From assembly GCA_027621405.1 (NCBI GenBank), contig JAQCBT010000002.1, forward strand, positions 124,001 through 188,000: DNA of 64,000 nucleotides, given 5' to 3'. The DNA is from Pseudomonadota bacterium (GTDB lineage: Bacteria > Pseudomonadota > Gammaproteobacteria > Pseudomonadales > Pseudohongiellaceae). Positions 1 through 64,000 of this stretch are shown in pieces (the first letter of the stretch is position 1; each line of letters begins with the position of its first letter). A program made the position numbers and the translations under genes. The notes under the pieces were generated by a model. That model was not told the DNA's origin and searched no databases. It saw only the letters and a list, made by a program, of their open reading frames with translations.

Positions 1-531
1 GATGAATACCCACGCGGCACCGAGATAATAGATTTCACTATCCTGGAAAAACTCTATTCCAAAAAACGCAGGTCCGTAGGTGCGGTCGGCATTGACGCCT
101 GCTTCGCCTCCAAAGAAGCTGACAAAGATAAGCGAAGACGCGGCCACCAGTTCCCCGATACCGAGGGAGATCATGGCGAAGACAGTGCCTGCCTTGTGTG
201 TAGAGAAGCTGCCGATGAATACTGCGGCCAGTAAGCCTATCAGACCACCAATCAAGGGAATGTAGATGATCGAGAAATAGACGGTTTCGTATTCGATCAT
301 CACCAGTGTATGCACGGCCATGAATCCGCCCAGACCGAAATACACCGCATGCCCAAACGACAGCATGCCGCCTTGGCCCAGCAGCATGTTGTAGCTGAGG
401 GCGAAGATGATGGCGATAGCCATCTGGTTGAAAATCGTAATGGCCAGTATGGAATCGAAGAGCAGGGGAAGTCCCAGCAATACTCCCAGGTAGGCAAGCC
501 AGATAGCAGACTTTTTTGCCAGGGTCTTCAT
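1..531 (-). CDS. livM: Branched-chain amino acid-type ABC transporter permease LivM (3' part cut by window edge)
   Basis: Inner-membrane permease of a Liv/HAAT-type ABC importer, paired with LivH. The first 177 codons are present and stay open to position 1. Reading from 531, the product begins MKTLAKKSAIWLAYLGVLLG and carries hydrophobic helices and the family motif SYNMLLGQGGMLSFGHA. The start is fixed by a 4-base ATGA overlap with the livH stop, which implies translational coupling. The C-terminal half and any livG/livF ATPase genes lie outside the window. The substrate cannot be read from the permease; branched-chain amino acids, amides and urea are all known for the family. Confidence 0.93.
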   Translation of the reverse strand, partial: MKTLAKKSAIWLAYLGVLLGLPLLFDSILAITIFNQMAIAIIFALSYNMLLGQGGMLSFGHAVYFGLGGFMAVHTLVMIEYETVYFSIIYIPLIGGLIGLLAAVFIGSFSTHKAGTVFAMISLGIGELVAASSLIFVSFFGGEAGVNADRTYGPAFFGIEFFQDSEIYYLGAAWVFI

Positions 532-1478
532 TGCTCTCGCTTACCTGCGATACCCGTGGGGCGGAATATCAACACCAGCACCAACAACAGGAAGGGGAGT
601 ATGGGTGCAATCTGGGGCAGGGTCAGGGTCCACAGGTCGGTGAGCGGATGATCGCGAGAAAATTCGAGACCCACAAGATTCAGTAAGTCTGGCATGCCAA
701 CATTGGATGCGATGGCATAGCTCTGCAGCAGGCCGATCAGCAAGGATGCAATGAAGGCACCACCCAGGGAGCCCAGGCCCCCGATGACGACGATGACAAA
801 CACGATGCTGCCCAACACTACGGCCATGCCAGGGAAGGTAGTCAGCACAGGCCCCGCGATAACTCCAGCCACACCTGCGAGTGCCGTTCCCACACCGAAC
901 ACGCCCATGAAGATAAACGGAACATTGTGACCCAGGTTGGCCACAGTATGTGGATGGGTGATGGCAGCCTGAATAATAATGCCTATACGGCTGCGGGTAA
1001 GCACATAGTAGAGGCCGATAAAGATGCCAACGGATATGGCGATCATGAATCCGCGATAGGCGGAGAACTCCTGGCCGAATAGTGTGAAGAGTGGGAAGTC
1101 CAGGATGTCGGGTGATTGGTAGTTCTTGGTGTCCGGCCCCCAGAAGAACTGCACCGCTTCTTCTATGAGGAATGCCAGTCCAAAGGTGAATACCAGTTCA
1201 GCCACGTGACCATGGGCATGCACTCTTCTCAGGGCAAAGCGTTCTACTACAGCGCCCAGTATGCCTACGATCAGGGGAGCGAAGATCAGGCCCATCCAGA
1301 AGCCAAGGTGCAGGGAGATGGAATAGGCGAAATAGGCGCCCAGCATGTAGAAACTGGCGTGGGCAAAATTGAGTACCCCCATCATGCTGAAGATGAGAGT
1401 GAGCCCGCTGGCCAGCATGAATAGAAGTAGCCCCGTGACGAGGCCATTCAGAGTAGAAAAAATGAAGACTTCCAGCAT
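528..1478 (-). CDS. livH: Branched-chain amino acid-type ABC transporter permease LivH
   Basis: Inner-membrane permease of the Liv/HAAT family, 316 aa, the normal family length. It is hydrophobic throughout, with about eight predicted helices. Family signatures are visible: GLTLIFSMMGVLNFAHASFY near residues 25-45, and VIGGLGSLGGAFIASLLIGL in the C-terminal third, the cytoplasmic loop that contacts the ATPase. It lies 52 bases after the binding-protein gene and overlaps livM by four bases, so the three are one transcription unit. No ATPase is visible; it would be expected past the left edge. Confidence 0.95.
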   Translation of the reverse strand: MLEVFIFSTLNGLVTGLLLFMLASGLTLIFSMMGVLNFAHASFYMLGAYFAYSISLHLGFWMGLIFAPLIVGILGAVVERFALRRVHAHGHVAELVFTFGLAFLIEEAVQFFWGPDTKNYQSPDILDFPLFTLFGQEFSAYRGFMIAISVGIFIGLYYVLTRSRIGIIIQAAITHPHTVANLGHNVPFIFMGVFGVGTALAGVAGVIAGPVLTTFPGMAVVLGSIVFVIVVIGGLGSLGGAFIASLLIGLLQSYAIASNVGMPDLLNLVGLEFSRDHPLTDLWTLTLPQIAPILPFLLLVLVLIFRPTGIAGKREQ

Positions 1479-1530
1479 TAAGGGATCAGGGTTTCCTTAA
1501 ACAGAGATAATCTGGGGCGATGATTCTGTT

Positions 1531-2790
1531 TTAGCGTCGCGGGCGTTGCATGCGGCAGCTGTGATCCATGATGGTGTTTTCGGCGGGGACTGAATACTCA
1601 CGTAGCAGGCCGAATCCAGAGTTGTCTGCGTCCACCACGATGTTCTGGTCTGTGTGCACCGAGATATGCAGCGATTGGATTATCTGGTGATCTTCGCCGC
1701 GCATCCACAACTCCTCTCCGCTCATGTTGACGAAACGCATATCCTCCAGAGCCAGGGCAATATCGTAGGGATCGGTACTCTGGCTTTCTTCCATTGCCTT
1801 GACCAGCATCTGCAGCGCGTTGGTGATGCGGTGCTGGGTCATATCATTGTCAGGATTCAGGCGCTTGAACTTCTGAATGTATTCGAGGCGTTCCTGGGTC
1901 GGGATCGGATTGCCGGCGTCATTGTGGATCAGGCGTATCTTGTCTACACCATCGGCGCCCAGCGTTGCAGTGATGCCATCATAGGCGGCATAGAAAGTAT
2001 AGATAGGGATTTCCAGTCCGCTGTCGATGATGGATCGAGCGAGGGACACCATGTCGGCTCCGAAATTGCCGGTGATAACAGCGTCTGCACCGGAAGACAC
2101 AATCTTGGTGACGTATGGCGTGAAATCCTTGACCTGCCCGATGGGGTGAAACTCGTTACCCACTATTTCGATATCGGGGCGCTTCTCCCTGAGTAGTTCG
2201 ATTGAAGTATCGGCTACAACCTGCCCAAAGGAATAGTCCTGACCGATTATGTACATCTTCTTGATGTCAGGATTCATGGCAATGTAATCCGTCAGCACAT
2301 TCAGCTTCATGATGGCATGGGCATCGAAACGGAAATGCCAGAAACTGCATTCTTCATTGGTGAGTATGGGATCCACGGCCGAGTAATTGATCTGCAGAAT
2401 TTCCTGACCGGGATTACGTCGATTGTGGCGAGTGATGGTCGAGTTCAGGGTATTGGCGACGGCAGAACTATTGCCCTGGAAAATGATGCGAATGTCCTCG
2501 CTGACGGCCCTGCGAAATTGAATCTGGGTTTCTGTTGGGCTCTGCTTGTTGTCCAGCGGAACAATCTCGATCATGCGCCCGCCGAGGATTCCGCCCCTGG
2601 AGTTAAAGAGTTCCTCAGCAGCGTATTGCAGTTGCTTGAGGCCGCTGTTGCCAACCGAGGCAAAGGTGCCAGACAGCGGATCCATGAAGGCGATGCGGAT
2701 GGGTTCCTGGGCACTTGCGAGAGAAGAGCCCTGAATCAACAGGCTCACGAGAAGTAATTTGAGGCTGGTGTTGCTGAATAATCTCATCAT
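1531..2790 (-). CDS. Periplasmic substrate-binding protein of a Liv-type ABC transporter
   Basis: Type I periplasmic binding protein (Peripla_BP_6/LivK-like) of 419 aa that should deliver substrate to the LivH/LivM permeases. Residues 1-27 form a Sec signal peptide ending near SLASAQ; the mature protein opens with IRIAFMDPLSGTFASVGNSG, the usual first strand of the fold. The start is the first of two consecutive ATG codons. The family also serves urea, amides and aromatic acids, so the ligand is open. It is preceded by a 267-base gap after the thiolase gene, where I see no clear terminator. An A-rich stretch just before the start lacks a strong Shine-Dalgarno sequence. Confidence 0.9.
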   Translation of the reverse strand: MMRLFSNTSLKLLLVSLLIQGSSLASAQEPIRIAFMDPLSGTFASVGNSGLKQLQYAAEELFNSRGGILGGRMIEIVPLDNKQSPTETQIQFRRAVSEDIRIIFQGNSSAVANTLNSTITRHNRRNPGQEILQINYSAVDPILTNEECSFWHFRFDAHAIMKLNVLTDYIAMNPDIKKMYIIGQDYSFGQVVADTSIELLREKRPDIEIVGNEFHPIGQVKDFTPYVTKIVSSGADAVITGNFGADMVSLARSIIDSGLEIPIYTFYAAYDGITATLGADGVDKIRLIHNDAGNPIPTQERLEYIQKFKRLNPDNDMTQHRITNALQMLVKAMEESQSTDPYDIALALEDMRFVNMSGEELWMRGEDHQIIQSLHISVHTDQNIVVDADNSGFGLLREYSVPAENTIMDHSCRMQRPRR

Positions 2791-3057
2791 GCGTCTATTC
2801 TTCTGTTTTTAGTTCGAAGGCCTGAATTCAATCATGCAGCGAAATGGTATTACTTGCTCTGCACGTCGGCAAATGGCCCGAAAACAGGGGCCTGCGGCAA
2901 GATTGCCAGCACCGGGGTATCGACATTAACCTAGCCGACAGGGTGAATCAATGGCGCTGGTCGCCTCGTCTTCCACGCCTGTCGTTGAATCAGGGAAGGC
3001 GCCGTAATATTGCATCCCGGCGCCAGGAGCCTTTATTCCGAAGAAAGCAGGCGACCC

Positions 3058-4242
3058 CTAGTAGACTTCAAACAGGCCTGCTGCACCCATGCCGCCGCCG
3101 ACGCACATGGTGCACACAACATATTTGGCGCCGCGGCGCTTGCCCTCGATGAGGGCGTGCCCAACCATGCGCGCGCCGCTCATGCCATAGGGATGTCCGA
3201 TGGAGATAGCGCCACCATTCACGTTCAGCAATTCGTTGGGAATGCCCAGGATGTCCCGGCAATAGATAACCTGCACGGCGAAAGCCTCATTGAGTTCCCA
3301 AAGCCCGATATCGTCCATGCCCAGGTTAAATCGCTGTAGTAACTTGGGCACGGCTTTTACCGGGCCGATACCCATCTCATCAGGATCAACACCCGCCACG
3401 GCCATTCCACGATAGGCGCCCAGTGGTTGCAGTCCTTTCTTTTCTGCCAGGGTGCTGTCCATGAGGACGGATGCGGATGCGCCATCCGAGAGTTGACTGG
3501 CATTGCCCGCCGTAATCACGCCACCCTCGAAGACTGTCTTGAGTCCATTGAGCCCTTCCAGGGTAGTACTCGGACGATTGCCCTCATCCTTGTCCAGGGT
3601 GATGTCGTGCACACTCTGTTTTTTGGATTCCTTGTCCACGAAAATCATCTTCGAAGCCAGGGGAGCGATTTCATCATCGAAGGCACCCGTGAGTTGGGCT
3701 GCTGCAGTGCGCTGCTGACTCTGCAAGGCGTATTCGTCTTGTTGTTCGCGACTGATGTTGTATCGCCTGGCAACTATCTCGGCGGTTTCCAGCATGGACA
3801 TGTAGGCGTGTTGGGAGCGGGAAGTAACAGCCTCGGAAACGGCGCGATAGGAATTGCGGTGCTCGTTCTGTACCAGGCTGATGGATTCGAGGCCGCCACC
3901 AACCACGATCGGCATATTGTCCTGCACGACCTGCTTGGCTGCGGTGCAGATCGCCATCATGCCCGAGGCGCACTGGCGATCCATGCTCATTCCCGACACA
4001 CTGCTGGGCAGACCTGCGGCCACGCCGGCGGTGCGCCCGATGTTGTAACCGGAGCTTCCCTGTTGCATGGCGCAGCCCATGACTACATCGTCGACCTCCG
4101 CCGGATCTATGCCAGCGCGCCGCACCGCCTCAGCGATTACGTGGCCGCCCAGGGTCGGCGCATCCGTGTCATTGAAGGCTCCGCGGTAGGCTCGGCCTAT
4201 AGGTGTACGAGCGGTGGAAACGATTACGGCTTCTTTGGTCAT
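3058..4242 (-). CDS. Thiolase (acetyl-CoA C-acyltransferase family)
   Basis: Thiolase of 394 aa that makes or thiolytically cleaves a beta-ketoacyl-CoA in the cytoplasm. The catalytic set is complete: nucleophile Cys91 in DRQCASGMM, His350 in GHPYGMSG and Cys380 in CVGGGMG; NEAFAVQ is also present. A ribosome site GGAGAAG sits just upstream of the ATG. The gene starts 13 bases after the UGSC selenoprotein stop, so the two are almost certainly cotranscribed. Sequence alone does not separate a degradative FadA-type enzyme from a biosynthetic AtoB/PhaA type; the neighbouring importer favours catabolism (inference). Confidence 0.92.
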
Positions 4243-4255
4243 TTACTTCTCCAGT

Positions 4256-4780
4256 TTATTTCGATTTCGCCACCAGGGAGACGATCGACTCGATGGCGGT
4301 TCGGGCCAGTTCTGCCATTTCAGCATCGCTACGATCCTGAATGGGGTGGGGCACAAAGACGCTCGCCGGCTTGATGCCCAGCGAATTGCCCTGAGCCTCG
4401 GCGGCTTCTATGAATTCCGTAGAGGCGACAAATCCTGAGGGTAGTCCGCGACTCTCGAGGTCCATGATGTCATGCAAACTGCACGAGGTACATGAGCCTC
4501 AGTCGGCCAGTCCTTCAATGACAGCGTCACACTCGACGCTAATCCTCTGATTGAGTTCCCGCGGCGCGACTCGGGCGAAGGTCGGCTTGCAATAGCGATT
4601 CACCGTGGCGCCGAGTTCCAGCAATTGTCTCTCTACCTCGTCGAGAAACTCTTTGCCCCTGGGCTTGGAAATGTCCAGCAGGCCGATGGTCGCTCCAGCC
4701 AACTGTTCGAGGCGTGGCAGGAGTTGCCTTTCCGCCGGGTTCAGTTCGCTGGTGGGATCCAGCATGGTGAGATTACTCAT
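4256..4780 (-). CDS. UGSC-family selenoprotein (UGA codon 94 read as selenocysteine)
   Basis: One 174-aa gene that ordinary ORF calling splits at an in-frame TGA (4499-4501). Upstream residues 1-93 end in CDAVIEGLAD; the codons after TGA read GSCTSCSLHDIMDLE, and the frame stays open to 4256. Cysteine homologues of this family have C-G-S-C-T-S at the same place, so TGA at the first position is the family's known selenocysteine site. A ribosome site GGAG precedes the ATG at 4780; the downstream half has no ribosome site of its own. The N-terminal part has the family pattern GLLDISKPRG. selA, selB and selC are all in this window. The biochemical role of the family is unknown; a redox role for Sec-x-x-Cys is inferred. 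Confidence 0.93.
4457..4501 (-). promoter_or_regulatory. Candidate bacterial SECIS hairpin of the UGSC selenoprotein
   Basis: The mRNA directly after the UGA can fold. The outer stem pairs 4500-4497 (GAGG) with 4460-4457 (CCUC) and 4494-4491 (CAUG) with 4466-4463 (CAUG). An internal loop follows, then an apical stem of 4484-4480 (GUGCA) with 4476-4472 (UGCAU). The apical loop is G-U-U at 4479-4477, so a guanosine heads the loop 19 bases after UGA. That is inside the range described for SelB-binding bacterial SECIS elements. Folding was done by eye. Confidence 0.6.
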
Positions 4781-4820
4781 ATCAATCTCCGATTTAAGGA
4801 ATTAACAAAATTGCGCTTCA

Positions 4821-6296
4821 TCAGATTTTCTGTGATACCAGTTGGCTGCCTTTGTCGCCAGAGGCAACCCAGCCACTGATAATGGCCGAGAACATGCCGG
4901 CGGTGCCGCCAGCGGTAACGATATGCAGGCCATCATCCCGAAACTTGTTCAGCAGTTTGTCCTTGAATTTCTCGGGCATACCTTCTGTCATGCCGCCGAC
5001 TCCACTCATCAATTCGGTGCCAGGTGTCATTAGATGATCGTAGAGAGCCTGGCGCAGGCGTTCCTTGTCCCAGCCACCCTCTCTGAATACTCGCCTGTGC
5101 TCGGGGCAAACGACGAGAATAGCATCCGCCATGCCGTACTTCTTTACATGGGCTACCGAGCGCAAGCTGGCTGCCATGCTCAGGGCCAGGGATTCCGGTT
5201 CCCGGGAGAGTTGATCCAGCACCGGCTGAACGCCGTCTCCTGCGAACAGGCTAACAACCGAGTCTGCTCTTCGGAAGCCCCGGTCCATGGCCAGGCTGGG
5301 CCACTCTGGATCAGATTCATCCTCCGCGAAACAGAACGTGTATTTACCCGGATTCCCCAGGGTCGCACGGTCGATGCCTCCCGGCTTGCCGCCACCGACA
5401 TTGCGAATCAATAGCTGCAGTGCGCGCCCGATAGTGGCATTGGCGCGGTTACCCTGGCCCAGGGCGTTGCCGCCTGAATTCATGCCGATGCGTTTGACAA
5501 TCGGGCCATTAACGATGACTACCGGGGAAGAGAAGTAGGTGGTACACAGTAGGCCGTGCATGCAGAACTCGTCCTTGAGGGCAGCCTCTACCACAGCGAG
5601 CACCGTAGGAAAGTAGTCGGGCTTACAGCCTGCGAGCACGGCGTTTATGGCGACTTTCTCGACGCTGCATTCGGCATAATCTGGCGGCACCCGCCCCACT
5701 ATTTCTGAGGCAGCCCGATCGCTGGCGGCCAGCATGCGCAGCACCCGGACCGGTGTTGGAGGGACAACCGGTAAACCATCTGTCCAGCCGCGTTCATAGC
5801 AGGCTTCCATTTCGTCTTCGGCATCGGCCAGGTCAATGCGCCGCGCCGAGAGGGCTTCACTGGCAAATCGGGCGGCGAGTATTTCCTGCATGCCGGGATC
5901 TTCCGTCATGGAACCACAGCCCGGCTTGAAGGCAACAAGTTCTGCACCGAGGTCTTCGATCCCGGAAAATTCGCGCCACTGCTCTCGGTCCCATCCTACG
6001 ATCCGCCCGGACTCTTCCTTGCCATCCCTGCGTATGAGGGTGGGAACTATTTCGATCTTGTTGTGGAAGGAGTATTCGAGGCTGGAGTCGTCAGAGCTGT
6101 TAATGTCATCAAGGCTTTCCAGGAAGTCTGGATCATCCTGGACATAGACTTGCAGGTCCACTCGTCGGGCTAATTGCTGGATAACCGGCAGGATCAACTC
6201 GCAGGTGGGGCAGGCTTTCTTGACTACCAGGGAATAGGACTGGGTGCTGTCAGAATTCAAGAGCTTAGTAGATGAATCCCAGCGTGCAGATGCCAA
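4821..6296 (-). CDS. Large thioredoxin-like protein, putative partner of the UGSC selenoprotein
   Basis: Protein of up to 491 aa with no firm family name from me. The N-terminus looks like a thioredoxin/glutaredoxin fold with a CPTC active site (residues 29-32 of the long form) after YSLVVKKA. The rest is a conserved-looking domain with DGLPVVPPTP, ECSVEKVAINAVLAGCKPDY and NSGGNALGQGNRANATIGRA, plus several further cysteines. The listed start is TTG at 6296 and overlaps the upstream gene by 32 bases; a TTG at 6260, just past that gene's stop, is an alternative. It ends 40 bases before the selenoprotein gene. A role in reducing or working with the UGSC selenoprotein is inferred from position and the CxxC motif. 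Confidence 0.8.
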   Translation of the reverse strand: MASARWDSSTKLLNSDSTQSYSLVVKKACPTCELILPVIQQLARRVDLQVYVQDDPDFLESLDDINSSDDSSLEYSFHNKIEIVPTLIRRDGKEESGRIVGWDREQWREFSGIEDLGAELVAFKPGCGSMTEDPGMQEILAARFASEALSARRIDLADAEDEMEACYERGWTDGLPVVPPTPVRVLRMLAASDRAASEIVGRVPPDYAECSVEKVAINAVLAGCKPDYFPTVLAVVEAALKDEFCMHGLLCTTYFSSPVVIVNGPIVKRIGMNSGGNALGQGNRANATIGRALQLLIRNVGGGKPGGIDRATLGNPGKYTFCFAEDESDPEWPSLAMDRGFRRADSVVSLFAGDGVQPVLDQLSREPESLALSMAASLRSVAHVKKYGMADAILVVCPEHRRVFREGGWDKERLRQALYDHLMTPGTELMSGVGGMTEGMPEKFKDKLLNKFRDDGLHIVTAGGTAGMFSAIISGWVASGDKGSQLVSQKI

Positions 6297-6609
6297 CCAG
6301 GATATTAATAATCATGAAGATTGAAGAAGTGCGTGAGACGACTTTCCACAGCTGTGGACCGTTATACGCGGCGCGGATACCCACGACTAGAAGCAAGGTA
6401 TAAGCAAACATGACGGCCACGATAATCAGGAACGTGATCCAGTTTTCTTCATCCACCGCCTGACTGCCTGTGAAGAAGAATAATGAGGCTCCTATGAAGT
6501 AGAGTATCCAGTAAGTAACTGCGAGGCCGTATTCCCCGGCAAACAGTTTCGCCAGGAAGGAGCGGTCGTCACCCTCATGAATCTCGGTTGTAGTGTGTGT
6601 GTCTGTCAT
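6265..6609 (-). CDS. Small integral membrane protein, unknown function
   Basis: A 114-aa protein with a polar threonine-rich N-terminus (residues 1-25) and three likely membrane helices: about 30-48 (TYWILYFIGASLFFFTG), 58-77 (ITFLIIVAVMFAYTLLLVVG) and 94-113. No catalytic motif is visible. It is the first gene of the leftward selenoprotein/Liv series, and its 3' end overlaps the long form of the thioredoxin-like gene. The promoter for the operon should lie in 6610-6864, shared with the divergent BRCT gene; I could not fix it. Confidence 0.7.
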   Translation of the reverse strand: MTDTHTTTEIHEGDDRSFLAKLFAGEYGLAVTYWILYFIGASLFFFTGSQAVDEENWITFLIIVAVMFAYTLLLVVGIRAAYNGPQLWKVVSRTSSIFMIINILVGICTLGFIY

Positions 6610-6864
6610 CTTGGTTCCCTTGATACAGGGGAAGTTTACCCTACACCGTGCTTCAGTAGAACGGAGAAAATTCCTTTCGATCGCAGCTTATCTGAATCCC
6701 TTGTCCCGTTCAAATAGTGGGCCTACGGGGTGAATGCCGGGCTGTTTTCGGAGCGAGTTATTTGCGAACCAGTACCGCGTAAAGTTCACAGATTTCGACA
6801 GAATAGGTCGAAAGTCTTATTATGGCGCATCAACCTGGTTTATATATTTCGCGAGCCCTGAATC

Positions 6865-7758
6865 TTGCCACTTACCAAAGACATCGATAGCCAAACCCTC
6901 TCCCAGGCCTTCAGCTTCACAAGAGCCAAAGAGAAGGCACTGTACGGACTGAAAGGAATTCTTGCCGGCGTTGTCGCCGATGAACGGCTCAATGAGCGGG
7001 AACTGTTGTTTCTGGATGCCTGGCTACAGTCCCAGGAAGCTCTGAGGGATCATGAGGATGTGCTCGATATCCTGACCCTGGTGGGTGAGGTACTCAAGGA
7101 TGGAGAAATTACCAACGAAGAACTGGCCGATATGCAGGCACGCATCGAAGCTTTGGTAAAGGCTGGCAAAGATGAGCCAGTGGAAGGGCTCGGCCGTGCC
7201 GATGAACTGGTTGGATTCCTCACCGGCGTGGCCTCCGACGGAGTACTGAATGACCAGGAGGTTGCCGCCTTGTCCGATTGGCTGCATCGAAATGAGTCGA
7301 TTCGGGACAAATGGCCGGCGAGCGCGATTCTCTACCGCCTCAACGTCGTGTTGGAGGATGGAGTGATCACGGAAGAAGAACGCCAGGACTTGATGAAGAC
7401 TGTCGGGCAGATAACGGGAGCCAATCCCGAACCGTCCGATGCCGCTTATGAGGCCTCGACTGAAGTCTGGGAAGATGCCATTGATGAGCTAAAGATTGCA
7501 GGCTCTACCTTCTGCCTGTCAGGTGATTTTGTTAGCGGGGATCGCAACACCGTGGATACCAATCTGCGGCTGATGGGCGCAGAAACTTCCCCCAATATCA
7601 GCAAGGAAGTTGATTATCTGGTGATTGGTACCCTGGCCAGTCGTGACTGGCTGTACACCAGTCATGGACGAAAGATTGAGAAGGCGCTGCTGCTCAAGCG
7701 CAAGGGCGTCAATATCACCATCATTACCGAACGCACCCTGACGAAGTTTCTCGGTTAG
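6865..7758 (+). CDS. BRCT-domain protein with tandem TerB-like helical repeats
   Basis: A 297-aa cytoplasmic protein. Residues 20-100 and 105-175 look like two related acidic helical repeats: AGVVADERLNERELLFLDAWLQ is echoed by TGVASDGVLNDQEVAALSDWL, and LKDGEITNEEL by LEDGVITEEER, in the style of TerB/EF-hand-like folds. Residues 205-295 resemble a BRCT domain of the DNA-ligase LigA type (FCLSGDF..., KEVDYLVIG). The start is TTG at 6865, because an in-frame TGA lies two codons upstream and no ATG is suitably placed. A link to DNA repair or signalling is inferred from the BRCT domain only. Confidence 0.78.
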   Translation: MPLTKDIDSQTLSQAFSFTRAKEKALYGLKGILAGVVADERLNERELLFLDAWLQSQEALRDHEDVLDILTLVGEVLKDGEITNEELADMQARIEALVKAGKDEPVEGLGRADELVGFLTGVASDGVLNDQEVAALSDWLHRNESIRDKWPASAILYRLNVVLEDGVITEEERQDLMKTVGQITGANPEPSDAAYEASTEVWEDAIDELKIAGSTFCLSGDFVSGDRNTVDTNLRLMGAETSPNISKEVDYLVIGTLASRDWLYTSHGRKIEKALLLKRKGVNITIITERTLTKFLG

Positions 7759-7816
7759 ACTTCCTCACAATTCAAGCCACTGCACTTAGCCAGCTATTCT
7801 TGCCTGGGAGGGTTCC

Positions 7817-8272
7817 ATGTCCGCCGAATTGATTTTTTCTCTCTGCAACAGTTTGGTTTTGCCCGGCTGGCTGCTGCTGGTGATGGCACCGCGTTGGAAA
7901 TGGACCCTCGGCGTGATCTGTGCGGGGGTGATACCTTTTGCACTGGCGCTGGTTTATGCCTCGCTGATGTTAGTGCATCTCCCCAACTTGCCGGAGGGCG
8001 GAGGGATCGGCTCGCTGGACGCGGTGTTGCTGGCGTTTGGCAATCCCTATGTGCTCACCGCTGGCTGGATCCACTACCTGGCCTTCGACCTGTTCATCGG
8101 TAGCTGGGAGCTTCGTGATTCCCAGAATCAAGGGATACCCCATTGGCAGCTTGTGCCATGTCTGTTACTCACCTTCGCGTTCGGGCCAGTGGGTCTCGGC
8201 CTGTATTTCATCCTGCGTTCGTTCAGGACCCGGAAACTCGAGATCTATCCCCCGCTAACACCGCAAGCCTGA
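7817..8272 (+). CDS. ABA4-like (DUF4281) integral membrane protein
   Basis: A 151-aa protein with four predicted membrane helices. Motifs match the ABA4-like family: FGNPYVLTAGWIHYLAFDLF around residues 75-95, then GPVGLGLYFILR near 127-138. Plant ABA4 is needed for neoxanthin formation, whereas the bacterial homologues have no settled role. The ATG follows GGGAGGGTTCC. It lies 58 bases after the BRCT gene and could share its transcript. No carotenoid genes are in the window. Confidence 0.8.
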   Translation: MSAELIFSLCNSLVLPGWLLLVMAPRWKWTLGVICAGVIPFALALVYASLMLVHLPNLPEGGGIGSLDAVLLAFGNPYVLTAGWIHYLAFDLFIGSWELRDSQNQGIPHWQLVPCLLLTFAFGPVGLGLYFILRSFRTRKLEIYPPLTPQA

Positions 8273-8416
8273 ATCCCGAGCAGCAACTCGCAAAACCCGT
8301 TCCTCAATGAGCCCTGTCCAGCGCGGCCTGTCGGTGTGCCCCGGCAACCCCGATTACCGGTTTTGCCCACACTATTAGCGGGATAGCAGGTTTTACTTGT
8401 CTGGCTCCTTGGGCTG

Positions 8417-8435
8417 TGATATCAATTTGATATCA
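8417..8435. promoter_or_regulatory. Perfect 19-bp palindrome, likely operator for the SPFH/RHH pair
   Basis: TGATATCAA-T-TTGATATCA is an exact inverted repeat ending 67 bases before the SPFH start codon. The downstream operon encodes a ribbon-helix-helix protein, a class that binds such short palindromes, so autoregulation is a natural reading (inference). Confidence 0.55.
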
Positions 8436-8502
8436 TTTTGCTGTAAGTCATGGAAACCCTGAACCATGGTCTGGAAATCAGGGGCTGAAGAGGAGAAATT
8501 CT

Positions 8503-9366
8503 ATGATTGAGGAAAGAAAGGCGAAAACCTATAACGGGTACTGGTCAATCCTGGTGCTGTTTGCACTCAGCCTGATGCTGCTTGCCGGTGTTGTCATACT
8601 GCCAGCCGCATTGAAGCTGGTGGCAATCCTGTCGGGCATAGTGGTGGTCATCTGCTGGTTTGGGTTCTTTATGGTGGCCCCCAATCAGGGCAGGGTCCTG
8701 CAACTCTTCGGCCAGTATGTTGGTAGTGAGCGCATGGAAGGACTGCGCTGGGCGAACCCCCTCTATATGAAGGCCAAGGTCTCCTTGCGGGTCAGAAACT
8801 TCGAGTCGGGAACCCTCAAGGTAAACGACAGCAGTGGTAACCCCATCGATATCGCTGCCGTGGTGGTATGGAAGGTGGTGGATACGGCGGAAGCTCTGTT
8901 TGAGGTAGACGACTACGAAAATTATGTGCAGATCCAGAGTGAAGCTGCGCTGCGCAACCTGGCCACTACCCACCCCTATGACAGCTATGATGATGACGGT
9001 GCGGATTTTTGTCTGCGCAGCAATCCCGAAGAGGTTGCCGAGCTACTGAAGAAGGAAGTACAGAATCGCCTGAGCAAGGCTGGCGTGGAGGTCATCGAAG
9101 CCCGCTTGAGTCATCTTGCCTATTCGCCGGAGATCGCCAGCGCCATGCTGCAGCGTCAACAGGCATCGGCAATCGTTGCGGCACGCAAGAAAATTGTTGA
9201 AGGTGCTGTCGGCATGGTTGATCTGGCGCTTGCCGCATTGTCGGAGAAACAGGTGGTCATCCTCGATGAAGAGCGTAAGGCCGCTATGGTGAGCAATCTG
9301 TTGGTTGTACTCTGCGGAGAGAGCTCGGCAACGCCTGTTGTGAATGCGGGTAGCCTGTATACGTAA
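8503..9366 (+). CDS. SPFH/Band 7 (stomatin-prohibitin-flotillin) membrane protein
   Basis: A 287-aa membrane-anchored SPFH protein. Two hydrophobic helices occupy about residues 17-35 and 38-56, followed by the Band 7 start [19 protein letters not shown]. The SPFH core runs to about residue 215, followed by an alanine-rich helix ([20 protein letters not shown]) typical of the family. The ribosome site GAGGAG is strong. The next gene, 20 bases on, is an Arc-like DNA-binding protein; this SPFH-RHH pairing recurs in other bacteria. Members assemble membrane microdomain scaffolds; the specific role here is unknown. Confidence 0.9.
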
Positions 9367-9386
9367 GGCTAAACCAGACTCGAGCT

Positions 9387-9668
9387 ATGAAGCGAAAGAC
9401 CTACCCACTGCGAATAAATCCGGACATTCTCACTGCTCTGCAGCAGTGGGCGAACGATGATCTGCGCAGCGTGAACGCGCAGATCGAGTTCGTTCTGCGA
9501 GAGAGCCTGATCAAGGCTGGGCGCCTGAAGCGTTCATCCATAGTCGAGTCTGGCGGGACCGGCGAAAGCGATGAGGGAGCAAGGGGAGATGGGGGAGATG
9601 GGAGAGAAGAAGGAGGAGAAGGAGGAGAAGGAGGAGAAGGAGAAGAAGTGGAAGAAGCAGAGAGGTAA
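9387..9668 (+). CDS. Arc-type ribbon-helix-helix protein with a Glu/Gly-rich tail
   Basis: A 93-aa protein. Residues 1-50 are an Arc/MetJ-like ribbon-helix-helix domain: the strand [19 protein letters not shown], then [18 protein letters not shown]. Such proteins bind short palindromes as dimers, and a perfect one lies upstream of the operon at 8417-8435. The last 35 residues are a low-complexity tail of Gly and Glu encoded by tandem GGAGAA-like repeats, so its length probably varies between strains. It is cotranscribed with the SPFH gene 20 bases upstream. Confidence 0.85.
9596..9660 (+). repeat. Purine-only GGA/GAA microsatellite inside a coding region
   Basis: Tandem GGAGAAGGA-type units, almost free of pyrimidines on this strand, encode the Gly/Glu tail of the RHH protein. 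Slippage would mostly add or remove whole codons. Confidence 0.7.
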
Positions 9669-9745
9669 ACCCCTGAGTTGGAGCTGCGTTTAACTTCAGG
9701 TAGCGGTCAGGTTTGCTGGCTGCATTTGATCAGAGGGAGAACGCC

Positions 9746-10069
9746 ATGAACAGATTGAGTCTTTTTTGCGGATGCCTGGTCGCATCCTGCTCCTTGATTA
9801 ACGTCAGTGCCGCGCAAGAGAGCACTGACTTGCCAACCCTGGCCGGGTCTGAATCCGCAACCGAGGTGGCAACAGAAGCAGATATTGCCGAGCGCCAAAC
9901 CAGGGTTCGACAACTTGAAGCCCAGTTGAGAGAGGAGAAGAGGCAATTGCGCCAGAGTCGCCGCAGCCAGATCGAGGCCCGACTCGAAAACCTCACCGAG
10001 GACGAAAGAGCCGCGTTGCGAGAGCGTCGGAAGATGCAGGGCCAGGCTCGTCACCGCCCACAGCGATAG
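9746..10069 (+). CDS. Small exported coiled-coil protein, unknown function
   Basis: A 107-aa protein starting at the ATG at 9746, which has the ribosome site GAGGGAG; a longer frame from 9713 lacks one. Residues 1-22 are a signal peptide (LFCGCLVASCSLINVSAAQ). The mature part is a charged heptad-like helix (VRQLEAQLREEKRQLRQSR) from about residue 50 to the end, rich in Arg, Glu and Gln. I recognise no family. Periplasmic location is inferred. Confidence 0.65.
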   Translation: MNRLSLFCGCLVASCSLINVSAAQESTDLPTLAGSESATEVATEADIAERQTRVRQLEAQLREEKRQLRQSRRSQIEARLENLTEDERAALRERRKMQGQARHRPQR

Positions 10070-10228
10070 TGCTCGGCCCGCCGTAGTTCGGGGAACCTGG
10101 CCCTAAGCGCAACTGGCGGCCACATTAAAGCAAGTAAGCATCTGAATTATAAGAAAATATATACCCCAAAGGCGTGATCGCTGCAGGATTGCACTGGCAG
10201 GCTGCGCCACCTCACAATTTCTTTCCTC

Positions 10229-10245
10229 GGGGCCATTCAGGCCCC
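10229..10245 (+). terminator. GC hairpin with weak T tract
   Basis: GGGGCC-ATTCA-GGCCCC forms a six-pair stem followed by TTATTGCTTGTT. It could end the transcript of the small exported protein, but the T tract is interrupted. Confidence 0.4.
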
Positions 10246-10309
10246 TTATTGCTTGTTAACCATTTCCCCTCACACAACCTCTAATGTTGTAAATTGGCAG
10301 CATTCTTGA

Positions 10310-10903
10310 GTGAAGGCGACACTGCTGACGGGGAAGCAAGTGCTACAGGAAACAGAAGAACAACTGGTGCGATCAGCCCAGACTGGAAACATCGCCGCCT
10401 TCGAACGGCTGGTGATTTCGCTCGAGCGCCAGATGCTGGCGGTGGCGGCAGGATTCGCCCACACCCCCGATGACGCCAATGATATTTTCCAGGATGCCAT
10501 GCTGGCGGCCTACCGGGCCTTGCCGAACTTCAAGCTTGAGAGTCGGTTCAGTACCTGGATGCACAAGATTGTCGTGAACACGGCACTGTCGAATCGGCGC
10601 AAGCTGAAACGCACCTGGCAGAAGATGTCGGCGGTGCAGGCGGAGTACGAGCACCAGGAGCAGTATGTTGAAGATCAGTCTCCGGAATCCACGGTGTTGG
10701 ATGGGGAACTGAACACGCAGATCAACCGGGCCATGAAGCGACTCACCGACAGTGAACGCATAGCCTTCGTGCTCTGCCATCAGCAGGGATTTAAATTGCG
10801 GGAAGCCGCAGAAGTAATGAATTGCTCGGAAAACTCGGTAAAGGTGATTTTGTTCCGGGCACGCAAGAAATTGAAAGAACAGTTGGCGGAATATCATTCC
10901 TAG
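10310..10903 (+). CDS. ECF-family RNA polymerase sigma factor (RpoE-like)
   Basis: A 197-aa extracytoplasmic-function sigma factor. Region 2 lies at about residues 15-85, with DANDIFQDAMLAAYRALPNF and RFSTWMHKIVVNTALSNRR. Region 4 lies at about residues 135-195, with LREAAEVMNCSENSVKVILF as the helix-turn-helix that reads the -35 element. The listed start is GTG at 10310; a GTG at 10340 is possible. The next gene, 27 bases on, has the layout of a membrane anti-sigma factor, and the third encodes an exported DUF4097 protein. That suggests an envelope-stress regulon. Confidence 0.92.
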   Translation: MKATLLTGKQVLQETEEQLVRSAQTGNIAAFERLVISLERQMLAVAAGFAHTPDDANDIFQDAMLAAYRALPNFKLESRFSTWMHKIVVNTALSNRRKLKRTWQKMSAVQAEYEHQEQYVEDQSPESTVLDGELNTQINRAMKRLTDSERIAFVLCHQQGFKLREAAEVMNCSENSVKVILFRARKKLKEQLAEYHS

Positions 10904-10930
10904 ATTATTCCATTGCCTGAGGAAGAAGTG

Positions 10931-11908
10931 ATGACCACAGCAGTTGATAAAGAACAGCTAGAGTATCAGATGATCCAGTACCTCTACGGTGACATGGATG
11001 GTGATGCACGCGCAAAGTTTGAGCAATTATTGGCTTCTGATCCGGTGCTGCAAGCGATGCTCGACGAGGAGCAGGGATTCAACAGCGCATTTCCGGTTGG
11101 CATGCAGCCGCTCATCGATGAGGAGCGCGTGCAGGGCAATCGCTGGCTACTGCGACAGAACCTGCAGAAAGCGGCGCGACCGACATTCTCTGTTCGAAGC
11201 TGGATGCAGGGCCTCATGGAGCGCCCGCTGACGGTAGCCTTCCAGGGTGCCGCGATGGCCATGACATTTGTTCTCGGGGTAATGGTAGCCGGACCTGGTA
11301 GCGAGTCTACGGTTCCCACATTCAGTCAGCCGGTCAACTCGGTCGCAGCAACAACGCCATTGTCGCTCGTTGATGAAGATGACTACGAGATATACCAGAT
11401 GACGGTGAACAGTTACGACGCGGCATCGGGTGATATCGACATCACCTTTGCGCTGGCTTCTGAAACCAGGGTCAGGGGCAATGTGGCCGATCAGTCTGTG
11501 CATCAGTTGATGGCGGTGGCGCTGCAGAACGATATCGACAGTGCATCTCGCCTGGACACTATCAACGCACTGCAACCGGTTATTTCCGGTGACCAGGTCT
11601 ATGAGGCGCTGATCTACGTGCTCACCAATGACCAGAATCCTGGTGTGCGCTATCAGGCGGTGCAGTCCCTGGTGGCCCTGTCAGACCAGGAGCGGGTTCG
11701 GGACGCACTGCGCTATGCCCTGAGTGAGGATGTGAATCCCGGGGTACGGGTGGAGGCTTTTAATGCTCTTGCCTCCTACCGCGATGAAGAAACACTGAAT
11801 GTATTCCGCCAGAAGATGGAAGCAGACAGCAACGAGTATATCCGTGCCCAGGCCCGTATGATCGTTGAAGAAGTAGAGATCGAAGATGATGCGCAGCAGT
11901 TGCTGTAG
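10931..11908 (+). CDS. Putative anti-sigma factor with HEAT-like repeats
   Basis: A 325-aa protein from the ATG at 10931, which has GAGGAAG upstream; a TTG at 10913 would add six residues. The cytoplasmic N-terminus (YLYGDMDGDARAKFEQLLAS) resembles the ASD/zinc-finger region of anti-sigma factors, but I see no HxxxCxxC zinc site. One membrane helix lies near residues 104-122 (VAFQGAAMAMTFVLGVMVAG). The periplasmic part ends in HEAT-like helical repeats: DQNPGVRYQAVQSLVALSDQ is echoed by DVNPGVRVEAFNALASYRDE. Inhibition of the adjacent ECF sigma factor is inferred from position and topology. Confidence 0.8.
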   Translation: MTTAVDKEQLEYQMIQYLYGDMDGDARAKFEQLLASDPVLQAMLDEEQGFNSAFPVGMQPLIDEERVQGNRWLLRQNLQKAARPTFSVRSWMQGLMERPLTVAFQGAAMAMTFVLGVMVAGPGSESTVPTFSQPVNSVAATTPLSLVDEDDYEIYQMTVNSYDAASGDIDITFALASETRVRGNVADQSVHQLMAVALQNDIDSASRLDTINALQPVISGDQVYEALIYVLTNDQNPGVRYQAVQSLVALSDQERVRDALRYALSEDVNPGVRVEAFNALASYRDEETLNVFRQKMEADSNEYIRAQARMIVEEVEIEDDAQQLL

Positions 11909-11955
11909 CCCGGTACCCCATTTTGCTATCAAGTATTGAGTCAGAGGATAGAACC

Positions 11956-13161
11956 ATGACAACTTTTAAATCCACACTACTGGCAGGCGCAACCTTGCTG
12001 TTGACACTGGGTGCAAGCAACCCGGGGTATGCGCAAGCGGATAGTTACGACCAGGAATTCGATGTCGATTCCGGCGGAACCTTGATGCTGCGCAGTGATT
12101 CGGGCCCGATAAGTGTAAGGACCTGGGATCAGGAACGGGTCAGGGTACGCATTCGTAATGCCGAGGACTTTGAGGTAAGCCTGGAGCAGCGGGGCGACGA
12201 TGTGGTCGTCGTTGCCGAGGCGGAACGCCGTGGTGGCATATTCGGATTTCGAACTTCCAATATTCAGTTTGATGTGGATGTTCCCGAAGCCTATAACGTC
12301 GATCTGGACACGGGCGGCGGAAGCATCTCGGTGGAAGATATCAGCGGCGATGTCACCGCGGATACCAGTGGCGGTAGCATAGAAATTGGCAACGTCACCG
12401 GTGTGGTGACAGCCGATACTTCCGGTGGCCGCATCAACATCGGCGATGTGGACGGCGATGTTTCGGCCGACACCTCCGGTGGCAATATCGAGATCGGGAA
12501 TGTCACCGGTGATGTGAGCGCCGATACCTCCGGTGGTCGCATAACCATCGGCAACGTCGGTGGCGACCTGCTGGCCGACACCTCGGGTGGCAACATCACC
12601 GTGGGTCAGGGATCTGGTCGTGTGCAACTGGATACTTCCGGTGGCACGATTCGCGCAGCCTGGGCACTTGGCCCGGTAATCGCGGACACTTCCGGGGGCA
12701 ATATCTATCTTGAAGGCAGCGAAACCAGCGTCGAGGCCGATACCTCCGGTGGCAACATCGAGATCGAACGCAGTGGTGGTGCAGTTACCGCGGATACGTC
12801 TGGCGGCAGTATCACCATTCGCCAGGCAGTTGGGCCAATTCGGGCAGATACTGCCGGCGGTCGCATAGATGCCGAACTGGCTGCGTTCTCAGGCTCCAGG
12901 GATGCAACCGTCGAACTGGAGACAGCGGGTGGTGATGTCACCTTACGCATTCCCGGAGGTCACAATGCCAGCATCGTGGCTGACCTGGAAGTCTCCCGCA
13001 GGGCGAGAGGCGACTACCGCATCTACACGGACTTCCCGCTTACCATCAATGAGGACGACGACGGCAATATCATTGCCCGTGGCGATATAAATGGTGGTGG
13101 AGACAGGATCTACCTGGAGACCGTTAATAGTGACATCCACATCGTCAGTACCGGCAACTAG
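11956..13161 (+). CDS. Exported DUF4097-type beta-helix repeat protein
   Basis: A 401-aa protein from the ATG at 11956 with an AGAGGA ribosome site; a longer frame from 11923 is less likely. Residues 1-27 are a signal peptide (LLLTLGASNPGYAQ). From about residue 110 to 305 the protein repeats the motif ADTSGGxIxIGxVxGDVx at 17-19 residue spacing, about a dozen copies, predicting a right-handed beta solenoid of the DUF4097 (adhesin-like) family. It follows the sigma/anti-sigma pair and is probably its main output. A strong terminator follows. Confidence 0.85.
   Translation: MTTFKSTLLAGATLLLTLGASNPGYAQADSYDQEFDVDSGGTLMLRSDSGPISVRTWDQERVRVRIRNAEDFEVSLEQRGDDVVVVAEAERRGGIFGFRTSNIQFDVDVPEAYNVDLDTGGGSISVEDISGDVTADTSGGSIEIGNVTGVVTADTSGGRINIGDVDGDVSADTSGGNIEIGNVTGDVSADTSGGRITIGNVGGDLLADTSGGNITVGQGSGRVQLDTSGGTIRAAWALGPVIADTSGGNIYLEGSETSVEADTSGGNIEIERSGGAVTADTSGGSITIRQAVGPIRADTAGGRIDAELAAFSGSRDATVELETAGGDVTLRIPGGHNASIVADLEVSRRARGDYRIYTDFPLTINEDDDGNIIARGDINGGGDRIYLETVNSDIHIVSTGN
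12340..12870 (+). repeat. Degenerate tandem coding repeat (ADTSGG units)
   Basis: About ten copies of a 51-57 base unit built around GCCGATACCTCCGGTGGC encode the solenoid turns of the DUF4097 protein. Nucleotide copies are similar enough for recombination to change copy number. Confidence 0.75.
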
Positions 13162-13192
13162 TTCGCGTCTCGACAGCTGCTCTAATTGAGTC

Positions 13193-13223
13193 AAAAACCG
13201 GTCCACATGGGCCGGTTTTTTTT
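13193..13223 (+). terminator. Rho-independent terminator of the sigma/DUF4097 operon
   Basis: A 12-pair stem, AAAAACCGGTCC against GGGCCGGTTTTT with one T-G pair and loop ACAT, followed by eight T. It lies 32 bases after the DUF4097 stop codon. Confidence 0.85.
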
Positions 13224-13234
13224 GGATCATCGCG

Positions 13235-13288
13235 GAAAAATAGGGACAGATTTATTTTTCTAGAAAAATAAATCTGTCCCTATTTTTC
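13235..13288. repeat. 54-bp perfect palindrome of REP/RAYT type
   Basis: Two exact 27-base arms, centred on CTAG between 13261 and 13262, with no spacer. The arm reads GAAAAATAGGGACAGATTTA then TTTTTCT. AATAGGGACAGATTTATTTTT-type motifs are familiar to me from REP elements mobilised by REP-associated tyrosine transposases. It sits directly before the dinF start codon and after the terminator. Confidence 0.8.
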
Positions 13289-13302
13289 GATACACTTGTT
13301 CC

Positions 13303-14640
13303 ATGGTGAACAGCGGCAATCCCTCCTTCCTGAGAATACTCAACCTCGCCTGGCCCATCATCATCGCCAATGCTGCCGTTCCCCTGCTCGGACTGGTAGA
13401 TACGGCGGTGATCGGAAATGTTGGCGATATCACGGATCTGGGTGCCATCGCCCTTGGTGCGCTGATATTTTCCTTTGTCTACTGGAGTTTCGGCTTTCTG
13501 CGCATGAGCACCACGGGCTTCGTAGCCCAGGCGGTAGGTGCCAGCGACTACCTGGAGGTGCGAGCCATATTGGGCAGGGCTCTGCTGATGGCCCTGCTGC
13601 TGGGGATACTGCTGGTCTGCCTTCAACTGCTGATTCAATGGGTCGCGTTCTTCCTGCTAGGCGGCAGCGAGGAGGTAGAGGCTCCTGCGCGTGCCTATTT
13701 CACGGTTCGTATCTGGGGCGCCCCGGCAACGCTGTCCATCTTCGTGCTAATGGGTTTGCTAATCGGTATGGGCAAGAGCAGGCAGCTGCTCCTTTTTCAG
13801 TTGTTCCTCAATGGCCTCAACATTTTACTCGATATATGGTTTGCCGGAGTGCTGGGTCTGGGTGCCACGGGTATCGCCTTGGGAACAGTTGTAGCTGAAT
13901 GGATGACTGCGTTGCTTGCAGCTTATTTTGTCCTGGGGCAGTTACGGGAGACTTGCGGTGAGGGCGAATCCTTCTGGCCACGCGAGAAAATATTCGACCG
14001 CGCCCGGATACTGCGCATGCTCTCGTCAAATTTCGACATCATGCTGCGCACACTACTGCTGGTTTTTTCCTTTGCCTACTTCACCAACCAGAGCGCGCGC
14101 TTCGGTGATGACGTGCTGGCTGCAAACCATATACTGCTGCAGCTGATTTCCTTCGCCGCGTTTTTCCTGGATGGATTTGCCTTCGTCGTGGAGTCGGAGG
14201 CGGGCAAGGCGCTGGGAGGGAAGAATCGCGCGGCATTTATCACCTCGGTCAGGAACTCGACGATACTTGCCGCTGTCACGGCGCTGTTGCTGGGTGCAGG
14301 ACTGTTGCTGGTGGCGGAGCTGGTGATTGCTGCTCTTACTGATATCGGCGAGGTGCGCCTGCTGGCGTCGGCCCTGAGTGGCCTGGCGGCGCTGTATATC
14401 CTCTGCTCGTTTGCGGCATTTCAATTGGATGGTATCTATATCGGGGTCTCCTTCACCCGGGAGATGCGGCAGGCTTCAATCTATTCCCTGGCCGTATTCC
14501 TCCTCGCCTGCTGGTTGCTGATCGAGGATTTTGGGGTGGATGGCCTGTGGTGGGCCATGATCATCTACGTGCTGGCCAGGGCGGTAGCGTTGCTGATCTA
14601 CTTTCCTGCGCTGCTCAGGCGCTTCGATACCAGGGCTTAA
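13303..14640 (+). CDS. dinF: MATE family efflux transporter, DinF type
   Basis: A 445-aa integral membrane antiporter with twelve predicted helices in two homologous halves. The start (RILNLAWPIIIANAAVPLLG, VDTAVIGN) is characteristic of the DinF branch of MATE exporters, which pump cationic drugs or metabolites against Na+ or H+. No good ribosome site precedes the ATG, because the 54-bp palindrome ends 14 bases upstream. It converges on a DUF3301 gene, overlapping by four bases at the stops. A DNA-damage link, as for E. coli dinF, cannot be shown here. Confidence 0.92.
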   Translation: MVNSGNPSFLRILNLAWPIIIANAAVPLLGLVDTAVIGNVGDITDLGAIALGALIFSFVYWSFGFLRMSTTGFVAQAVGASDYLEVRAILGRALLMALLLGILLVCLQLLIQWVAFFLLGGSEEVEAPARAYFTVRIWGAPATLSIFVLMGLLIGMGKSRQLLLFQLFLNGLNILLDIWFAGVLGLGATGIALGTVVAEWMTALLAAYFVLGQLRETCGEGESFWPREKIFDRARILRMLSSNFDIMLRTLLLVFSFAYFTNQSARFGDDVLAANHILLQLISFAAFFLDGFAFVVESEAGKALGGKNRAAFITSVRNSTILAAVTALLLGAGLLLVAELVIAALTDIGEVRLLASALSGLAALYILCSFAAFQLDGIYIGVSFTREMRQASIYSLAVFLLACWLLIEDFGVDGLWWAMIIYVLARAVALLIYFPALLRRFDTRA

Positions 14641-14975
14641 TGCAGGGTGTGATCGGACTCCGGGATGATATAGGGCTCAAGCTCCAGCGACAGCATCGTG
14701 TTGCCCAACAAGCTCACCTTGCCCCGGTGGCGTTTCTCACCGGTGGTGGTGAACTCGAACTCGTAGCGGCGATGGATGCCGACGATGCCAGAGTCATCAC
14801 GCTTCAGTGAGATACCCTTCAGCACCATGGTCTGGTCCAGTAGTTGCAGCCGCTGTTCATTGCAGACCTGGTAGACCCACTGCATGGCGAGGGACTTGAT
14901 GCGGTCGCTATGCCACCAGAAACTGAACAGGCCGACGAGGAAGGTAATCCAGGCTAGTGCTTCGAGAGTCAGCAA
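14637..14975 (-). CDS. DUF3301 domain protein
   Basis: A 112-aa protein with one N-terminal membrane helix (LEALAWITFLVGLFSFWW). The rest is a small soluble domain with CNEQRLQLLDQTMVLKGISL and HRRYEFEFTTTGEKRHRG, the pattern of the gammaproteobacterial DUF3301 family. The start is TTG at 14975, and no ATG is near. It ends inside the stop codon of the converging dinF gene and follows the KAS III gene by 21 bases. Function unknown. Confidence 0.85.
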   Translation of the reverse strand: MLTLEALAWITFLVGLFSFWWHSDRIKSLAMQWVYQVCNEQRLQLLDQTMVLKGISLKRDDSGIVGIHRRYEFEFTTTGEKRHRGKVSLLGNTMLSLELEPYIIPESDHTLH

Positions 14976-14996
14976 GAGTGAGCGGTGGCCGGGGAA

Positions 14997-16079
14997 TCAG
15001 GCTTCGGAATGTGCCGAATAACGCTTGATATGGGGTTCCAGAATTTCAAGCGCCGTCTTGTCACAGGGCGGCAGTTCGGCATCGGATTCCTTCAACGGCG
15101 TTACTCGATCGCCCCAGCGAATGAGAGCGGCAGCCCAGGTGAGCCCGGCGCCAAACGAGGCCGACAACACGTAGTCACCCGGCTTTATGCGACCCTCTTC
15201 CAAAGATTCGGCGAGGGCCACCGGTATGGTGCCGGCAGAAGTATTGCCATACTTGTGAACGTTGACGAAGACCCGGTCTTCTTCGATGCCGACCCGCTTG
15301 GCCAGCGCATCGAGAATGCGTTTGTTGGCCTGATGCGGCACAACAAGGTTAACGTCGTCGACGCTGAGGCCAGCTTCCTTCAAAACATCTTCGCAGGCCT
15401 GGGCCATGCTCTTCACGGCGCGCTTGAAGACTTCCTGGCCTTCGAAATTCCAGCCGATGTAAAGAAACTCTTCCGACAGGCGGGAGTAGGCGGAACCGAG
15501 ATTGGTGATCTGGATCGCGTACTTGGCATCGGCCTCACAGCCAATTTTAGCCGCTATCAAGCCAACGGGTTTATCGGTGGCTTCCAGTACCACTGCGCCG
15601 CAGGCATCGCCGAATAATACGGCAACATCCCGTCGACTCCAGTTCATGTAGTGCGAGATAAATTCGCCACCGATGACCAGTACCTTCTTGTGGGCACCAG
15701 TCTTGATCAGGTTGGTACCGATATGCAGGCCATAGAGGAAGCCGGTACAGGCCGAGTTGATATCGAGTGCGGCGGCATTGCGGGCGCCGAGGGCGTCCGC
15801 CACCAGCGATGCGGTGTTCGGACACAGGGTATCCATGGTGAGGCTGCCCAGCAGGATGAGGTCGATCTCGGAGGGATCGAGGTCGGCGGCGGCCAGTGCA
15901 CGTCGGGCGGCCACAATGGCCATGTCGGAGAAGTTGCAGTGGCAGATGCGGCGCTCACGGATGCCGGTGCGGGAGGCGATCCACTCATCGGACGTCTCCA
16001 TGAAAGTGGTCAGGTCTTCATTGCTCAGTACAGCAGGGGGGACACATTTTCCCCAGCCCGTTATATCAGCATACAGCAT
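14997..16079 (-). CDS. 3-oxoacyl-ACP synthase III (KAS III family)
   Basis: A 360-aa thiolase-fold condensing enzyme that would join an acyl-CoA starter with malonyl-ACP. The catalytic triad is present: Cys in NSACTGFLYG, His in VVPHQANKRI and Asn in KYGNTSAGT. It is about 40 residues longer than typical FabH (317-325 aa), with a divergent C-terminal tail after residue 325, so it may be a specialised paralogue and not the housekeeping enzyme. GGAGAG precedes the ATG. There are no other fatty-acid genes nearby. Confidence 0.9.
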   Translation of the reverse strand: MLYADITGWGKCVPPAVLSNEDLTTFMETSDEWIASRTGIRERRICHCNFSDMAIVAARRALAAADLDPSEIDLILLGSLTMDTLCPNTASLVADALGARNAAALDINSACTGFLYGLHIGTNLIKTGAHKKVLVIGGEFISHYMNWSRRDVAVLFGDACGAVVLEATDKPVGLIAAKIGCEADAKYAIQITNLGSAYSRLSEEFLYIGWNFEGQEVFKRAVKSMAQACEDVLKEAGLSVDDVNLVVPHQANKRILDALAKRVGIEEDRVFVNVHKYGNTSAGTIPVALAESLEEGRIKPGDYVLSASFGAGLTWAAALIRWGDRVTPLKESDAELPPCDKTALEILEPHIKRYSAHSEA

Positions 16080-16258
16080 CCAGTCTCTCCGTCGGCATGG
16101 ACAGCGATGATCAGGCTTTTCTCGTTAGTGTCGTGAAGCTTGGCTTGCAATGGACAGGTGACGTGCGAGTTGAATCCGATGGTCGCTTTCAAAATCTAAG
16201 CCAGAGAGGATACTGCATTTTGCCGGGACTGAATACCCGACAGATTCCTCGAACTGCC

Positions 16259-16287
16259 TTGATCTTGAGCCTTTTTGCTGTGATAGA
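16259..16287 (+). promoter_or_regulatory. Candidate sigma-70 promoter of selC
   Basis: TTGATC at 16259-16264 and GATAGA at 16282-16287 are 17 bases apart, placing the start a few bases before the tRNA 5' end at 16297. Confidence 0.4.
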
Positions 16288-16296
16288 CTCGCTGAC

Positions 16297-16391
16297 GGAA
16301 GAGTATCATCCCCGGTGGGGTGCCCGGACTTCAAACCCGGTGAAGTCTGTTAATACAGGCTTGGTGGGTTCGACTCCTGCCTCTTCCGCCA
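16297..16391 (+). tRNA. selC: Selenocysteine tRNA (anticodon UCA)
   Basis: A 95-base tRNA with encoded CCA. The acceptor stem is GGAAGAG with CTCTTCC, discriminator G at 16388. The D stem has six pairs (16307-16312 with 16317-16322), a tRNA-Sec hallmark. The anticodon loop CTTCAAA has TCA at 16331-16333. The long variable arm has an eight-pair stem AAGTCTGT/ACAGGCTT with loop TAAT, and the T loop is TTCGACT. Oddities: the closing anticodon-stem pair is A-C (16328/16336), and the acceptor appears as seven strong pairs where eight are usual. It delivers Sec through SelA and SelB, both encoded in this window. Confidence 0.97.
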
Positions 16392-16461
16392 TCCACCTTC
16401 TTTGCTAATTCATTCTTCGGGCTCGTTGCACACACTCTTCGCCCCCATCTTTAGTCTGACT

Positions 16462-16493
16462 ATATTTCGTGTATTTGGGAAATAACGAAATAT
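16462..16493. promoter_or_regulatory. Inverted repeat upstream of arsR-type gene, candidate operator
   Basis: ATATTTCG (16462-16469) and CGAAATAT (16486-16493) are exact inverted arms separated by 16 bases, 53 bases before the ArsR-family start codon. Autoregulation is the usual mode for this family. Confidence 0.5.
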
Positions 16494-16545
16494 TCCTGTC
16501 ATATTAGTCACTTACACTGCATGCATCATCCTGTGGAGGTGAACA

Positions 16546-16857
16546 ATGGAAGAAGCCCAACGATTTGCGGCACTCGGCAATGAATTGCGTCTCGCTGTTT
16601 TCAGGCTGGTGATTGCCAGTGGCGACCGGGGGCTTCCCGCGGGCCAGATCGCCGCGCAGCTCGATGTTCCCGCCTCAACTTTGTCTTCTCACCTGAAGAC
16701 TATGCAGCAAGTCGGTCTCCTCAATTCCAGGCGCGAGCAGCAGAAACTGATTTACACGGTAAATCACGAAGTCGTGCGGGAGCTTATCGGTTTCCTGGTC
16801 AGGGATTGCTGCCAGAGCCAACCCGACCTGTGTGGGCTGACGATCAAGGATCGATAG
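16546..16857 (+). CDS. ArsR-family metalloregulator
   Basis: A 103-aa winged-helix repressor with a strong ribosome site (GGAGGTG). The recognition region is AAQLDVPASTLSSHLKTMQQ; the wing is REQQKLIYTV. C-terminal cysteines DCC and a further Cys in PDLCGL could bind arsenite or another soft metal, as in one branch of ArsR proteins. An exact inverted repeat lies upstream. It converges on the MFS gene, and no arsC/arsB is nearby, so the inducer is open. Confidence 0.88.
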   Translation: MEEAQRFAALGNELRLAVFRLVIASGDRGLPAGQIAAQLDVPASTLSSHLKTMQQVGLLNSRREQQKLIYTVNHEVVRELIGFLVRDCCQSQPDLCGLTIKDR

Positions 16858-16879
16858 ATTCCGCAATTGAATCGAATTT

Positions 16880-18109
16880 CTAGGCGTTGGCAGAAACGCT
16901 CAGGTTTGCCGAGTAGTCATTCTCAACAATAGGCCAGTGAAGCAGGGCGGCAATGATCCCCAGCGTGATTCCGGCCAGCCACATGCCATCATAGTTTCCA
17001 TATTGCTCGTAGATCCAGCCCCCCAGCCAGACGCCGGTGAAACTGCCCAGTTGATGACTGAGGAAAACTATTCCGTACAGGAATGACATATAGCGGGTTC
17101 CGAAAAAGAGTGCGACCAGACCCGATGTCGGGGGTACGGTCGCCAGCCACAGAACACCCATGGCCGCACTGAATGCCAGTATGCTTGCAAGGGTGACTGG
17201 CATGATCAGGAACAGGGTGATGGCAACGGCCCTGCTGAGATAGATCCAGGTGAGTAGCTTGCGCATGGAGCGCTTGCCGCTGAGCACGCCGGAATAGTAG
17301 GCACCGAACACATTACACAGGCCGATGAGGCTGATACTCCAGGCACCCACCTGGGATGAAAATCCCAGGTCGATCAGGTAGCCCGGCATGTGTACAGTGA
17401 TAAAGGCCAGATGAAAGCCACAGACGAAGAAGCCGAAGATCAGCAACTGGTAGGAGCGCACGTTTAGCGCCAGGCTGGCGATGCGCAACAGGCTAAGTTG
17501 GGGTCCGTCGTCCCCCGCGGCGGCGACACTGCCGTATTTGGCCAGGGGCAGGGCGAAGATCGCCATCATGAAGCCGGATAGTCCGAGAACGACCAGGGCC
17601 ATCTGCCAGCCAAGCACCGAGACCACTCCCTGGATCACCGGAACCACCAGGAACTGACCGAAGCTTCCCGCCGCCGTGCCAATTCCCATGGCCCAGCCGC
17701 GTTTCTCCTCGGGAACGGCACGGGCGATCGAGGGCAGCACGATGCCGAAGGAGGTGCCCGCTATGCCCGCACCTACCAACAGACCGGCTGTACTCACGAT
17801 CTGGAACTCCGTGGATGATACCGACATCGCCATCATTCCCAGCGCATAGCAGCAGACACCGCCGATCAATACCTTGATGTTGCCATAGCGGTCCGCCAGG
17901 CCGCCTGCGATGATGGCACACACACCCCAGGCCAGGTTCTGCACGGCCAATGCGAGGGCGAGCACATCCCTGCCCCAGTCATTAGCCTCGGTCATGGGCA
18001 CGACGAACAGGCCGAATCCGGCTCGATAGCCGAACGACAGCATGAGCAGCAGGCAGGCGCTGAGCAATATAGGCAGATAGCTTCTGTTTGAACTGGCGGA
18101 ATCGGGCAC
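16880..18109 (-). CDS. Major facilitator superfamily transporter
   Basis: A 409-aa inner-membrane transporter with twelve predicted helices. The MFS loop motif GGLADRYGNIKVLIGG lies between helices 2 and 3, with SGKRSMRKLL at the mid-protein position. The frame is open up to 18268, but that would overlap the PiT gene by 95 bases and add an unlikely polar leader; GTG at 18109 is my choice, weakly supported. It follows the PiT gene at 64 bases on the same strand. Substrate unknown; anion or organic-acid exchange is possible. Confidence 0.85.
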   Translation of the reverse strand: MPDSASSNRSYLPILLSACLLLMLSFGYRAGFGLFVVPMTEANDWGRDVLALALAVQNLAWGVCAIIAGGLADRYGNIKVLIGGVCCYALGMMAMSVSSTEFQIVSTAGLLVGAGIAGTSFGIVLPSIARAVPEEKRGWAMGIGTAAGSFGQFLVVPVIQGVVSVLGWQMALVVLGLSGFMMAIFALPLAKYGSVAAAGDDGPQLSLLRIASLALNVRSYQLLIFGFFVCGFHLAFITVHMPGYLIDLGFSSQVGAWSISLIGLCNVFGAYYSGVLSGKRSMRKLLTWIYLSRAVAITLFLIMPVTLASILAFSAAMGVLWLATVPPTSGLVALFFGTRYMSFLYGIVFLSHQLGSFTGVWLGGWIYEQYGNYDGMWLAGITLGIIAALLHWPIVENDYSANLSVSANA

Positions 18110-18173
18110 GGGAATAATGACGCTTGCGCTGGCGTGAGCGCAGGGTTGCTTTTGATTAATGCGAGGAACCAGC

Positions 18174-19454
18174 TTAGCCGAAGATGGCGCGGAACAGGTA
18201 GAAGAATATGATCGAGAGGATGGCGCCGACGGGCAGGGTAACAATCCAGGACACAAAGATTCTGCCAATAACCCCGAGATTCAAAGCGCCGATACCCCTG
18301 GCCATGCCAACACCCAGCACGGCGCCCACCAGGGTGTGGGTAGTGGATACCGGAATTCCTGTGCCGGAGGCGATCACAACCGTAGTGGCGGCGGCAATTT
18401 CTGCGGCGAAACCCCGGCTCGGCGTCAGCTCGGTGATATTGCGACCGATGGTGGCGATTACCTTGTAGCCCAGGGTGGCCAGGCCGACCACGATGCCACC
18501 ACCACCCAGCAGCAGGATCCACACGGGTAGTTCAGATTGGGCCTCGAACACGCCGCCACTGGCGATGACGCCGTTAATCGCCGCCAATGGGCCGATTGCG
18601 TTGGCCACGTCGTTTGAGCCATGGGCAAAGGCCATGGAGCAGGCGGTGAAGATCATGAGCACACCGAATAGTCTCTCCAGGCTGTTATAACCCCGATCAT
18701 CCGTGGCGTTGGGGTCGTGGTCGTCCTTGATGTTGCGGATCAGGAAATAGCCGGCGGCCATTGTCACGAGTCCAACCCCCACCGCATAGACAGCACTCTC
18801 GGCGAATGTCACCTCCAGACCCACATGGCTCAGGCCCTTTGTCAGGGTCACCATGGAGATCATGAAGCCAACCAGGAAGATGTAGCCGGGAATGTATTTC
18901 TTGGCGTTGGCGAAGGGGTCATCGGTGTCCAGTACCAGGTACTGCACACTGAGAAACAGGCCAAAGGCGATGGTGCCGGAGAAAAGCGGGGAGACGACCC
19001 AACTAGCAACGATGGAACCTACCTGGCCCCACATGACGGATTCCACGGAGATACCGACCACGGCAAAGCCTATGATGGCACCGATGATCGAGTGAGTGGT
19101 GGAAACCGGCCAGCCTTTCCAGGAGGCGATAAGCAGCCAGGTACCTGCCGCCAGCAGGGAGGAAAGCATGCCATAGACCAACAGCTCTGGATTCTGTTCG
19201 AATCCGGCGGTCTCTACATCGATGATGCCGCTCCGAATCGTGGAGGTGACTTCACCGCCGGCGAGATACGCACCCGCAAACTCAAACACCATGGCGATGA
19301 TGATTGCCTGCTTGATGGTAACAGCTCGGGCGCCAACGGAGGTTCCCATGGCATTGGCCACATCGTTGGCGCCAACACCGTAGGCCATGAAGAAGCCGAA
19401 TACACAGGCCATGACCAACAGCAGAAAGCCATATTGGGAGATGATGTCTGACAT
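18174..19454 (-). CDS. pitA: Inorganic phosphate transporter, PiT family
   Basis: A 426-aa low-affinity phosphate/cation symporter in the inner membrane. The duplicated PiT signature is clear: GANDVANAMGTSVGARAVT in the N-terminal half (about residues 28-46) and GSNDVANAIGPLAA in the C-terminal half, with VSTTHSIIGAIIGF and VSTTHTLVGAVLGVG matching each other. About ten helices. PiT carriers also take up arsenate, which is notable beside an ArsR regulator, though no regulatory link is shown. The MFS gene follows on the same strand. Confidence 0.94.
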   Translation of the reverse strand: MSDIISQYGFLLLVMACVFGFFMAYGVGANDVANAMGTSVGARAVTIKQAIIIAMVFEFAGAYLAGGEVTSTIRSGIIDVETAGFEQNPELLVYGMLSSLLAAGTWLLIASWKGWPVSTTHSIIGAIIGFAVVGISVESVMWGQVGSIVASWVVSPLFSGTIAFGLFLSVQYLVLDTDDPFANAKKYIPGYIFLVGFMISMVTLTKGLSHVGLEVTFAESAVYAVGVGLVTMAAGYFLIRNIKDDHDPNATDDRGYNSLERLFGVLMIFTACSMAFAHGSNDVANAIGPLAAINGVIASGGVFEAQSELPVWILLLGGGGIVVGLATLGYKVIATIGRNITELTPSRGFAAEIAAATTVVIASGTGIPVSTTHTLVGAVLGVGMARGIGALNLGVIGRIFVSWIVTLPVGAILSIIFFYLFRAIFG

Positions 19455-19925
19455 GGAACTCTACTCGATAGAATATCTTTCTGAATCAGCGGCAACTGCC
19501 TTGCTGTTCGCGCGTTGTATGAATTGCAGCGTTACAGCAGTGTCTGCAGAGACACGCGATTCAGCAATCCGCCCTTTTATTGGTCTGTAGATTCGGTCTG
19601 CTATCGATTGGCAGATGGTGATTATCACTGCCTGAATTCCTTGCTCTTGTCGCGGCGTATTAAATCATCCCGAGGTAGGCAGGGCTAGACCTTCGCGCTC
19701 GATTTTCGTAATTAATTCGGTGATTTATTACAGTCATGTAATATTCTCTCTAAACTTATAACGGGAGGTGGGCTGCCGCAAACACATTGCGCCGATAGTG
19801 AAGATGCTGAGGCAATCGAGTGGCACGCTGACCATGATAATCAGGTCGTGATGCAGTGGCTTTTTCTGGGTGCTACATCCTGCTATGGTGTCGCATTTTG
19901 CATAAGCGGTTGGGGAACAAAGTAG
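19455..19925. other. Intergenic region between pitA and the ferredoxin gene
   Basis: A divergent 471-base gap. It contains a cluster of GTAAT half-sites: GTAATTAAT (19708-19716) faces ATTTATTAC (19723-19731), and ATTAC faces GTAAT at 19727-19742. These could be regulator sites for the CYP153 operon or pitA. I see no convincing coding sequence. Confidence 0.4.
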
Positions 19926-20246
19926 ATGGTGAAGATTGTATTCAGGGAACACGATGGTACCGAGCATGTGGTAGATGCCAAGGAAGGGGCATCGGTTATG
20001 CTGGCGGCAGTAACGAATGGTGTGCCTGGCATCGACGCCGATTGTGGCGGCGCTTGCTCCTGTGCGACCTGCCATGTTTATGTAAAGGAAGAGTGGCTGG
20101 ATAAACTCGATGCGATTACGCCGATGGAGGAAGCCATGCTGAGCCTGAGTTCAGACCGCAAGGACAACTCGCGCCTGTCATGCCAGATCCAAGTGAACGC
20201 GAATCTCGACGGGCTCGAAGTTGAAACCCCCGAATTCCAGTACTAG
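19926..20246 (+). CDS. 2Fe-2S ferredoxin (putidaredoxin/adrenodoxin type)
   Basis: A 106-aa vertebrate/putidaredoxin-type ferredoxin. Iron-sulfur ligands are visible in DCGGACSCATCHVYV (three cysteines of C-x5-C-x2-C) and LSCQIQV (the fourth). It ends 9 bases before a CYP153-type P450 gene, so it is the natural electron donor to that enzyme. No ferredoxin reductase is encoded next to it. Confidence 0.94.
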   Translation: MVKIVFREHDGTEHVVDAKEGASVMLAAVTNGVPGIDADCGGACSCATCHVYVKEEWLDKLDAITPMEEAMLSLSSDRKDNSRLSCQIQVNANLDGLEVETPEFQY

Positions 20247-20255
20247 GGGCCGCAG

Positions 20256-21545
20256 ATGACTGATTCCACGACTCCTCAGTCGAAGACCCGGGTAAAGTCA
20301 GCCTCCGACCAGTCAAAGTGGAGCATGGTGGGGAAAGATCCCTACCAGATGCCCCTGGAGCAGATCGATCTCTCCCATCCCGGTATCTGGCAGGCCAACG
20401 AATACCTGCCTTTCCTCGAGCGCCTGCGCAAGGAAGACCCGGTGCACTACTGTGCCGATTCCGCCGTTGGACCCTACTGGTCTGTGCTGAAGTACAAGGA
20501 CATCATGCAGGTGGATACGTCCCCACATATTTACTCCTCTGAACCAACGATTGGCATCGTGGACCAGTTCAGCGAGTTCACCCTGCCCATGTTCATCGCC
20601 ATGGACCCACCCAAGCACGATGTTCAACGCAGGGTGGTGCAACCCGTTGTGGCTCCGGCCAATCTGAAGATCCTGGAGGCATTGATTCGGGAGCGAGTGA
20701 GCCGAATTCTGGATGGCCTCCCTGTAGGTGAGGAATTCGACTGGGTGGAGTCGGTTTCCATCGAACTCACTACCCAGATGCTGGCGACTCTGTTCGATTT
20801 TCCTTTCGAGGATCGCTACAAGCTTACTTACTGGTCCGATGTGGCCACAGCGATTCCCGGAGCCGGCGTCGTGGATTCCTATGAGGAGCGCTGGCAAGCC
20901 ATGCAGGAGTGCCTGCAGTATTTCACCCGCTTGTGGAATGAGCGCGTGAACAGGGAAGGGGGCAATGACCTGCTTTCCATGCTGGCCCAGGGGGAAGAAA
21001 CCCGCAACATGCCGCCCATGGAATTCCTTGGCAACGTACTGCTGTTAATTGTCGGCGGCAATGACACCACGAGAAACTCCATCAGCGGGGGTGTGCTGGC
21101 ATTGAACGAGTATCCGGAGCAGTATGCCAAGCTGCGCAGTGACCGCTCGGTCATACCCAATATGGTTTCGGAAATCATCCGTTGGCAGACACCATTGGCC
21201 TACATGAGACGTACCGCGCTTGTCGACACCGAATTGGGTGGCAAACAGATCAAGGCCGGGGACAAGGTAGTCATGTGGTACATCTCGGGTAACCGGGACG
21301 AAGAAGTGATCGAGGATGCCAACAAATTCATCATCGACAGGGATAAGGCTCGCCAGCATCTGTCATTCGGATTCGGCATCCACCGTTGCATGGGCAACCG
21401 TCTCGCGGAGATGCAATTGCGCATCCTGTGGGAAGAGATCATGGCGCGGTTTCATTTCGTCGAAGTGGTTGGCGAACCGCAGCGGGTCTATTCCAGCTTT
21501 GTGAAAGGCTTTACCAGTCTGCCGGTAAAACTGCATCGACATTAA
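20256..21545 (+). CDS. Cytochrome P450, CYP153-like alkane/fatty-acid terminal hydroxylase
   Basis: A 429-aa soluble bacterial P450. The heme ligand is Cys378 in HLSFGFGIHRCMGNRLAE. The I-helix reads LLIVGGNDTTRNSISGG, whose GGNDTTRNS is characteristic of CYP153 alkane omega-hydroxylases. The ExxR pair lies in SEIIRW. CYP153 enzymes oxidise the terminal methyl of medium-chain alkanes using a ferredoxin and reductase; the ferredoxin is the gene just upstream. The CYP153 assignment rests on the I-helix and overall look, not a tree. Confidence 0.9.
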   Translation: MTDSTTPQSKTRVKSASDQSKWSMVGKDPYQMPLEQIDLSHPGIWQANEYLPFLERLRKEDPVHYCADSAVGPYWSVLKYKDIMQVDTSPHIYSSEPTIGIVDQFSEFTLPMFIAMDPPKHDVQRRVVQPVVAPANLKILEALIRERVSRILDGLPVGEEFDWVESVSIELTTQMLATLFDFPFEDRYKLTYWSDVATAIPGAGVVDSYEERWQAMQECLQYFTRLWNERVNREGGNDLLSMLAQGEETRNMPPMEFLGNVLLLIVGGNDTTRNSISGGVLALNEYPEQYAKLRSDRSVIPNMVSEIIRWQTPLAYMRRTALVDTELGGKQIKAGDKVVMWYISGNRDEEVIEDANKFIIDRDKARQHLSFGFGIHRCMGNRLAEMQLRILWEEIMARFHFVEVVGEPQRVYSSFVKGFTSLPVKLHRH

Positions 21546-21604
21546 GAGTGGGTGCTCAGATTGGTTCTGACGGACAGTGCCAAATTTGATTGGGTTTTTT
21601 AGGT

Positions 21605-21667
21605 GGGGGCACTCACTACTTAATAACTTGGCAGGAAGCTTTAAGTTGTTAAGTTGTGAGTGTCCCC
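21605..21667. repeat. REP-like inverted repeat, GTGAGTGTCCCC family, copy 1
   Basis: The left arm GGGGCACTCACTACTTAATA (then ACTT) faces the right arm AAGTTGTTAAGTTGTGAGTG (then TCCCC), nearly complementary over about 24 bases around a 13-base loop. The right arm recurs exactly at 26549-26573 and nearly so at 26976-27000. It sits 60 bases after the P450 stop. Confidence 0.8.
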
Positions 21668-21695
21668 ATTGCTCTTCTCAGGACATCTTGGAATC

Positions 21696-22109
21696 TTAAT
21701 TTCTCGATTTAAATGTTGGTTGATCCGCACCAGGTTCTTTTCGAATCCATGCAAGCTTGGCATCCAGGTAGTGAATCAGGTCCTGGATTTCATCCTTTCG
21801 CTTCAGTAATTGCGCCCGCCGCTTTTCAACTCGAATGGCCATCCTCTTGTTTCTTGGAGAACCCGATCGAGTAATTTCCAGAAGTTCCCGAATCTCCGAA
21901 AGAGACATTCCCAGTAGCTGACTGACCTTCATCGTCTGGAGATCTTCCAATTCGGTTTCTGAAAAAATTCGGTATGGATAATTTCCACCTTTGGTTCCGC
22001 ATTTCGGTTTAAGAATCCCTTTCTTGATATAGAAACGTATCGTATCAACGCTAATGCCTGCTTTATCTGCAAATTCGGATATCAACCATTGCTTGCTCTG
22101 CTTGACCAT
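21696..22109 (-). CDS. MerR-family transcriptional regulator
   Basis: A 137-aa MerR protein. Its winged helix begins WLISEFADKAGISVDTIRFY and continues YRIFSETELEDLQTMKVSQL; a dimerisation coiled coil covers about residues 85-120. There is no cysteine metal site of the MerR/CueR kind, so the effector is probably organic. It is divergent from an SDR gene, whose promoter it most likely controls from the 79-base gap. Both genes look more AT-rich than the P450 operon and may have arrived together. Confidence 0.88.
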   Translation of the reverse strand: MVKQSKQWLISEFADKAGISVDTIRFYIKKGILKPKCGTKGGNYPYRIFSETELEDLQTMKVSQLLGMSLSEIRELLEITRSGSPRNKRMAIRVEKRRAQLLKRKDEIQDLIHYLDAKLAWIRKEPGADQPTFKSRN

Positions 22110-22188
22110 GGACCATACTCCAGCCTTATATTTACAACCATCTTAATGTATGTACTCACATCGACAAGCCCCAATGGAAGCGTTGTTT

Positions 22189-22920
22189 ATGAACAAAGCC
22201 GATCCAATAGTATTGATTACCGGTGCCAACAAGGGTATTGGGTTCGAAATTGCACAACAACTCGCTGCAAAAGGATTAATTGTTCTGGTCGGAGCTCGCT
22301 CAAGGCAAGCTGGTGAAAAGGCCGTCGCTGATCTGGCTGGGGACAGTCTCGATGTGCGCCACGTCCAAATCGATTTGAACGATGAGCAATCCATTGCAGA
22401 AGCAGCAAAGTTCATCGAAGCTGAATTCGGACGTCTGGATATCCTGATAAACAATGCAGGAATCACTGATCCAGACGACGGTCCCCCGGCAAATGTCAGC
22501 ATTCAGGCTGTTCGACGAATTTTCGAGACCAATTTATTTGGAACTCTGGTCGTGACGCAAGCCATGCTGCCACTTCTGAGAAAGTCTGACAGGCCTCAAA
22601 TCATCAATCAGTCCAGCGGACTCGGCTCGATTCAATTAAACAAGGACCCAGACTGGGAATTTGCACCATTCAAGCTATTCGGATACTGCGCATCCAAAGC
22701 TGCTTTAAATATGATGACAGTGCAACTCGCGTCTACGCTTGCCGAAGAAAATATAGTAGTTAACTCCATAGATCCTGGCTTTACTGCCACTGATTTAAAT
22801 AACCATAGAGGCAGGCAATCAATCCCTGAAGGCGCAGCAGCGGCCATATCTCAAGCATTAAACATTAAGGGTTCGGGGAATGGAGAATTCTTCAGCGCCA
22901 CTGAATCTTTGCCGTGGTAG
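22189..22920 (+). CDS. Short-chain dehydrogenase/reductase (SDR)
   Basis: A 243-aa NAD(P)-dependent oxidoreductase. The cofactor motif is TGANKGIG near residues 12-19, with NNAG near residue 90 and the catalytic Ser...Tyr-x3-Lys as SSGLGS and YCASK. The ATG at 22189 has GGAAG eight bases upstream; upstream in-frame ATGs at 22150 and 22174 are less well placed. Divergent MerR neighbour. The layout (GANKGIGFEIA) resembles carbonyl-reductase-like SDRs acting on aldehydes or ketones; substrate unknown. Confidence 0.88.
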   Translation: MNKADPIVLITGANKGIGFEIAQQLAAKGLIVLVGARSRQAGEKAVADLAGDSLDVRHVQIDLNDEQSIAEAAKFIEAEFGRLDILINNAGITDPDDGPPANVSIQAVRRIFETNLFGTLVVTQAMLPLLRKSDRPQIINQSSGLGSIQLNKDPDWEFAPFKLFGYCASKAALNMMTVQLASTLAEENIVVNSIDPGFTATDLNNHRGRQSIPEGAAAAISQALNIKGSGNGEFFSATESLPW

Positions 22921-23230
22921 ATTTTGAACACACCTTGACTGGTTCAACGCTTTCAACTCACTAATCTAACCAGGGAATCGGTCAGCAAACCTGCTGAATA
23001 TCCTCGTGTTGGTGGTTCTTTTCCGTCCAGTTTCTCTCGTAATTTGATTCTCTAACCTGCCTCAAATCAGTGGGCTCAGAAATTGAGCAATGATTCACTA
23101 AAGATCCGCATTGGGTCGAGTTCAGACGGATCAAAAAAGAAAGTATGAGAGTTGACTACCGGCGCTGGAAGACAATGTGCGTCAGACCAGATGCCGACTA
23201 ATACAAGCTGGCCCCAGCACAAAGGCAGCT
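22921..23230. other. Intergenic region after the SDR gene
   Basis: A 310-base gap between convergent genes. I see no convincing gene, terminator or repeat in it. Confidence 0.5.
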
Positions 23231-24280
23231 CTAGTCGGTTTCCGCACTGACCAGGTAGAGCAGGCAATCCTTGCGCGCGATCTCGGGATTGCCGGTTACC
23301 ATGAAGAGTTTGAGTCGGCGGCTGGGGTAGAGTACGCCGTCGTCCAGCCGGAAATAGTCGGTGATTGCCACTTCCCCCAGCGGGTTGTTGATCTTCAGGT
23401 TGCTGGCCAGTTCGCCAGACACGAAGCCCAGCCTGACATCCGGTTCCACATACCCGAAGTTATGATTCTCGATATCGGGAAGCAGTGTTACCCCGTCCTG
23501 CAACAGGCAATGATCGCCATAGGCGATGTCGCTCCCATCCTTCAGTTCCAGCCGCATGGGGTTGTGAAAGAACTCCAGTGACATATCCGTGTGTTGGAGA
23601 GACAGCACGCAGTCCAGTTCCATGAATCGCCGCAGGCCATCGGCTGCCAGCAGGTGGGATTCCTCATCCTGGGCGCCGCCGCATTCGATGGTGACGATGG
23701 GGCGTTCGTCGGTGCTCAGTTCCATCAGGGCACCCAGTTTGATATCCGTGACGATCATGCGGTGGGTGAACAGCGAGACCAGGGCGTCATGCTGCTGATC
23801 CATATAGGTGGTGACACCGAAGGAGGGGCTGGAGCCGGACGTGTTGTGCACATCGATCACGCACTCGGGATCGGCTGCCTCGATGATGTCCACGATCTCC
23901 CTCGCCAGGCGCCCCTGGTCTGACTCCTCATAGGGTTCCCTGAAACAGCGGTTGAGGTCCTTGTGGTGGGGCAGCATGCGGTAGATGAAGCCGGGTGCCT
24001 GCTTGGCAGCATCCACCGAGGGGATCACGACGTGGATGTCCACCACGGGCCGAACGCCGTATTTCAGGAGATGAAAAATGCCGTGAAGGCCGGAGGGCTC
24101 GTTGCCGTGTAGCAGGGTGGCGATCACGCGGCTGCGCGAGTTGTCCTGTCCCGGAATAAAGATGTGTGTGGGGCCGGGCAGGAGTTTCAGGAAATCGTAG
24201 GCCGTGTCGCCGATAGCGCCGGGTTGCGGGTCCGGCCAGTAATAGAACTGACCCTGTTCGGGTGCTTTCCAGGAAGGCAT
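23231..24280 (-). CDS. Succinylglutamate desuccinylase/aspartoacylase-family (M14) deacylase
   Basis: A 349-aa zinc carboxypeptidase-fold deacylase from the ATG at 24280; the frame extends to 24349 but only inside the preceding gene. The zinc site is visible as HGNEPSG (His and Glu) and, later, VIDVHNTSGSSP (His); the catalytic glutamate is probably in TIECGGAQ. The family removes acyl groups from N-acyl amino acids or related amides. It starts 4 bases after the end of the glutamate-cysteine ligase-like frame, a tight pair likely acting in one pathway. Confidence 0.86.
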   Translation of the reverse strand: MPSWKAPEQGQFYYWPDPQPGAIGDTAYDFLKLLPGPTHIFIPGQDNSRSRVIATLLHGNEPSGLHGIFHLLKYGVRPVVDIHVVIPSVDAAKQAPGFIYRMLPHHKDLNRCFREPYEESDQGRLAREIVDIIEAADPECVIDVHNTSGSSPSFGVTTYMDQQHDALVSLFTHRMIVTDIKLGALMELSTDERPIVTIECGGAQDEESHLLAADGLRRFMELDCVLSLQHTDMSLEFFHNPMRLELKDGSDIAYGDHCLLQDGVTLLPDIENHNFGYVEPDVRLGFVSGELASNLKINNPLGEVAITDYFRLDDGVLYPSRRLKLFMVTGNPEIARKDCLLYLVSAETD

Positions 24281-24284
24281 ACCG

Positions 24285-25760
24285 TTATCGCCACTGCGCG
24301 ACGGGGATATTGGCCGCACTGTTGCGCTGGTATTGATTGAGCATCTCAACCAGCGCGTCCCGCTTGTGCAGGTCCTTTCTCAGCTCGGCGAGTTTCTTCA
24401 ATTGCCACTCGGCGCCGGTCTGGCGTGTCTGCAGGCGCTCGTTGGCGATATCCAGCAGGGGCTGATAGTCGGCATCCACAAAACCCATGTTATGCAGTTG
24501 TTCCGGCACATCGGGCAGCAGTTTTTCCAAAATACTGGCGACGGAATGGTACTAAGGTTCCGATTGCTGCAGCGATGGCCAGAAGATTTCCGCATCCAGG
24601 CCCTTCTGTGCAGCCCGGTAGAAATTGGCCACGCAATAGTTAAAAGGAATGGCGGGCAGCAACTCGCGAATGCGCCCCTGCATGAGCTTGGCCAGGCCGA
24701 TCGCCAGTGCCGCGTTAGCCAGCATGTCCACGATGCTGGGTCCGGCGGGGAAGGCCCGCAACTCGATGCGCAGGTGACCACCGTCCACCGGGTCATAGAC
24801 CGGCCGGTTCCACAGCCAGATGGAGCCCTGGTGCAGGCGCAGCTCTTCCAGCTGCGGCGTGCCTCCCGCGGCCACGATGGCCTCGGGGTCTTCGTCGCCG
24901 CATTCCGGCAACAGTGGCCGATAGAGCAGGGTGGCCTCGGCAAATAGCTCGAAGGCTCCCCCTGAGACCCAGTTATTACCGAAGTTCACCCGAGCCGGGA
25001 TCGGGTTCAGTGAATCCCGCGGGCGGAAATCGATGGATTGCTTGAACAGGGGAATGCGCGTCTCCCGCCACAGGCGATGGCCGAACAGGGTGGGGGAGTT
25101 GGAGGCCATGGCCACGACCAGAGGCGTAACCAGCTGCACCGCATTGTAGAAGTCGCCGAACTCGGCAGGCGGTACCCGGAGGTGGATCTGGAAAGAGGTG
25201 TTGGCCCCTTCCAGTGTCACATCGTCCATGGCCAGTTGGATGGTGTCTTCCCCTTCGATGGCGATAGTGAAGGGGCCACCCCGCAATTCCGTCAACTCGT
25301 TAGTGAGCGCCTCGAAGCGGTCCAGTGGTGTCATGGCGTGATAGCCAGTATCGGATTGTTGCAGGGTGGGGAGGATGCCAATAGGCACCACACTGCCCTG
25401 CCACTCGGCCGCACACTGATTGATACGCTCGATGGCCGCCAGGGCTTCGGCCTGGGTGTGGGCGAAACAGTTGTCCTTGATCAGGGACGGACTGAAGTTG
25501 TACTCGAGGTTGTAGCGATTGAGCTCCAGGGTGAGCAGGGGATCATCGAGCTTCTTGAGAATTTCCAGGTTCTTGTGAAGCGGGCGTCCCTCGTTATCGA
25601 TGATATAGAGTTCCAGTTCGGCACCGAAAGACAGGTCGCCCTCGCCGAAGCAGGGTCGAGCCAATAACTTTTTCAGTGCACGCAGATTGGACTGCAGGCG
25701 TTCGCGGAACCTGGTGAAATCTTCCGGCGAAAAATCGGTGTGCTTAATTTCCTTGCCCAT
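24285..25760 (-). pseudogene. Glutamate-cysteine ligase-family gene interrupted by an amber codon
   Basis: The first 402 codons encode a GCS2/YbdK-like ligase (FGAELELYIIDNEGRP, then NRYNLEYNFSPS). The frame meets TAG at 24552-24554 and continues without shift for 89 more codons (YHSVASILEKLL onward) to 24285, giving a 491-codon whole. The downstream part keeps normal codon use and helical character and runs to 4 bases before the M14 gene. So this is either a recent nonsense mutation, a sequencing error or read-through. The truncated product has the ligase core and might still work. It is not a UGA, so the Sec machinery is irrelevant. Confidence 0.8.
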
Positions 25761-25829
25761 GGCTTTGCCCGCGTCCTGAAAACTGCAGCAAGGGTAGCAG
25801 TAAAGGAGAATGCGGGCAAAGCGCCGCTG

Positions 25830-26339
25830 TCAAAGGTCCTCGGCGGTGGGCGAGAGTTCGCCGTAGATATTCATGGTGGGCAGATCGGGTTTGAAGTCGC
25901 GATGACAACTCTCGCAGATCTCCACGATCTCATCCCCGGCCCTGGCAATCAGCTCCACATCCTTGCTGCGCGCCGCGTTGACAGCCCTGCCTGCCGAGTC
26001 GGCGAGGGCCATGGAGTATTCATGCCATGACTCGCGACCGGTCCACATGGTATCCACCGGCCCCGTGCCGGGAATCGTGATCAGCGAGCCACCGAGTTGC
26101 AGCTGGCGCGCCAGGTGTTCCAGTTCACGCCAGTCCTCGTCGGTCTGGGGATTTCGCCACGCCGCCACCCAGATAGGATCCGCCGAGTGATTGATGAGCG
26201 AGGCCATGACCTCGTTGATGCTGATGGGTAAGCGAAACTCTTCCGCCTCCTCAGTCTGGGGTGCGCAACTGGAAACGCCCAGCGCGACAGCGCAGATGCC
26301 GAGCAATTGGGAGAATTGGCCGAGCCTGAAATTGTTCAC
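25830..26339 (-). CDS. Lipoprotein with a C-terminal c-type heme motif
   Basis: A 169-aa exported protein. Residues 1-25 are a lipoprotein signal with lipobox GVSSC (Cys25). A heme-attachment motif CESCH occupies residues 142-146 near the C-terminus, the layout of cytochrome c'/c556-type four-helix proteins. The middle is helical and contains several Trp. Likely a periplasm-facing, lipid-anchored electron carrier; no partner is encoded nearby. Confidence 0.8.
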   Translation of the reverse strand: MNNFRLGQFSQLLGICAVALGVSSCAPQTEEAEEFRLPISINEVMASLINHSADPIWVAAWRNPQTDEDWRELEHLARQLQLGGSLITIPGTGPVDTMWTGRESWHEYSMALADSAGRAVNAARSKDVELIARAGDEIVEICESCHRDFKPDLPTMNIYGELSPTAEDL

Positions 26340-26447
26340 GGTAGAACACCTCCGTTATTGGGACAGTTTCAGTTTGCGCCTATGTGGGTGGGGGTACAAT
26401 GGAATATTCTGGGTCTCTTGATGCATATCAAGGATCAGTTTGGGTGC

Positions 26448-26516
26448 ATCAAAGGGGTCAGAGTACTTTGATCGACAGCCTAATCCGAAGAATTAAGTCA
26501 CGCTGACCCCTTTGAT
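26448..26516. repeat. REP-like inverted repeat, AAAGGGGTCAG family
   Basis: ATCAAAGGGGTCAG (26448-26461) faces CTGACCCCTTTGAT (26503-26516), a perfect 14-base match. A degenerate third copy (ACTCTGATCCCTTTGAT) lies near 26592-26610. GGGGTCAGAGTACTTTGAT is a motif I associate with RAYT-linked REP elements. Confidence 0.75.
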
Positions 26517-26548
26517 TTGCTTAGAAAGTTATTCGAAGAGCAAAACTA

Positions 26549-26573
26549 AAGTTGTTAAGTTGTGAGTGTCCCC
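26549..26573. repeat. GTGAGTGTCCCC repeat, solitary arm (copy 2)
   Basis: A 25-base exact copy of the right arm of the element at 21605-21667, here without a matching left arm. Confidence 0.75.
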
Positions 26574-26755
26574 AAGTTGCCTAATCCGAAAAATCAAAAT
26601 ACTCTGATCCCTTTGATTTCTGATTTAAGTACTCTGAATATTTTGATTTATTGGTCAGTTGTCTTCCCTTGTTTTAACAACCAACCCGGAAGATGCCCTT
26701 TCAGTGCTATGTATGCAAAACTGAATAGTGCTATTGCTGTCACTATTAGTCTTAT

Positions 26756-26896
26756 CTATTCGAGTATGGAAAGCTCAACAAGTCCTGGGTCTGCAATAAC
26801 TTGAGAAAGAACGCTCAAGAAACCAAATACAGCCAGGATGCCAATGAATACACGTTGCCACATTGGTGCTGTTTTATTTTGCGCTGATTTCGACAT
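26756..26896 (-). CDS. Possible 46-aa single-helix membrane protein
   Basis: An ATG at 26896 is preceded by AAGGTG nine bases upstream. The product has a polar start (SKSAQNKTAPMW), one hydrophobic helix (VFIGILAVFGFLSVLSQVI) and a short acidic tail. No family is recognised; support is the ribosome site and the sensible membrane topology. Confidence 0.4.
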   Translation of the reverse strand: MSKSAQNKTAPMWQRVFIGILAVFGFLSVLSQVIADPGLVELSILE

Positions 26897-26938
26897 ATCG
26901 CTGTACACCTTATGCTCTTGGTAATAGTGCGGAATAAT

Positions 26939-27000
26939 TGGGGTTCTCACAACTTGGCGACTTAATGTTAGCCACTAAGTTGTTAAGTTGTGAGTGTCCC
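26939..27000. repeat. GTGAGTGTCCC repeat, copy 3, abutting the IS3 remnant
   Basis: CTCACAACTT (26947-26956) faces AAGTTGTGAG (26985-26994), and the right arm 26976-27000 repeats the arm at 26549. It ends exactly where the transposase reading frame stops. Confidence 0.7.
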
Positions 27001-27269
27001 TAGTACTTCAGTTCGTCCTGCTTCTGGCGAAGCGGATCGATCCTGGAGGAGCGCCGTTTGGGAGAAGGTTTGCTCGGCTTCATATGTTTGTTGGCTCTCA
27101 GTTCACCTTTGCGGTATTCCATCCGCCAACGATAGAGCATCACCTCGTGGATGCCCAGTGATTCAGCGATGTCTTTGGCCTTAACGCCAGGGTGATCGGC
27201 TAACTTAACGGCCTGTTCTTTAAATTCGAGCGTGTAGCGGTTGTAGTGGCGACTTCGTGTCTGTCCCAT
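27000..27269 (-). pseudogene. IS3-family transposase OrfA, truncated
   Basis: An 89-aa fragment of an IS3-family OrfA: the helix-turn-helix is YTLEFKEQAVKLADHPG and IAESLGIHEVMLYRWRMEY. Full OrfA proteins run to about 100 residues with a leucine zipper and are followed by OrfB with a DDE site; here the frame ends at a REP-like arm and OrfB is absent. Inactive by itself. Confidence 0.85.
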
Positions 27270-27323
27270 GCTGATACCTCTTGATTGGACAAAATTGGGT
27301 GTCCAAAAAAGTGGTAGCAGATC
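27000..27323 (-). mobile_element. IS3-family insertion sequence remnant (left end only)
   Basis: The IS terminus reads TGATCTGCTACCAC inward from 27323, followed by TTTTTTGGACACC, a typical IS3-group end, then orfA. The element breaks off at 27000, with no OrfB or right end. Confidence 0.75.
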
Positions 27324-27348
27324 AGCGTTAGCCCTGTCCTTGATTGAT

Positions 27349-28020
27349 TTACTTGTTAACTTTCTGCTTCATAAAATCGTCAATATGCGTATTTGCGCAG
27401 TTAACGAATAGTTTTACATCAGCTATTCGCTTCACGGTTTTTGTGTCGATGCTCTGCAACTTTCCAGTTCTACTCAAATCTCCTGCGTGAACTATATTGT
27501 GCCGTCGTTTTACAAGTTGAGTTACAGAAGTTATTAAGGTTTTCCGCTTGGAACGTCTCTCAATATGCTTAGATAAGTTCTTACACCCGATTGTTTCGTA
27601 CAAGCTGTCTATTTTGTGTGTCGATTGAGTTGTGTAGTTTCTATAGTATTCTTGAGCGATAGACCGAATTCTCCTGTAAGGTCGTTCCATCGATACTAAC
27701 TCCAACGCCCCTGCTATATCCAAACCTGCATCTTCCAACATAGCCGTAAATTTGGCGCTTACCCCTCTCTTTTTCAGAGCTTTAACCAATATCTCTGCAT
27801 ATTTCCTTGTGAAATAATCATCCATCGATGCAACAGCTAGAACAATACTAAACCTCCCCATATCAGACGCTTCATTTAAAGTGTTGTATGTGTATTCGGG
27901 CTCGCCTTTTTCTTTCTGTAATTTGTTGAATCCGTCCAGAATAGCGAATGACCCATTCAGCATAGATTCTGCTCTTAAGATGGTTTCCTGGAAATGTGTT
28001 ATGGCGTCTGCCATTTGCAC
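27349..28020 (-). CDS. HEPN-domain protein (RiboL-PSP-HEPN-like)
   Basis: A 223-aa all-helical protein. Near residues 172-181 the motif RRHNIVHAGD matches the R-x4-6-H catalytic signature of HEPN ribonucleases and the RHxIVH pattern of the RiboL-PSP-HEPN group. The N-terminal half contains GRFSIVLAVASMDDYFTRKY, also typical. Such proteins occur in stress and phage-defence loci. The gene is markedly AT-rich relative to the flanks and sits beside an IS remnant, so recent acquisition is likely. No partner antitoxin or methylase is evident. Confidence 0.75.
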   Translation of the reverse strand: MQMADAITHFQETILRAESMLNGSFAILDGFNKLQKEKGEPEYTYNTLNEASDMGRFSIVLAVASMDDYFTRKYAEILVKALKKRGVSAKFTAMLEDAGLDIAGALELVSMERPYRRIRSIAQEYYRNYTTQSTHKIDSLYETIGCKNLSKHIERRSKRKTLITSVTQLVKRRHNIVHAGDLSRTGKLQSIDTKTVKRIADVKLFVNCANTHIDDFMKQKVNK

Positions 28021-28126
28021 TCCGTAAAGTTAACGCCCCTGATATGGCGCCAAAGTATGTTGGCGTGGCTTTTGCGCCTTCTGCAGAAGGCATGACGACA
28101 TATTTTGGTCGCTCATGATCGGTTTG

Positions 28127-28789
28127 TTATGTTTTTTGTCCAAATACATCATAGGCCTTGGCGGCATAGAGTTCTGATGAATAGTTTAGACCATCTGCGT
28201 TTGCTGTGAATCTAGTATTGAAATGGTTCACCGTGGTGTGCTTGTCGGTGGCCGATACTAAAAGATTATGCTGGTGACCGAGAAGGGTAAGAATTAACCA
28301 GGGCTTTGTTTCCTTGAACTCTTTGATGATGGCATCTGGTGGATATACCATCTCGGCATTCGTGGTTTCGATTTCGAAACCTTTCTCCATGAGTTCGACC
28401 ACTAAATTGAATTGCTCGCTCGGGAAACTCTCCACGTCAACCTCATAGTGCAAGCCGGTCCTGAAATATTTATCCTTAGTGGCAGGTAATTTTTGGATAA
28501 GGCTCTTGGAGAACATCACTACGCCTAAGTTATATATGCCCTTCAGATTCTTCAAAGGGACGTGAGATCGCTGCTTTTGTGCCTTGCCACCAGTCGCGAG
28601 ACTGGTTCTCCATTCGGATCCATCCCGATGGTACGAATTATGGCTTCCCTTCAAAGAGCCGAAATCATAGTAAAGGTCATCGTTTTGAAATCGGACAAAT
28701 CCGAGCGTCCTCCTCCGGCCCAGATATTTTCCCTTCGTGACTATGTATATTTTTAGATTCACTGGTTGGGCACACTGGAAACATAACAT
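28127..28789 (-). CDS. Hypothetical protein of an AT-rich accessory patch
   Basis: A 220-aa soluble protein that I do not recognise. It starts with strand-rich sequence (LKIYIVTKGKYLGRRRTLG) and contains SGLKGSHN-like polar turns; there are no membrane helices. The start is uncertain: ATG at 28789, or GTG at 28762, which would remove a cysteine-containing leader. It lies 107 bases upstream of the HEPN gene on the same strand and shares its AT-rich composition. Confidence 0.55.
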   Translation of the reverse strand: MLCFQCAQPVNLKIYIVTKGKYLGRRRTLGFVRFQNDDLYYDFGSLKGSHNSYHRDGSEWRTSLATGGKAQKQRSHVPLKNLKGIYNLGVVMFSKSLIQKLPATKDKYFRTGLHYEVDVESFPSEQFNLVVELMEKGFEIETTNAEMVYPPDAIIKEFKETKPWLILTLLGHQHNLLVSATDKHTTVNHFNTRFTANADGLNYSSELYAAKAYDVFGQKT

Positions 28790-29135
28790 TTAAATATGAA
28801 GCCGCCCTATTAATATGGCGGGAATTCTCCGCCAGTCTAGCGCTCAAGCATTTGAATTGGAACCTGTTATTACCCGATGATTCCTGTGGAATGAATAAGG
28901 AAACCGAGGGGTCCCCATTTCCTGTTTTTTCCTTCGGCCCCTGTTGGAAATTGTGGGGTTCCCCTGTCTGAATTGCAGGCTCGAGTAACTTACTGAAAGC
29001 GCTGTCAATTTTGTAATTTGTTGCGGCAAAGCGAGCCAGCTTGAATTTGATTCGCGCCAAAGAATGCTGATTCCAGATCGTCCTTCCCGCCCTCATATTC
29101 GTCGTTATCTGGCGTGACAGGCAGGTTGCAACGAG
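28790..29135. other. Intergenic region between accessory patch and selB
   Basis: 346 bases. Overlapping short frames here have no family resemblance or ribosome sites. GGGGTCCCCATTTCC (about 28909-28923) is loosely mirrored by GGAAATTGTGGGGTTCCCC (about 28946-28964), an imperfect REP-like hairpin. Confidence 0.4.
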
Positions 29136-31085
29136 TCAAACCTGTTTAAAGATGTTTTCCTTGCTGGTCCGCAGGAAGCGCGTGTTGTCATCGCGCCGGG
29201 TGAAGCCAATCCTGTCGAAGTACTCCAAGATCTCGATGCAGAGATTGCGGCCGATGCCGGAGGCGTCGCGGAACTGGATGACGGAGAATCCGGAATCTTC
29301 ATCACCGGTTAGTGACTCGGTGAACGCGGCGAGTTCCATGATGGTCTCGGGCAGGAAGTAGCGGTTGTCCGCCACCTTGACCAGGTTGCCGGACTGGGTG
29401 GTCTGCTTGAGGATTCGCTCCAGGGGGCGCAGGGGGATGCCGGTCATCTCCACCAGTTCCCGGGTGCGCGGCGGTATGTTGCCGGATTTCAGGAGGATGG
29501 GGCGGATTTTTTCCAGGAAGTCTTTCTCTTCCTGGCTGAGCACGGCCTGGTGGTCCGGCAGGTGCAGCAGGGTGCCGGAGCGTGTGATGGCGCCGTCGGC
29601 GATCAGTTTTTCCAGCAGGCTGTGGAACAGCAGGTGCGAGCCAGCAAAATCCAGTTCCTTGCTCAGGGCCGGTTCGCTGAGTCCTCTGACATGGGGCTGG
29701 CGTTGATGGAAGGCATCCAGGTGGCTGAGGATTGCCCGCGCGTAGTCATCGTAGAACCTGCTGCCCAACAGGACTCTCGACCTGGTCTGGGGGAGTGGCA
29801 GGACCACGCCATCCAGGCCTGCAATCTTCGAATCCATAATCTCGGTGGGTAGATTGTAATTGTCGGCCAGCGCATCGGGGTCGAGGCCGAAGGCGGCGCT
29901 GTCGAGGAGTTGCGGCAAGGCATCATCGATTGGAGCTTTCAAGGCGTCGACGAAGGCGATTCTCGACTCGCTGCTGCGACCCCGTCGCGGCACGTTGATG
30001 TCCAGTACCCGGCCACCACCGAGGGTGCGACTACCGGCGGGGTCGCGCAACACGAAGCGGTCGCCGTGCACACAATACAGGTTGTCATCGCTGCGTAGCT
30101 GGAAGATTTTTTTCGCGGCATCCAGGGGGCGGACGGTGACGATGTGGTGCGCGGCACCCATATAAAGATGGTATTGCGCGCCGGTCTTTAATGACTCATC
30201 GGGATTCGTGAGGGACAGTTCCACATCGATCCTGTTCTGGGCGGTCCGGCGATCACGCGCCAGCAGCCAGTCGCCGCGCTTGATGCTGTCTTCGGCAAGG
30301 GTGATGTTTAACGCGGCCCGTTGACCCGCCTGCGCCGTGTTCACTTCCCTGTTGTCCAGGCGCATACCCCGGATGCGTGCCTCTTCCCCGGTGGCCGACA
30401 AGACCAGCCTGTCGTCTACCGCGAGGCTGCCGGACCTGACACTGCCGGTGACCACCGTGCCGATTCCCTTTACCTTGAAGCTGCGGTCTATTAGGAAGCG
30501 CGTCTTCTGCCCGGGCAGGTCGGTGGCATCCGCGGCCGTGTTTCCTAACAAGCCTTCCAGGTGAGTGCGCAGGGCGTCGATGCCGGCGCCGGAGACGTTG
30601 TCTACCGGAAAGAATTCTGCGGCGAGATTGCGCTCCGCCAAGAGTGCCGACAGGTTTTCTTTAACTTCCTGCACCCGTTGTTCGTCCACCCGGTCGATCT
30701 TGCTGAGGGCGATGGCAAGCTGGTGAATGCCCAGCAGATCCAGAATCTGCAGGTGCTCGATGGTCTGGGGCATGATGCCGTCGTCGGCGGCCACCACCAG
30801 CAGGGCATGTTCGACCCCGCCGACCCCGGCCAACATGTTCTGGATAAAATCGATGTGACCCGGCACGTCCACGAAGCCGAGGCAGAGTGACTCGCCGGTC
30901 TCTGCATCGGCGAAGTGATGATAGGCGTAGCCGAGGTTGATGGTGAGCCCCCGGGATTTTTCTTCCTGCAGGGTGTCGGTTTCCACGCCGGTAAGCTGCC
31001 TGACCAGGGAAGTCTTGCCGTGGTCTACATGGCCAGCGGTGGCGATGATGAGTTGTCGGGAACTGCTACTCGTGAGATCAGGCAT
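29136..31085 (-). CDS. selB: Selenocysteine-specific translation elongation factor SelB
   Basis: A 649-aa GTPase that carries Sec-tRNA-Sec to UGA codons marked by a SECIS hairpin. G motifs: [17 protein letters not shown] (residues 17-33), the switch [13 protein letters not shown] and SKID. Domains II-III follow, then C-terminal winged helices (about residues 400-649) that bind the SECIS. Length is near the E. coli protein (614 aa). It lies 50 bases after lldP on the same strand and may be read through from it. The clear client in this window is the UGSC protein at 4256-4780. Confidence 0.96.
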
Positions 31086-31135
31086 AGTGCTTCAGGGCGA
31101 TGCTGAAGGCAGTGAGTCTAGCACAGCGGTGCAGG

Positions 31136-32920
31136 CTAGCCGGAAGATTCGCGATTGAACTTGACGATGTGGTAGACCATCACGGCGACTATGCCAAGAG
31201 CTATCAGGAAGCCGAGGTTAAAGACGCCATTGCCAAGGTTCACGATGCCGTAGCCGATGCTGCCGGTCATCAGGGCGTAGTAGAAGAAGGGCAGCAGGGT
31301 CTTGCGAATGACCGCGCCTTCCTTGCCCACCAGTCCCGCCACTGCGGATGCCGCCACGACGTTGTGCACACAGATGATGTTGCCGGATGCGCCACCCACG
31401 GCCTGCAAGGCAACGATCCAGGTGGGGTCGGCCAGGATGCGTTCACCCACCCCAAACTGGAACAGGGAGAACATCATATTGCTCACGGTGTTGCTGCCCG
31501 CGACGAATGCGCCGAGGCCACCGATGAAGGTGGAGAAGAATGGCCAGGCCGAACCGGCCAGGTTGGCCACGCCTTCCGCCAGGGCGATCGGCATCTGCTC
31601 ATAGCCAGCCGCACCACCACTGGTATTGATAAACACCTGCACCATGGGCACGGTGAAGATCAGGGCCATCGACGCAGGCAGCAGGGTCTTCAGGGATGCG
31701 GAGAAGGCGGTCTTGTACTGATTGCCGCTGATGCCGTGCACGAAGATGGTGATCAGCGAGACGATGATAAAGATGGTGCCCGGCGACCACAGCGGCTGGA
31801 ATGATGCGGAGATAGTGCTGCCAAAGATCTGCGGCCAGCTCCAGGTGACCAGGGGATTACTGGCACGCAGTACGGCTTCCAGGTTCAGGTAGGGCAGGCG
31901 GGTCAGCACCAGCAGGCCAGCCACGAACAAATAGGGAGACCAGGCACGTATCAAGGACATGGTGGCAGGCGCGGAATCGTTGGCGTCTGTCTGCAAGGCG
32001 CCGGTCCATTCTTCTTCCCAGTTCTCCCTGGCGTCGAAGTCCCATAACTCTGAGTCCTTGGGCATGAGGAATCCCTTGCGGGCCGCAGTGACCACGATGG
32101 CCAGTCCGATCAGGCCGCCGAACATGGAGGGAAATTCTGGCCCCAGGAATGCCGCCACCAGGAAATAGGGGATGGTCATGGAGAAGGCGGCGAACAGCGC
32201 GAACTTCCAGACCTTGAAGCCATCGGCGAAGGAGCGACTGGCGCCGAAGAAGCGGGTCATGATGGCCGTCACCAGCAAGGGGATGAAGGTGCCTGCCAGG
32301 GCATGGATGAAGGCCACCTTGGTGGCGATGAACTGCAGGAACAGGTCCCATTCGGCATAGCCCCGGCTCAGGGCATAGGCGGCCATCTCGGGATCGGCGG
32401 ACAGACCGGTGTTGACCCCAACCAGGATCGGCGTGCCCATGGCGCCGAAGGACACCGGCGTGCTCTGGATAATCATGCCGGCCACCACCGCGGCCATGGC
32501 GGGGAAGCCCAGGCCTACCATGAGGGGAACGGCCACGGCGGCCGGTGTACCAAAGCCGGCAGAGCCTTCGATGAACGAGCCGAACAGCCAGGCGATGATG
32601 ATGACCTGGATGCGGCGATCGGGGGTGATATCGGAAAAGCCCTGGCGGATGGTGCGGATGGCACCGCTCTGCTGCAGGGTGTTGAGCAGCAGGATCGCGC
32701 CAAAAATAATATAGATCAGTGTGCCTGCCACGATCAGGCCGTTGACGCTGGCGGCGAGGATATTGGCCACGGGTATCTGCCAGACTCCGAGTGCCAGTGC
32801 GGCGGCTACGATGTAGGCGATAGGCATGGCGCGGCTGGCTGGCCAGCGCAACAACACCAGGAACACTGCCACGGAAATAATCGGCAGCAGGGACAGGAGG
32901 GCAAGGACACCGATGCTCAT
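31136..32920 (-). CDS. lldP: L-lactate permease family transporter
   Basis: A 594-aa LctP-family H+-coupled lactate/glycolate importer with about fourteen helices. Family motifs: [20 protein letters not shown] (residues about 112-131), [18 protein letters not shown] and [20 protein letters not shown] near the C-terminus. The translation start has no Shine-Dalgarno sequence; an A-rich tract with AANAANAA motifs covers 32921-32958, which suggests Hfq/Crc control. No lactate dehydrogenase genes adjoin it. Confidence 0.94.
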
Positions 32921-32958
32921 AATTCTTGTTCTTTGTTTTTATTCTTGGTTTTTATTTC
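32921..32958 (-). promoter_or_regulatory. A-rich Hfq/Crc-type motif at the lldP ribosome-binding region
   Basis: Reading toward the start codon: AAATAAAAACCAAGAATAAA then AACAAAGAACAAGAATT directly before ATG. It contains AAGAATAA, AAGAACAA and AACAAGAA, all fitting the AANAANAA catabolite-activity consensus, in place of a Shine-Dalgarno sequence. Confidence 0.6.
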
Positions 32959-33187
32959 GGTTTCTACTGCTTGTGATTCATTGAGCGCTGTAGGCAGCAA
33001 GCGCTACAAATTGCCTGCCTGCTCCGTGAACTGCGAGCCAGCTTAGCAGATAAGTGCAGGCAAGATAAGCACATTTCCCGGCACCCACGGCCATGGATTT
33101 GGCGAGGCAAAGCAGCCGCATAAGTGAGATAATGCCAGCGGTCAGTCCAAGCTGGCGGAAATTCCCTGAACTAGCCGAGGCAAGAGT

Positions 33188-33784
33188 ATGGATATATCAA
33201 CTATCGTGTTGCTGGTTGTCATTGCGATTCTGCTGTTCTATCTGGTTGGTATCTACAACCAACTGGTGAGCCTGAAGAACCGCTATCAGAATGCATTCGC
33301 CCAGATCGAGGTGCAACTGAAGCGACGCTATGACCTCATTCCCAATCTCGTGGAAACGGCGAAGGGTTACCTCGATCATGAGCGTGAAACCCTGGAGGCG
33401 GTAATCTCCGCAAGGAACGCAGCGGCTGCCGGACTCAAGGCCGCGGCGGCCGATCCCGGTAACGCGGCAGCCATCGCCGAACTCGCCGGCCAGGAAGGCG
33501 CACTTGCCGGCGCCCTGGGCCGCCTCAACGTGGTGATGGAAGCCTACCCGGACCTGAAGGCCAACCAGAACATGATGCAGCTCAGTGAAGAGCTGACCTC
33601 CACCGAGAACAAGGTCGCCTTCGCCCGCCAGGCCTTCAATGACCAGGTGATGGCCTACAACACCTACCGCCAGAGTTTCCCGCCCGTGGCGGTGGCCGGT
33701 GTGTTCGGTCACGGCCAGGATGCCGGCCTGCTGGAGTTCGAGGACAGCGCGCAGATCCAGGCAGCACCCAAGGTGTCTTTCTGA
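33188..33784 (+). CDS. lemA: LemA family protein
   Basis: A 198-aa membrane-anchored coiled-coil protein. One helix lies at about residues 5-25 ([20 protein letters not shown]), then the LemA core with [20 protein letters not shown] and [19 protein letters not shown]. Length is standard. It is followed by an M48 metalloprotease gene 125 bases on, a frequent pairing. Role in bacteria is unresolved. Confidence 0.94.
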
Positions 33785-33909
33785 TAGTGCATACCGGGAA
33801 ATGGATTTCCCTGCTGTTCCCTTGCCATCTTCACTGCTTCACAGAGAGGGCAAGTCTGGAACAGGATTGCAGAACCAGCTGATTCCTATGGCAGGGTGAT
33901 CTTCCGACC

Positions 33910-35835
33910 GTGGACTTCTTCAAATCTCAAGACGCAGCCAAACGCAATACATCGCGCTTGATCCTCCTTTTTGGTCTTGCGGTACTGTCGCTCATCCTGA
34001 TCACCAATCTCCTGATCCTGTTCATCTTCGGCTTTGTCGGCTCTGAGATGACCAGCATGGCGGCGGTCACCTCACCGCGCATGAACTGGGAGCTGTTCCT
34101 CTACGTCGGACTCGGCGTGTCGGCAGTGATTCTGTTCGGCAGCCTGTACAAGATTGCCACCCTGGCGGGTGGCGGCGCCCGGGTAGCAGAGATGATGGAC
34201 GGCAAGCTGCTGATGTCCGGTACCGATGACATCCGCGAGCAGCGGCTCTTGAACGTGGTGGAAGAAATGGCCATCGCCTCGGGCACCCCGGTTCCGCCGG
34301 TGTATGTGATGGAAGAGGAGGGGATCAATGCCTTCGCGGCAGGTTACTCGCCCTCGGATGCCGTCATCGGTATCACCCGGGGAGCGATCAATACCCTAAG
34401 TCGGGATCAGTTGCAGGGGGTCATCGCCCATGAGTTCTCCCACATCCTGCATGGTGACATGCGCATCAATATCCGCCTGATCGGGGTGCTGCACGGCATC
34501 CTCATCCTTGGCATCATCGGCTATCACCTGATGCGCAGCGGTTCTTATAGTAGGCGCTCGAAAGACTCCGGCGGGGTCGTGATGCTGGGGCTGGGCCTGC
34601 TCATCGTGGGCTACACCGGCACCTTCTTCGGCAACCTCATCAAGGCCGCGGTGAGCAGGCAGCGGGAATACCTGGCCGACGCCTCGGCAGTGCAATACAC
34701 CCGTAACCCCAACGGTATCGCCGGCGCCCTGATGCAGATCGCCACCCACCAGGAACGCTCATTCCTGAATCATCCCAGCAGCAACGAAATCAGTCATGCA
34801 CTGTTCGAGGAGGCCCAGGGTCACTCGATGTTGGGTGGCCTGTACGCGACCCACCCGCCACTGGAAGACCGCATCGCCGCCATCCTGCCGAACTGGGATG
34901 GAAAATACGAGGTGGTGGAGGATAGGTCGGCGAGAGATGAAGCGCTCGCTGCCGAGGCGCAATCCGGAAGCCGCAGTGAAGGTGACCGCAGGCGAGCCGC
35001 CGCGACGATAGCCGCAGGTGCAATTCTCGGGGAGCAACTGGTGCAGGCTGCGGGTAACCCGGGCATGGATCACCTGGATGCCGCGGAGCGGATCATCGCC
35101 GGGATTCCCCCGGCATGGCTCGAGGCGGCCAGGAACCCGTCGGGGGCCAGGGCAGTGGTCTACCTGATCGTGTTGCAGGACACCGACCCCGTGCGCAGGC
35201 GCCAGTTGAATCTGCTGGAACACTCGGCGGACACCGGTGTGTTTGCCGAAGTGAGCAGGCTACTGGACTCCGGCCAGTCCATCAGCGCCGAGCAGCGCCT
35301 GCCCCTGGTGGAAATCTGCCTCGCCAGCCTGCGCCAGTTGAGCGCGGCCCAGTACCAGCTGTTCCGCAAAAACTTTGAGGAGATGATCAGGATCGACAAC
35401 CGGATCAGCCTGCTGGAATGGTCCCTGCACAAGCTGGTGCTGCACCATCTCGATGCCGTGTTTTCCAGGCGCCAACCCGCCCGCCTCGGGCGCAAGGATC
35501 TGCTGCGCTGCAGGCAGTCGGTCTCGGTGCTGTTGAGTATTATTGCCCAGTCCACCACCCAGGACAGGGCGCAGGCGCAGCAGTGGTTCCAGGCGGGCGC
35601 TGACAGCCTGCAGGGCGGTGCGGAGTTTATTCCGGTGGCGGAGCTGAACTTTGAAATGCTTGGGGCGGCGATGGATGAGCTGGCCGAGGTGAAGCCCCTG
35701 CAGAAACCTGCCCTGCTCAAGGCCTGCGCCGCCGCCATCCGGGCGGATGGCGAGGTTCAGCCCATCGAGGTGGAGTTGTTGCGCGCGGTATCGGCCAGCA
35801 TCGACTGCCCGATGCCACCCTTGCTGGCTCCCTGA
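33910..35835 (+). CDS. M48-family membrane metalloprotease (HtpX-like) with long C-terminal extension
   Basis: A 641-aa membrane protease. Two N-terminal helices (about 18-40 and 58-78) precede the zinc motif HEFSH in GVIAHEFSHILHGDMRI; two more helices follow, and EYLADASAVQ supplies the third zinc ligand. HtpX is about 290 residues, so about 300 C-terminal residues are extra; they are helical and end with a TerB-like stretch (AAAIRADGEVQPIEVELLRA). Start is GTG at 33910. Next to lemA. Membrane-protein quality control is inferred from the family. Confidence 0.9.
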   Translation: MDFFKSQDAAKRNTSRLILLFGLAVLSLILITNLLILFIFGFVGSEMTSMAAVTSPRMNWELFLYVGLGVSAVILFGSLYKIATLAGGGARVAEMMDGKLLMSGTDDIREQRLLNVVEEMAIASGTPVPPVYVMEEEGINAFAAGYSPSDAVIGITRGAINTLSRDQLQGVIAHEFSHILHGDMRINIRLIGVLHGILILGIIGYHLMRSGSYSRRSKDSGGVVMLGLGLLIVGYTGTFFGNLIKAAVSRQREYLADASAVQYTRNPNGIAGALMQIATHQERSFLNHPSSNEISHALFEEAQGHSMLGGLYATHPPLEDRIAAILPNWDGKYEVVEDRSARDEALAAEAQSGSRSEGDRRRAAATIAAGAILGEQLVQAAGNPGMDHLDAAERIIAGIPPAWLEAARNPSGARAVVYLIVLQDTDPVRRRQLNLLEHSADTGVFAEVSRLLDSGQSISAEQRLPLVEICLASLRQLSAAQYQLFRKNFEEMIRIDNRISLLEWSLHKLVLHHLDAVFSRRQPARLGRKDLLRCRQSVSVLLSIIAQSTTQDRAQAQQWFQAGADSLQGGAEFIPVAELNFEMLGAAMDELAEVKPLQKPALLKACAAAIRADGEVQPIEVELLRAVSASIDCPMPPLLAP

Positions 35836-35852
35836 GGCGCCGGCAGCCTGCG

Positions 35853-38597
<2,745 letters not shown>

Positions 38598-38859
38598 ACA
38601 AACTCTGCTAAATCTGGGATTTCACTACTAATCATTTTGCGGGTCCGGAGATGACGGAATTTCTGCAGTGCGCCTCGCCCACGACCTGTCAAGGCCCGAA
38701 TTGCCATACTTCGGGCCAATGACGTGGAGTTGATACACCCGGCTTACTGCGGTGGGTGAGGATAATGCACTTGTACTGCAAAATCTAGGGCAAGAAATGT
38801 CCGAACCAATCCTGCGACTACAGGAATTAGTCGATCAAGCAGTGTTTCGACTTTATGGA

Positions 38860-39495
38860 TTAGCTTGGGTTTGGATAAGATTGTTTTAAATATTTAACCA
38901 CTCCACTCTGGCGTGAGAAATTGTTTGCTTTAGAATTTCTTCGTAACAATTCCAATAAATATTTATAAGAATTTGACAGTAACTTCCAGCGTGTCGTGTA
39001 GCTTACTTGGATTAATTCATGAGTAGCTTGGCCAGCCATAACAAATGGTTCTCCTGAATAAATACTTATCGGATTTGCCATCGTCATAAACCTTGCCATG
39101 CTTTTATTGTTTAGGTTTCTCATCAGAAGCACATATTTCTTTTTGCATGTGAAGATATCAAAAACTAACTTGAACCAAACTCTCATCTGGAGCATGGGGG
39201 TCTTAAGGGCGGGACTTATCCAGAGGCCGTTTATTTCCATGCATTCGTATTGATTCTCAGAAAGAAAGTGATTCTCTGATTTAGATTTGTCAGGAACAAA
39301 AAGTAGGCTTCGGAATTTCGGCTTTGTGACTAATATGTATCCAGCCACAAGCTGATCGTGTAAGAATACTCCTACAGTTTTACCCTGTTCCAAATAGCTT
39401 TCTGGGAGCATTACCCCGGTGTAATTGTGAATCTTTGATAAGACCTTTTTTTTCGTAGCTTCTTCATTTATTACCCTAAAATCCAACTTTTCCAT
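38860..39495 (-). CDS. Hypothetical protein, possibly acetyltransferase-like
   Basis: A 211-aa AT-rich gene. The product is soluble, with strands such as TVGVFLHDQLVAGYILVTKP followed by helices, a pattern loosely like a GNAT fold, but no clear acetyl-CoA P-loop is seen. It overlaps the upstream methyltransferase gene by 25 bases, so the two are cotranscribed. Its composition differs from the core genes, which points to horizontal origin. Confidence 0.6.
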   Translation of the reverse strand: MEKLDFRVINEEATKKKVLSKIHNYTGVMLPESYLEQGKTVGVFLHDQLVAGYILVTKPKFRSLLFVPDKSKSENHFLSENQYECMEINGLWISPALKTPMLQMRVWFKLVFDIFTCKKKYVLLMRNLNNKSMARFMTMANPISIYSGEPFVMAGQATHELIQVSYTTRWKLLSNSYKYLLELLRRNSKANNFSRQSGVVKYLKQSYPNPS

Positions 39496-40049
39496 TGTGT
39501 TACCCTCGGAAAGAACATACCAACTTTGCTTTTGTATAACTCATACTCTCGCGAGCATTTTCCATTGATTAGCAATTTCTCTTCTCTCTTAGCGGAGAAT
39601 AAGTAAAACGCCAACATGAAAGTTAGTGTAATCCACAAGGTTGGTGAATTGAATAGTAGAGTATTGCTAGTCCAAATAAGCAAATATGATACGTAGAGTG
39701 GATGTCGTACGATATTAAAGGGACCGCTTGTGATAATGAGATCGTTTGATCCAGCGGTTGCGAAATTAAGATCTTTTACGGAAATAATGCACCACATGAA
39801 TAGTGAAATACCTGCTGTATTTAGAGTTAAAGTGTAAGGGAGTGCGGTGTCGTTCATTTCCGTTGGCATTAGTAGATACCAAATGGCTAAGAACAAATGA
39901 ACTGTAGCTACTGGGTCATATATTCTTGAGGCTTGTAATTCTGTGTTTGATGCTGCCCCAAAGTACTTGTATCTTGCCCAAATTAGAATTGCTACAGTCG
40001 TGGAGAACTGCAATTGGTGCGCGATAAAAATGAGATTTGGAGCAATCAC
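39471..40049 (-). CDS. Isoprenylcysteine carboxyl methyltransferase (ICMT)-like membrane protein
   Basis: A 192-aa protein with about five helices. The C-terminal region carries the ICMT/PEMT-type pattern GPFNIVRHPLYVSYLLIW then AKREEKLLI and EYELYKSKVGMFFP, the SAM-binding part of small membrane methyltransferases. The substrate (lipid, isoprenoid or thiol) cannot be told. AT-rich like its partner downstream; divergent from the cyclase gene. Confidence 0.8.
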   Translation of the reverse strand: MIAPNLIFIAHQLQFSTTVAILIWARYKYFGAASNTELQASRIYDPVATVHLFLAIWYLLMPTEMNDTALPYTLTLNTAGISLFMWCIISVKDLNFATAGSNDLIITSGPFNIVRHPLYVSYLLIWTSNTLLFNSPTLWITLTFMLAFYLFSAKREEKLLINGKCSREYELYKSKVGMFFPRVTQWKSWILG

Positions 40050-40169
40050 TGAAGTAAGGTTCGTTCGTGAAGTTGGTATGCTGAAGATTAGTTGGTGAGA
40101 ATAGGTAAACTAAAACCGCATTTTGTCGATTACTTCGGTAGGCCGGTTGGCATGAAAGTCTATTAAAGA

Positions 40170-41576
40170 ATGAAGAGTATACACGAGAAAGACAACTACG
40201 CAGATTATTGTGGTGCTCACATTCAAGAATTTGTGCAGCAATTACGAGAAGATGCTAATCAGGCTCTTATTAGCTGGCCAGCTCGATCAGCCGCCACCTT
40301 GATGTTAATTGCTTCAGCGATAACTTTTTATTATCAGGATTCAATCGGCAATGAAAACGCAGTATTGTCGCTCCTCACTTATCTCCCTGCAATTTTAGTT
40401 GTTGTATTGTATCCCATCGTAAGTTTTATTTTCACTTCCGTTCAGCGATACAGTCCAGTTGTCATCGACACTCTTTGCATTTCTGGAATGCTTGGGTTTT
40501 GTCTAGTAATTTGGGTTATTTTTGAAGGTGTAAGCTCGCAAGAATTGTTAGACGACAATCTTCGTTACTTGCAGGGGCAGGTAGCATTTGTGCTAGCGCT
40601 AGGCACAGCTTTTTCTTTCCATTCTTCGTACCTGGTTACTCTACTCAGGAATTTTGGATTTACTTTATTGGTCTCGGCGGCACTATTCTCTGTTTCAAGA
40701 GAGTTTTTCTTGCTCAATGGTGTATCAATTTTAGAAGGTGCATTCCTGGGGCTTATTATTAATTGGGTGTTTCTTGACGGCATGAGAGCCCGCTTCTACC
40801 TCAAATCAACCGATGCCGACACCCGTCAGCATCTGTATAACCAGCTCTCCAAGCTCGTCTACCCCCACCAGCTGGAGCGAATCAAGCTGGGCGATGAGCT
40901 TGAAAATACCATGCCTCTAAAGGAAGGGAAGGCGATCATTAACGTATTCGACGTGCAGCGTTCTTCCGATATCCGTCACGAGCGCACCGCCGAGTTCTTC
41001 ATGAACCTGTTCCAGGCCTTTCTGCAGATCTGTATGAAAGGCTATGAGCACAACCCACTGCGCTCCCAGGCGTTTCGACTGAAGGAGACCGGGGACGGAT
41101 TTATCAGTTCAGTCGGTTATCCGTTCCTGCCGGTGGATTCCCGCTCATTGGCCGACTCCGCCGTAGCAACGGCCCTGTCGATGTTCGATGCCTTCAACAA
41201 GGAAGTGGAGCGGTTTAACTACTCGCGCCCCATCAAGGGGGCGATGGGACTGGCGTACAATTCGGTGCAGGGCACGTTCCAGAGTGGTGGTATTCGCTCC
41301 TACGACCTGTTTGGGGAAGCCCTGATCCAGGCGTCGAAGTACGAGGAACTGCGAAAGCAGCCGCAGCTTTGGAAAATTTTCTGCAACCACGCCGCCGAGC
41401 GTGGCTTCACCGACTTCAATATATTGATAGTGCAGGAAGTGGTTTATAACTCCCTCTCTCCCGCCTACCGGGAGCTATTCACGGAGATTGATCTGACCGA
41501 CAAGGCTTCAATCGGTGATTTTCAGATGATGTACGACAACGATGCGCGCTATATATATTTTCATCTGCTGGCCTAA
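40170..41576 (+). CDS. Membrane-anchored class III nucleotide cyclase
   Basis: A 468-aa protein. About six helices fill residues 35-210; the cyclase homology domain follows from about 250 (AIINVFDVQRSSDIRHERTA supplies the first metal aspartate; FRLKETGDGFISSVG matches the substrate-lysine/GDG segment). Probably makes cAMP, but purine specificity and activity are not certain because the first motif is divergent. Composition shifts inside the gene: 40170-40790 is AT-rich, while after about 40800 it matches the GC-rich host. Confidence 0.78.
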   Translation: MKSIHEKDNYADYCGAHIQEFVQQLREDANQALISWPARSAATLMLIASAITFYYQDSIGNENAVLSLLTYLPAILVVVLYPIVSFIFTSVQRYSPVVIDTLCISGMLGFCLVIWVIFEGVSSQELLDDNLRYLQGQVAFVLALGTAFSFHSSYLVTLLRNFGFTLLVSAALFSVSREFFLLNGVSILEGAFLGLIINWVFLDGMRARFYLKSTDADTRQHLYNQLSKLVYPHQLERIKLGDELENTMPLKEGKAIINVFDVQRSSDIRHERTAEFFMNLFQAFLQICMKGYEHNPLRSQAFRLKETGDGFISSVGYPFLPVDSRSLADSAVATALSMFDAFNKEVERFNYSRPIKGAMGLAYNSVQGTFQSGGIRSYDLFGEALIQASKYEELRKQPQLWKIFCNHAAERGFTDFNILIVQEVVYNSLSPAYRELFTEIDLTDKASIGDFQMMYDNDARYIYFHLLA

Positions 41577-41585
41577 GCAACGGTA

Positions 41586-41777
41586 TCACTCATTCTCCGC
41601 CCTGACCCAAACCAGAGGTTCCCCCTCCTCCGAGAGGCTGGTTTCCACCACAATAGGCCGACAACACACCTCGCAGTCCTCGATGTATTCCTGTCGTTCC
41701 ACGGAACAATCCACCAGCAGCAGGATTGGTTCGCCGCAGTAGGGGCAGTACGCGTCTACCTGTTCCTCGGTCAGCAT
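41586..41777 (-). CDS. CPXCG motif-containing cysteine-rich protein
   Basis: A 63-aa protein with CPYCGEP at residues 11-17 and CEVCCRP at about 35-41: two CxxC knuckles that should bind one zinc. It matches the small CPXCG family common in Gammaproteobacteria, of unknown function. It is only one base after the dehydrogenase start side boundary (41779) and so is the downstream gene of that pair. Confidence 0.85.
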   Translation of the reverse strand: MLTEEQVDAYCPYCGEPILLLVDCSVERQEYIEDCEVCCRPIVVETSLSEEGEPLVWVRAENE

Positions 41778-41778
41778 G

Positions 41779-42726
41779 TCAGGTCACCTCTGTGAGCAGT
41801 GGGCTGCCGGCGAAGAACGCCGCCAGGTTGTCGATCACCAGCCGGCCCATGGCGCGCCGGGTCTCCACCGTAGCGCTGCCGATATGGGGCAGCAGCACCA
41901 CGTTGTCCAGTTGCCGCAGGCAGTCGGGTACTTGCGGTTCGTTCTTGTACACATCGAGGCCGGCGGCGCGGATGGTGCCGCTGCGCAGGGCGTCGCAGAG
42001 GGCGTCCTCGTCCACGCTATTGCCGCGACCCACGTTGATGAAGATGCCGTCTTTTCCCAACTGCCGGAAGACTTCGGCATTGATGAGATTGTTGGTGGCC
42101 TGCCCGCCGGGGAGCATGCACAGCAGGATGTCCGAGGCCGCGGCCAGGGCCTCGATGGAGTCGTAGTAGGGGTAGGGGAGTTCGGGCTTGGGCTGGCGGT
42201 TGTGGTAGGCCACCTGCAGCTTGAAGGGTTTTGCCCGCTCGGCGATGGCTTCGCCGATGCGGCCGAGGCCGATGATGCCCAGGGTCTTGCCGTCCAGGCT
42301 GCTGCCGAAGGGGAAGGGGCCAGCGGACCACTGCCCGTCGCGTACGAAGCGGTCGGCGTTGACCAGGTTGCGGGTGGTGGCGAGTACCAGGGCCATGGCT
42401 AAATCGGCCACGGCGTCGTTCAATACATCCGGGGTGTTCGTTACCTTGCAGCCGAGCCTGGCGGTGGCGTCGAAGTCGATGCCGTCCACCCCGACCCCGA
42501 AGGCGGAGATTAGCTGCAGCGACTTCATGTCATAGACCAGCGGATTGCAGTTCCAGGAGGCGCTGGCCACGGCCCGGCAAGAACCGTCCAGGGATTCGAT
42601 CAGCTTGCGCTGTTCTTCATCTGATAATTTCCACAGGTGGTGGGTGCTGTAGTGTGCATCCAGCAGGGCAACAGTCTCCGGGTGAAACTCGTTGACGATC
42701 AGCACGATGTCCTTTGCGTTGTCCAT
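41779..42726 (-). CDS. D-isomer-specific 2-hydroxyacid dehydrogenase
   Basis: A 315-aa NAD(P)-dependent oxidoreductase of the glyoxylate/hydroxypyruvate reductase group. The nucleotide-binding motif is GIIGLGRIGEAIA (about residues 149-161). Catalytic residues appear in order: Arg in NVGRGNSVDE, Glu in DVYKNEP and His in LLPHIGSAT. Substrate unproven; glyoxylate or hydroxypyruvate is likely. It ends two bases before the CPXCG gene. Confidence 0.9.
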   Translation of the reverse strand: MDNAKDIVLIVNEFHPETVALLDAHYSTHHLWKLSDEEQRKLIESLDGSCRAVASASWNCNPLVYDMKSLQLISAFGVGVDGIDFDATARLGCKVTNTPDVLNDAVADLAMALVLATTRNLVNADRFVRDGQWSAGPFPFGSSLDGKTLGIIGLGRIGEAIAERAKPFKLQVAYHNRQPKPELPYPYYDSIEALAAASDILLCMLPGGQATNNLINAEVFRQLGKDGIFINVGRGNSVDEDALCDALRSGTIRAAGLDVYKNEPQVPDCLRQLDNVVLLPHIGSATVETRRAMGRLVIDNLAAFFAGSPLLTEVT

Positions 42727-42929
42727 GGTCTTGCCTGTCCTGTCCGGTGTGGGGTAGCGTGATTTTCTGCTCGGGAAAACCAGTGTATTACTATCGCGGC
42801 GCGGGGTTCAATGTCACCTTGTGCCGTGGCCAATTGTGGCCGCCTGTGGCCTGCGCCTTGGCATCCGCCAGTGAGCGTGTACAATCCCTGAGCACCGCTG
42901 CGCCGCCATCCGCTACCCGGGAATGAACC

Positions 42930-44357
42930 TTGATAGACAAGCCTGCCTTATTTCGCGCCCTGCCCTCTGTGGACAGCATTCTCGCCGATCCTGCGCTCAG
43001 GCAGCTCTGTGCTGAGGCCGGCAGGCCTGTGGTGCTGGCCGCCGTGCGCAGCCTGCAGGAGAAATACCGGCAGGCGATCCAGCAGGAAGACCGGGCCACT
43101 ATGGAGCTGATCCAGGCGGGCGATGTGCACGCCGCGATCGTGGCGGCCGTGCTGCAGTCGGTGGCGGTGCGCCGCAGCAGTTCCCTGCAGCCCGTATTCA
43201 ACCTCAGCGGCACGGTGATCCACACTAACCTGGGGCGGGCACGGCTGCCGCGGGAGGCGGTAGCCGCCATGGAGCTGGTGGCCCTGGAGGCAAACAATCT
43301 CGAGTACGATCTGGACAGGGGCGCGCGGGGAGATCGTGACAGTCACCTGGAGGCCATCCTCTGTGAGCTAACCGGTGCCGAGGCCGCGACCGTGGTCAAC
43401 AACAATGCGGCGGCGGTGCTGCTGGTGCTGGGCACCTTCGCCAAGGGAAAGGAAGTGTTGATCTCCCGGGGAGAACTGGTGGAGATCGGCGGCAGCTTTC
43501 GCATTCCCGATGTCATGGAGAGTGCTGGCTGCAAGTTACGGGAAGTGGGCACTACGAACCGCACCCACCTGAAAGACTTCAGCGCCGCCATAAACAGTGA
43601 CACCGGGCTCCTCATGCAGGTGCATACCAGCAACTACGAGATTCGCGGCTTCACGAATGCGGTGCCGGCGGCGGAGCTGGCCGCGCTGGGGCGTGAGCAT
43701 GGCATTCCCTTCGTCTCCGACCTGGGCAGCGGCACCCTGGTCGACCTGCGCAGTTTCGGATTGCCCTACGAGACCACGGTGCAGGATGAACTGCAGGCCG
43801 GCGCCCAACTCGTGACCTTCAGTGGCGACAAGCTGCTGGGCGGCCCGCAGGCAGGATTGATTGTGGGTGATGCCGAGTTGATCGCGGCGGTGAAACGCAA
43901 TCCCCTGAAGCGGGCCCTGCGCATCGACAAGGTGACCATGGCTGCGCTGCTGCAGGTGCTGGCTCTGTATCGTGATCCGGCGCGCCTGAAGGAGCGCCTG
44001 CCAACCCTCGCCGACCTGAGTCGCGGCGCAGACGATATCGAGGCCTGCTGCCAGCGGATGCTGCCGGCACTGGTCAGTCGATTAAGTGCTGCGGCAACCC
44101 TGGAGGTGGTGGCCTGCAAGAGCCAGATCGGCAGTGGCGCGCTGCCCACCGACCTGCTGGACAGTTTCGCCATCGCCATCCGGCCCATCGCCGAGCAGGG
44201 CAGGCGGGATGCCAGCCTGCAGGCGCTGTCCCTGGCGTTTCGCAGGCTGCCGAAACCGGTGGTCGGCAGGGTGCATGATGGTGCGCTGTACCTGGACCTG
44301 CGCTGCCTGCGGGATGAAGCCGGATTCGTCGCCCAGCTGGATGAACTAGCCCCCTGA
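42930..44357 (+). CDS. selA: L-seryl-tRNA(Sec) selenium transferase SelA
   Basis: A 475-aa PLP enzyme that converts seryl-tRNA-Sec to selenocysteinyl-tRNA-Sec with selenophosphate, as a large cytoplasmic ring. The PLP lysine is K301 in TFSGDKLLGGPQAGLI; NLSGTVIHTNLGRA and VNNNAAAVLLVLG are family signatures. Length is close to E. coli SelA (463). The start is TTG at 42930, since an in-frame TGA lies two codons upstream. It stands apart from selB and selC, and its 3' end overlaps the converging Bcr/CflA gene by 12 bases. The selenophosphate donor gene selD is not in this window. Confidence 0.96.
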   Translation: MIDKPALFRALPSVDSILADPALRQLCAEAGRPVVLAAVRSLQEKYRQAIQQEDRATMELIQAGDVHAAIVAAVLQSVAVRRSSSLQPVFNLSGTVIHTNLGRARLPREAVAAMELVALEANNLEYDLDRGARGDRDSHLEAILCELTGAEAATVVNNNAAAVLLVLGTFAKGKEVLISRGELVEIGGSFRIPDVMESAGCKLREVGTTNRTHLKDFSAAINSDTGLLMQVHTSNYEIRGFTNAVPAAELAALGREHGIPFVSDLGSGTLVDLRSFGLPYETTVQDELQAGAQLVTFSGDKLLGGPQAGLIVGDAELIAAVKRNPLKRALRIDKVTMAALLQVLALYRDPARLKERLPTLADLSRGADDIEACCQRMLPALVSRLSAAATLEVVACKSQIGSGALPTDLLDSFAIAIRPIAEQGRRDASLQALSLAFRRLPKPVVGRVHDGALYLDLRCLRDEAGFVAQLDELAP

Positions 44358-45584
44358 GCCCAGCCTGCCGTTGCGCTTGCTGGCCATGGCCAGCCGGAAC
44401 AGGGAGAACGAAAGCAACGATGCCACCAGCATCAGGATCAGTAGCGGGTACACCGTCCCATTGAATATCAGTGCGACCCCCTGGGCGGCAATCGCCGACA
44501 GAAACATCTGCAGGAAACCCGTTAAGCCTGAGGCGCTGCCGGCCATCTTCGGAAATTCATTGATGGCGGCCGCCTGGGCATTGGGCAGGGTGATGCCGTT
44601 GCCGAACACGGCGACGGCGATGGGGATGAACAGGGCCAGGGGATGATGCAGCCCGGCGAGTTGCAGCAGGATGGCGGCACCGATGCCAGCCAGCGCGATC
44701 GCGCCGCCAGTATTAATCAGCTCATCGATATCCCTGCTGGAGCCGGCATGCCGTGCCACGAAGTTACCCGCCATGAAGCCCAGCGGGATCATCACGAAGT
44801 AGTAGCCGTATTCCGTCGCTGGCCTGCCGAGCACGGTGACCATGATCTCCGGCGCTGCCGAGATGAAGCTGAAGAAGACCACGGACACGAAGGCCACACA
44901 GAAGGCATAGCCACGGAAAGCAGTAGACGAGAGCAGGTGCCCAAAAGTCTTCAGCATGGCAACGACACCCTCGAAGGGTACGGACTCCTGCAGGGTTTCC
45001 GGCAGGCTCAGCTGCAACAGCACGAACATGATGCCGCTGCCAACGGCGATGACGACGAACACCGATTGCCAGCCGAAGCGTGCCATCAACTCGCCGCCAA
45101 TGGCTGGCGACAGCATGGGCACAACCACCATCACCATCACCAGGGTGGCGATTACCCGCGCCGCCTCGCTGGCGCCGTACACATCGCGCACGATGGCGCG
45201 GGCTAGCACCAGGCCCACGGCACCGCCGAAGGCCTGCACAAACCGGCCCAGTATCAGCAGGGTGATGGTGTCGGCGAGCAGGCAGAAGAGGGAGCCGAGA
45301 AAGGTGATGGAGAGCCCCAGCAGCATGATGGGCTTGCGCCCATACTTGTCGGAGAGGGGGCCGTAGCACAGGGTGCCCAGGGCGATGGCCAGCATGGACA
45401 GGCTCAGGGTTAACTGCGCCACATCGTTGCTTACCGCGAAGTCATCCTTGATGGTGGGCAGTGCCGGCAGCAGGATCTGCATGGCAGCGGGCCCGAGGGC
45501 GGAGGAGGCCGCCAGTACCACGATGAGTTTTTTAGACAAGGTATCGAGACGCGACACAGAGCCTGGTCCGGTAAGGGTAGTCAT
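44346..45584 (-). CDS. Bcr/CflA-family MFS drug efflux transporter
   Basis: A 412-aa, twelve-helix drug/H+ antiporter. The Bcr/CflA start pattern MQILLPALPTIKDDFAVS and the loop GPLSDKYGRKPIMLLGL are clear, and the antiporter motif is VGLVLARAIVRDVYG. Likely exports small antibiotics such as chloramphenicol-like compounds or sulfonamides (family knowledge). It converges on selA with a 12-base overlap, which may give antisense interference between the two 3' ends. Confidence 0.92.
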   Translation of the reverse strand: MTTLTGPGSVSRLDTLSKKLIVVLAASSALGPAAMQILLPALPTIKDDFAVSNDVAQLTLSLSMLAIALGTLCYGPLSDKYGRKPIMLLGLSITFLGSLFCLLADTITLLILGRFVQAFGGAVGLVLARAIVRDVYGASEAARVIATLVMVMVVVPMLSPAIGGELMARFGWQSVFVVIAVGSGIMFVLLQLSLPETLQESVPFEGVVAMLKTFGHLLSSTAFRGYAFCVAFVSVVFFSFISAAPEIMVTVLGRPATEYGYYFVMIPLGFMAGNFVARHAGSSRDIDELINTGGAIALAGIGAAILLQLAGLHHPLALFIPIAVAVFGNGITLPNAQAAAINEFPKMAGSASGLTGFLQMFLSAIAAQGVALIFNGTVYPLLILMLVASLLSFSLFRLAMASKRNGRLGSGG

Positions 45585-45661
45585 GAACTATAGGTTGTTA
45601 ACTACGGGTTAAATGTGGCTAGTGCTGTGCCCGACTCTTGCAACCCGGGCGAGCGATCGTG

Positions 45662-47740
45662 TCAGCGATTCAGGAATGTATCGCGATTGCGTTGCAGGTT
45701 CGGGTCGTTCTGGGAACTCAGGATTACACTAGAGCCTAGCAGGATAGAACGTTGCGCCTTGCTGATGTCGAAACCCAGCCCGAAGGTGTTGGTATGAAAT
45801 CCGTCTACCAGGGCCCGGGCATTGTCACTGCTGTTCAGGTTCTCTGCTGCGGGCGCAGTGTAGCACGAAAGCGCTTCTCCCGCCCGGGTGCGCAGGCAGA
45901 TGGATTGATCCGGTGCTGAACTGGTGGTGAGTAACAGGCCGTTGGCTGATGCTTCGAAGCGTGGTGAATTTTCCAGATAATCCAGTGCCAGGTCGGCGAA
46001 CTGGCTGTTGTCGCTGCGCATCTCCACGGGGATCTGCAATCCCAGCCTGCGCATGATACTGGGGTCGTGCCGATAGGCCTGCTGGTAATAGAGCAATGCC
46101 TGCTCAACATTGTCCCGCTGCCAGTAGATGTCGGCCATACGCGCCTCGATGCGCGCCCGCAGCATGACTTCCTGCTGGGGTAGTTCGGCCAGCGCCGTCA
46201 GTCCCGCTTGCAGGGCCAACTCGTCGTCCCCGTCGAGGGCGGCGATCTCGGTGCGATAGGCGTGGTAGTAGCCCTGGTTGAGCTGGAAGGCGCCGTTGGC
46301 ATTGGCCTGCCCCAGAATGTCGGCGATGATCCCGGTGCCGATCAGGCCCACCAGTTCCGGTTCTATCCACTCGGGTATATGCACCTCCAGCGGGGCATAG
46401 GGGCGCAGGCGATTCTGCAGCACCTCGAAGTCGGCGAACAGGGCCGCCGCCCGGCGCTCGGCCCGCCAGGCCTGCAGGCCCAGGGAGAGGGTATGCAGCC
46501 GGTTCTGCAGCGATTCCTGCAGGCCCATGGTGGCGCGTAACTCCAGCTGTCGCTGCAACTCGGTGCGATTGGCGATCATGTTGATCAGCGCGGCCAGGGC
46601 ATCCTTCTGGGCATCGTCGGCACTGTAGGAACCATTGCGATCGGGTTGGTTGAGGGCGGTGAGGGAGAGCTTGCTCGCGTCCTCGGCATAGCCAGCCACT
46701 AACAGGAAGGCCGCACTCACCAGGTGGTGTTCGGCGCGATTCATCACATTAACCAACGGTTCCTGCTGTTCATGCCAGATCATCATGCGATCCAGCGCGG
46801 TGCGTGCCTCGTCGAAGCGTCCCTGGTTAAGGGTCAGGTATAACTTGTAGATCCAGGGGTCGGCCACACTGTCGGGGTTCAGCACCCGGCTGGCGCGATC
46901 GATGTAGGACTCGGCCTTGTCGATCTCCAGCAGGCTCAATGCCACCTCGGAGGCGTTGGTGAGGTAGACCGTGTCGCCATCGTTGCTGCGATTGGCGATG
47001 TCTTCATCCTCGTCGATGGCGCGGTCGCAGGCGCTGGTGGATTCGATTGGGGCGAGGCTGGCCAGTTCCACGGCACACAGGGTGTTCCAGGCCCGGGCCC
47101 GCTCCCGTTCATCGTCACTGTTCTGCAGTACCCGGTTGGCGCTCTCCCGGGCCAGGTCGTACTCTTTAAGCTTGATCAGCGGCCAGCCGCGAAAGGATTC
47201 CACATCCTGGCCATAGATCTCTTCCAGCTTGTCCAGATAGGCCAGGGACTGGTACTGGTCGCCCATTAGCTGATGGATGTAGCTGAGCTGGGAGATGGTC
47301 AGGTAGTGCCACTGCAACTCGCCCGCGTCGAAGGCTTCGGTCATGGTGGCATAGGGCATCAGCTCTTCTGCGCGGTTGAGGTGAAACAGCGCCCTGGGCA
47401 TATTGCCCTCGACTGACAGCAGCACTTCCGAGAGGGCGAACTGGGCGGCCGGGTTGTTCGGGTCCTGGCGTACCCATTGCTCGCTGAGCTCTCTCGCCTT
47501 CACGTTCTCCCGCAGATTCAGTGCGTCGCATACCGCCAGCGCGCGCGCATCCTGCACATCACTGAAGCCGAAACACAGGGGCAGGCTCTGGCGGGGGATG
47601 ACGATGTCGTCGAGCCCCTGGCCACTGTCCTGGCCATGGGCGGGGAAGGAAAGGGAGAGGGAGACCAGGCACAGCAAGGTGAACGCGACAGCAAGGAGTC
47701 GTTGTTCCCTGAAGACTGACTGTGACCTGGTGTGTTTCAT
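45662..47740 (-). CDS. Exported TPR-like helical repeat protein
   Basis: A 692-aa protein with a signal peptide (LLAVAFTLLCLVSLSLSFPA, cleavage near HGQ). The body is made of TPR/Sel1-like helix pairs from about residue 70 to 600 (for example DPNNPAAQFALSEVLLSVEG, and QALLYYQQAYRHDPSIMRR). No enzyme motif. It is the last gene of the DUF58-TgpA-MoxR series, 16 bases after moxR, so a scaffold role in that envelope system is inferred. Confidence 0.8.
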   Translation of the reverse strand: MKHTRSQSVFREQRLLAVAFTLLCLVSLSLSFPAHGQDSGQGLDDIVIPRQSLPLCFGFSDVQDARALAVCDALNLRENVKARELSEQWVRQDPNNPAAQFALSEVLLSVEGNMPRALFHLNRAEELMPYATMTEAFDAGELQWHYLTISQLSYIHQLMGDQYQSLAYLDKLEEIYGQDVESFRGWPLIKLKEYDLARESANRVLQNSDDERERARAWNTLCAVELASLAPIESTSACDRAIDEDEDIANRSNDGDTVYLTNASEVALSLLEIDKAESYIDRASRVLNPDSVADPWIYKLYLTLNQGRFDEARTALDRMMIWHEQQEPLVNVMNRAEHHLVSAAFLLVAGYAEDASKLSLTALNQPDRNGSYSADDAQKDALAALINMIANRTELQRQLELRATMGLQESLQNRLHTLSLGLQAWRAERRAAALFADFEVLQNRLRPYAPLEVHIPEWIEPELVGLIGTGIIADILGQANANGAFQLNQGYYHAYRTEIAALDGDDELALQAGLTALAELPQQEVMLRARIEARMADIYWQRDNVEQALLYYQQAYRHDPSIMRRLGLQIPVEMRSDNSQFADLALDYLENSPRFEASANGLLLTTSSAPDQSICLRTRAGEALSCYTAPAAENLNSSDNARALVDGFHTNTFGLGFDISKAQRSILLGSSVILSSQNDPNLQRNRDTFLNR

Positions 47741-47756
47741 TTAATGTGCCACCTGG

Positions 47757-48815
47757 CTACCCGAGGGTGCTTCTTGCAAGCCTCTCCATGGCGTCACGCA
47801 TATTGTCTGCCAACACCCGTTCCATGTCGGTGACTCCGGGTGCGAGTTCAATACGATGCCCGAGCACCCGGGGCAGCAGCAATTCGATGTCTTCAGCACT
47901 CACAAAATCACGCCCGCCCAGTGCCGCAGCAACCTGCAGCGCGGGCAGCATGAGCACCATGCTGCGGGTAGAGTTGCCCTGCAGCACCCGGTCGTCTTCG
48001 CGCAGGCTGCGGGAGATATCCACCAGTGTCTCCTTGATGAGTGGGCTGATGGTGACTTCGCGATCGATGATGGCCCGGGCTTGCAGGATTTCGTCACGGG
48101 ACACGGTGCCCAGTTCCAGGCTGCGATCGCGGCGCTGCTTGTAGGTATCCAGCACGTCCAGTTCCGACTGGCGATCGATGTGTTCCATACTGATCTTGAA
48201 CAGGAAACGGTCGAGCTGGGGAGTTGGCAGTGGATAGGTGCCCACCAGGTCGAGCGGGTTCTGGGTGGCGATCACAAAGAATAATTCATCCAGTGGATAG
48301 GTGACGTTATCCACAGTGACCTGTTTTTCGCCCATCGCCTCCAGCATGGCCGCCTGCACTTTCGGCGAGGTGCGGTTGATCTCGTCCGCTAACACCACAT
48401 GGGCGAACAGCGGGCCGTGGCGGAAGTGAAAGGCATTGCTGGCGCTGTCGAACACGGGTACGCCGGTGACGTCGGAGGGCAGCAGGTCGGGGGTAAACTG
48501 GATGCGGCGAAACGGCAGGATGTCGGGGTTAGAGTCTTCAGAGTCGTTCGAGACTATGGCCTCTCCCAGTGCCTTGGCCAGGGTTGTCTTGCCCGATCCC
48601 GGGAAATCCTCCAGCAATACATGGCCATCGGCCATCAGGGCGATGATGGCGAGTTCGATGACATCGTCCCGGCCCAGCACCTGCCGACACACCACGGTCT
48701 TGAGCTTGTTCAGGAGGTCTATCGCGCGGGCGAGTTCCGATTTGTCCGGCTGAGAAACAGCTTCGGATTCGACAATATTCTCAGTGGCTGTTTCAGCCAG
48801 GGATTCGGATGTCAT
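47757..48815 (-). CDS. MoxR-family AAA+ ATPase
   Basis: A 352-aa cytoplasmic chaperone-like ATPase. Walker [15 protein letters not shown], Walker [13 protein letters not shown], sensor 1 [19 protein letters not shown]; a C-terminal lid follows. A polar 30-residue N-terminal extension precedes the fold. MoxR proteins act with DUF58 and transglutaminase-like partners, both encoded immediately upstream. Confidence 0.93.
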
Positions 48816-48859
48816 TGGGTACTCCAGGTTTTTGGATCAAGTGTGTGAGCCGGCTCTGC

Positions 48860-51004
48860 CTACCTGGAAGTAATCCAGGAATAGGGATTGATGGCGGCCA
48901 GTATGCGCAGCCAGGGCACCGTGGACCTGTTGACTTCCTGGTTCACGGCCTTGCGCAGCTCCGCCCACTGCTGGGGTGTCAGGGACTGTGCCTGTTCCTT
49001 GCCGAGGCTCGAGGCGAGGTGGGCTCGGGTGGCGATCTGCAGGCTGGGCACATTCTGTTCGACCCGGTGCGCGAAACTTTCCCTCGCCTCGCCATAGCGC
49101 CTGCTGATGCCCACAGCAGCCAGGCTGTCCAGCATCCTGCGATAGCTCAGGCGGTATTGCTCAGAATCGGTTGCGATCTCGGGAATAACGATGCGATACC
49201 ACTTGACCAGGTAGCCAACAGCGATGGCGAGGGCGATCAGGGCATACAGGGTATTTAGCACATCCTGCAGGCTGATCAGGCCGGACTGTTGTGAGTCGAG
49301 GAAATCCTCGAAGGAGGCATCGTCGCGCAACATGTCGCCCAGTAGCTGCTGCAGTTCGTTCTGCGGGTCGGTAGTCATGTCGACGAGAGTCTGTTGCGGC
49401 GCGGGATCCACGATCACCCAGCCAATATCACGCAGGTAGATTTCCGGCCAGGCATGACCATGCACCGCCTGGATAAGCAGGGCCGAACCACCGGCCCGAT
49501 TGCTCGCGGGCACGGAGTAGCCGATGCCGACCCGCGCAGGAATGCCGATGCTGCGATACATGTAGGTCGCCGCGAAGGCAAAGTGCATGCAGTAACCGGT
49601 CAGGTCTCCGAACAGGAAGGAGGCAGCGGGATCGGTCTCGTAGGCATGTTCGTTCTTGAGACTGTAGATGCCGTTCTCGTCCAGGTAGCTCTTGATAGCC
49701 CAGGCCTTGGCGTAGGGATCATCGGCATATTGCGGTCGCAGGTTGCTGATCAGTGAGCGCGCCAATTCACCATAACGGGGGTCATCGGGAAGTTGCAGGT
49801 ACTCCTGCAATACTTCCTCCGACCATTCGCTCCTGCCCAGTTCCCGTCCCAGCAGATACTCGAAATCATACTCCGGTGCCAGGGAGTAGGTGTCGTAGGC
49901 CCGCTTGAAGCGCAGGTTGTTGGGATTGGCGGTGTTCTGGTAGGACACCGGGCTCACCAGTCCGAAAGGATTTCGATGGGCCACCAACAGGCCGATGGTG
50001 GTTCGCACCGGTTTGCGTTGATCTTCGGCGCCCGGCAATACCTCGGCCTGGATCTCGGTGTTGGTAAACTGTTCGATCAGATCCCGGTCCATGTCTTCCC
50101 GGGTGGTGTAATCCAACATGACACCATTGAACTGGGAATAGGCAGATTCCCGGAAATAGTAGGAGCCGTTCAACGGTTCATAGTCATCCCTGAACACCAC
50201 CACGGCCACGGGTGCTTCCTTGTCCTCGGCGGTATTTTCGCCATCCCGGAACGGATTCTCATTCTGCCTGCTATTGCCGGCCTGTTCCTGTCCCGTTAAA
50301 CCAAGGTCATCGGTCATCGCCGGGGTGGGTAATCCGAACAGGCGCACATAGCCCACCAGCGAGAGGCAGAGCAGGCCCAGTATGGCGAAATGGTAGGGCA
50401 GCCGCTTCTGGTTGCTCTCCATCATGAGCAGGGCTGACAGGGCCAGTACGGCGCCGCAGCCGAACGCCATCAGGATCGTGGCGGGATCGATGCCCCGAAT
50501 GAGCGCGAAGTCACCGATAAAGAACGGGCGGTGGATCATGCCATTACGATGTGCGGCGAGGGTGACAATAAACGCCGTGGCCACGAACAGGATCTCCACC
50601 ACGGCGCCGTAGCTGGTACGATGGGCCAGTGTTCTCAGGCCGATCACGATAGCGGTACAGACCAGCATCCATTGTGTGGCTTCGGACAGGTTGAAGGCGG
50701 TAATGGGGGACAGCAGCGCAGCCAGTGTCGAACTTCCCGCGATGGCATTCCCCAGCAGGTAAGCCACGATCGCCAGCAGCAGGCAGAACCCGATGATGCT
50801 GCTGGTGCGGAGATGTCGAAGAGGCGCCCTGTGGATCTTCAGGTCGACCAGGTAGCAGGCGAACAGGCAGCCGGCAACGGCAGCCACGGAGCCCGCGAGC
50901 ACGGTCAGGCTCAGGCTCAGCACCCAGAAGCCGGAGGCGATGATCAGCGCCCTGAGACTGGTGGGCAGGTACTGCCTGGTCATGTGTTCAACCCGTATTG
51001 TCAT
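48860..51004 (-). CDS. TgpA-like transglutaminase membrane protein (DUF3488)
   Basis: A 714-aa protein with about seven N-terminal helices (DUF3488), a periplasmic transglutaminase core and a C-terminal helix with a short cytoplasmic tail. Catalytic residues: Cys in GYCMHFAFAATYMYRSIGIP, His in VHGHAWPEIYL and Asp in GWVIVDPAP. Pseudomonas TgpA, the closest described homologue, is essential; the substrate is unknown. Standard position between DUF58 and MoxR genes. Confidence 0.92.
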   Translation of the reverse strand: MTIRVEHMTRQYLPTSLRALIIASGFWVLSLSLTVLAGSVAAVAGCLFACYLVDLKIHRAPLRHLRTSSIIGFCLLLAIVAYLLGNAIAGSSTLAALLSPITAFNLSEATQWMLVCTAIVIGLRTLAHRTSYGAVVEILFVATAFIVTLAAHRNGMIHRPFFIGDFALIRGIDPATILMAFGCGAVLALSALLMMESNQKRLPYHFAILGLLCLSLVGYVRLFGLPTPAMTDDLGLTGQEQAGNSRQNENPFRDGENTAEDKEAPVAVVVFRDDYEPLNGSYYFRESAYSQFNGVMLDYTTREDMDRDLIEQFTNTEIQAEVLPGAEDQRKPVRTTIGLLVAHRNPFGLVSPVSYQNTANPNNLRFKRAYDTYSLAPEYDFEYLLGRELGRSEWSEEVLQEYLQLPDDPRYGELARSLISNLRPQYADDPYAKAWAIKSYLDENGIYSLKNEHAYETDPAASFLFGDLTGYCMHFAFAATYMYRSIGIPARVGIGYSVPASNRAGGSALLIQAVHGHAWPEIYLRDIGWVIVDPAPQQTLVDMTTDPQNELQQLLGDMLRDDASFEDFLDSQQSGLISLQDVLNTLYALIALAIAVGYLVKWYRIVIPEIATDSEQYRLSYRRMLDSLAAVGISRRYGEARESFAHRVEQNVPSLQIATRAHLASSLGKEQAQSLTPQQWAELRKAVNQEVNRSTVPWLRILAAINPYSWITSR

Positions 51005-51115
51005 AGTGGTTCCGGATTCGTTCTCGCTTTCCCGTAATTCAGACTCGTTATTCAGGCTCTGTGATGGGCCGGGCTGTGCCCTGGGTGGCCCTGCTCACTA
51101 TTGTGTTGGGCTATT

Positions 51116-51153
51116 GTTTCGATCGTCCGTTTCGATCGTCCGTTTCGATCGTC
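51116..51153. repeat. Three tandem 13-bp units (GTTTCGATCGTCC)
   Basis: Two exact copies and a third of 12 bases lie head to tail in the 168-base gap between the DUF58 and TgpA genes. Each contains the palindrome CGATCG. Confidence 0.8.
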
Positions 51154-51172
51154 GGCCTGGTTCCCGCAGCGC

Positions 51173-52492
51173 TCAGACCTTACGCATGTGCTGGTCGAAG
51201 CTCAGGCCCGTCTTTCGGTCAACTATCAGGGTCGATTCTACTAGCTGACCAAAGTCGGTCAATAAATCCAGTATCAGAGACCGGCCACCGGTTCCCTGGC
51301 TTGCACCGGCAGGCTGGGTTTCGCTGCGCAGCAGCAGCCTCTGCCAGAAGCCCGGGGTCACCGCTTCCTCCAGCCCATCGGTAGCCAGCACCAGGGTGAT
51401 CTGTCCCCGGTACTTGTTGATAGTGGCCTTCAGCAGCGGCAGCCAGTGTGCCTGTTCCGCGGCGGCGAAGACGATGCAGTGCGCCATTGCGTGTCCTGCG
51501 GCCCGCTCGAGAAACCTGTCCAGACCGTAGCTATAGGGCTTGTCCAGGGCCCGCGACCTGGCAACTGCCCGGAGCGCCGTCGGCAGGTCTTCACAGGGTG
51601 TCTCGGTGCCGTCGGCGCCGAAGGACCAGTCTTCGCCGAAGGCTGCAGATTGCAGCGCTACCCGGGCCACGGCGGCGGCAGCCTCGTCATTGGGACTGCC
51701 GAGCAGATAGGCCACGGTGCGCTTGCTGTGAAACACGCTCTTCTCGGGGAGGCGCACATTGAGCTGCCGGGTCCGGGCGTAGACTTTCCACATGATGTTC
51801 TTCACCGAATCGCCGGGCGCGTAGGGCCGAATCTCCATGCGGTCGCCTTCCGGCTGGCCTGAGTAATTGGGGATGCCATCTTCGGCGGTCAGGGAGCGCA
51901 GCAGGGGCAGCGACTTGACCGAGCTTATCTTCGGCAGGGCCATGCAATGACCCGCTTGTTCGAGCCGCCAGGAGAAGCGGCAGAATCCCAACACATCGGA
52001 AATGGTGAACTGCCGCACCAGCTTCTCACTCAGGCAGCGTCGCGACGGGATTATTTCCTCGACCAGGTAGCCGGAATCATCGAAGCGGGTCCTGGTCTCG
52101 ATGTGGTCAGGATAGACGACCTTCCAGTCGACTCGCACCAGGGGCAGGAAGCTCGTTCCCCTGAGTTTGAACCCGGTTTCATTGGGGTAGCCTGCCTCAA
52201 CATTGATGTCCCTGCCGGCCTGGGCATGGGAGGAGGTCTGCAATTCCTGCTCCTTCCTGATGCGCCGCTGCATGACAACCCCGAAGGTCACCGTGCAGAA
52301 CAGGCAAAAGATCAGGATCGCCAGTGCGCAGATGCTGAGCGCGAACACAACCAGATCCATGCTGCCGTAGCCGAACACGGACAGGGCCGAGGCGGTGACC
52401 AGCAGGGTGATTGTTCCCTGGATCGTCAGCGGGAACAGGCCTGCCAGTGTGCGCAGGGCGTGCAGGACGGATTTTGGAAGCTGAATCGGCAT
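51173..52492 (-). CDS. DUF58 domain protein
   Basis: A 439-aa protein with two N-terminal helices (about 18-38 and 43-68) and the DUF58 signature DRMEIRPYAPGDSVKNIMWK near residue 220, followed by VWA-like sequence. First gene of the DUF58-TgpA-MoxR-TPR unit; such sets resemble Aerotolerance/Bat-type systems. The promoter should lie in 52493-52641 and is not identified. Confidence 0.9.
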   Translation of the reverse strand: MPIQLPKSVLHALRTLAGLFPLTIQGTITLLVTASALSVFGYGSMDLVVFALSICALAILIFCLFCTVTFGVVMQRRIRKEQELQTSSHAQAGRDINVEAGYPNETGFKLRGTSFLPLVRVDWKVVYPDHIETRTRFDDSGYLVEEIIPSRRCLSEKLVRQFTISDVLGFCRFSWRLEQAGHCMALPKISSVKSLPLLRSLTAEDGIPNYSGQPEGDRMEIRPYAPGDSVKNIMWKVYARTRQLNVRLPEKSVFHSKRTVAYLLGSPNDEAAAAVARVALQSAAFGEDWSFGADGTETPCEDLPTALRAVARSRALDKPYSYGLDRFLERAAGHAMAHCIVFAAAEQAHWLPLLKATINKYRGQITLVLATDGLEEAVTPGFWQRLLLRSETQPAGASQGTGGRSLILDLLTDFGQLVESTLIVDRKTGLSFDQHMRKV

Positions 52493-52641
52493 GGGTCCGA
52501 ACCCTGAATCAGATCGGAACTATCTGAAATTATTACAAAAATTAGTGGGCATTGTGGCACGCATGGGAGCGCCGAACAATGCGATTCGACTGCCCAGAAC
52601 CGATTCTGTCGAATATTCAGTGGAAAAGGATATTTTCCGGA

Positions 52642-53106
52642 TTACTGGCTCTCTATATTTATCGTGGTGTGCACGGAGTTGGCTATGAAGCAGTGCTCAT
52701 GGGCCCTGTGGTGCAGTTCATCGAGCTGCTCCGGAGTGGGAGTGTTGGCCGGATCAAACTCAATCCGGGGGCGCAGGGTGACCGTCGTCATAGCCATCTT
52801 GCCAGCAGCATTAGCTTCGAGGACACCTACGGCTTCATCCCGGTACGAATTCACCACAACACCTTGTTTGGCGGCGAAGGCAAGGAAGAACAACATGTGG
52901 CAAGAGGACAGGGAGGCGACGAATGCCTCTTCCGGGTCCACGTTAGCCGCTTCTGACCAGGGCGCTTTGACAATATGGGGTGAGGGTGACGCCGGAACCG
53001 TGACCCCGCCATCGAATGACCATGTATGGGCGCGGGAATAGTTACTGGAGGGGAAATCCTCTGCAGGGTTCCTCTCCCAGTGGATGGTGGCGAAATAGTC
53101 AGACAT
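52642..53106 (-). CDS. OsmC-family peroxiredoxin-like protein
   Basis: A 154-aa OsmC/Ohr-fold protein. The two redox cysteines are in SLSSCHMLFFL and HEHCFIANSV, matching the OsmC family, which reduces organic hydroperoxides with thiol donors. Length is normal. It starts 6 bases after the acs stop on the same strand, so it is likely cotranscribed with acs. Both active sites are ordinary Cys codons, with no UGA. Confidence 0.9.
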   Translation of the reverse strand: MSDYFATIHWERNPAEDFPSSNYSRAHTWSFDGGVTVPASPSPHIVKAPWSEAANVDPEEAFVASLSSCHMLFFLAFAAKQGVVVNSYRDEAVGVLEANAAGKMAMTTVTLRPRIEFDPANTPTPEQLDELHHRAHEHCFIANSVHTTINIESQ

Positions 53107-53112
53107 CGCGCG

Positions 53113-55050
53113 TCAGGTATTGGCCCGGTTGGCAATCAGTTCATCCACCACTGCAGGATCGGCGAGGGTGGTCGTGTCCCCCAGGTTCTCCAGTTCATTG
53201 GCGGCAATCTTGCGCAGGATTCGGCGCATGATTTTGCCAGAGCGGGTCTTGGGCAGTCCGGGTGCAAACTGGATGATCTCGGGTTTGGCGAATGCCCCGA
53301 TTTCTTTGGCTACGAACTTCACCAGCTCGGTCCGTAACTCTTCAGAGCCCTGGATGCCGGTCATCAGGGTGACATAGGCATAGATGCCCTGGCCCTTGAT
53401 GTCGTGTGGATAACCGACGACAGCGGCTTCGGCGACTGCATCGTGGAGCACAAGGGCGCTCTCTACTTCCGCCGTGCCCAGCCTGTGACCCGACACATTG
53501 ATCACATCGTCGACCCTGCCGGTGACCCAGTAGTAATCATCCGCGTCCCGGCTGGCGCTGTCACCAGTGAGGTAATAGCCGGGATACGTGGCGAAGTAGG
53601 TGTCGATGCAGCGCTGGTGATCACCGTATACCGTGCGTATCTGGCTCGGCCAGCTCTGGCTGATGACCAGGTTGCCCTCCGCCTCACCTTCCAGTTCCTT
53701 GCCTTCGGCGTCCAGCAGGGCCAGTTTCACACCAAAGAAGGGTTTGCTGGCGGAGCCGGGTTTAAGGTCAGTCACGCCGGGCAAGGGGGTAATCATGATG
53801 GCGCCGGTCTCAGTCTGCCACCAGGTGTCGACGATCGGGCAACGGCCGTCGCCCACCACATGGTAATACCACTCCCATGCCTCCGGGTTGATTGGCTCTC
53901 CCACGGAACCGAGTAGCCTCAATGATGCGCGCGAGGTCTTCGTGACCGGCTCATCACCCCCGGCCATGAGGGCTCGTATGGCGGTCGGGGCGGTGTAAAA
54001 AATATTCACCTGGTGTTTGTCGATCACCTGCCAGAAACGGGAAGCATCCGGATAGGTGGGAACACCCTCGAACATGAGAGTGATCGCGCCGTTGGCGAGG
54101 GGGCCGTAGACAATATAGGAGTGTCCCGTTACCCAGCCCACATCGGCGGTGCACCAGTAGATGTCACCCTCGTGATAGTCGAACACGTACTTGTGGGTAA
54201 TAGCCGCTCCCAGCAAATAACCTGCCGTGGTATGCAGGACGCCCTTGGGCTTGCCGGTAGAGCCGGAGGTATAGAGTATGAACAAGGGGTCTTCTGCGTC
54301 CATGGGCTCAGCGGCACACTCTGTCGACGCATTCTCGGTTGCCTTGTGATAGCAGACATCGCGCTCTTCATTCCAGGGCACCTTGGCATGGGTGCGACGC
54401 ACCACGAACACCGAATGGACATTGGGACATGACGCCAGTGCGGTATCGACATTTGCCTTCAGGGGAATCTTGCGTCCACCGCGCACACCCTCGTCGGCAG
54501 TGATTACGGTCTGGCAGTCAGAATCGAGGATGCGATCCTTGATCGACTCCGGTGAGAAACCTCCGAACACAACGGAGTGCACGGCACCGATACGCGCACA
54601 GGCCAACATGGCGTAGGCCGCTTCCGGAATCATGGGCATGTAGATGCAGACCCGGTCGCCCTTCTTCACGCCGCGCTTCTTGAGCGCGTTGGCAAACCTG
54701 CAGACCTTTTCGTGCAGTTCACGGTAGGTGATGCGTGCATCCTGATCCGGTTCATCGCCTTCCCAGATTATGGCAGTCTGTTCTGCCCGCTTCTCCAGGT
54801 GGCGATCGATACAGTTGTAGGCCACATTGAGCTTCGCCCCCTCAAACCACTTGCTGCTGGCGGTCTTGAAATCACCCTTGACGACTGACTTCCAGGGTTC
54901 GTGCCAGTAGAGAAATTCACCCGCCTGCTCTGCCCAGAATTCCTCCGGTGAGTTGATGGATTGCTCATACATCTCCTGGTAGCGTTCCTTGCTGAGGTGA
55001 CTGCGCTCGGCTGCCCCGGGGCTGACCGGGTAGACTTTATGTTCTGACAT
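53113..55050 (-). CDS. acs: Acetyl-CoA synthetase
   Basis: A 645-aa AMP-forming ligase activating acetate. The start is ATG at 55050 ([14 protein letters not shown]); the frame extends to 55104 but that leader is not family-like. Signatures: [17 protein letters not shown] for ATP binding, [16 protein letters not shown], and the acetylatable lysine in [19 protein letters not shown] near the C-terminus. Cotranscribed with the osmC-like gene. Fits carbon control by the Cbr locus of this window (inference). Confidence 0.95.
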
Positions 55051-55212
55051 GGCTGTTGCTGAAGATCCTGTGAAATAGACTGGAAGTGACCTGGCCCGGA
55101 TCATGATTCCGGGTCTTGTCGCGGCGTCATGCCTGCGAGGCCGCTTTTGGAATCAGTATGCCTCAAAGGGTAGGGGGGCTCAACATGACACCAGCCCGGA
55201 CGGCAGCTTGAG

Positions 55213-56109
55213 TCAGGCTGTGCTGTGTGTATTGCGAGTGAGTCGCTGATTATCGATCAGGCGAGTGGAACCCAGGAAGGCCGCGGCGAGTATGACGAGA
55301 TTTTCATCATGGGTCTGGGCAGGCTTCAGGGTCTCTGCATTGCATACCGCGTAGTAGTCGGGACGTAAACCAGCCTGCTCAATGATTTCCCGACCCTTCG
55401 ATTCCAGTTCCCGGATCGCCTGGCTTCCTTTTCGGAGTTCCGCAGCAACTGATTGCAGGCTGCGATAGATCGCCGATGCCTGCTCACGCTGTTGGCTGTC
55501 CAGGTAGCCATTGCGGGAACTGAGCGCCAGTCCATTGCTTTCGCGTACGATCTCTCCGCCTAAAATCTCAACCGGTATCTGCAGGTCCCGAACCAGTTTC
55601 CTGATCACGAGAAATTGCTGGTAGTCCTTGAGGCCGAATACAGCCACGTCAGGTTGGACGATGTTGAGGAGTTTGGTCACGACGGTCGCGACGCCTTCGA
55701 AGTGCCCTGGACGGCTGCTGCCGCAATACCCTTCGCTTACCCCTGGAACCTTGACGAGGGTTTGCTCTTCCAGTGATTCGCCATAGATCTCATCGACCGC
55801 GGGTGTGAAGACACAATGGCAGCCACGCCCGTCGAGCAATTCAAGATCCCTTTCCAGGGTGCGGGGATAGGCATCCAGGTCCTCGGCCGGACCAAACTGC
55901 AGCGGATTAACGAAGATCGTGGCGACCACCACGTCGCTATGGCTATTTGCCAGGTCAACCAGGCTCAGGTGACCCTCGTGCAGGTTGCCCATGGTAGGCA
56001 CGAGTGCGACTCGCTTGCCTTGCCGGGTCAGTTCACCCAGGTGGCGTCGCAGGGTGCTGGCTTGAGTAAATGTTTCCACGAGTTCCTGTGCCCGGATCAG
56101 GAGAAACAA
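55213..56109 (-). CDS. panC: Pantothenate synthetase
   Basis: A 298-aa ATP-dependent ligase joining pantoate and beta-alanine. Motifs: [15 protein letters not shown] (the HxGH nucleotide site), [16 protein letters not shown] and SSRNGYL. It is slightly longer than usual at the N-terminus; GTG at 56079 is an alternative start. The long form overlaps panB by 13 bases, which supports coupling. Confidence 0.95.
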
Positions 56110-56906
56110 TGTTCCCTGGCAGGAAATCGTTTCTCCTTAACTGCTTGTACATAGGCCTTCACGGCGCCCGGTATGTCGCCAGCCTCGGCGAGGAAATTCT
56201 TCACGAATTTCGGTGTGATTGGCGATACCCCGAGCACATCGTGCAATACCATGATCTGGCCGCTGGTCTCGGGTCCGGCGCCGATGCCAATGACAGGAAT
56301 GTCCAGTGACTCGGTGATGGTCCTGGCCAATTCCGAGGGTACGCATTCCAGAAGCAGGATATTCGCACCGGCGTCCTGCAGCAGCTGTGCTTCCTCGATG
56401 ATCAATTGCGCCTGGTCCGTGTCACGTCCCTGCACATGGAAGCCACCGATGCGATTCACGGATTGCGGTGTGAGGCCCATGTGCGCACACACGGGTATGC
56501 CCCGTTCAGCCAGCAAGCGAGTTGTGTTCTCGATCCAGGCACCACCTTCCAGTTTTACGATGTGGGCACCGGCGCGCATCAGCGCCGCGGCATTTTCCAG
56601 GGTTTGCGATTCGGAGGCGTAACTCATGAAGGGCAGGTCGGCCATGAGCAGGGAGCCCCGGTTGCCACGCTTCACACAGGCCATGTGATAAATCATGTCA
56701 TCCATTGTGACGGGGAGTGTGCTGTCGTGGCCCTGCAGGACCATGCCGAGAGAATCACCCACCAGCAATACTTCCACGCCAGCTTCGCTAAGAATCCTGG
56801 CAAAGCAAGCGTCATAGGCGGTCAGGCAGGCAAATTTTTCACCGCGCATTTTTAGTTGCTGAAGCGTAGTCAGGGTGACATTGCCTGATTTACTTTGAGA
56901 ACTCAT
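56097..56906 (-). CDS. panB: 3-methyl-2-oxobutanoate hydroxymethyltransferase
   Basis: A 269-aa TIM-barrel enzyme making ketopantoate from alpha-ketoisovalerate and methylene-THF. Motifs: [58 protein letters not shown] and [17 protein letters not shown]. The panB-panC pair follows a deoxynucleoside kinase and pcnB on the same strand. Confidence 0.96.
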
Positions 56907-56977
56907 AAGACTGTTGCTCTGGAAATGCGTGGATGGGGTAGTGACTGCTGCTGCCCGGAGTCAGGTATGGACTTGTC

Positions 56978-57670
56978 TCAGAGCAGTGTGGGGCCAGGGT
57001 TAAAGTAGTGGGTGCCACTTGGCAGGGCCAGGATGTAGTTTACCAGCCGATTATAGTCATCGTCATTCTCGACCAGGTCGAGATCGGCGCTGTTGACGAT
57101 AAGCAGTCGCGAGCGATCGTAGTAATGGAAGAACTCGGTGTATGCAGCATTCAGGTTTTCAAGATAGCTGCGCTCGATGAGTTGCTCTGCGGCGATGCCT
57201 CGTTTCTGGATTCTCTGCAGTAATACATCTGTTGGCGCCTGCAGGTAGATGACCAGATCCGGTTTCGGTGAGTCGATGGTCACGTGTCCGAATACCTTGA
57301 GATAGAGCTCGTATTCGTCGGCATCAAGATTCAATTCGGCGAACAGGCGATCCTTGTCGATGAGGAAATCGGCAACCCGTACTGGCTCGAACAGGTCATC
57401 CTGTCGCAACTCCTGCATTTGTTGAGTGCGCTGGAAGAGGAAGAACAACTGGGTTGAGAGTGCATGCTGTCTCGGGTTCTTGTAAAAACGATCGAGGAAG
57501 GGATTTTCTTCTGCTCTTTCCAGCAGCACTTCGTAATTGAAGGTATCGGCGAGCCGTCGGGTAAGACTGGTCTTGCCCACGCCAATGGGACCCTCCACGG
57601 CGATAAACCTCGGCGGTTTAGCCTTGCCCGATTCCAGGGACGTGGTTTTAAAGTTACCGGATTCGCTCAC
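56978..57670 (-). CDS. Deoxynucleoside kinase family protein
   Basis: A 230-aa kinase of the dNK/dGK family. P-loop GPIGVGKTS at residues 27-35, the ERA/DRS-like segments LLERAEENPFLDRFY and YDRSRLLIVN, and the lid region RIQKRGIAAEQLI. It phosphorylates deoxynucleosides for salvage. It occupies the position between pcnB and panB where folK is commonly found in Gammaproteobacteria, and folK itself is absent here. Gap to pcnB is 13 bases. Confidence 0.88.
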   Translation of the reverse strand: MSESGNFKTTSLESGKAKPPRFIAVEGPIGVGKTSLTRRLADTFNYEVLLERAEENPFLDRFYKNPRQHALSTQLFFLFQRTQQMQELRQDDLFEPVRVADFLIDKDRLFAELNLDADEYELYLKVFGHVTIDSPKPDLVIYLQAPTDVLLQRIQKRGIAAEQLIERSYLENLNAAYTEFFHYYDRSRLLIVNSADLDLVENDDDYNRLVNYILALPSGTHYFNPGPTLL

Positions 57671-57683
57671 TAGTTACCCGCCC

Positions 57684-59027
57684 TCAAGAACTTTTTTTGC
57701 CGGGGCCGCGGCGGCGTCGGCGTTTACGGCGCCCGCTGCCTTGCAGGGCCTCCCGCATCTCCGCCTGTTTTTTTGTATCACCGTCCTGGAAATCCGTCCA
57801 CCACTGGGCGCATTCTCCGAGGTCTTCTCCCGAGTCTTCGCGCAGCAGGAGGAAGTCATAGGCAGCGCGAAATTTCGGGTTATTGAAGGTGCCGTGGACA
57901 TTGCGCTGGGTAGGTCGCTGCAGTCTCTCCTGCAGTTCCCAGATTTCCTTACTGGCGTAGGTGATCCGTTTCGGAATGGCAATCAGTTCCAGTTGTTCCG
58001 CTATAGCCTGGTTGGCTGCCTTGCCGGGGTCAAATTCATCCCGGTCCATTAATTGTTTCTCTATCACGCGCAGAACCGGCCATAACAGCGCCGCAAACAG
58101 GAAATACGGCGTGACAGACTTTCCTTCCTCAAGTCGCCTGTCGGTATTTTCGAGTGCCAGATCGATGAGGTTGGCCGCAGCATCATCACATGTCTCGAGG
58201 GCGTCGAGGGTTGGTCCAATGACATAATCGCCGAGAGGGCTGTTTTCCAGGAGACGAAAAGTCTCGGCCGCGTAGCCGGTCGTGAAGAGTTTCAGGGTTT
58301 CGTCAAACAAGCGTGCCGGGGAGATCGAGGCGAGCAGATGGGCGAGCTTGTCGATAGGCTCGGCGGTGGATTTTTCGAGTGTAAAACCCAGCTTGGCAGA
58401 AAACCTGAGCGCCCTCAGCATGCGCACAGGGTCTTCCTTGTAGCGGGTGCTCGGGTCACCAATCATGCGTAACTGACGATTCCTGAGGTCCTCTACCCCG
58501 GTGCTGAAATCCAGCAAACGGAAACCATCGGTAGTGTAGTAGAGCGCATTGATGGTGAAGTCTCTTCGCAAGGCGTCTTCATCGATGTCTCCGTAGACAT
58601 TGTCCCGCAAGATCATGCCTTCGCTGCTATGGGCAGAGTCCAGATCCCGGATCTGCTTGCGTGGCGTGCCGCGTTCGATTTCGTTCTCTACTTCATGGTG
58701 GGCACGGAAAGTGGTTACCTCGATGATCTCCCTGCCGAAGCGGATATGCACAATCTTGAATCGGCGACCAATGATCCGTGAGTTTCTGAACAGGGTTCGA
58801 ACTTCTTCGGGTGTTGCATCGGTGGCGATGTCGAAATCCTTGGGCTGATTACCGAGCAACAGGTCCCGGACACCTCCGCCTACCAGAAACGCATAGTAGT
58901 CTGCGCTATTGAGGCGTCCCAAGACCTTCAGGGCATTGGGCGAGATATCCTTGCGCGAGATATTGTGTGCATCCCTGGGAACGATCGTGGCGTTCTCAAG
59001 TCCAGGCAAGCTTTCCAGATCAGCCAT
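57684..59027 (-). CDS. pcnB: Poly(A) polymerase I
   Basis: A 447-aa nucleotidyltransferase adding 3' poly(A) tails that target RNA for decay. Signatures: LVGGGVRDLLLGNQPKDFDI with the catalytic DFD, then RRDFTINALYY and KEDPVRMLRALRFSAKLGF. The C-terminus is basic (GSGRRKRRRRRGPGKKSS), as usual in PcnB. It lies downstream of the Cbr locus across a 786-base gap, the same order as in Pseudomonas. Confidence 0.95.
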   Translation of the reverse strand: MADLESLPGLENATIVPRDAHNISRKDISPNALKVLGRLNSADYYAFLVGGGVRDLLLGNQPKDFDIATDATPEEVRTLFRNSRIIGRRFKIVHIRFGREIIEVTTFRAHHEVENEIERGTPRKQIRDLDSAHSSEGMILRDNVYGDIDEDALRRDFTINALYYTTDGFRLLDFSTGVEDLRNRQLRMIGDPSTRYKEDPVRMLRALRFSAKLGFTLEKSTAEPIDKLAHLLASISPARLFDETLKLFTTGYAAETFRLLENSPLGDYVIGPTLDALETCDDAAANLIDLALENTDRRLEEGKSVTPYFLFAALLWPVLRVIEKQLMDRDEFDPGKAANQAIAEQLELIAIPKRITYASKEIWELQERLQRPTQRNVHGTFNNPKFRAAYDFLLLREDSGEDLGECAQWWTDFQDGDTKKQAEMREALQGSGRRKRRRRRGPGKKSS

Positions 59028-59271
59028 GAGCTATGTGTATCCCATTCCCTGTGTCTTTGTGTGCTGAGAAGGCTGCGAGGTTGCTCGAGTCGAGCACGGA
59101 GATCGTGAATTGGCAGGCAGCGTTGCTGGTGTTAAATCTTTCAAAGAGACCTTTCCCGGGAATCATTCCGGGCATGAGTTAGTTGGACAGGCGCAATGAT
59201 ACAACGCTTTTACAGTTTACGCTGAAGGGGTATCAATCGGGATGGGGAGGGGCAGTGCCGGGGGTTAATGC

Positions 59272-59537
59272 TAGGGGGGTGAAATCACCCCCCTAATGGA
59301 AGTAAATATTATTGTTGTTATTGCTGTTAGTTACTTAATTATTGTTTTTATTGTGGGAGCCAATAGCGGCGCCGCATAAGCAAGAGGGGGTGTACTTGAG
59401 GCTCAGCAACAAACCGTTACCTACAGGCCACAAACCCGACCTTTTTATTATTGATGCACTATCCTTCGCTTAACACTCAGTAATGCAATTTTTCTTTTTA
59501 TTAGGACTTATTATTATTATTTATTGTTATTGTTTGG
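59272..59537 (-). ncRNA. crcZ: CrcZ-like Hfq/Crc-sequestering small RNA (candidate)
   Basis: The minus strand between cbrB and pcnB, the position of crcZ in Pseudomonas. From the predicted start near 59537 it runs about 266 bases. AANAANAA (catabolite-activity) blocks lie at 59535-59507 (AACAATAACAATAAATAATA and on), 59502-59489, 59452-59442, 59352-59338 and 59328-59307 (containing AACAACAATAA). Between them is structured, GC-richer sequence. A ten-pair hairpin with AAAT/ATTT loop (59272-59295) closes the locus but lacks a T tract, so the true 3' end is uncertain. CrcZ titrates Hfq/Crc to relieve catabolite repression. Described Pseudomonas forms are longer (350-410 bases). Confidence 0.75.
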
Positions 59538-59548
59538 CTATATATAAG

Positions 59549-59563
59549 GCATTTACTGTGCCA
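59549..59563 (-). promoter_or_regulatory. Sigma-54 (-24/-12) promoter of the CrcZ-like RNA
   Basis: TGGCACAGTAAATGC has GG and GC exactly ten bases apart and matches the consensus TGGCAC-N5-TTGC in all but one core position. Predicted start near 59537, where the A-rich transcript begins. Confidence 0.8.
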
Positions 59564-59637
59564 ACTATAAAATATTCATAAAAAACAATAGAGTACGGTT
59601 TTACTAATCAGTTTTTAATTATTAAAACCCCAATTTC

Positions 59638-59683
59638 TGTTACCAAATTTCCCTTTTTGGTGGGTAGTTGGGTAGCGGTAACA
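59638..59683. promoter_or_regulatory. TGTTACC/GGTAACA inverted repeat, candidate CbrB enhancer site
   Basis: Exact seven-base arms 32 bases apart, about 105 bases upstream of the sigma-54 promoter, with further CTACCC half-site-like copies on the minus strand between them. The distance suits an NtrC-type activator; the half-site resembles, to my recollection, the reported CbrB target. Confidence 0.55.
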
Positions 59684-59813
59684 AATATGACAGCGCTGCC
59701 ATAAATGGCTGAAACGCCCGTGTACCGTGGATTTCCGCAGTTATTCCAGGGCGTTGTGGAGACTGAAGCGAAGGCTATCGGCCATTGCCGGCCCTGTGTC
59801 GCTCAGGATGGAC

Positions 59814-61208
59814 TCAGACGGCCTGCTTCTTCTTGCGAGGTATGCCGAAACGCTGGCGCCTTTCCCACAGGCATTTGCGGCTGATTCCCAGCTTCTTTGC
59901 GAGCTGGGTTTCATTCATGCTGTCCTGATGCTCGAGCACGAAGCGTTGGAAATAGTCTTCGAGGGATAATTCTTCCACGGGCTCGGTAGATGGAGGAAAA
60001 GCATTGGAGCTCGCCACTTTATCCGCTTCGATGGCTTCCTTGCTTCCGTGCAGGTCTATGGCGAGCAGGTCCTCGCCGATCTCGGTAGTCTCCGCCAACA
60101 CTACGGCGCGCTCAATGGCATTTTCCAGTTCCCGCACATTGCCCGGCCAGGAATAGGTGGAGATTACCCGACTGGCGGCATCGCTGAAATACATCATCGG
60201 GGTTTTCAGGCGTTTGCAGGTACGCTGCAGTATGGCGTCAGCCAATTTCAGGATGTCATTGCCTCTCTCCCGCAATGGCGGAATCAGCAGAGTCATGACG
60301 TTGATTCGATAGTACAGGTCTTCGCGAAAATGCCCGTCCACAACCAGCTGTTTCAGGTCCCGGTGGGTGGCAACGACGAGTCGTACGTCCACCTTGCGCG
60401 ACTGCACGGAACCTACCTTGCGGATTTCATTCTCCTGCAAGACCCTTAATAGCCGGGCCTGGGCCTCGAGAGGCAGCTCGCCGATTTCATCCAGGAACAG
60501 GGTACTGCCGTTGGCGGCTTCTACCAGCCCGGTGCGGGTAGCTGTGGCCCCGGTGAATGCACCTTTCTCGTGTCCGAAGAGTTCTGATTCTATGAGATTC
60601 TCCGGAATGGCCGCGCAATTGACGGAAATCATCTCGTGATCTTTGCGGGTGCTCAGCCGATGAATGCCCTTGGCTACAAGTTCTTTACCGGTACCGGATT
60701 CACCATTGATCAATACGGTTGAACTGGTGAGGGCAACCTTCCTGATGCGCCTGAACAGTTCCATCATCTGTGGACAGCTGCCTATCATTCCCTCTACGGG
60801 AGGTTCGATGTCGTCATCCTGCTGTGGTACCCGCTCGACTCGTTCCGCCCTGGAATGTTCCCGAATGATCTTGCTGATCGTTTCAATTATCTCGTTGTGT
60901 TCGAAGGGCTTGGCGATGTAATCGACTGCTCCCATCTGGATGGAGTCGATGGCTGAACGGATGCTCGAATAGCTGGTCATTATCACGACCGGGGTAGAAG
61001 TGGCCTTGATGAGATCTGTGCCAGGAGCGCCCGGCAAGCGAAGGTCGCTGATGATGACGTCGAAGTCATCCATGTCAAATTTCTCGAGAGACTCCTTCAC
61101 GGTGCCTGCTTCGCTGACTGCGAAATTATGTCTCTCCAGTAGGCGCTTCAGTGCTCCACGAATAACCGCTTCGTCTTCCACTACCAGGATTTGATTTTGA
61201 GCTGTCAT
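59814..61208 (-). CDS. cbrB: NtrC-family sigma-54 response regulator, CbrB-like
   Basis: A 464-aa activator: receiver domain (residues 1-120, phospho-acceptor D55 in ISDLRLPG), AAA+ domain (about 140-375) with Walker A GESGTGKELVAKGIH and the sigma-54 contact loop GAFTGA, and a Fis-type helix-turn-helix (about 420-460, LAKKLGISRKCLWERRQRFG). It follows the SLC5-fused kinase by 27 bases and precedes a sigma-54-preceded RNA and pcnB, exactly the CbrAB-CrcZ context. Confidence 0.93.
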   Translation of the reverse strand: MTAQNQILVVEDEAVIRGALKRLLERHNFAVSEAGTVKESLEKFDMDDFDVIISDLRLPGAPGTDLIKATSTPVVIMTSYSSIRSAIDSIQMGAVDYIAKPFEHNEIIETISKIIREHSRAERVERVPQQDDDIEPPVEGMIGSCPQMMELFRRIRKVALTSSTVLINGESGTGKELVAKGIHRLSTRKDHEMISVNCAAIPENLIESELFGHEKGAFTGATATRTGLVEAANGSTLFLDEIGELPLEAQARLLRVLQENEIRKVGSVQSRKVDVRLVVATHRDLKQLVVDGHFREDLYYRINVMTLLIPPLRERGNDILKLADAILQRTCKRLKTPMMYFSDAASRVISTYSWPGNVRELENAIERAVVLAETTEIGEDLLAIDLHGSKEAIEADKVASSNAFPPSTEPVEELSLEDYFQRFVLEHQDSMNETQLAKKLGISRKCLWERRQRFGIPRKKKQAV

Positions 61209-61235
61209 ACAAGTACTAAATACAGATTATCCAGA

Positions 61236-64000
61236 CTATTCAGTTAGCGTGGCCTGTGCATCAGGCTCATGGCGTTCGATTTCTGCGTCCGAATCATCAT
61301 GATAACAGGGGAAACTCAAGAGTACCGTAGTACCCGTGCCCTGAGTCTTATCGACAGGACTGATTATATCAATATCTCCTTCCATATCTTCAACTATGCT
61401 GAAGACCAGTGAAAGCCCCAGTCCTGTGCCTTCTCCAGGCTCCTTGGTGGTGAAAAAAGGGTCAAATACCCGATCCTTGATGGATTCGGAGATGCCGATG
61501 CCCTGGTCAGTGACCCCGATGAAGATCCTGTTGTTTCTTGAATAGGCTTCAATTTTTATTGTGCCGCCATCCCGGCTGGCATCCCTGGCATTGTTAATCA
61601 GGTTGATGAGTACCTGCAGGAGCCGTTGCTCATCTCCCATGATTCTCATGGATTCATCGCAGTGGCATTGGATATCGATATCCTTCGCTTTCTTGTCGAG
61701 GGAGACCAGGGTGATGGCTTGTTGTATGCATTGCCTGAGTGCGACTGCCGTGTAGTCAACCCTTGGCTGCTGGCTACCGGCATGCGCGAAGTTAACCAGG
61801 GACTGCAGGATTTTGGACGTGCGGTCGGTTTGCTCGATGATCTGCTTTGCCAGGCTGCCCAATTCCCCTTCCGGGTATTCATCGCGAATCGTCTGGGCGA
61901 GACAGGCAATTCCGGTGATCGGGTTGCCAATTTCATGCGCCACACCCGCAGCAAGGCGACCGATGGAGGCCAGTCTTTCACTGTGGGTTAATCCGGCTTC
62001 CAGGATTTCAGTCTCGGTAATGTCTTCTATCAATATGATCACACCTTCCCTGCTGCTTGTGCCGGCGCCTGGTTTTTCGATGTTCGCCTTGTGCAGGTTA
62101 ACGGTCTTGCTTTGGTCGTCCAGCAGGAAAGATTGCTTGTATGAATGATTCGTATCCTCGGCAAGAAACGTTTCCAGTAGTTGTTGCCAGGGCTGCGGAA
62201 TGTCTTCCAGTGGGGAGCCTAATATGTCACTGGAATCGATTCCAGTGAATTTCGTCAGCGCCCGATTCCACATGATCACTTCCTTTTCATCGCTCAGTGA
62301 GCATACACCGAGTGGCAGATCCAGCAATACCTGGCGATGATAGCGTCGCAGGTTGTCGAGATCGGCAGCCAGGCCGGTCAGATTGCTGCGGTAAGTTTCG
62401 ATTCTGTTCTCGATAACATTCAGGTCAGTGGTTCCGTGTTCGGAGACCACGCTGTAGGGCAAGTAGCCGTCGATGATTTCCCTGGCTATGGAAGGACCGA
62501 GCAAGCCGGAAAGATTTGCTTCAAGTCTTCCACGCAAGGAACGCAGTGAAGAAGGACGGCGGTCGCTGATATCAAACTTCAGATCCTGTAGTGCCTGGGT
62601 GACTTCCCGACGGGCGGCTTTTTCGCCCAGGGGTTTGCTCAGACTGCGAATAAACTCTTCCGGGGATTTGGCCACGAGTCCGCTTCGCTTTCTGCGCCTG
62701 ATGGTGTCGAGCGTACAGATGTCGGCGGAACTGCGCTCCTCATCTGTCGTTGGCGAGAACAGGGAGACTCCGACAAACAGGATTGAATTTACGATCAGTG
62801 ACAGGGCCGCCATTTCTCGCCAGTTGATCGCCACCAGGGATAGTGGATCGGCATTCGTGAACAGTGGCAAGAGTAGAAACAGGAACCAGATGAAAACGCC
62901 AGCGGCAAGCCCGGTTAAAAAGCCCGTCTTGTTGGCCTGTGGCCAATACAGTATCGATACCAGCCCGGGCAGAAACTGCAGGCATGCCGTGAATGCGACA
63001 GTACCAATAGTCTGGATGCTGATTTGAGTCTCGGATAAATAATGAAAGAGGAATCCGGCCCAAATAAGGGCTGTTATAAGAATTCGCCGATGCCAGAGTA
63101 GCCAGCGATAGATGTCATGTTTGGCTGAAGGTTGGTACAGCGGCAGAATCAGGTGATTCAGGCACATGTTGGAGAGGGCGAGGGTGATAACAATAATGAG
63201 TCCGCTCGCGGCAGAAAGCCCGCCCAGGTAGGCCAGCAGAGTCAGGAATGGCTGGTCGTAGGCTATGCCTATGGCTACCGGGAAGTATTCTACCTGGGCG
63301 TCCGTACCTGATTGCAGGCCTGCCCAGAGTATGGGTAATACCGGCAAGCTGATTAACAGAAAGTAAGCAGGCAGGGCCCAACTGGCAAAGGAAAGCGATG
63401 ATTGGCCATTACTCTCATTGAAGGTCACATAGAACATGTGCGGCATGGCGACAGAAGCCGTGAAAAACAGCAGGGCCAATACATGGAATGAGCTGAAATA
63501 ATCGGTGTCCTTGAGGTTCTGGATCAGTTCAGGCTGGGTTGCCAGCCAGGTATCCAGCTCGGCAAAGCTTCCGAACGCGCCGTAAACGGCAAACAGGCCG
63601 ACTCCGAGGAAGGCAACAAGCTTGACCAGTGATTCGAAAGCGATCGCCATGACCAGACCATCATGACGGGTTCGGCCAGCGCGGTGCGAGGTGCCGAACA
63701 ATATTGCGAAGAGAGTAATAAGCAAACAGAAGCCGACAGCGACAAGGCCCTGGCTGGCTTCAGCTGAAAGCATATTGGCAGTATCGGCAACCGCTCTTAT
63801 CTGCAAGGCAACCAGTGGTGTTACACCTACCAGAATTACCAGAGTGGTGGCAGTACCCGCCCAGGGAGAACGATAACGAAATGCCATCAGGTCAGCCAGC
63901 GAACTTAACTGGTAGGTGCGGGTCAGCTCTAGCAAGGGCTTCAATAACAAGGGCGAAAAAAGGAACGCCATGGAGATGCCAATGGAATTAGCCAGGAATC
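61236..64000 (-). CDS. cbrA: CbrA-like sensor kinase fused to a sodium:solute symporter domain (5' end cut)
   Basis: 921 codons are visible and the frame is open at 64000, so the N-terminus lies outside; the ATG at 63969-63971 is internal to the symporter domain. Order: SLC5-type transporter helices (to about residue 395), a linker, PAS domain (about 545-640), HisKA with GVAHEIGNPITG carrying the phospho-histidine, and HATPase with NLINNARDA, GVTDQGIGIS and GEGTGLGLSLV. CbrA in Pseudomonas has this architecture and phosphorylates CbrB in response to carbon/nitrogen balance and histidine. Confidence 0.93.
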   Translation of the reverse strand, partial: FLANSIGISMAFLFSPLLLKPLLELTRTYQLSSLADLMAFRYRSPWAGTATTLVILVGVTPLVALQIRAVADTANMLSAEASQGLVAVGFCLLITLFAILFGTSHRAGRTRHDGLVMAIAFESLVKLVAFLGVGLFAVYGAFGSFAELDTWLATQPELIQNLKDTDYFSSFHVLALLFFTASVAMPHMFYVTFNESNGQSSLSFASWALPAYFLLISLPVLPILWAGLQSGTDAQVEYFPVAIGIAYDQPFLTLLAYLGGLSAASGLIIVITLALSNMCLNHLILPLYQPSAKHDIYRWLLWHRRILITALIWAGFLFHYLSETQISIQTIGTVAFTACLQFLPGLVSILYWPQANKTGFLTGLAAGVFIWFLFLLLPLFTNADPLSLVAINWREMAALSLIVNSILFVGVSLFSPTTDEERSSADICTLDTIRRRKRSGLVAKSPEEFIRSLSKPLGEKAARREVTQALQDLKFDISDRRPSSLRSLRGRLEANLSGLLGPSIAREIIDGYLPYSVVSEHGTTDLNVIENRIETYRSNLTGLAADLDNLRRYHRQVLLDLPLGVCSLSDEKEVIMWNRALTKFTGIDSSDILGSPLEDIPQPWQQLLETFLAEDTNHSYKQSFLLDDQSKTVNLHKANIEKPGAGTSSREGVIILIEDITETEILEAGLTHSERLASIGRLAAGVAHEIGNPITGIACLAQTIRDEYPEGELGSLAKQIIEQTDRTSKILQSLVNFAHAGSQQPRVDYTAVALRQCIQQAITLVSLDKKAKDIDIQCHCDESMRIMGDEQRLLQVLINLINNARDASRDGGTIKIEAYSRNNRIFIGVTDQGIGISESIKDRVFDPFFTTKEPGEGTGLGLSLVFSIVEDMEGDIDIISPVDKTQGTGTTVLLSFPCYHDDSDAEIERHEPDAQATLTE

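Follow-up and report, generated by a model that had tools for sequence, protein, structure and literature searches.

Selenoproteins of the UGSC family have been known since at least 2008, when PMC2398784 counted them among the commonest selenoprotein families of an ocean survey (255 Sec and 21 Cys sequences) and placed them among thiol oxidoreductases or proteins with a thioredoxin-like fold; the same paper mentions a UGSC/Unknown_1 fusion. For the Geodermatophilaceae, PMC5330540 describes a tRNA-Sec with the anticodon CUA together with UGSC-motif selenoproteins, citing a paper of 2016. The available parts of PMC2398784, PMC13188914, PMC9312934, PMC7539508, PMC9402790 and PMC5330540 give no activity for UGSC. 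The gene analyzed here is a further member of this family and lies in a 64,000-nt stretch of DNA from a bacterium of the Pseudohongiellaceae (the window). A preliminary description had regarded it as an entry to a new selenium-dependent reaction; we likewise found no activity for the family, but the family itself is not new, having been catalogued by 2008 and named by both NCBI and Pfam. We propose, with a probability of roughly 0.6, that the full-length selenoprotein and the product of the gene at 4821-6296 make up a two-protein reductase fed by thioredoxin, in which the selenoprotein is the Sec subunit. Given a partner, a probable source of electrons and a plausible relative in terms of mechanism, an 'unknown selenoprotein' becomes a concrete, testable two-protein enzyme.

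The following features define the selenoprotein gene:

4256..4780, minus strand: UGSC-family selenoprotein gene, 174 codons plus a TAA stop, with Sec at codon 94
4499..4501, minus strand: in-frame UGA as selenocysteine codon, in the motif A-D-U-G-S-C-T-S-C
4786..4790, minus strand: ribosome-binding-site-like GGAGA, five bases ahead of the ATG at 4780 (seen by eye)
4454..4501, minus strand: bacterial SECIS-like hairpin from the UGA on, with the loop GUU and 19 bases between the UGA and the loop G

When TGA is read as a residue, the minus-strand frame from 4780 to 4256 encodes 174 amino acids with a single UGA (codon 94) and ends on TAA; the sequence around the UGA is ADUGSCTSCSLHD. Translation table 11 splits the same gene into a frame of 93 amino acids (4499-4780) and a TTG-started one of 73 amino acids (4256-4477). 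The preliminary description, which gave no strand, had joined these two small frames through the TGA into a 174-residue UGSC-family protein, and the family models agree: NF041046 ('UGSC family (seleno)protein') matches with 141.8 bits against a cut-off of 125 and PF24696 with 137.4 bits against a cut-off of 25, both matches spanning the UGA. The second half had also been said to have no ribosome site, and by eye the GGAGA stands only before the ATG at 4780, with no similar stretch before the start candidates 3' of the UGA. In 45 relatives the alignment covers the whole length, on both sides of the UGA, with 42-79% identity. C/U94, S96 and C97 are invariant in an alignment of 13 UGSC sequences, and C/U94, G95, S96 and C97 in one of 46.

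We then compared the codon at the selenocysteine site among the homologues. Among the sequences used for the SECIS test, it is UGA in 102, Cys in nine and UAG in five; the test omitted those with no recognizable motif or with fewer than 63 bases from the site onward; the Sec and Cys counts also omit L164, which is cut by a contig end, and the second fragment of L149. The nine Cys members come from four haloarchaea, Embleya, Roseovarius, Arthrobacter, Variovorax and one further genome. Thus the match of AD-U-GSC to the active-site block of the family, as noted in the preliminary description, stands, but its statement that the other members carry Cys does not: Cys is the minority residue at this site and Sec the usual one. 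UAG occupies the codon in all five Geodermatophilaceae loci (Blastococcus and Geodermatophilus), and each of these five genomes has a tRNA-Sec by RF01852 with the anticodon CUA, which ARAGORN labels tRNA-Pyl. This exchange of UAG and tRNA-Sec(CUA) in Geodermatophilaceae UGSC is already published and was re-found here. Within the order of the window's bacterium, PF24696 matches were found in 24 of 244 genomes and above the cut-off in 21; exactly one TGA is present in 26 of the 27 over-cut-off matches and none in the remaining one. In the class, three of 274 genomes gave a match, including that of the window. Weak PF24696 matches (profile about 55-104, below the cut-off) were seen at L049, L050 and L056 in stop-free frames of about 500 residues, and none of nine pattern matches in viral contigs was confirmed.

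The 48 bases from the UGA on have a folding energy of -19.2 kcal/mol. The loop G and U are positions 23 and 24 from the UGA, as in E. coli fdhF. Compared with synonymous-codon shuffles, z for the window sequence weakens from -2.6 over 51 nt to -2.0 over 45 nt and to just -0.7 over 42 nt; the mean over 51 nt was -1.15 for the 102 Sec sequences, -1.44 for the five UAG sequences and 0.10 for the nine Cys sequences. After thinning of the 102 Sec sequences to 60 with less than 92% identity, the loop was observed to start with GU in 55 of these 60 as against none of the nine Cys relatives, and the other five Sec relatives have CCG or UCG instead. The upper stem is paired in 91.7% of Sec cells compared to 69.8% in the Cys sequences; as controls, slid positions reached at most 58.6%, and 500 shuffles gave a mean of 88.0% and a maximum of 89.8%. 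For the lower stem, the pairing of 67.5% in Sec sequences equals that of the shuffles, and this comparison gives no support. The hairpin reported in the preliminary description, with its loop G 19 bases past the UGA, is thus backed by the fold and by the GU pattern in the relatives.

The machinery for decoding the UGA was found in the same genome, three of its four components within the window:

16297..16387, plus strand: tRNA-Sec with the anticodon UCA (RF01852, 67.8 bits; ARAGORN)
29169..31052, minus strand: selB, extent of the match (TIGR00475, 408.9 bits)
42951..44324, plus strand: selA, extent of the match (TIGR00474, 574.7 bits)

The fourth, selD, lies outside the window (267.8 bits). 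It sits at G000:C19:68668-69591 in an open frame of 786 residues, longer than selD alone, and is perhaps an Ndh-SelD fusion such as PMC2398784 describes. Judged by the family match, the exchange of Sec, Cys and UAG, the SECIS pattern and the Sec machinery, the gene at 4780-4256 is very probably a genuine selenoprotein gene, as the preliminary description had held; for the UGSC family such an assignment is routine.

Next to the selenoprotein gene we found a second gene of the same strand, here called the partner:

4821..6296, minus strand: partner gene, 491 amino acids, with an N-terminal thioredoxin domain and a C-terminal domain of about 340 residues

Its translation start is uncertain (TTG at 6296), and residues 1-16 are of low confidence. 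The thioredoxin domain carries C29-P-T-C32 and V84-P85, and the C-terminal domain the well-kept cysteines C224 and C322. No Pfam or NCBIfam family was found for the C-terminal domain; one of nine partner members matched PF02627 at E 0.019, which we took as chance. In a partner alignment thinned to 89 sequences, E325 and R291 are kept in all 89, C322 and H400 in 87 and C224 in 85, and the C-terminal domain is kept across bacteria and haloarchaea.

A homologue of the 4821-6296 protein adjoins UGSC in all 40 loci that were found through UGSC itself. These comprise the window, ten plasmid records (of 12; two further Paracoccus records were left out) and 29 others, and they include all 27 over-cut-off PF24696 matches. 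L011 and L081 are one place, which brings the 40 loci to 39 distinct ones and the total of 117 UGSC loci to 116; L011 was omitted from the SECIS test and from the 91-sequence UGSC profile comparison given below. Conversely, of 80 loci found by way of the partner, 77 contain UGSC. Having been picked by means of the window's partner, these 77 say nothing on whether a UGSC gene is ever without one; that can be tested only on the 40 UGSC-found loci. Of the three partner loci with no UGSC, L119 and L131 end at a contig edge just past the partner; the third, L163, has no UGSC within 17 kb and holds either an orphan partner or one whose UGSC is elsewhere. In L016, L062 and L082, UGSC and partner form one frame in which the Sec UGA is the sole stop codon. 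The UGSC-partner system is spread over several bacterial phyla and the haloarchaea. What we add to the description of the family is this near-constant pairing of UGSC with an unnamed partner, which in the window is fused to thioredoxin, together with the fold prediction and the moderate profile link to reductase subunit B given below.

Some loci show variant arrangements. The fused protein of L082 (584-2209) is a divergent form with U-S-S-C in place of U-G-S-C. By eye, both well-kept partner cysteines are replaced in it, so these cysteines are not indispensable, which argues against an essential redox role for them. The contig of L147 opens with a second partner copy (L147:1-1209), preceded in frame by what appears by eye to be the tail of a UGSC domain; this may be a further fusion, truncated where the contig ends. 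Two tandem UGSC genes with one UGA each stand beside a single partner at L141:9077-10148, and on two haloarchaeal plasmids (L017:5917-8576 and L021:5840-8536) two partner genes flank one UGSC gene of the Cys type. A 114-residue membrane-like protein with no Pfam family lies upstream of the partner in the window (6265-6609) and is placed so in six of the 117 loci.

The assignment of the N-terminal partner domain draws on sequence and on a predicted structure. C29-x-T-C32 and V84-P85 are invariant in 37 sequences, and a partner profile matched thioredoxins in the PDB with a best E of 0.0019, while the window partner sequence alone gave no PDB match. The partner model (pLDDT 88.7) led in Foldseek to thioredoxin-fold proteins with a best E of 0.004; for the C-terminal part, the best 50 rows held thioredoxin-fold proteins and one cyclic amide hydrolase, the latter a weak match with a probability of 0.20. 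The thioredoxin domain is present on the partner in 91 of 117 loci, but 77 of the 117 had been picked because they are close to the window's partner; in the 40 UGSC-found loci, 16 partners have the domain and 24 lack it. The other two of the 26 loci lacking it, L138 and L146, belong to the partner-found set: the L146 stretch begins at the edge of its contig, and no thioredoxin domain was found in the frame upstream of the L138 partner. In four of the 24 UGSC-found loci that lack the domain (L015, L019, L020 and L066), trxB lies within 5 kb, at L019 together with trxA; the trxB of L015 and L020 is above the TIGR01292 cut-off. The stretches examined for the remaining 20 yielded no trxB. By eye a trxB-like piece lies upstream at L012, and the longer copy, L082, gave no trxB match.

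We also investigated the genes around UGSC. In the window, the selenoprotein gene is followed by:

3058..4242, minus strand: acetyl-CoA C-acyltransferase (thiolase), directly downstream
1531..2790, minus strand: ABC transporter substrate-binding protein (Peripla_BP_6), in the same direction
528..1478, minus strand: ABC permease of the branched-chain amino acid or urea type, below the NCBIfam cut-offs

A thiolase in the same place and on the same strand occurs in nine of 117 UGSC loci, all of them close relatives and the window included; a tenth locus has a thiolase elsewhere, on the other strand. At other loci UGSC stands with TRAP or tripartite transporters and with CoA-transferases or lyases. 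Neighbor clusters with selB and selA were found at 13 and 12 of 117 loci, respectively (checked by family models in L093 only); the gene order in L093 is ABC transporter, partner, UGSC, selA, selB. Clustering of all neighboring ORFs was of little use because spurious antisense ORFs dominated it in loci of high G+C content; it was redone on non-overlapping ORFs, which left some spurious clusters, also among 39 clusters used as controls below. No fixed metabolic pathway was observed around UGSC in the 117 loci, and the neighbors differ widely by lineage. The neighborhood suggests catabolism of some imported small molecule. A ComA-type phosphosulfolactate synthase near UGSC at L019:3666-4454 (Arthrobacter) and L022:4497-4964 (a Natrinema plasmid) is a possible substrate hint. 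Farther off in the window we noticed a 412-residue frame with many DTSGG-type repeats, by eye perhaps a beta-solenoid (11923-13161), with a sigma-factor-like gene near it (10310-10903, by eye), and a cytochrome P450 (20256-21545; PF00067, 78.9 bits).

In the proposed reductase, SelB and tRNA-Sec(UCA) would decode the UGA at codon 94, aided by the adjacent hairpin. UGSC would be the Sec-bearing subunit and the product of 4821-6296 the other subunit, whose C-terminal domain may hold the substrate. The Sec selenolate, predicted to lie just past beta-strand 3 of a flavodoxin-like sandwich, would attack the substrate and free the reduced product, whereupon Cys97 would close an Se-S bond. The N-terminal thioredoxin domain of the partner would then reopen this bond with electrons from the thioredoxin reductase of the cell. 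By analogy, the closest working model may be the B subunit of D-proline/glycine reductase, minus the pyruvoyl group. The neighboring transporters, thiolases and CoA enzymes faintly hint that the substrate might be a small imported compound of the organic-acid or amide-like kind.

A different function would be that of a general thiol or selenol peroxidase or a disulfide reductase in redox defence, with the partner as its reductant. The U-x-x-C motif and the fused thioredoxin domain speak for this reading, as does the placement of the family among thiol oxidoreductases or Trx-like folds in PMC2398784, but the predicted fold of UGSC is not thioredoxin-like. The AlphaFold2 model, built on 46 sequences, has a pLDDT of 93.9 and consists of five strands alternating with helices, with Sec94 between the strand 86-92 and the helix 95-110. 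Foldseek related it weakly to many alpha/beta proteins, flavodoxin and lumazine synthase among them; query TM-scores were 0.28-0.55 in the best 50 of 1791 PDB matches (E up to 10). We predict from this model that UGSC is a flavodoxin-like sandwich and not the thioredoxin fold proposed in 2008; the latter was rejected on the differing order of strands and helices and on the absence of thioredoxin from these best 50 matches. Searched by sequence, UGSC gave no PDB match, and a second such search gave a best E of 0.11, to a 3-hydroxyacyl-CoA dehydrogenase. Moreover, the widely kept extra domain of about 340 residues on the partner exceeds what an electron donor needs, and at several loci the surrounding genes are those of transport and CoA metabolism. 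We consider a role in redox defence rather unlikely, though it deserves to be kept in mind beside the two-protein reductase.

Alternatively, UGSC could belong outright to the B subunits of glycine/D-proline reductase, with an amino acid or betaine as substrate and a pyruvoyl partner, which the profile similarity over the Sec domain would favor. When 13 diverse UGSC sequences were compared by hhalign to nine PrdB and GrdB-like sequences, we obtained a probability of 88% and an E of 3.2e-6, with the UGSC Sec aligned on the PrdB Sec/Cys and similar segments after it. With an alignment thinned to 91 UGSC sequences the score was 40.8 and the probability 78%; with 46 close ones the probability was only 24%. 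As controls, 200 column shuffles scored at most 21.8, the reversed alignment 17.6 and 39 other gene clusters, some of them spurious ORFs, at most 25.2 (41 clusters had been considered, and the two holding UGSC itself were left out). The profiles thus point to a link of moderate strength between UGSC and the Sec domain in subunit B of proline/glycine reductase. However, the match is limited to the C-terminal part of the PrdB/GrdB-like proteins, and UGSC has no match to PF07355: hmmscan, run at E up to 10 but with filters that discard most weak hits, listed only PF24696. A PrdB/GrdB-like profile searched against the PDB found no such protein and gave two short hits, both on proteins of other kinds. 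The partner shows no relation to three PrdA sequences, one of PrdD and one GrdE-like subunit, with an hhalign probability of 0.1% in each comparison; its candidacy as a PrdA/GrdE homologue was rejected on these values. From the dissimilarity of the partner to these subunits it follows that the chemistry of UGSC cannot be of the pyruvoyl type. Because the profile link is moderate, PF07355 does not match and the partner is unrelated, UGSC is better said to work like a reductase subunit B than to be one, and true membership is improbable.

That the UGA is a plain stop or the gene decayed, with the downstream frame a relic, is hardly credible: the standard code does split the frame, but the sequence is conserved beyond the UGA in the 45 aligned relatives, and Sec, Cys and UAG replace one another at the site.

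Beyond the two-protein, thioredoxin-fed reductase itself, a wider proposal can be made, which we put forward tentatively and which may well prove too bold. UGSC and its partner might form an unrecognized class of selenoenzyme. In such a reductase, the Sec domain would share ancestry with subunit B of glycine/D-proline reductase, an undescribed domain in place of the pyruvoyl subunit would activate the substrate, and one large subfamily would have the thioredoxin donor built in as its third domain.

Comparing the locus with the known systems, we saw no difference from the UGSC family of NF041046/PF24696: it scores above both cut-offs, carries Sec in U-G-S-C, has a hairpin after the UGA and stands beside the conserved partner, which in the window's subfamily bears an N-terminal thioredoxin domain. 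With the UGSC/Unknown_1 fusion of PMC2398784 it shares a UGSC domain joined or adjacent to a conserved domain, as in the fused L016, L062 and L082; Unknown_1 is likely, though unproven, to be the partner found here, but the accessible part of that paper makes no mention of a thioredoxin domain or of near-constant pairing. The Geodermatophilaceae UGSC of PMC5330540 belongs to the same family and has Sec at the same position, but uses UAG and tRNA-Sec(CUA) where the window has UGA and tRNA-Sec(UCA). Finally, PrdB and component B of glycine reductase (PF07355) have in common with UGSC the U/C-x-x-C, the LE..GIP after it and a further aligned segment, whereas UGSC is shorter, lacks a PF07355 match and has a partner other than the PrdA/GrdE type.
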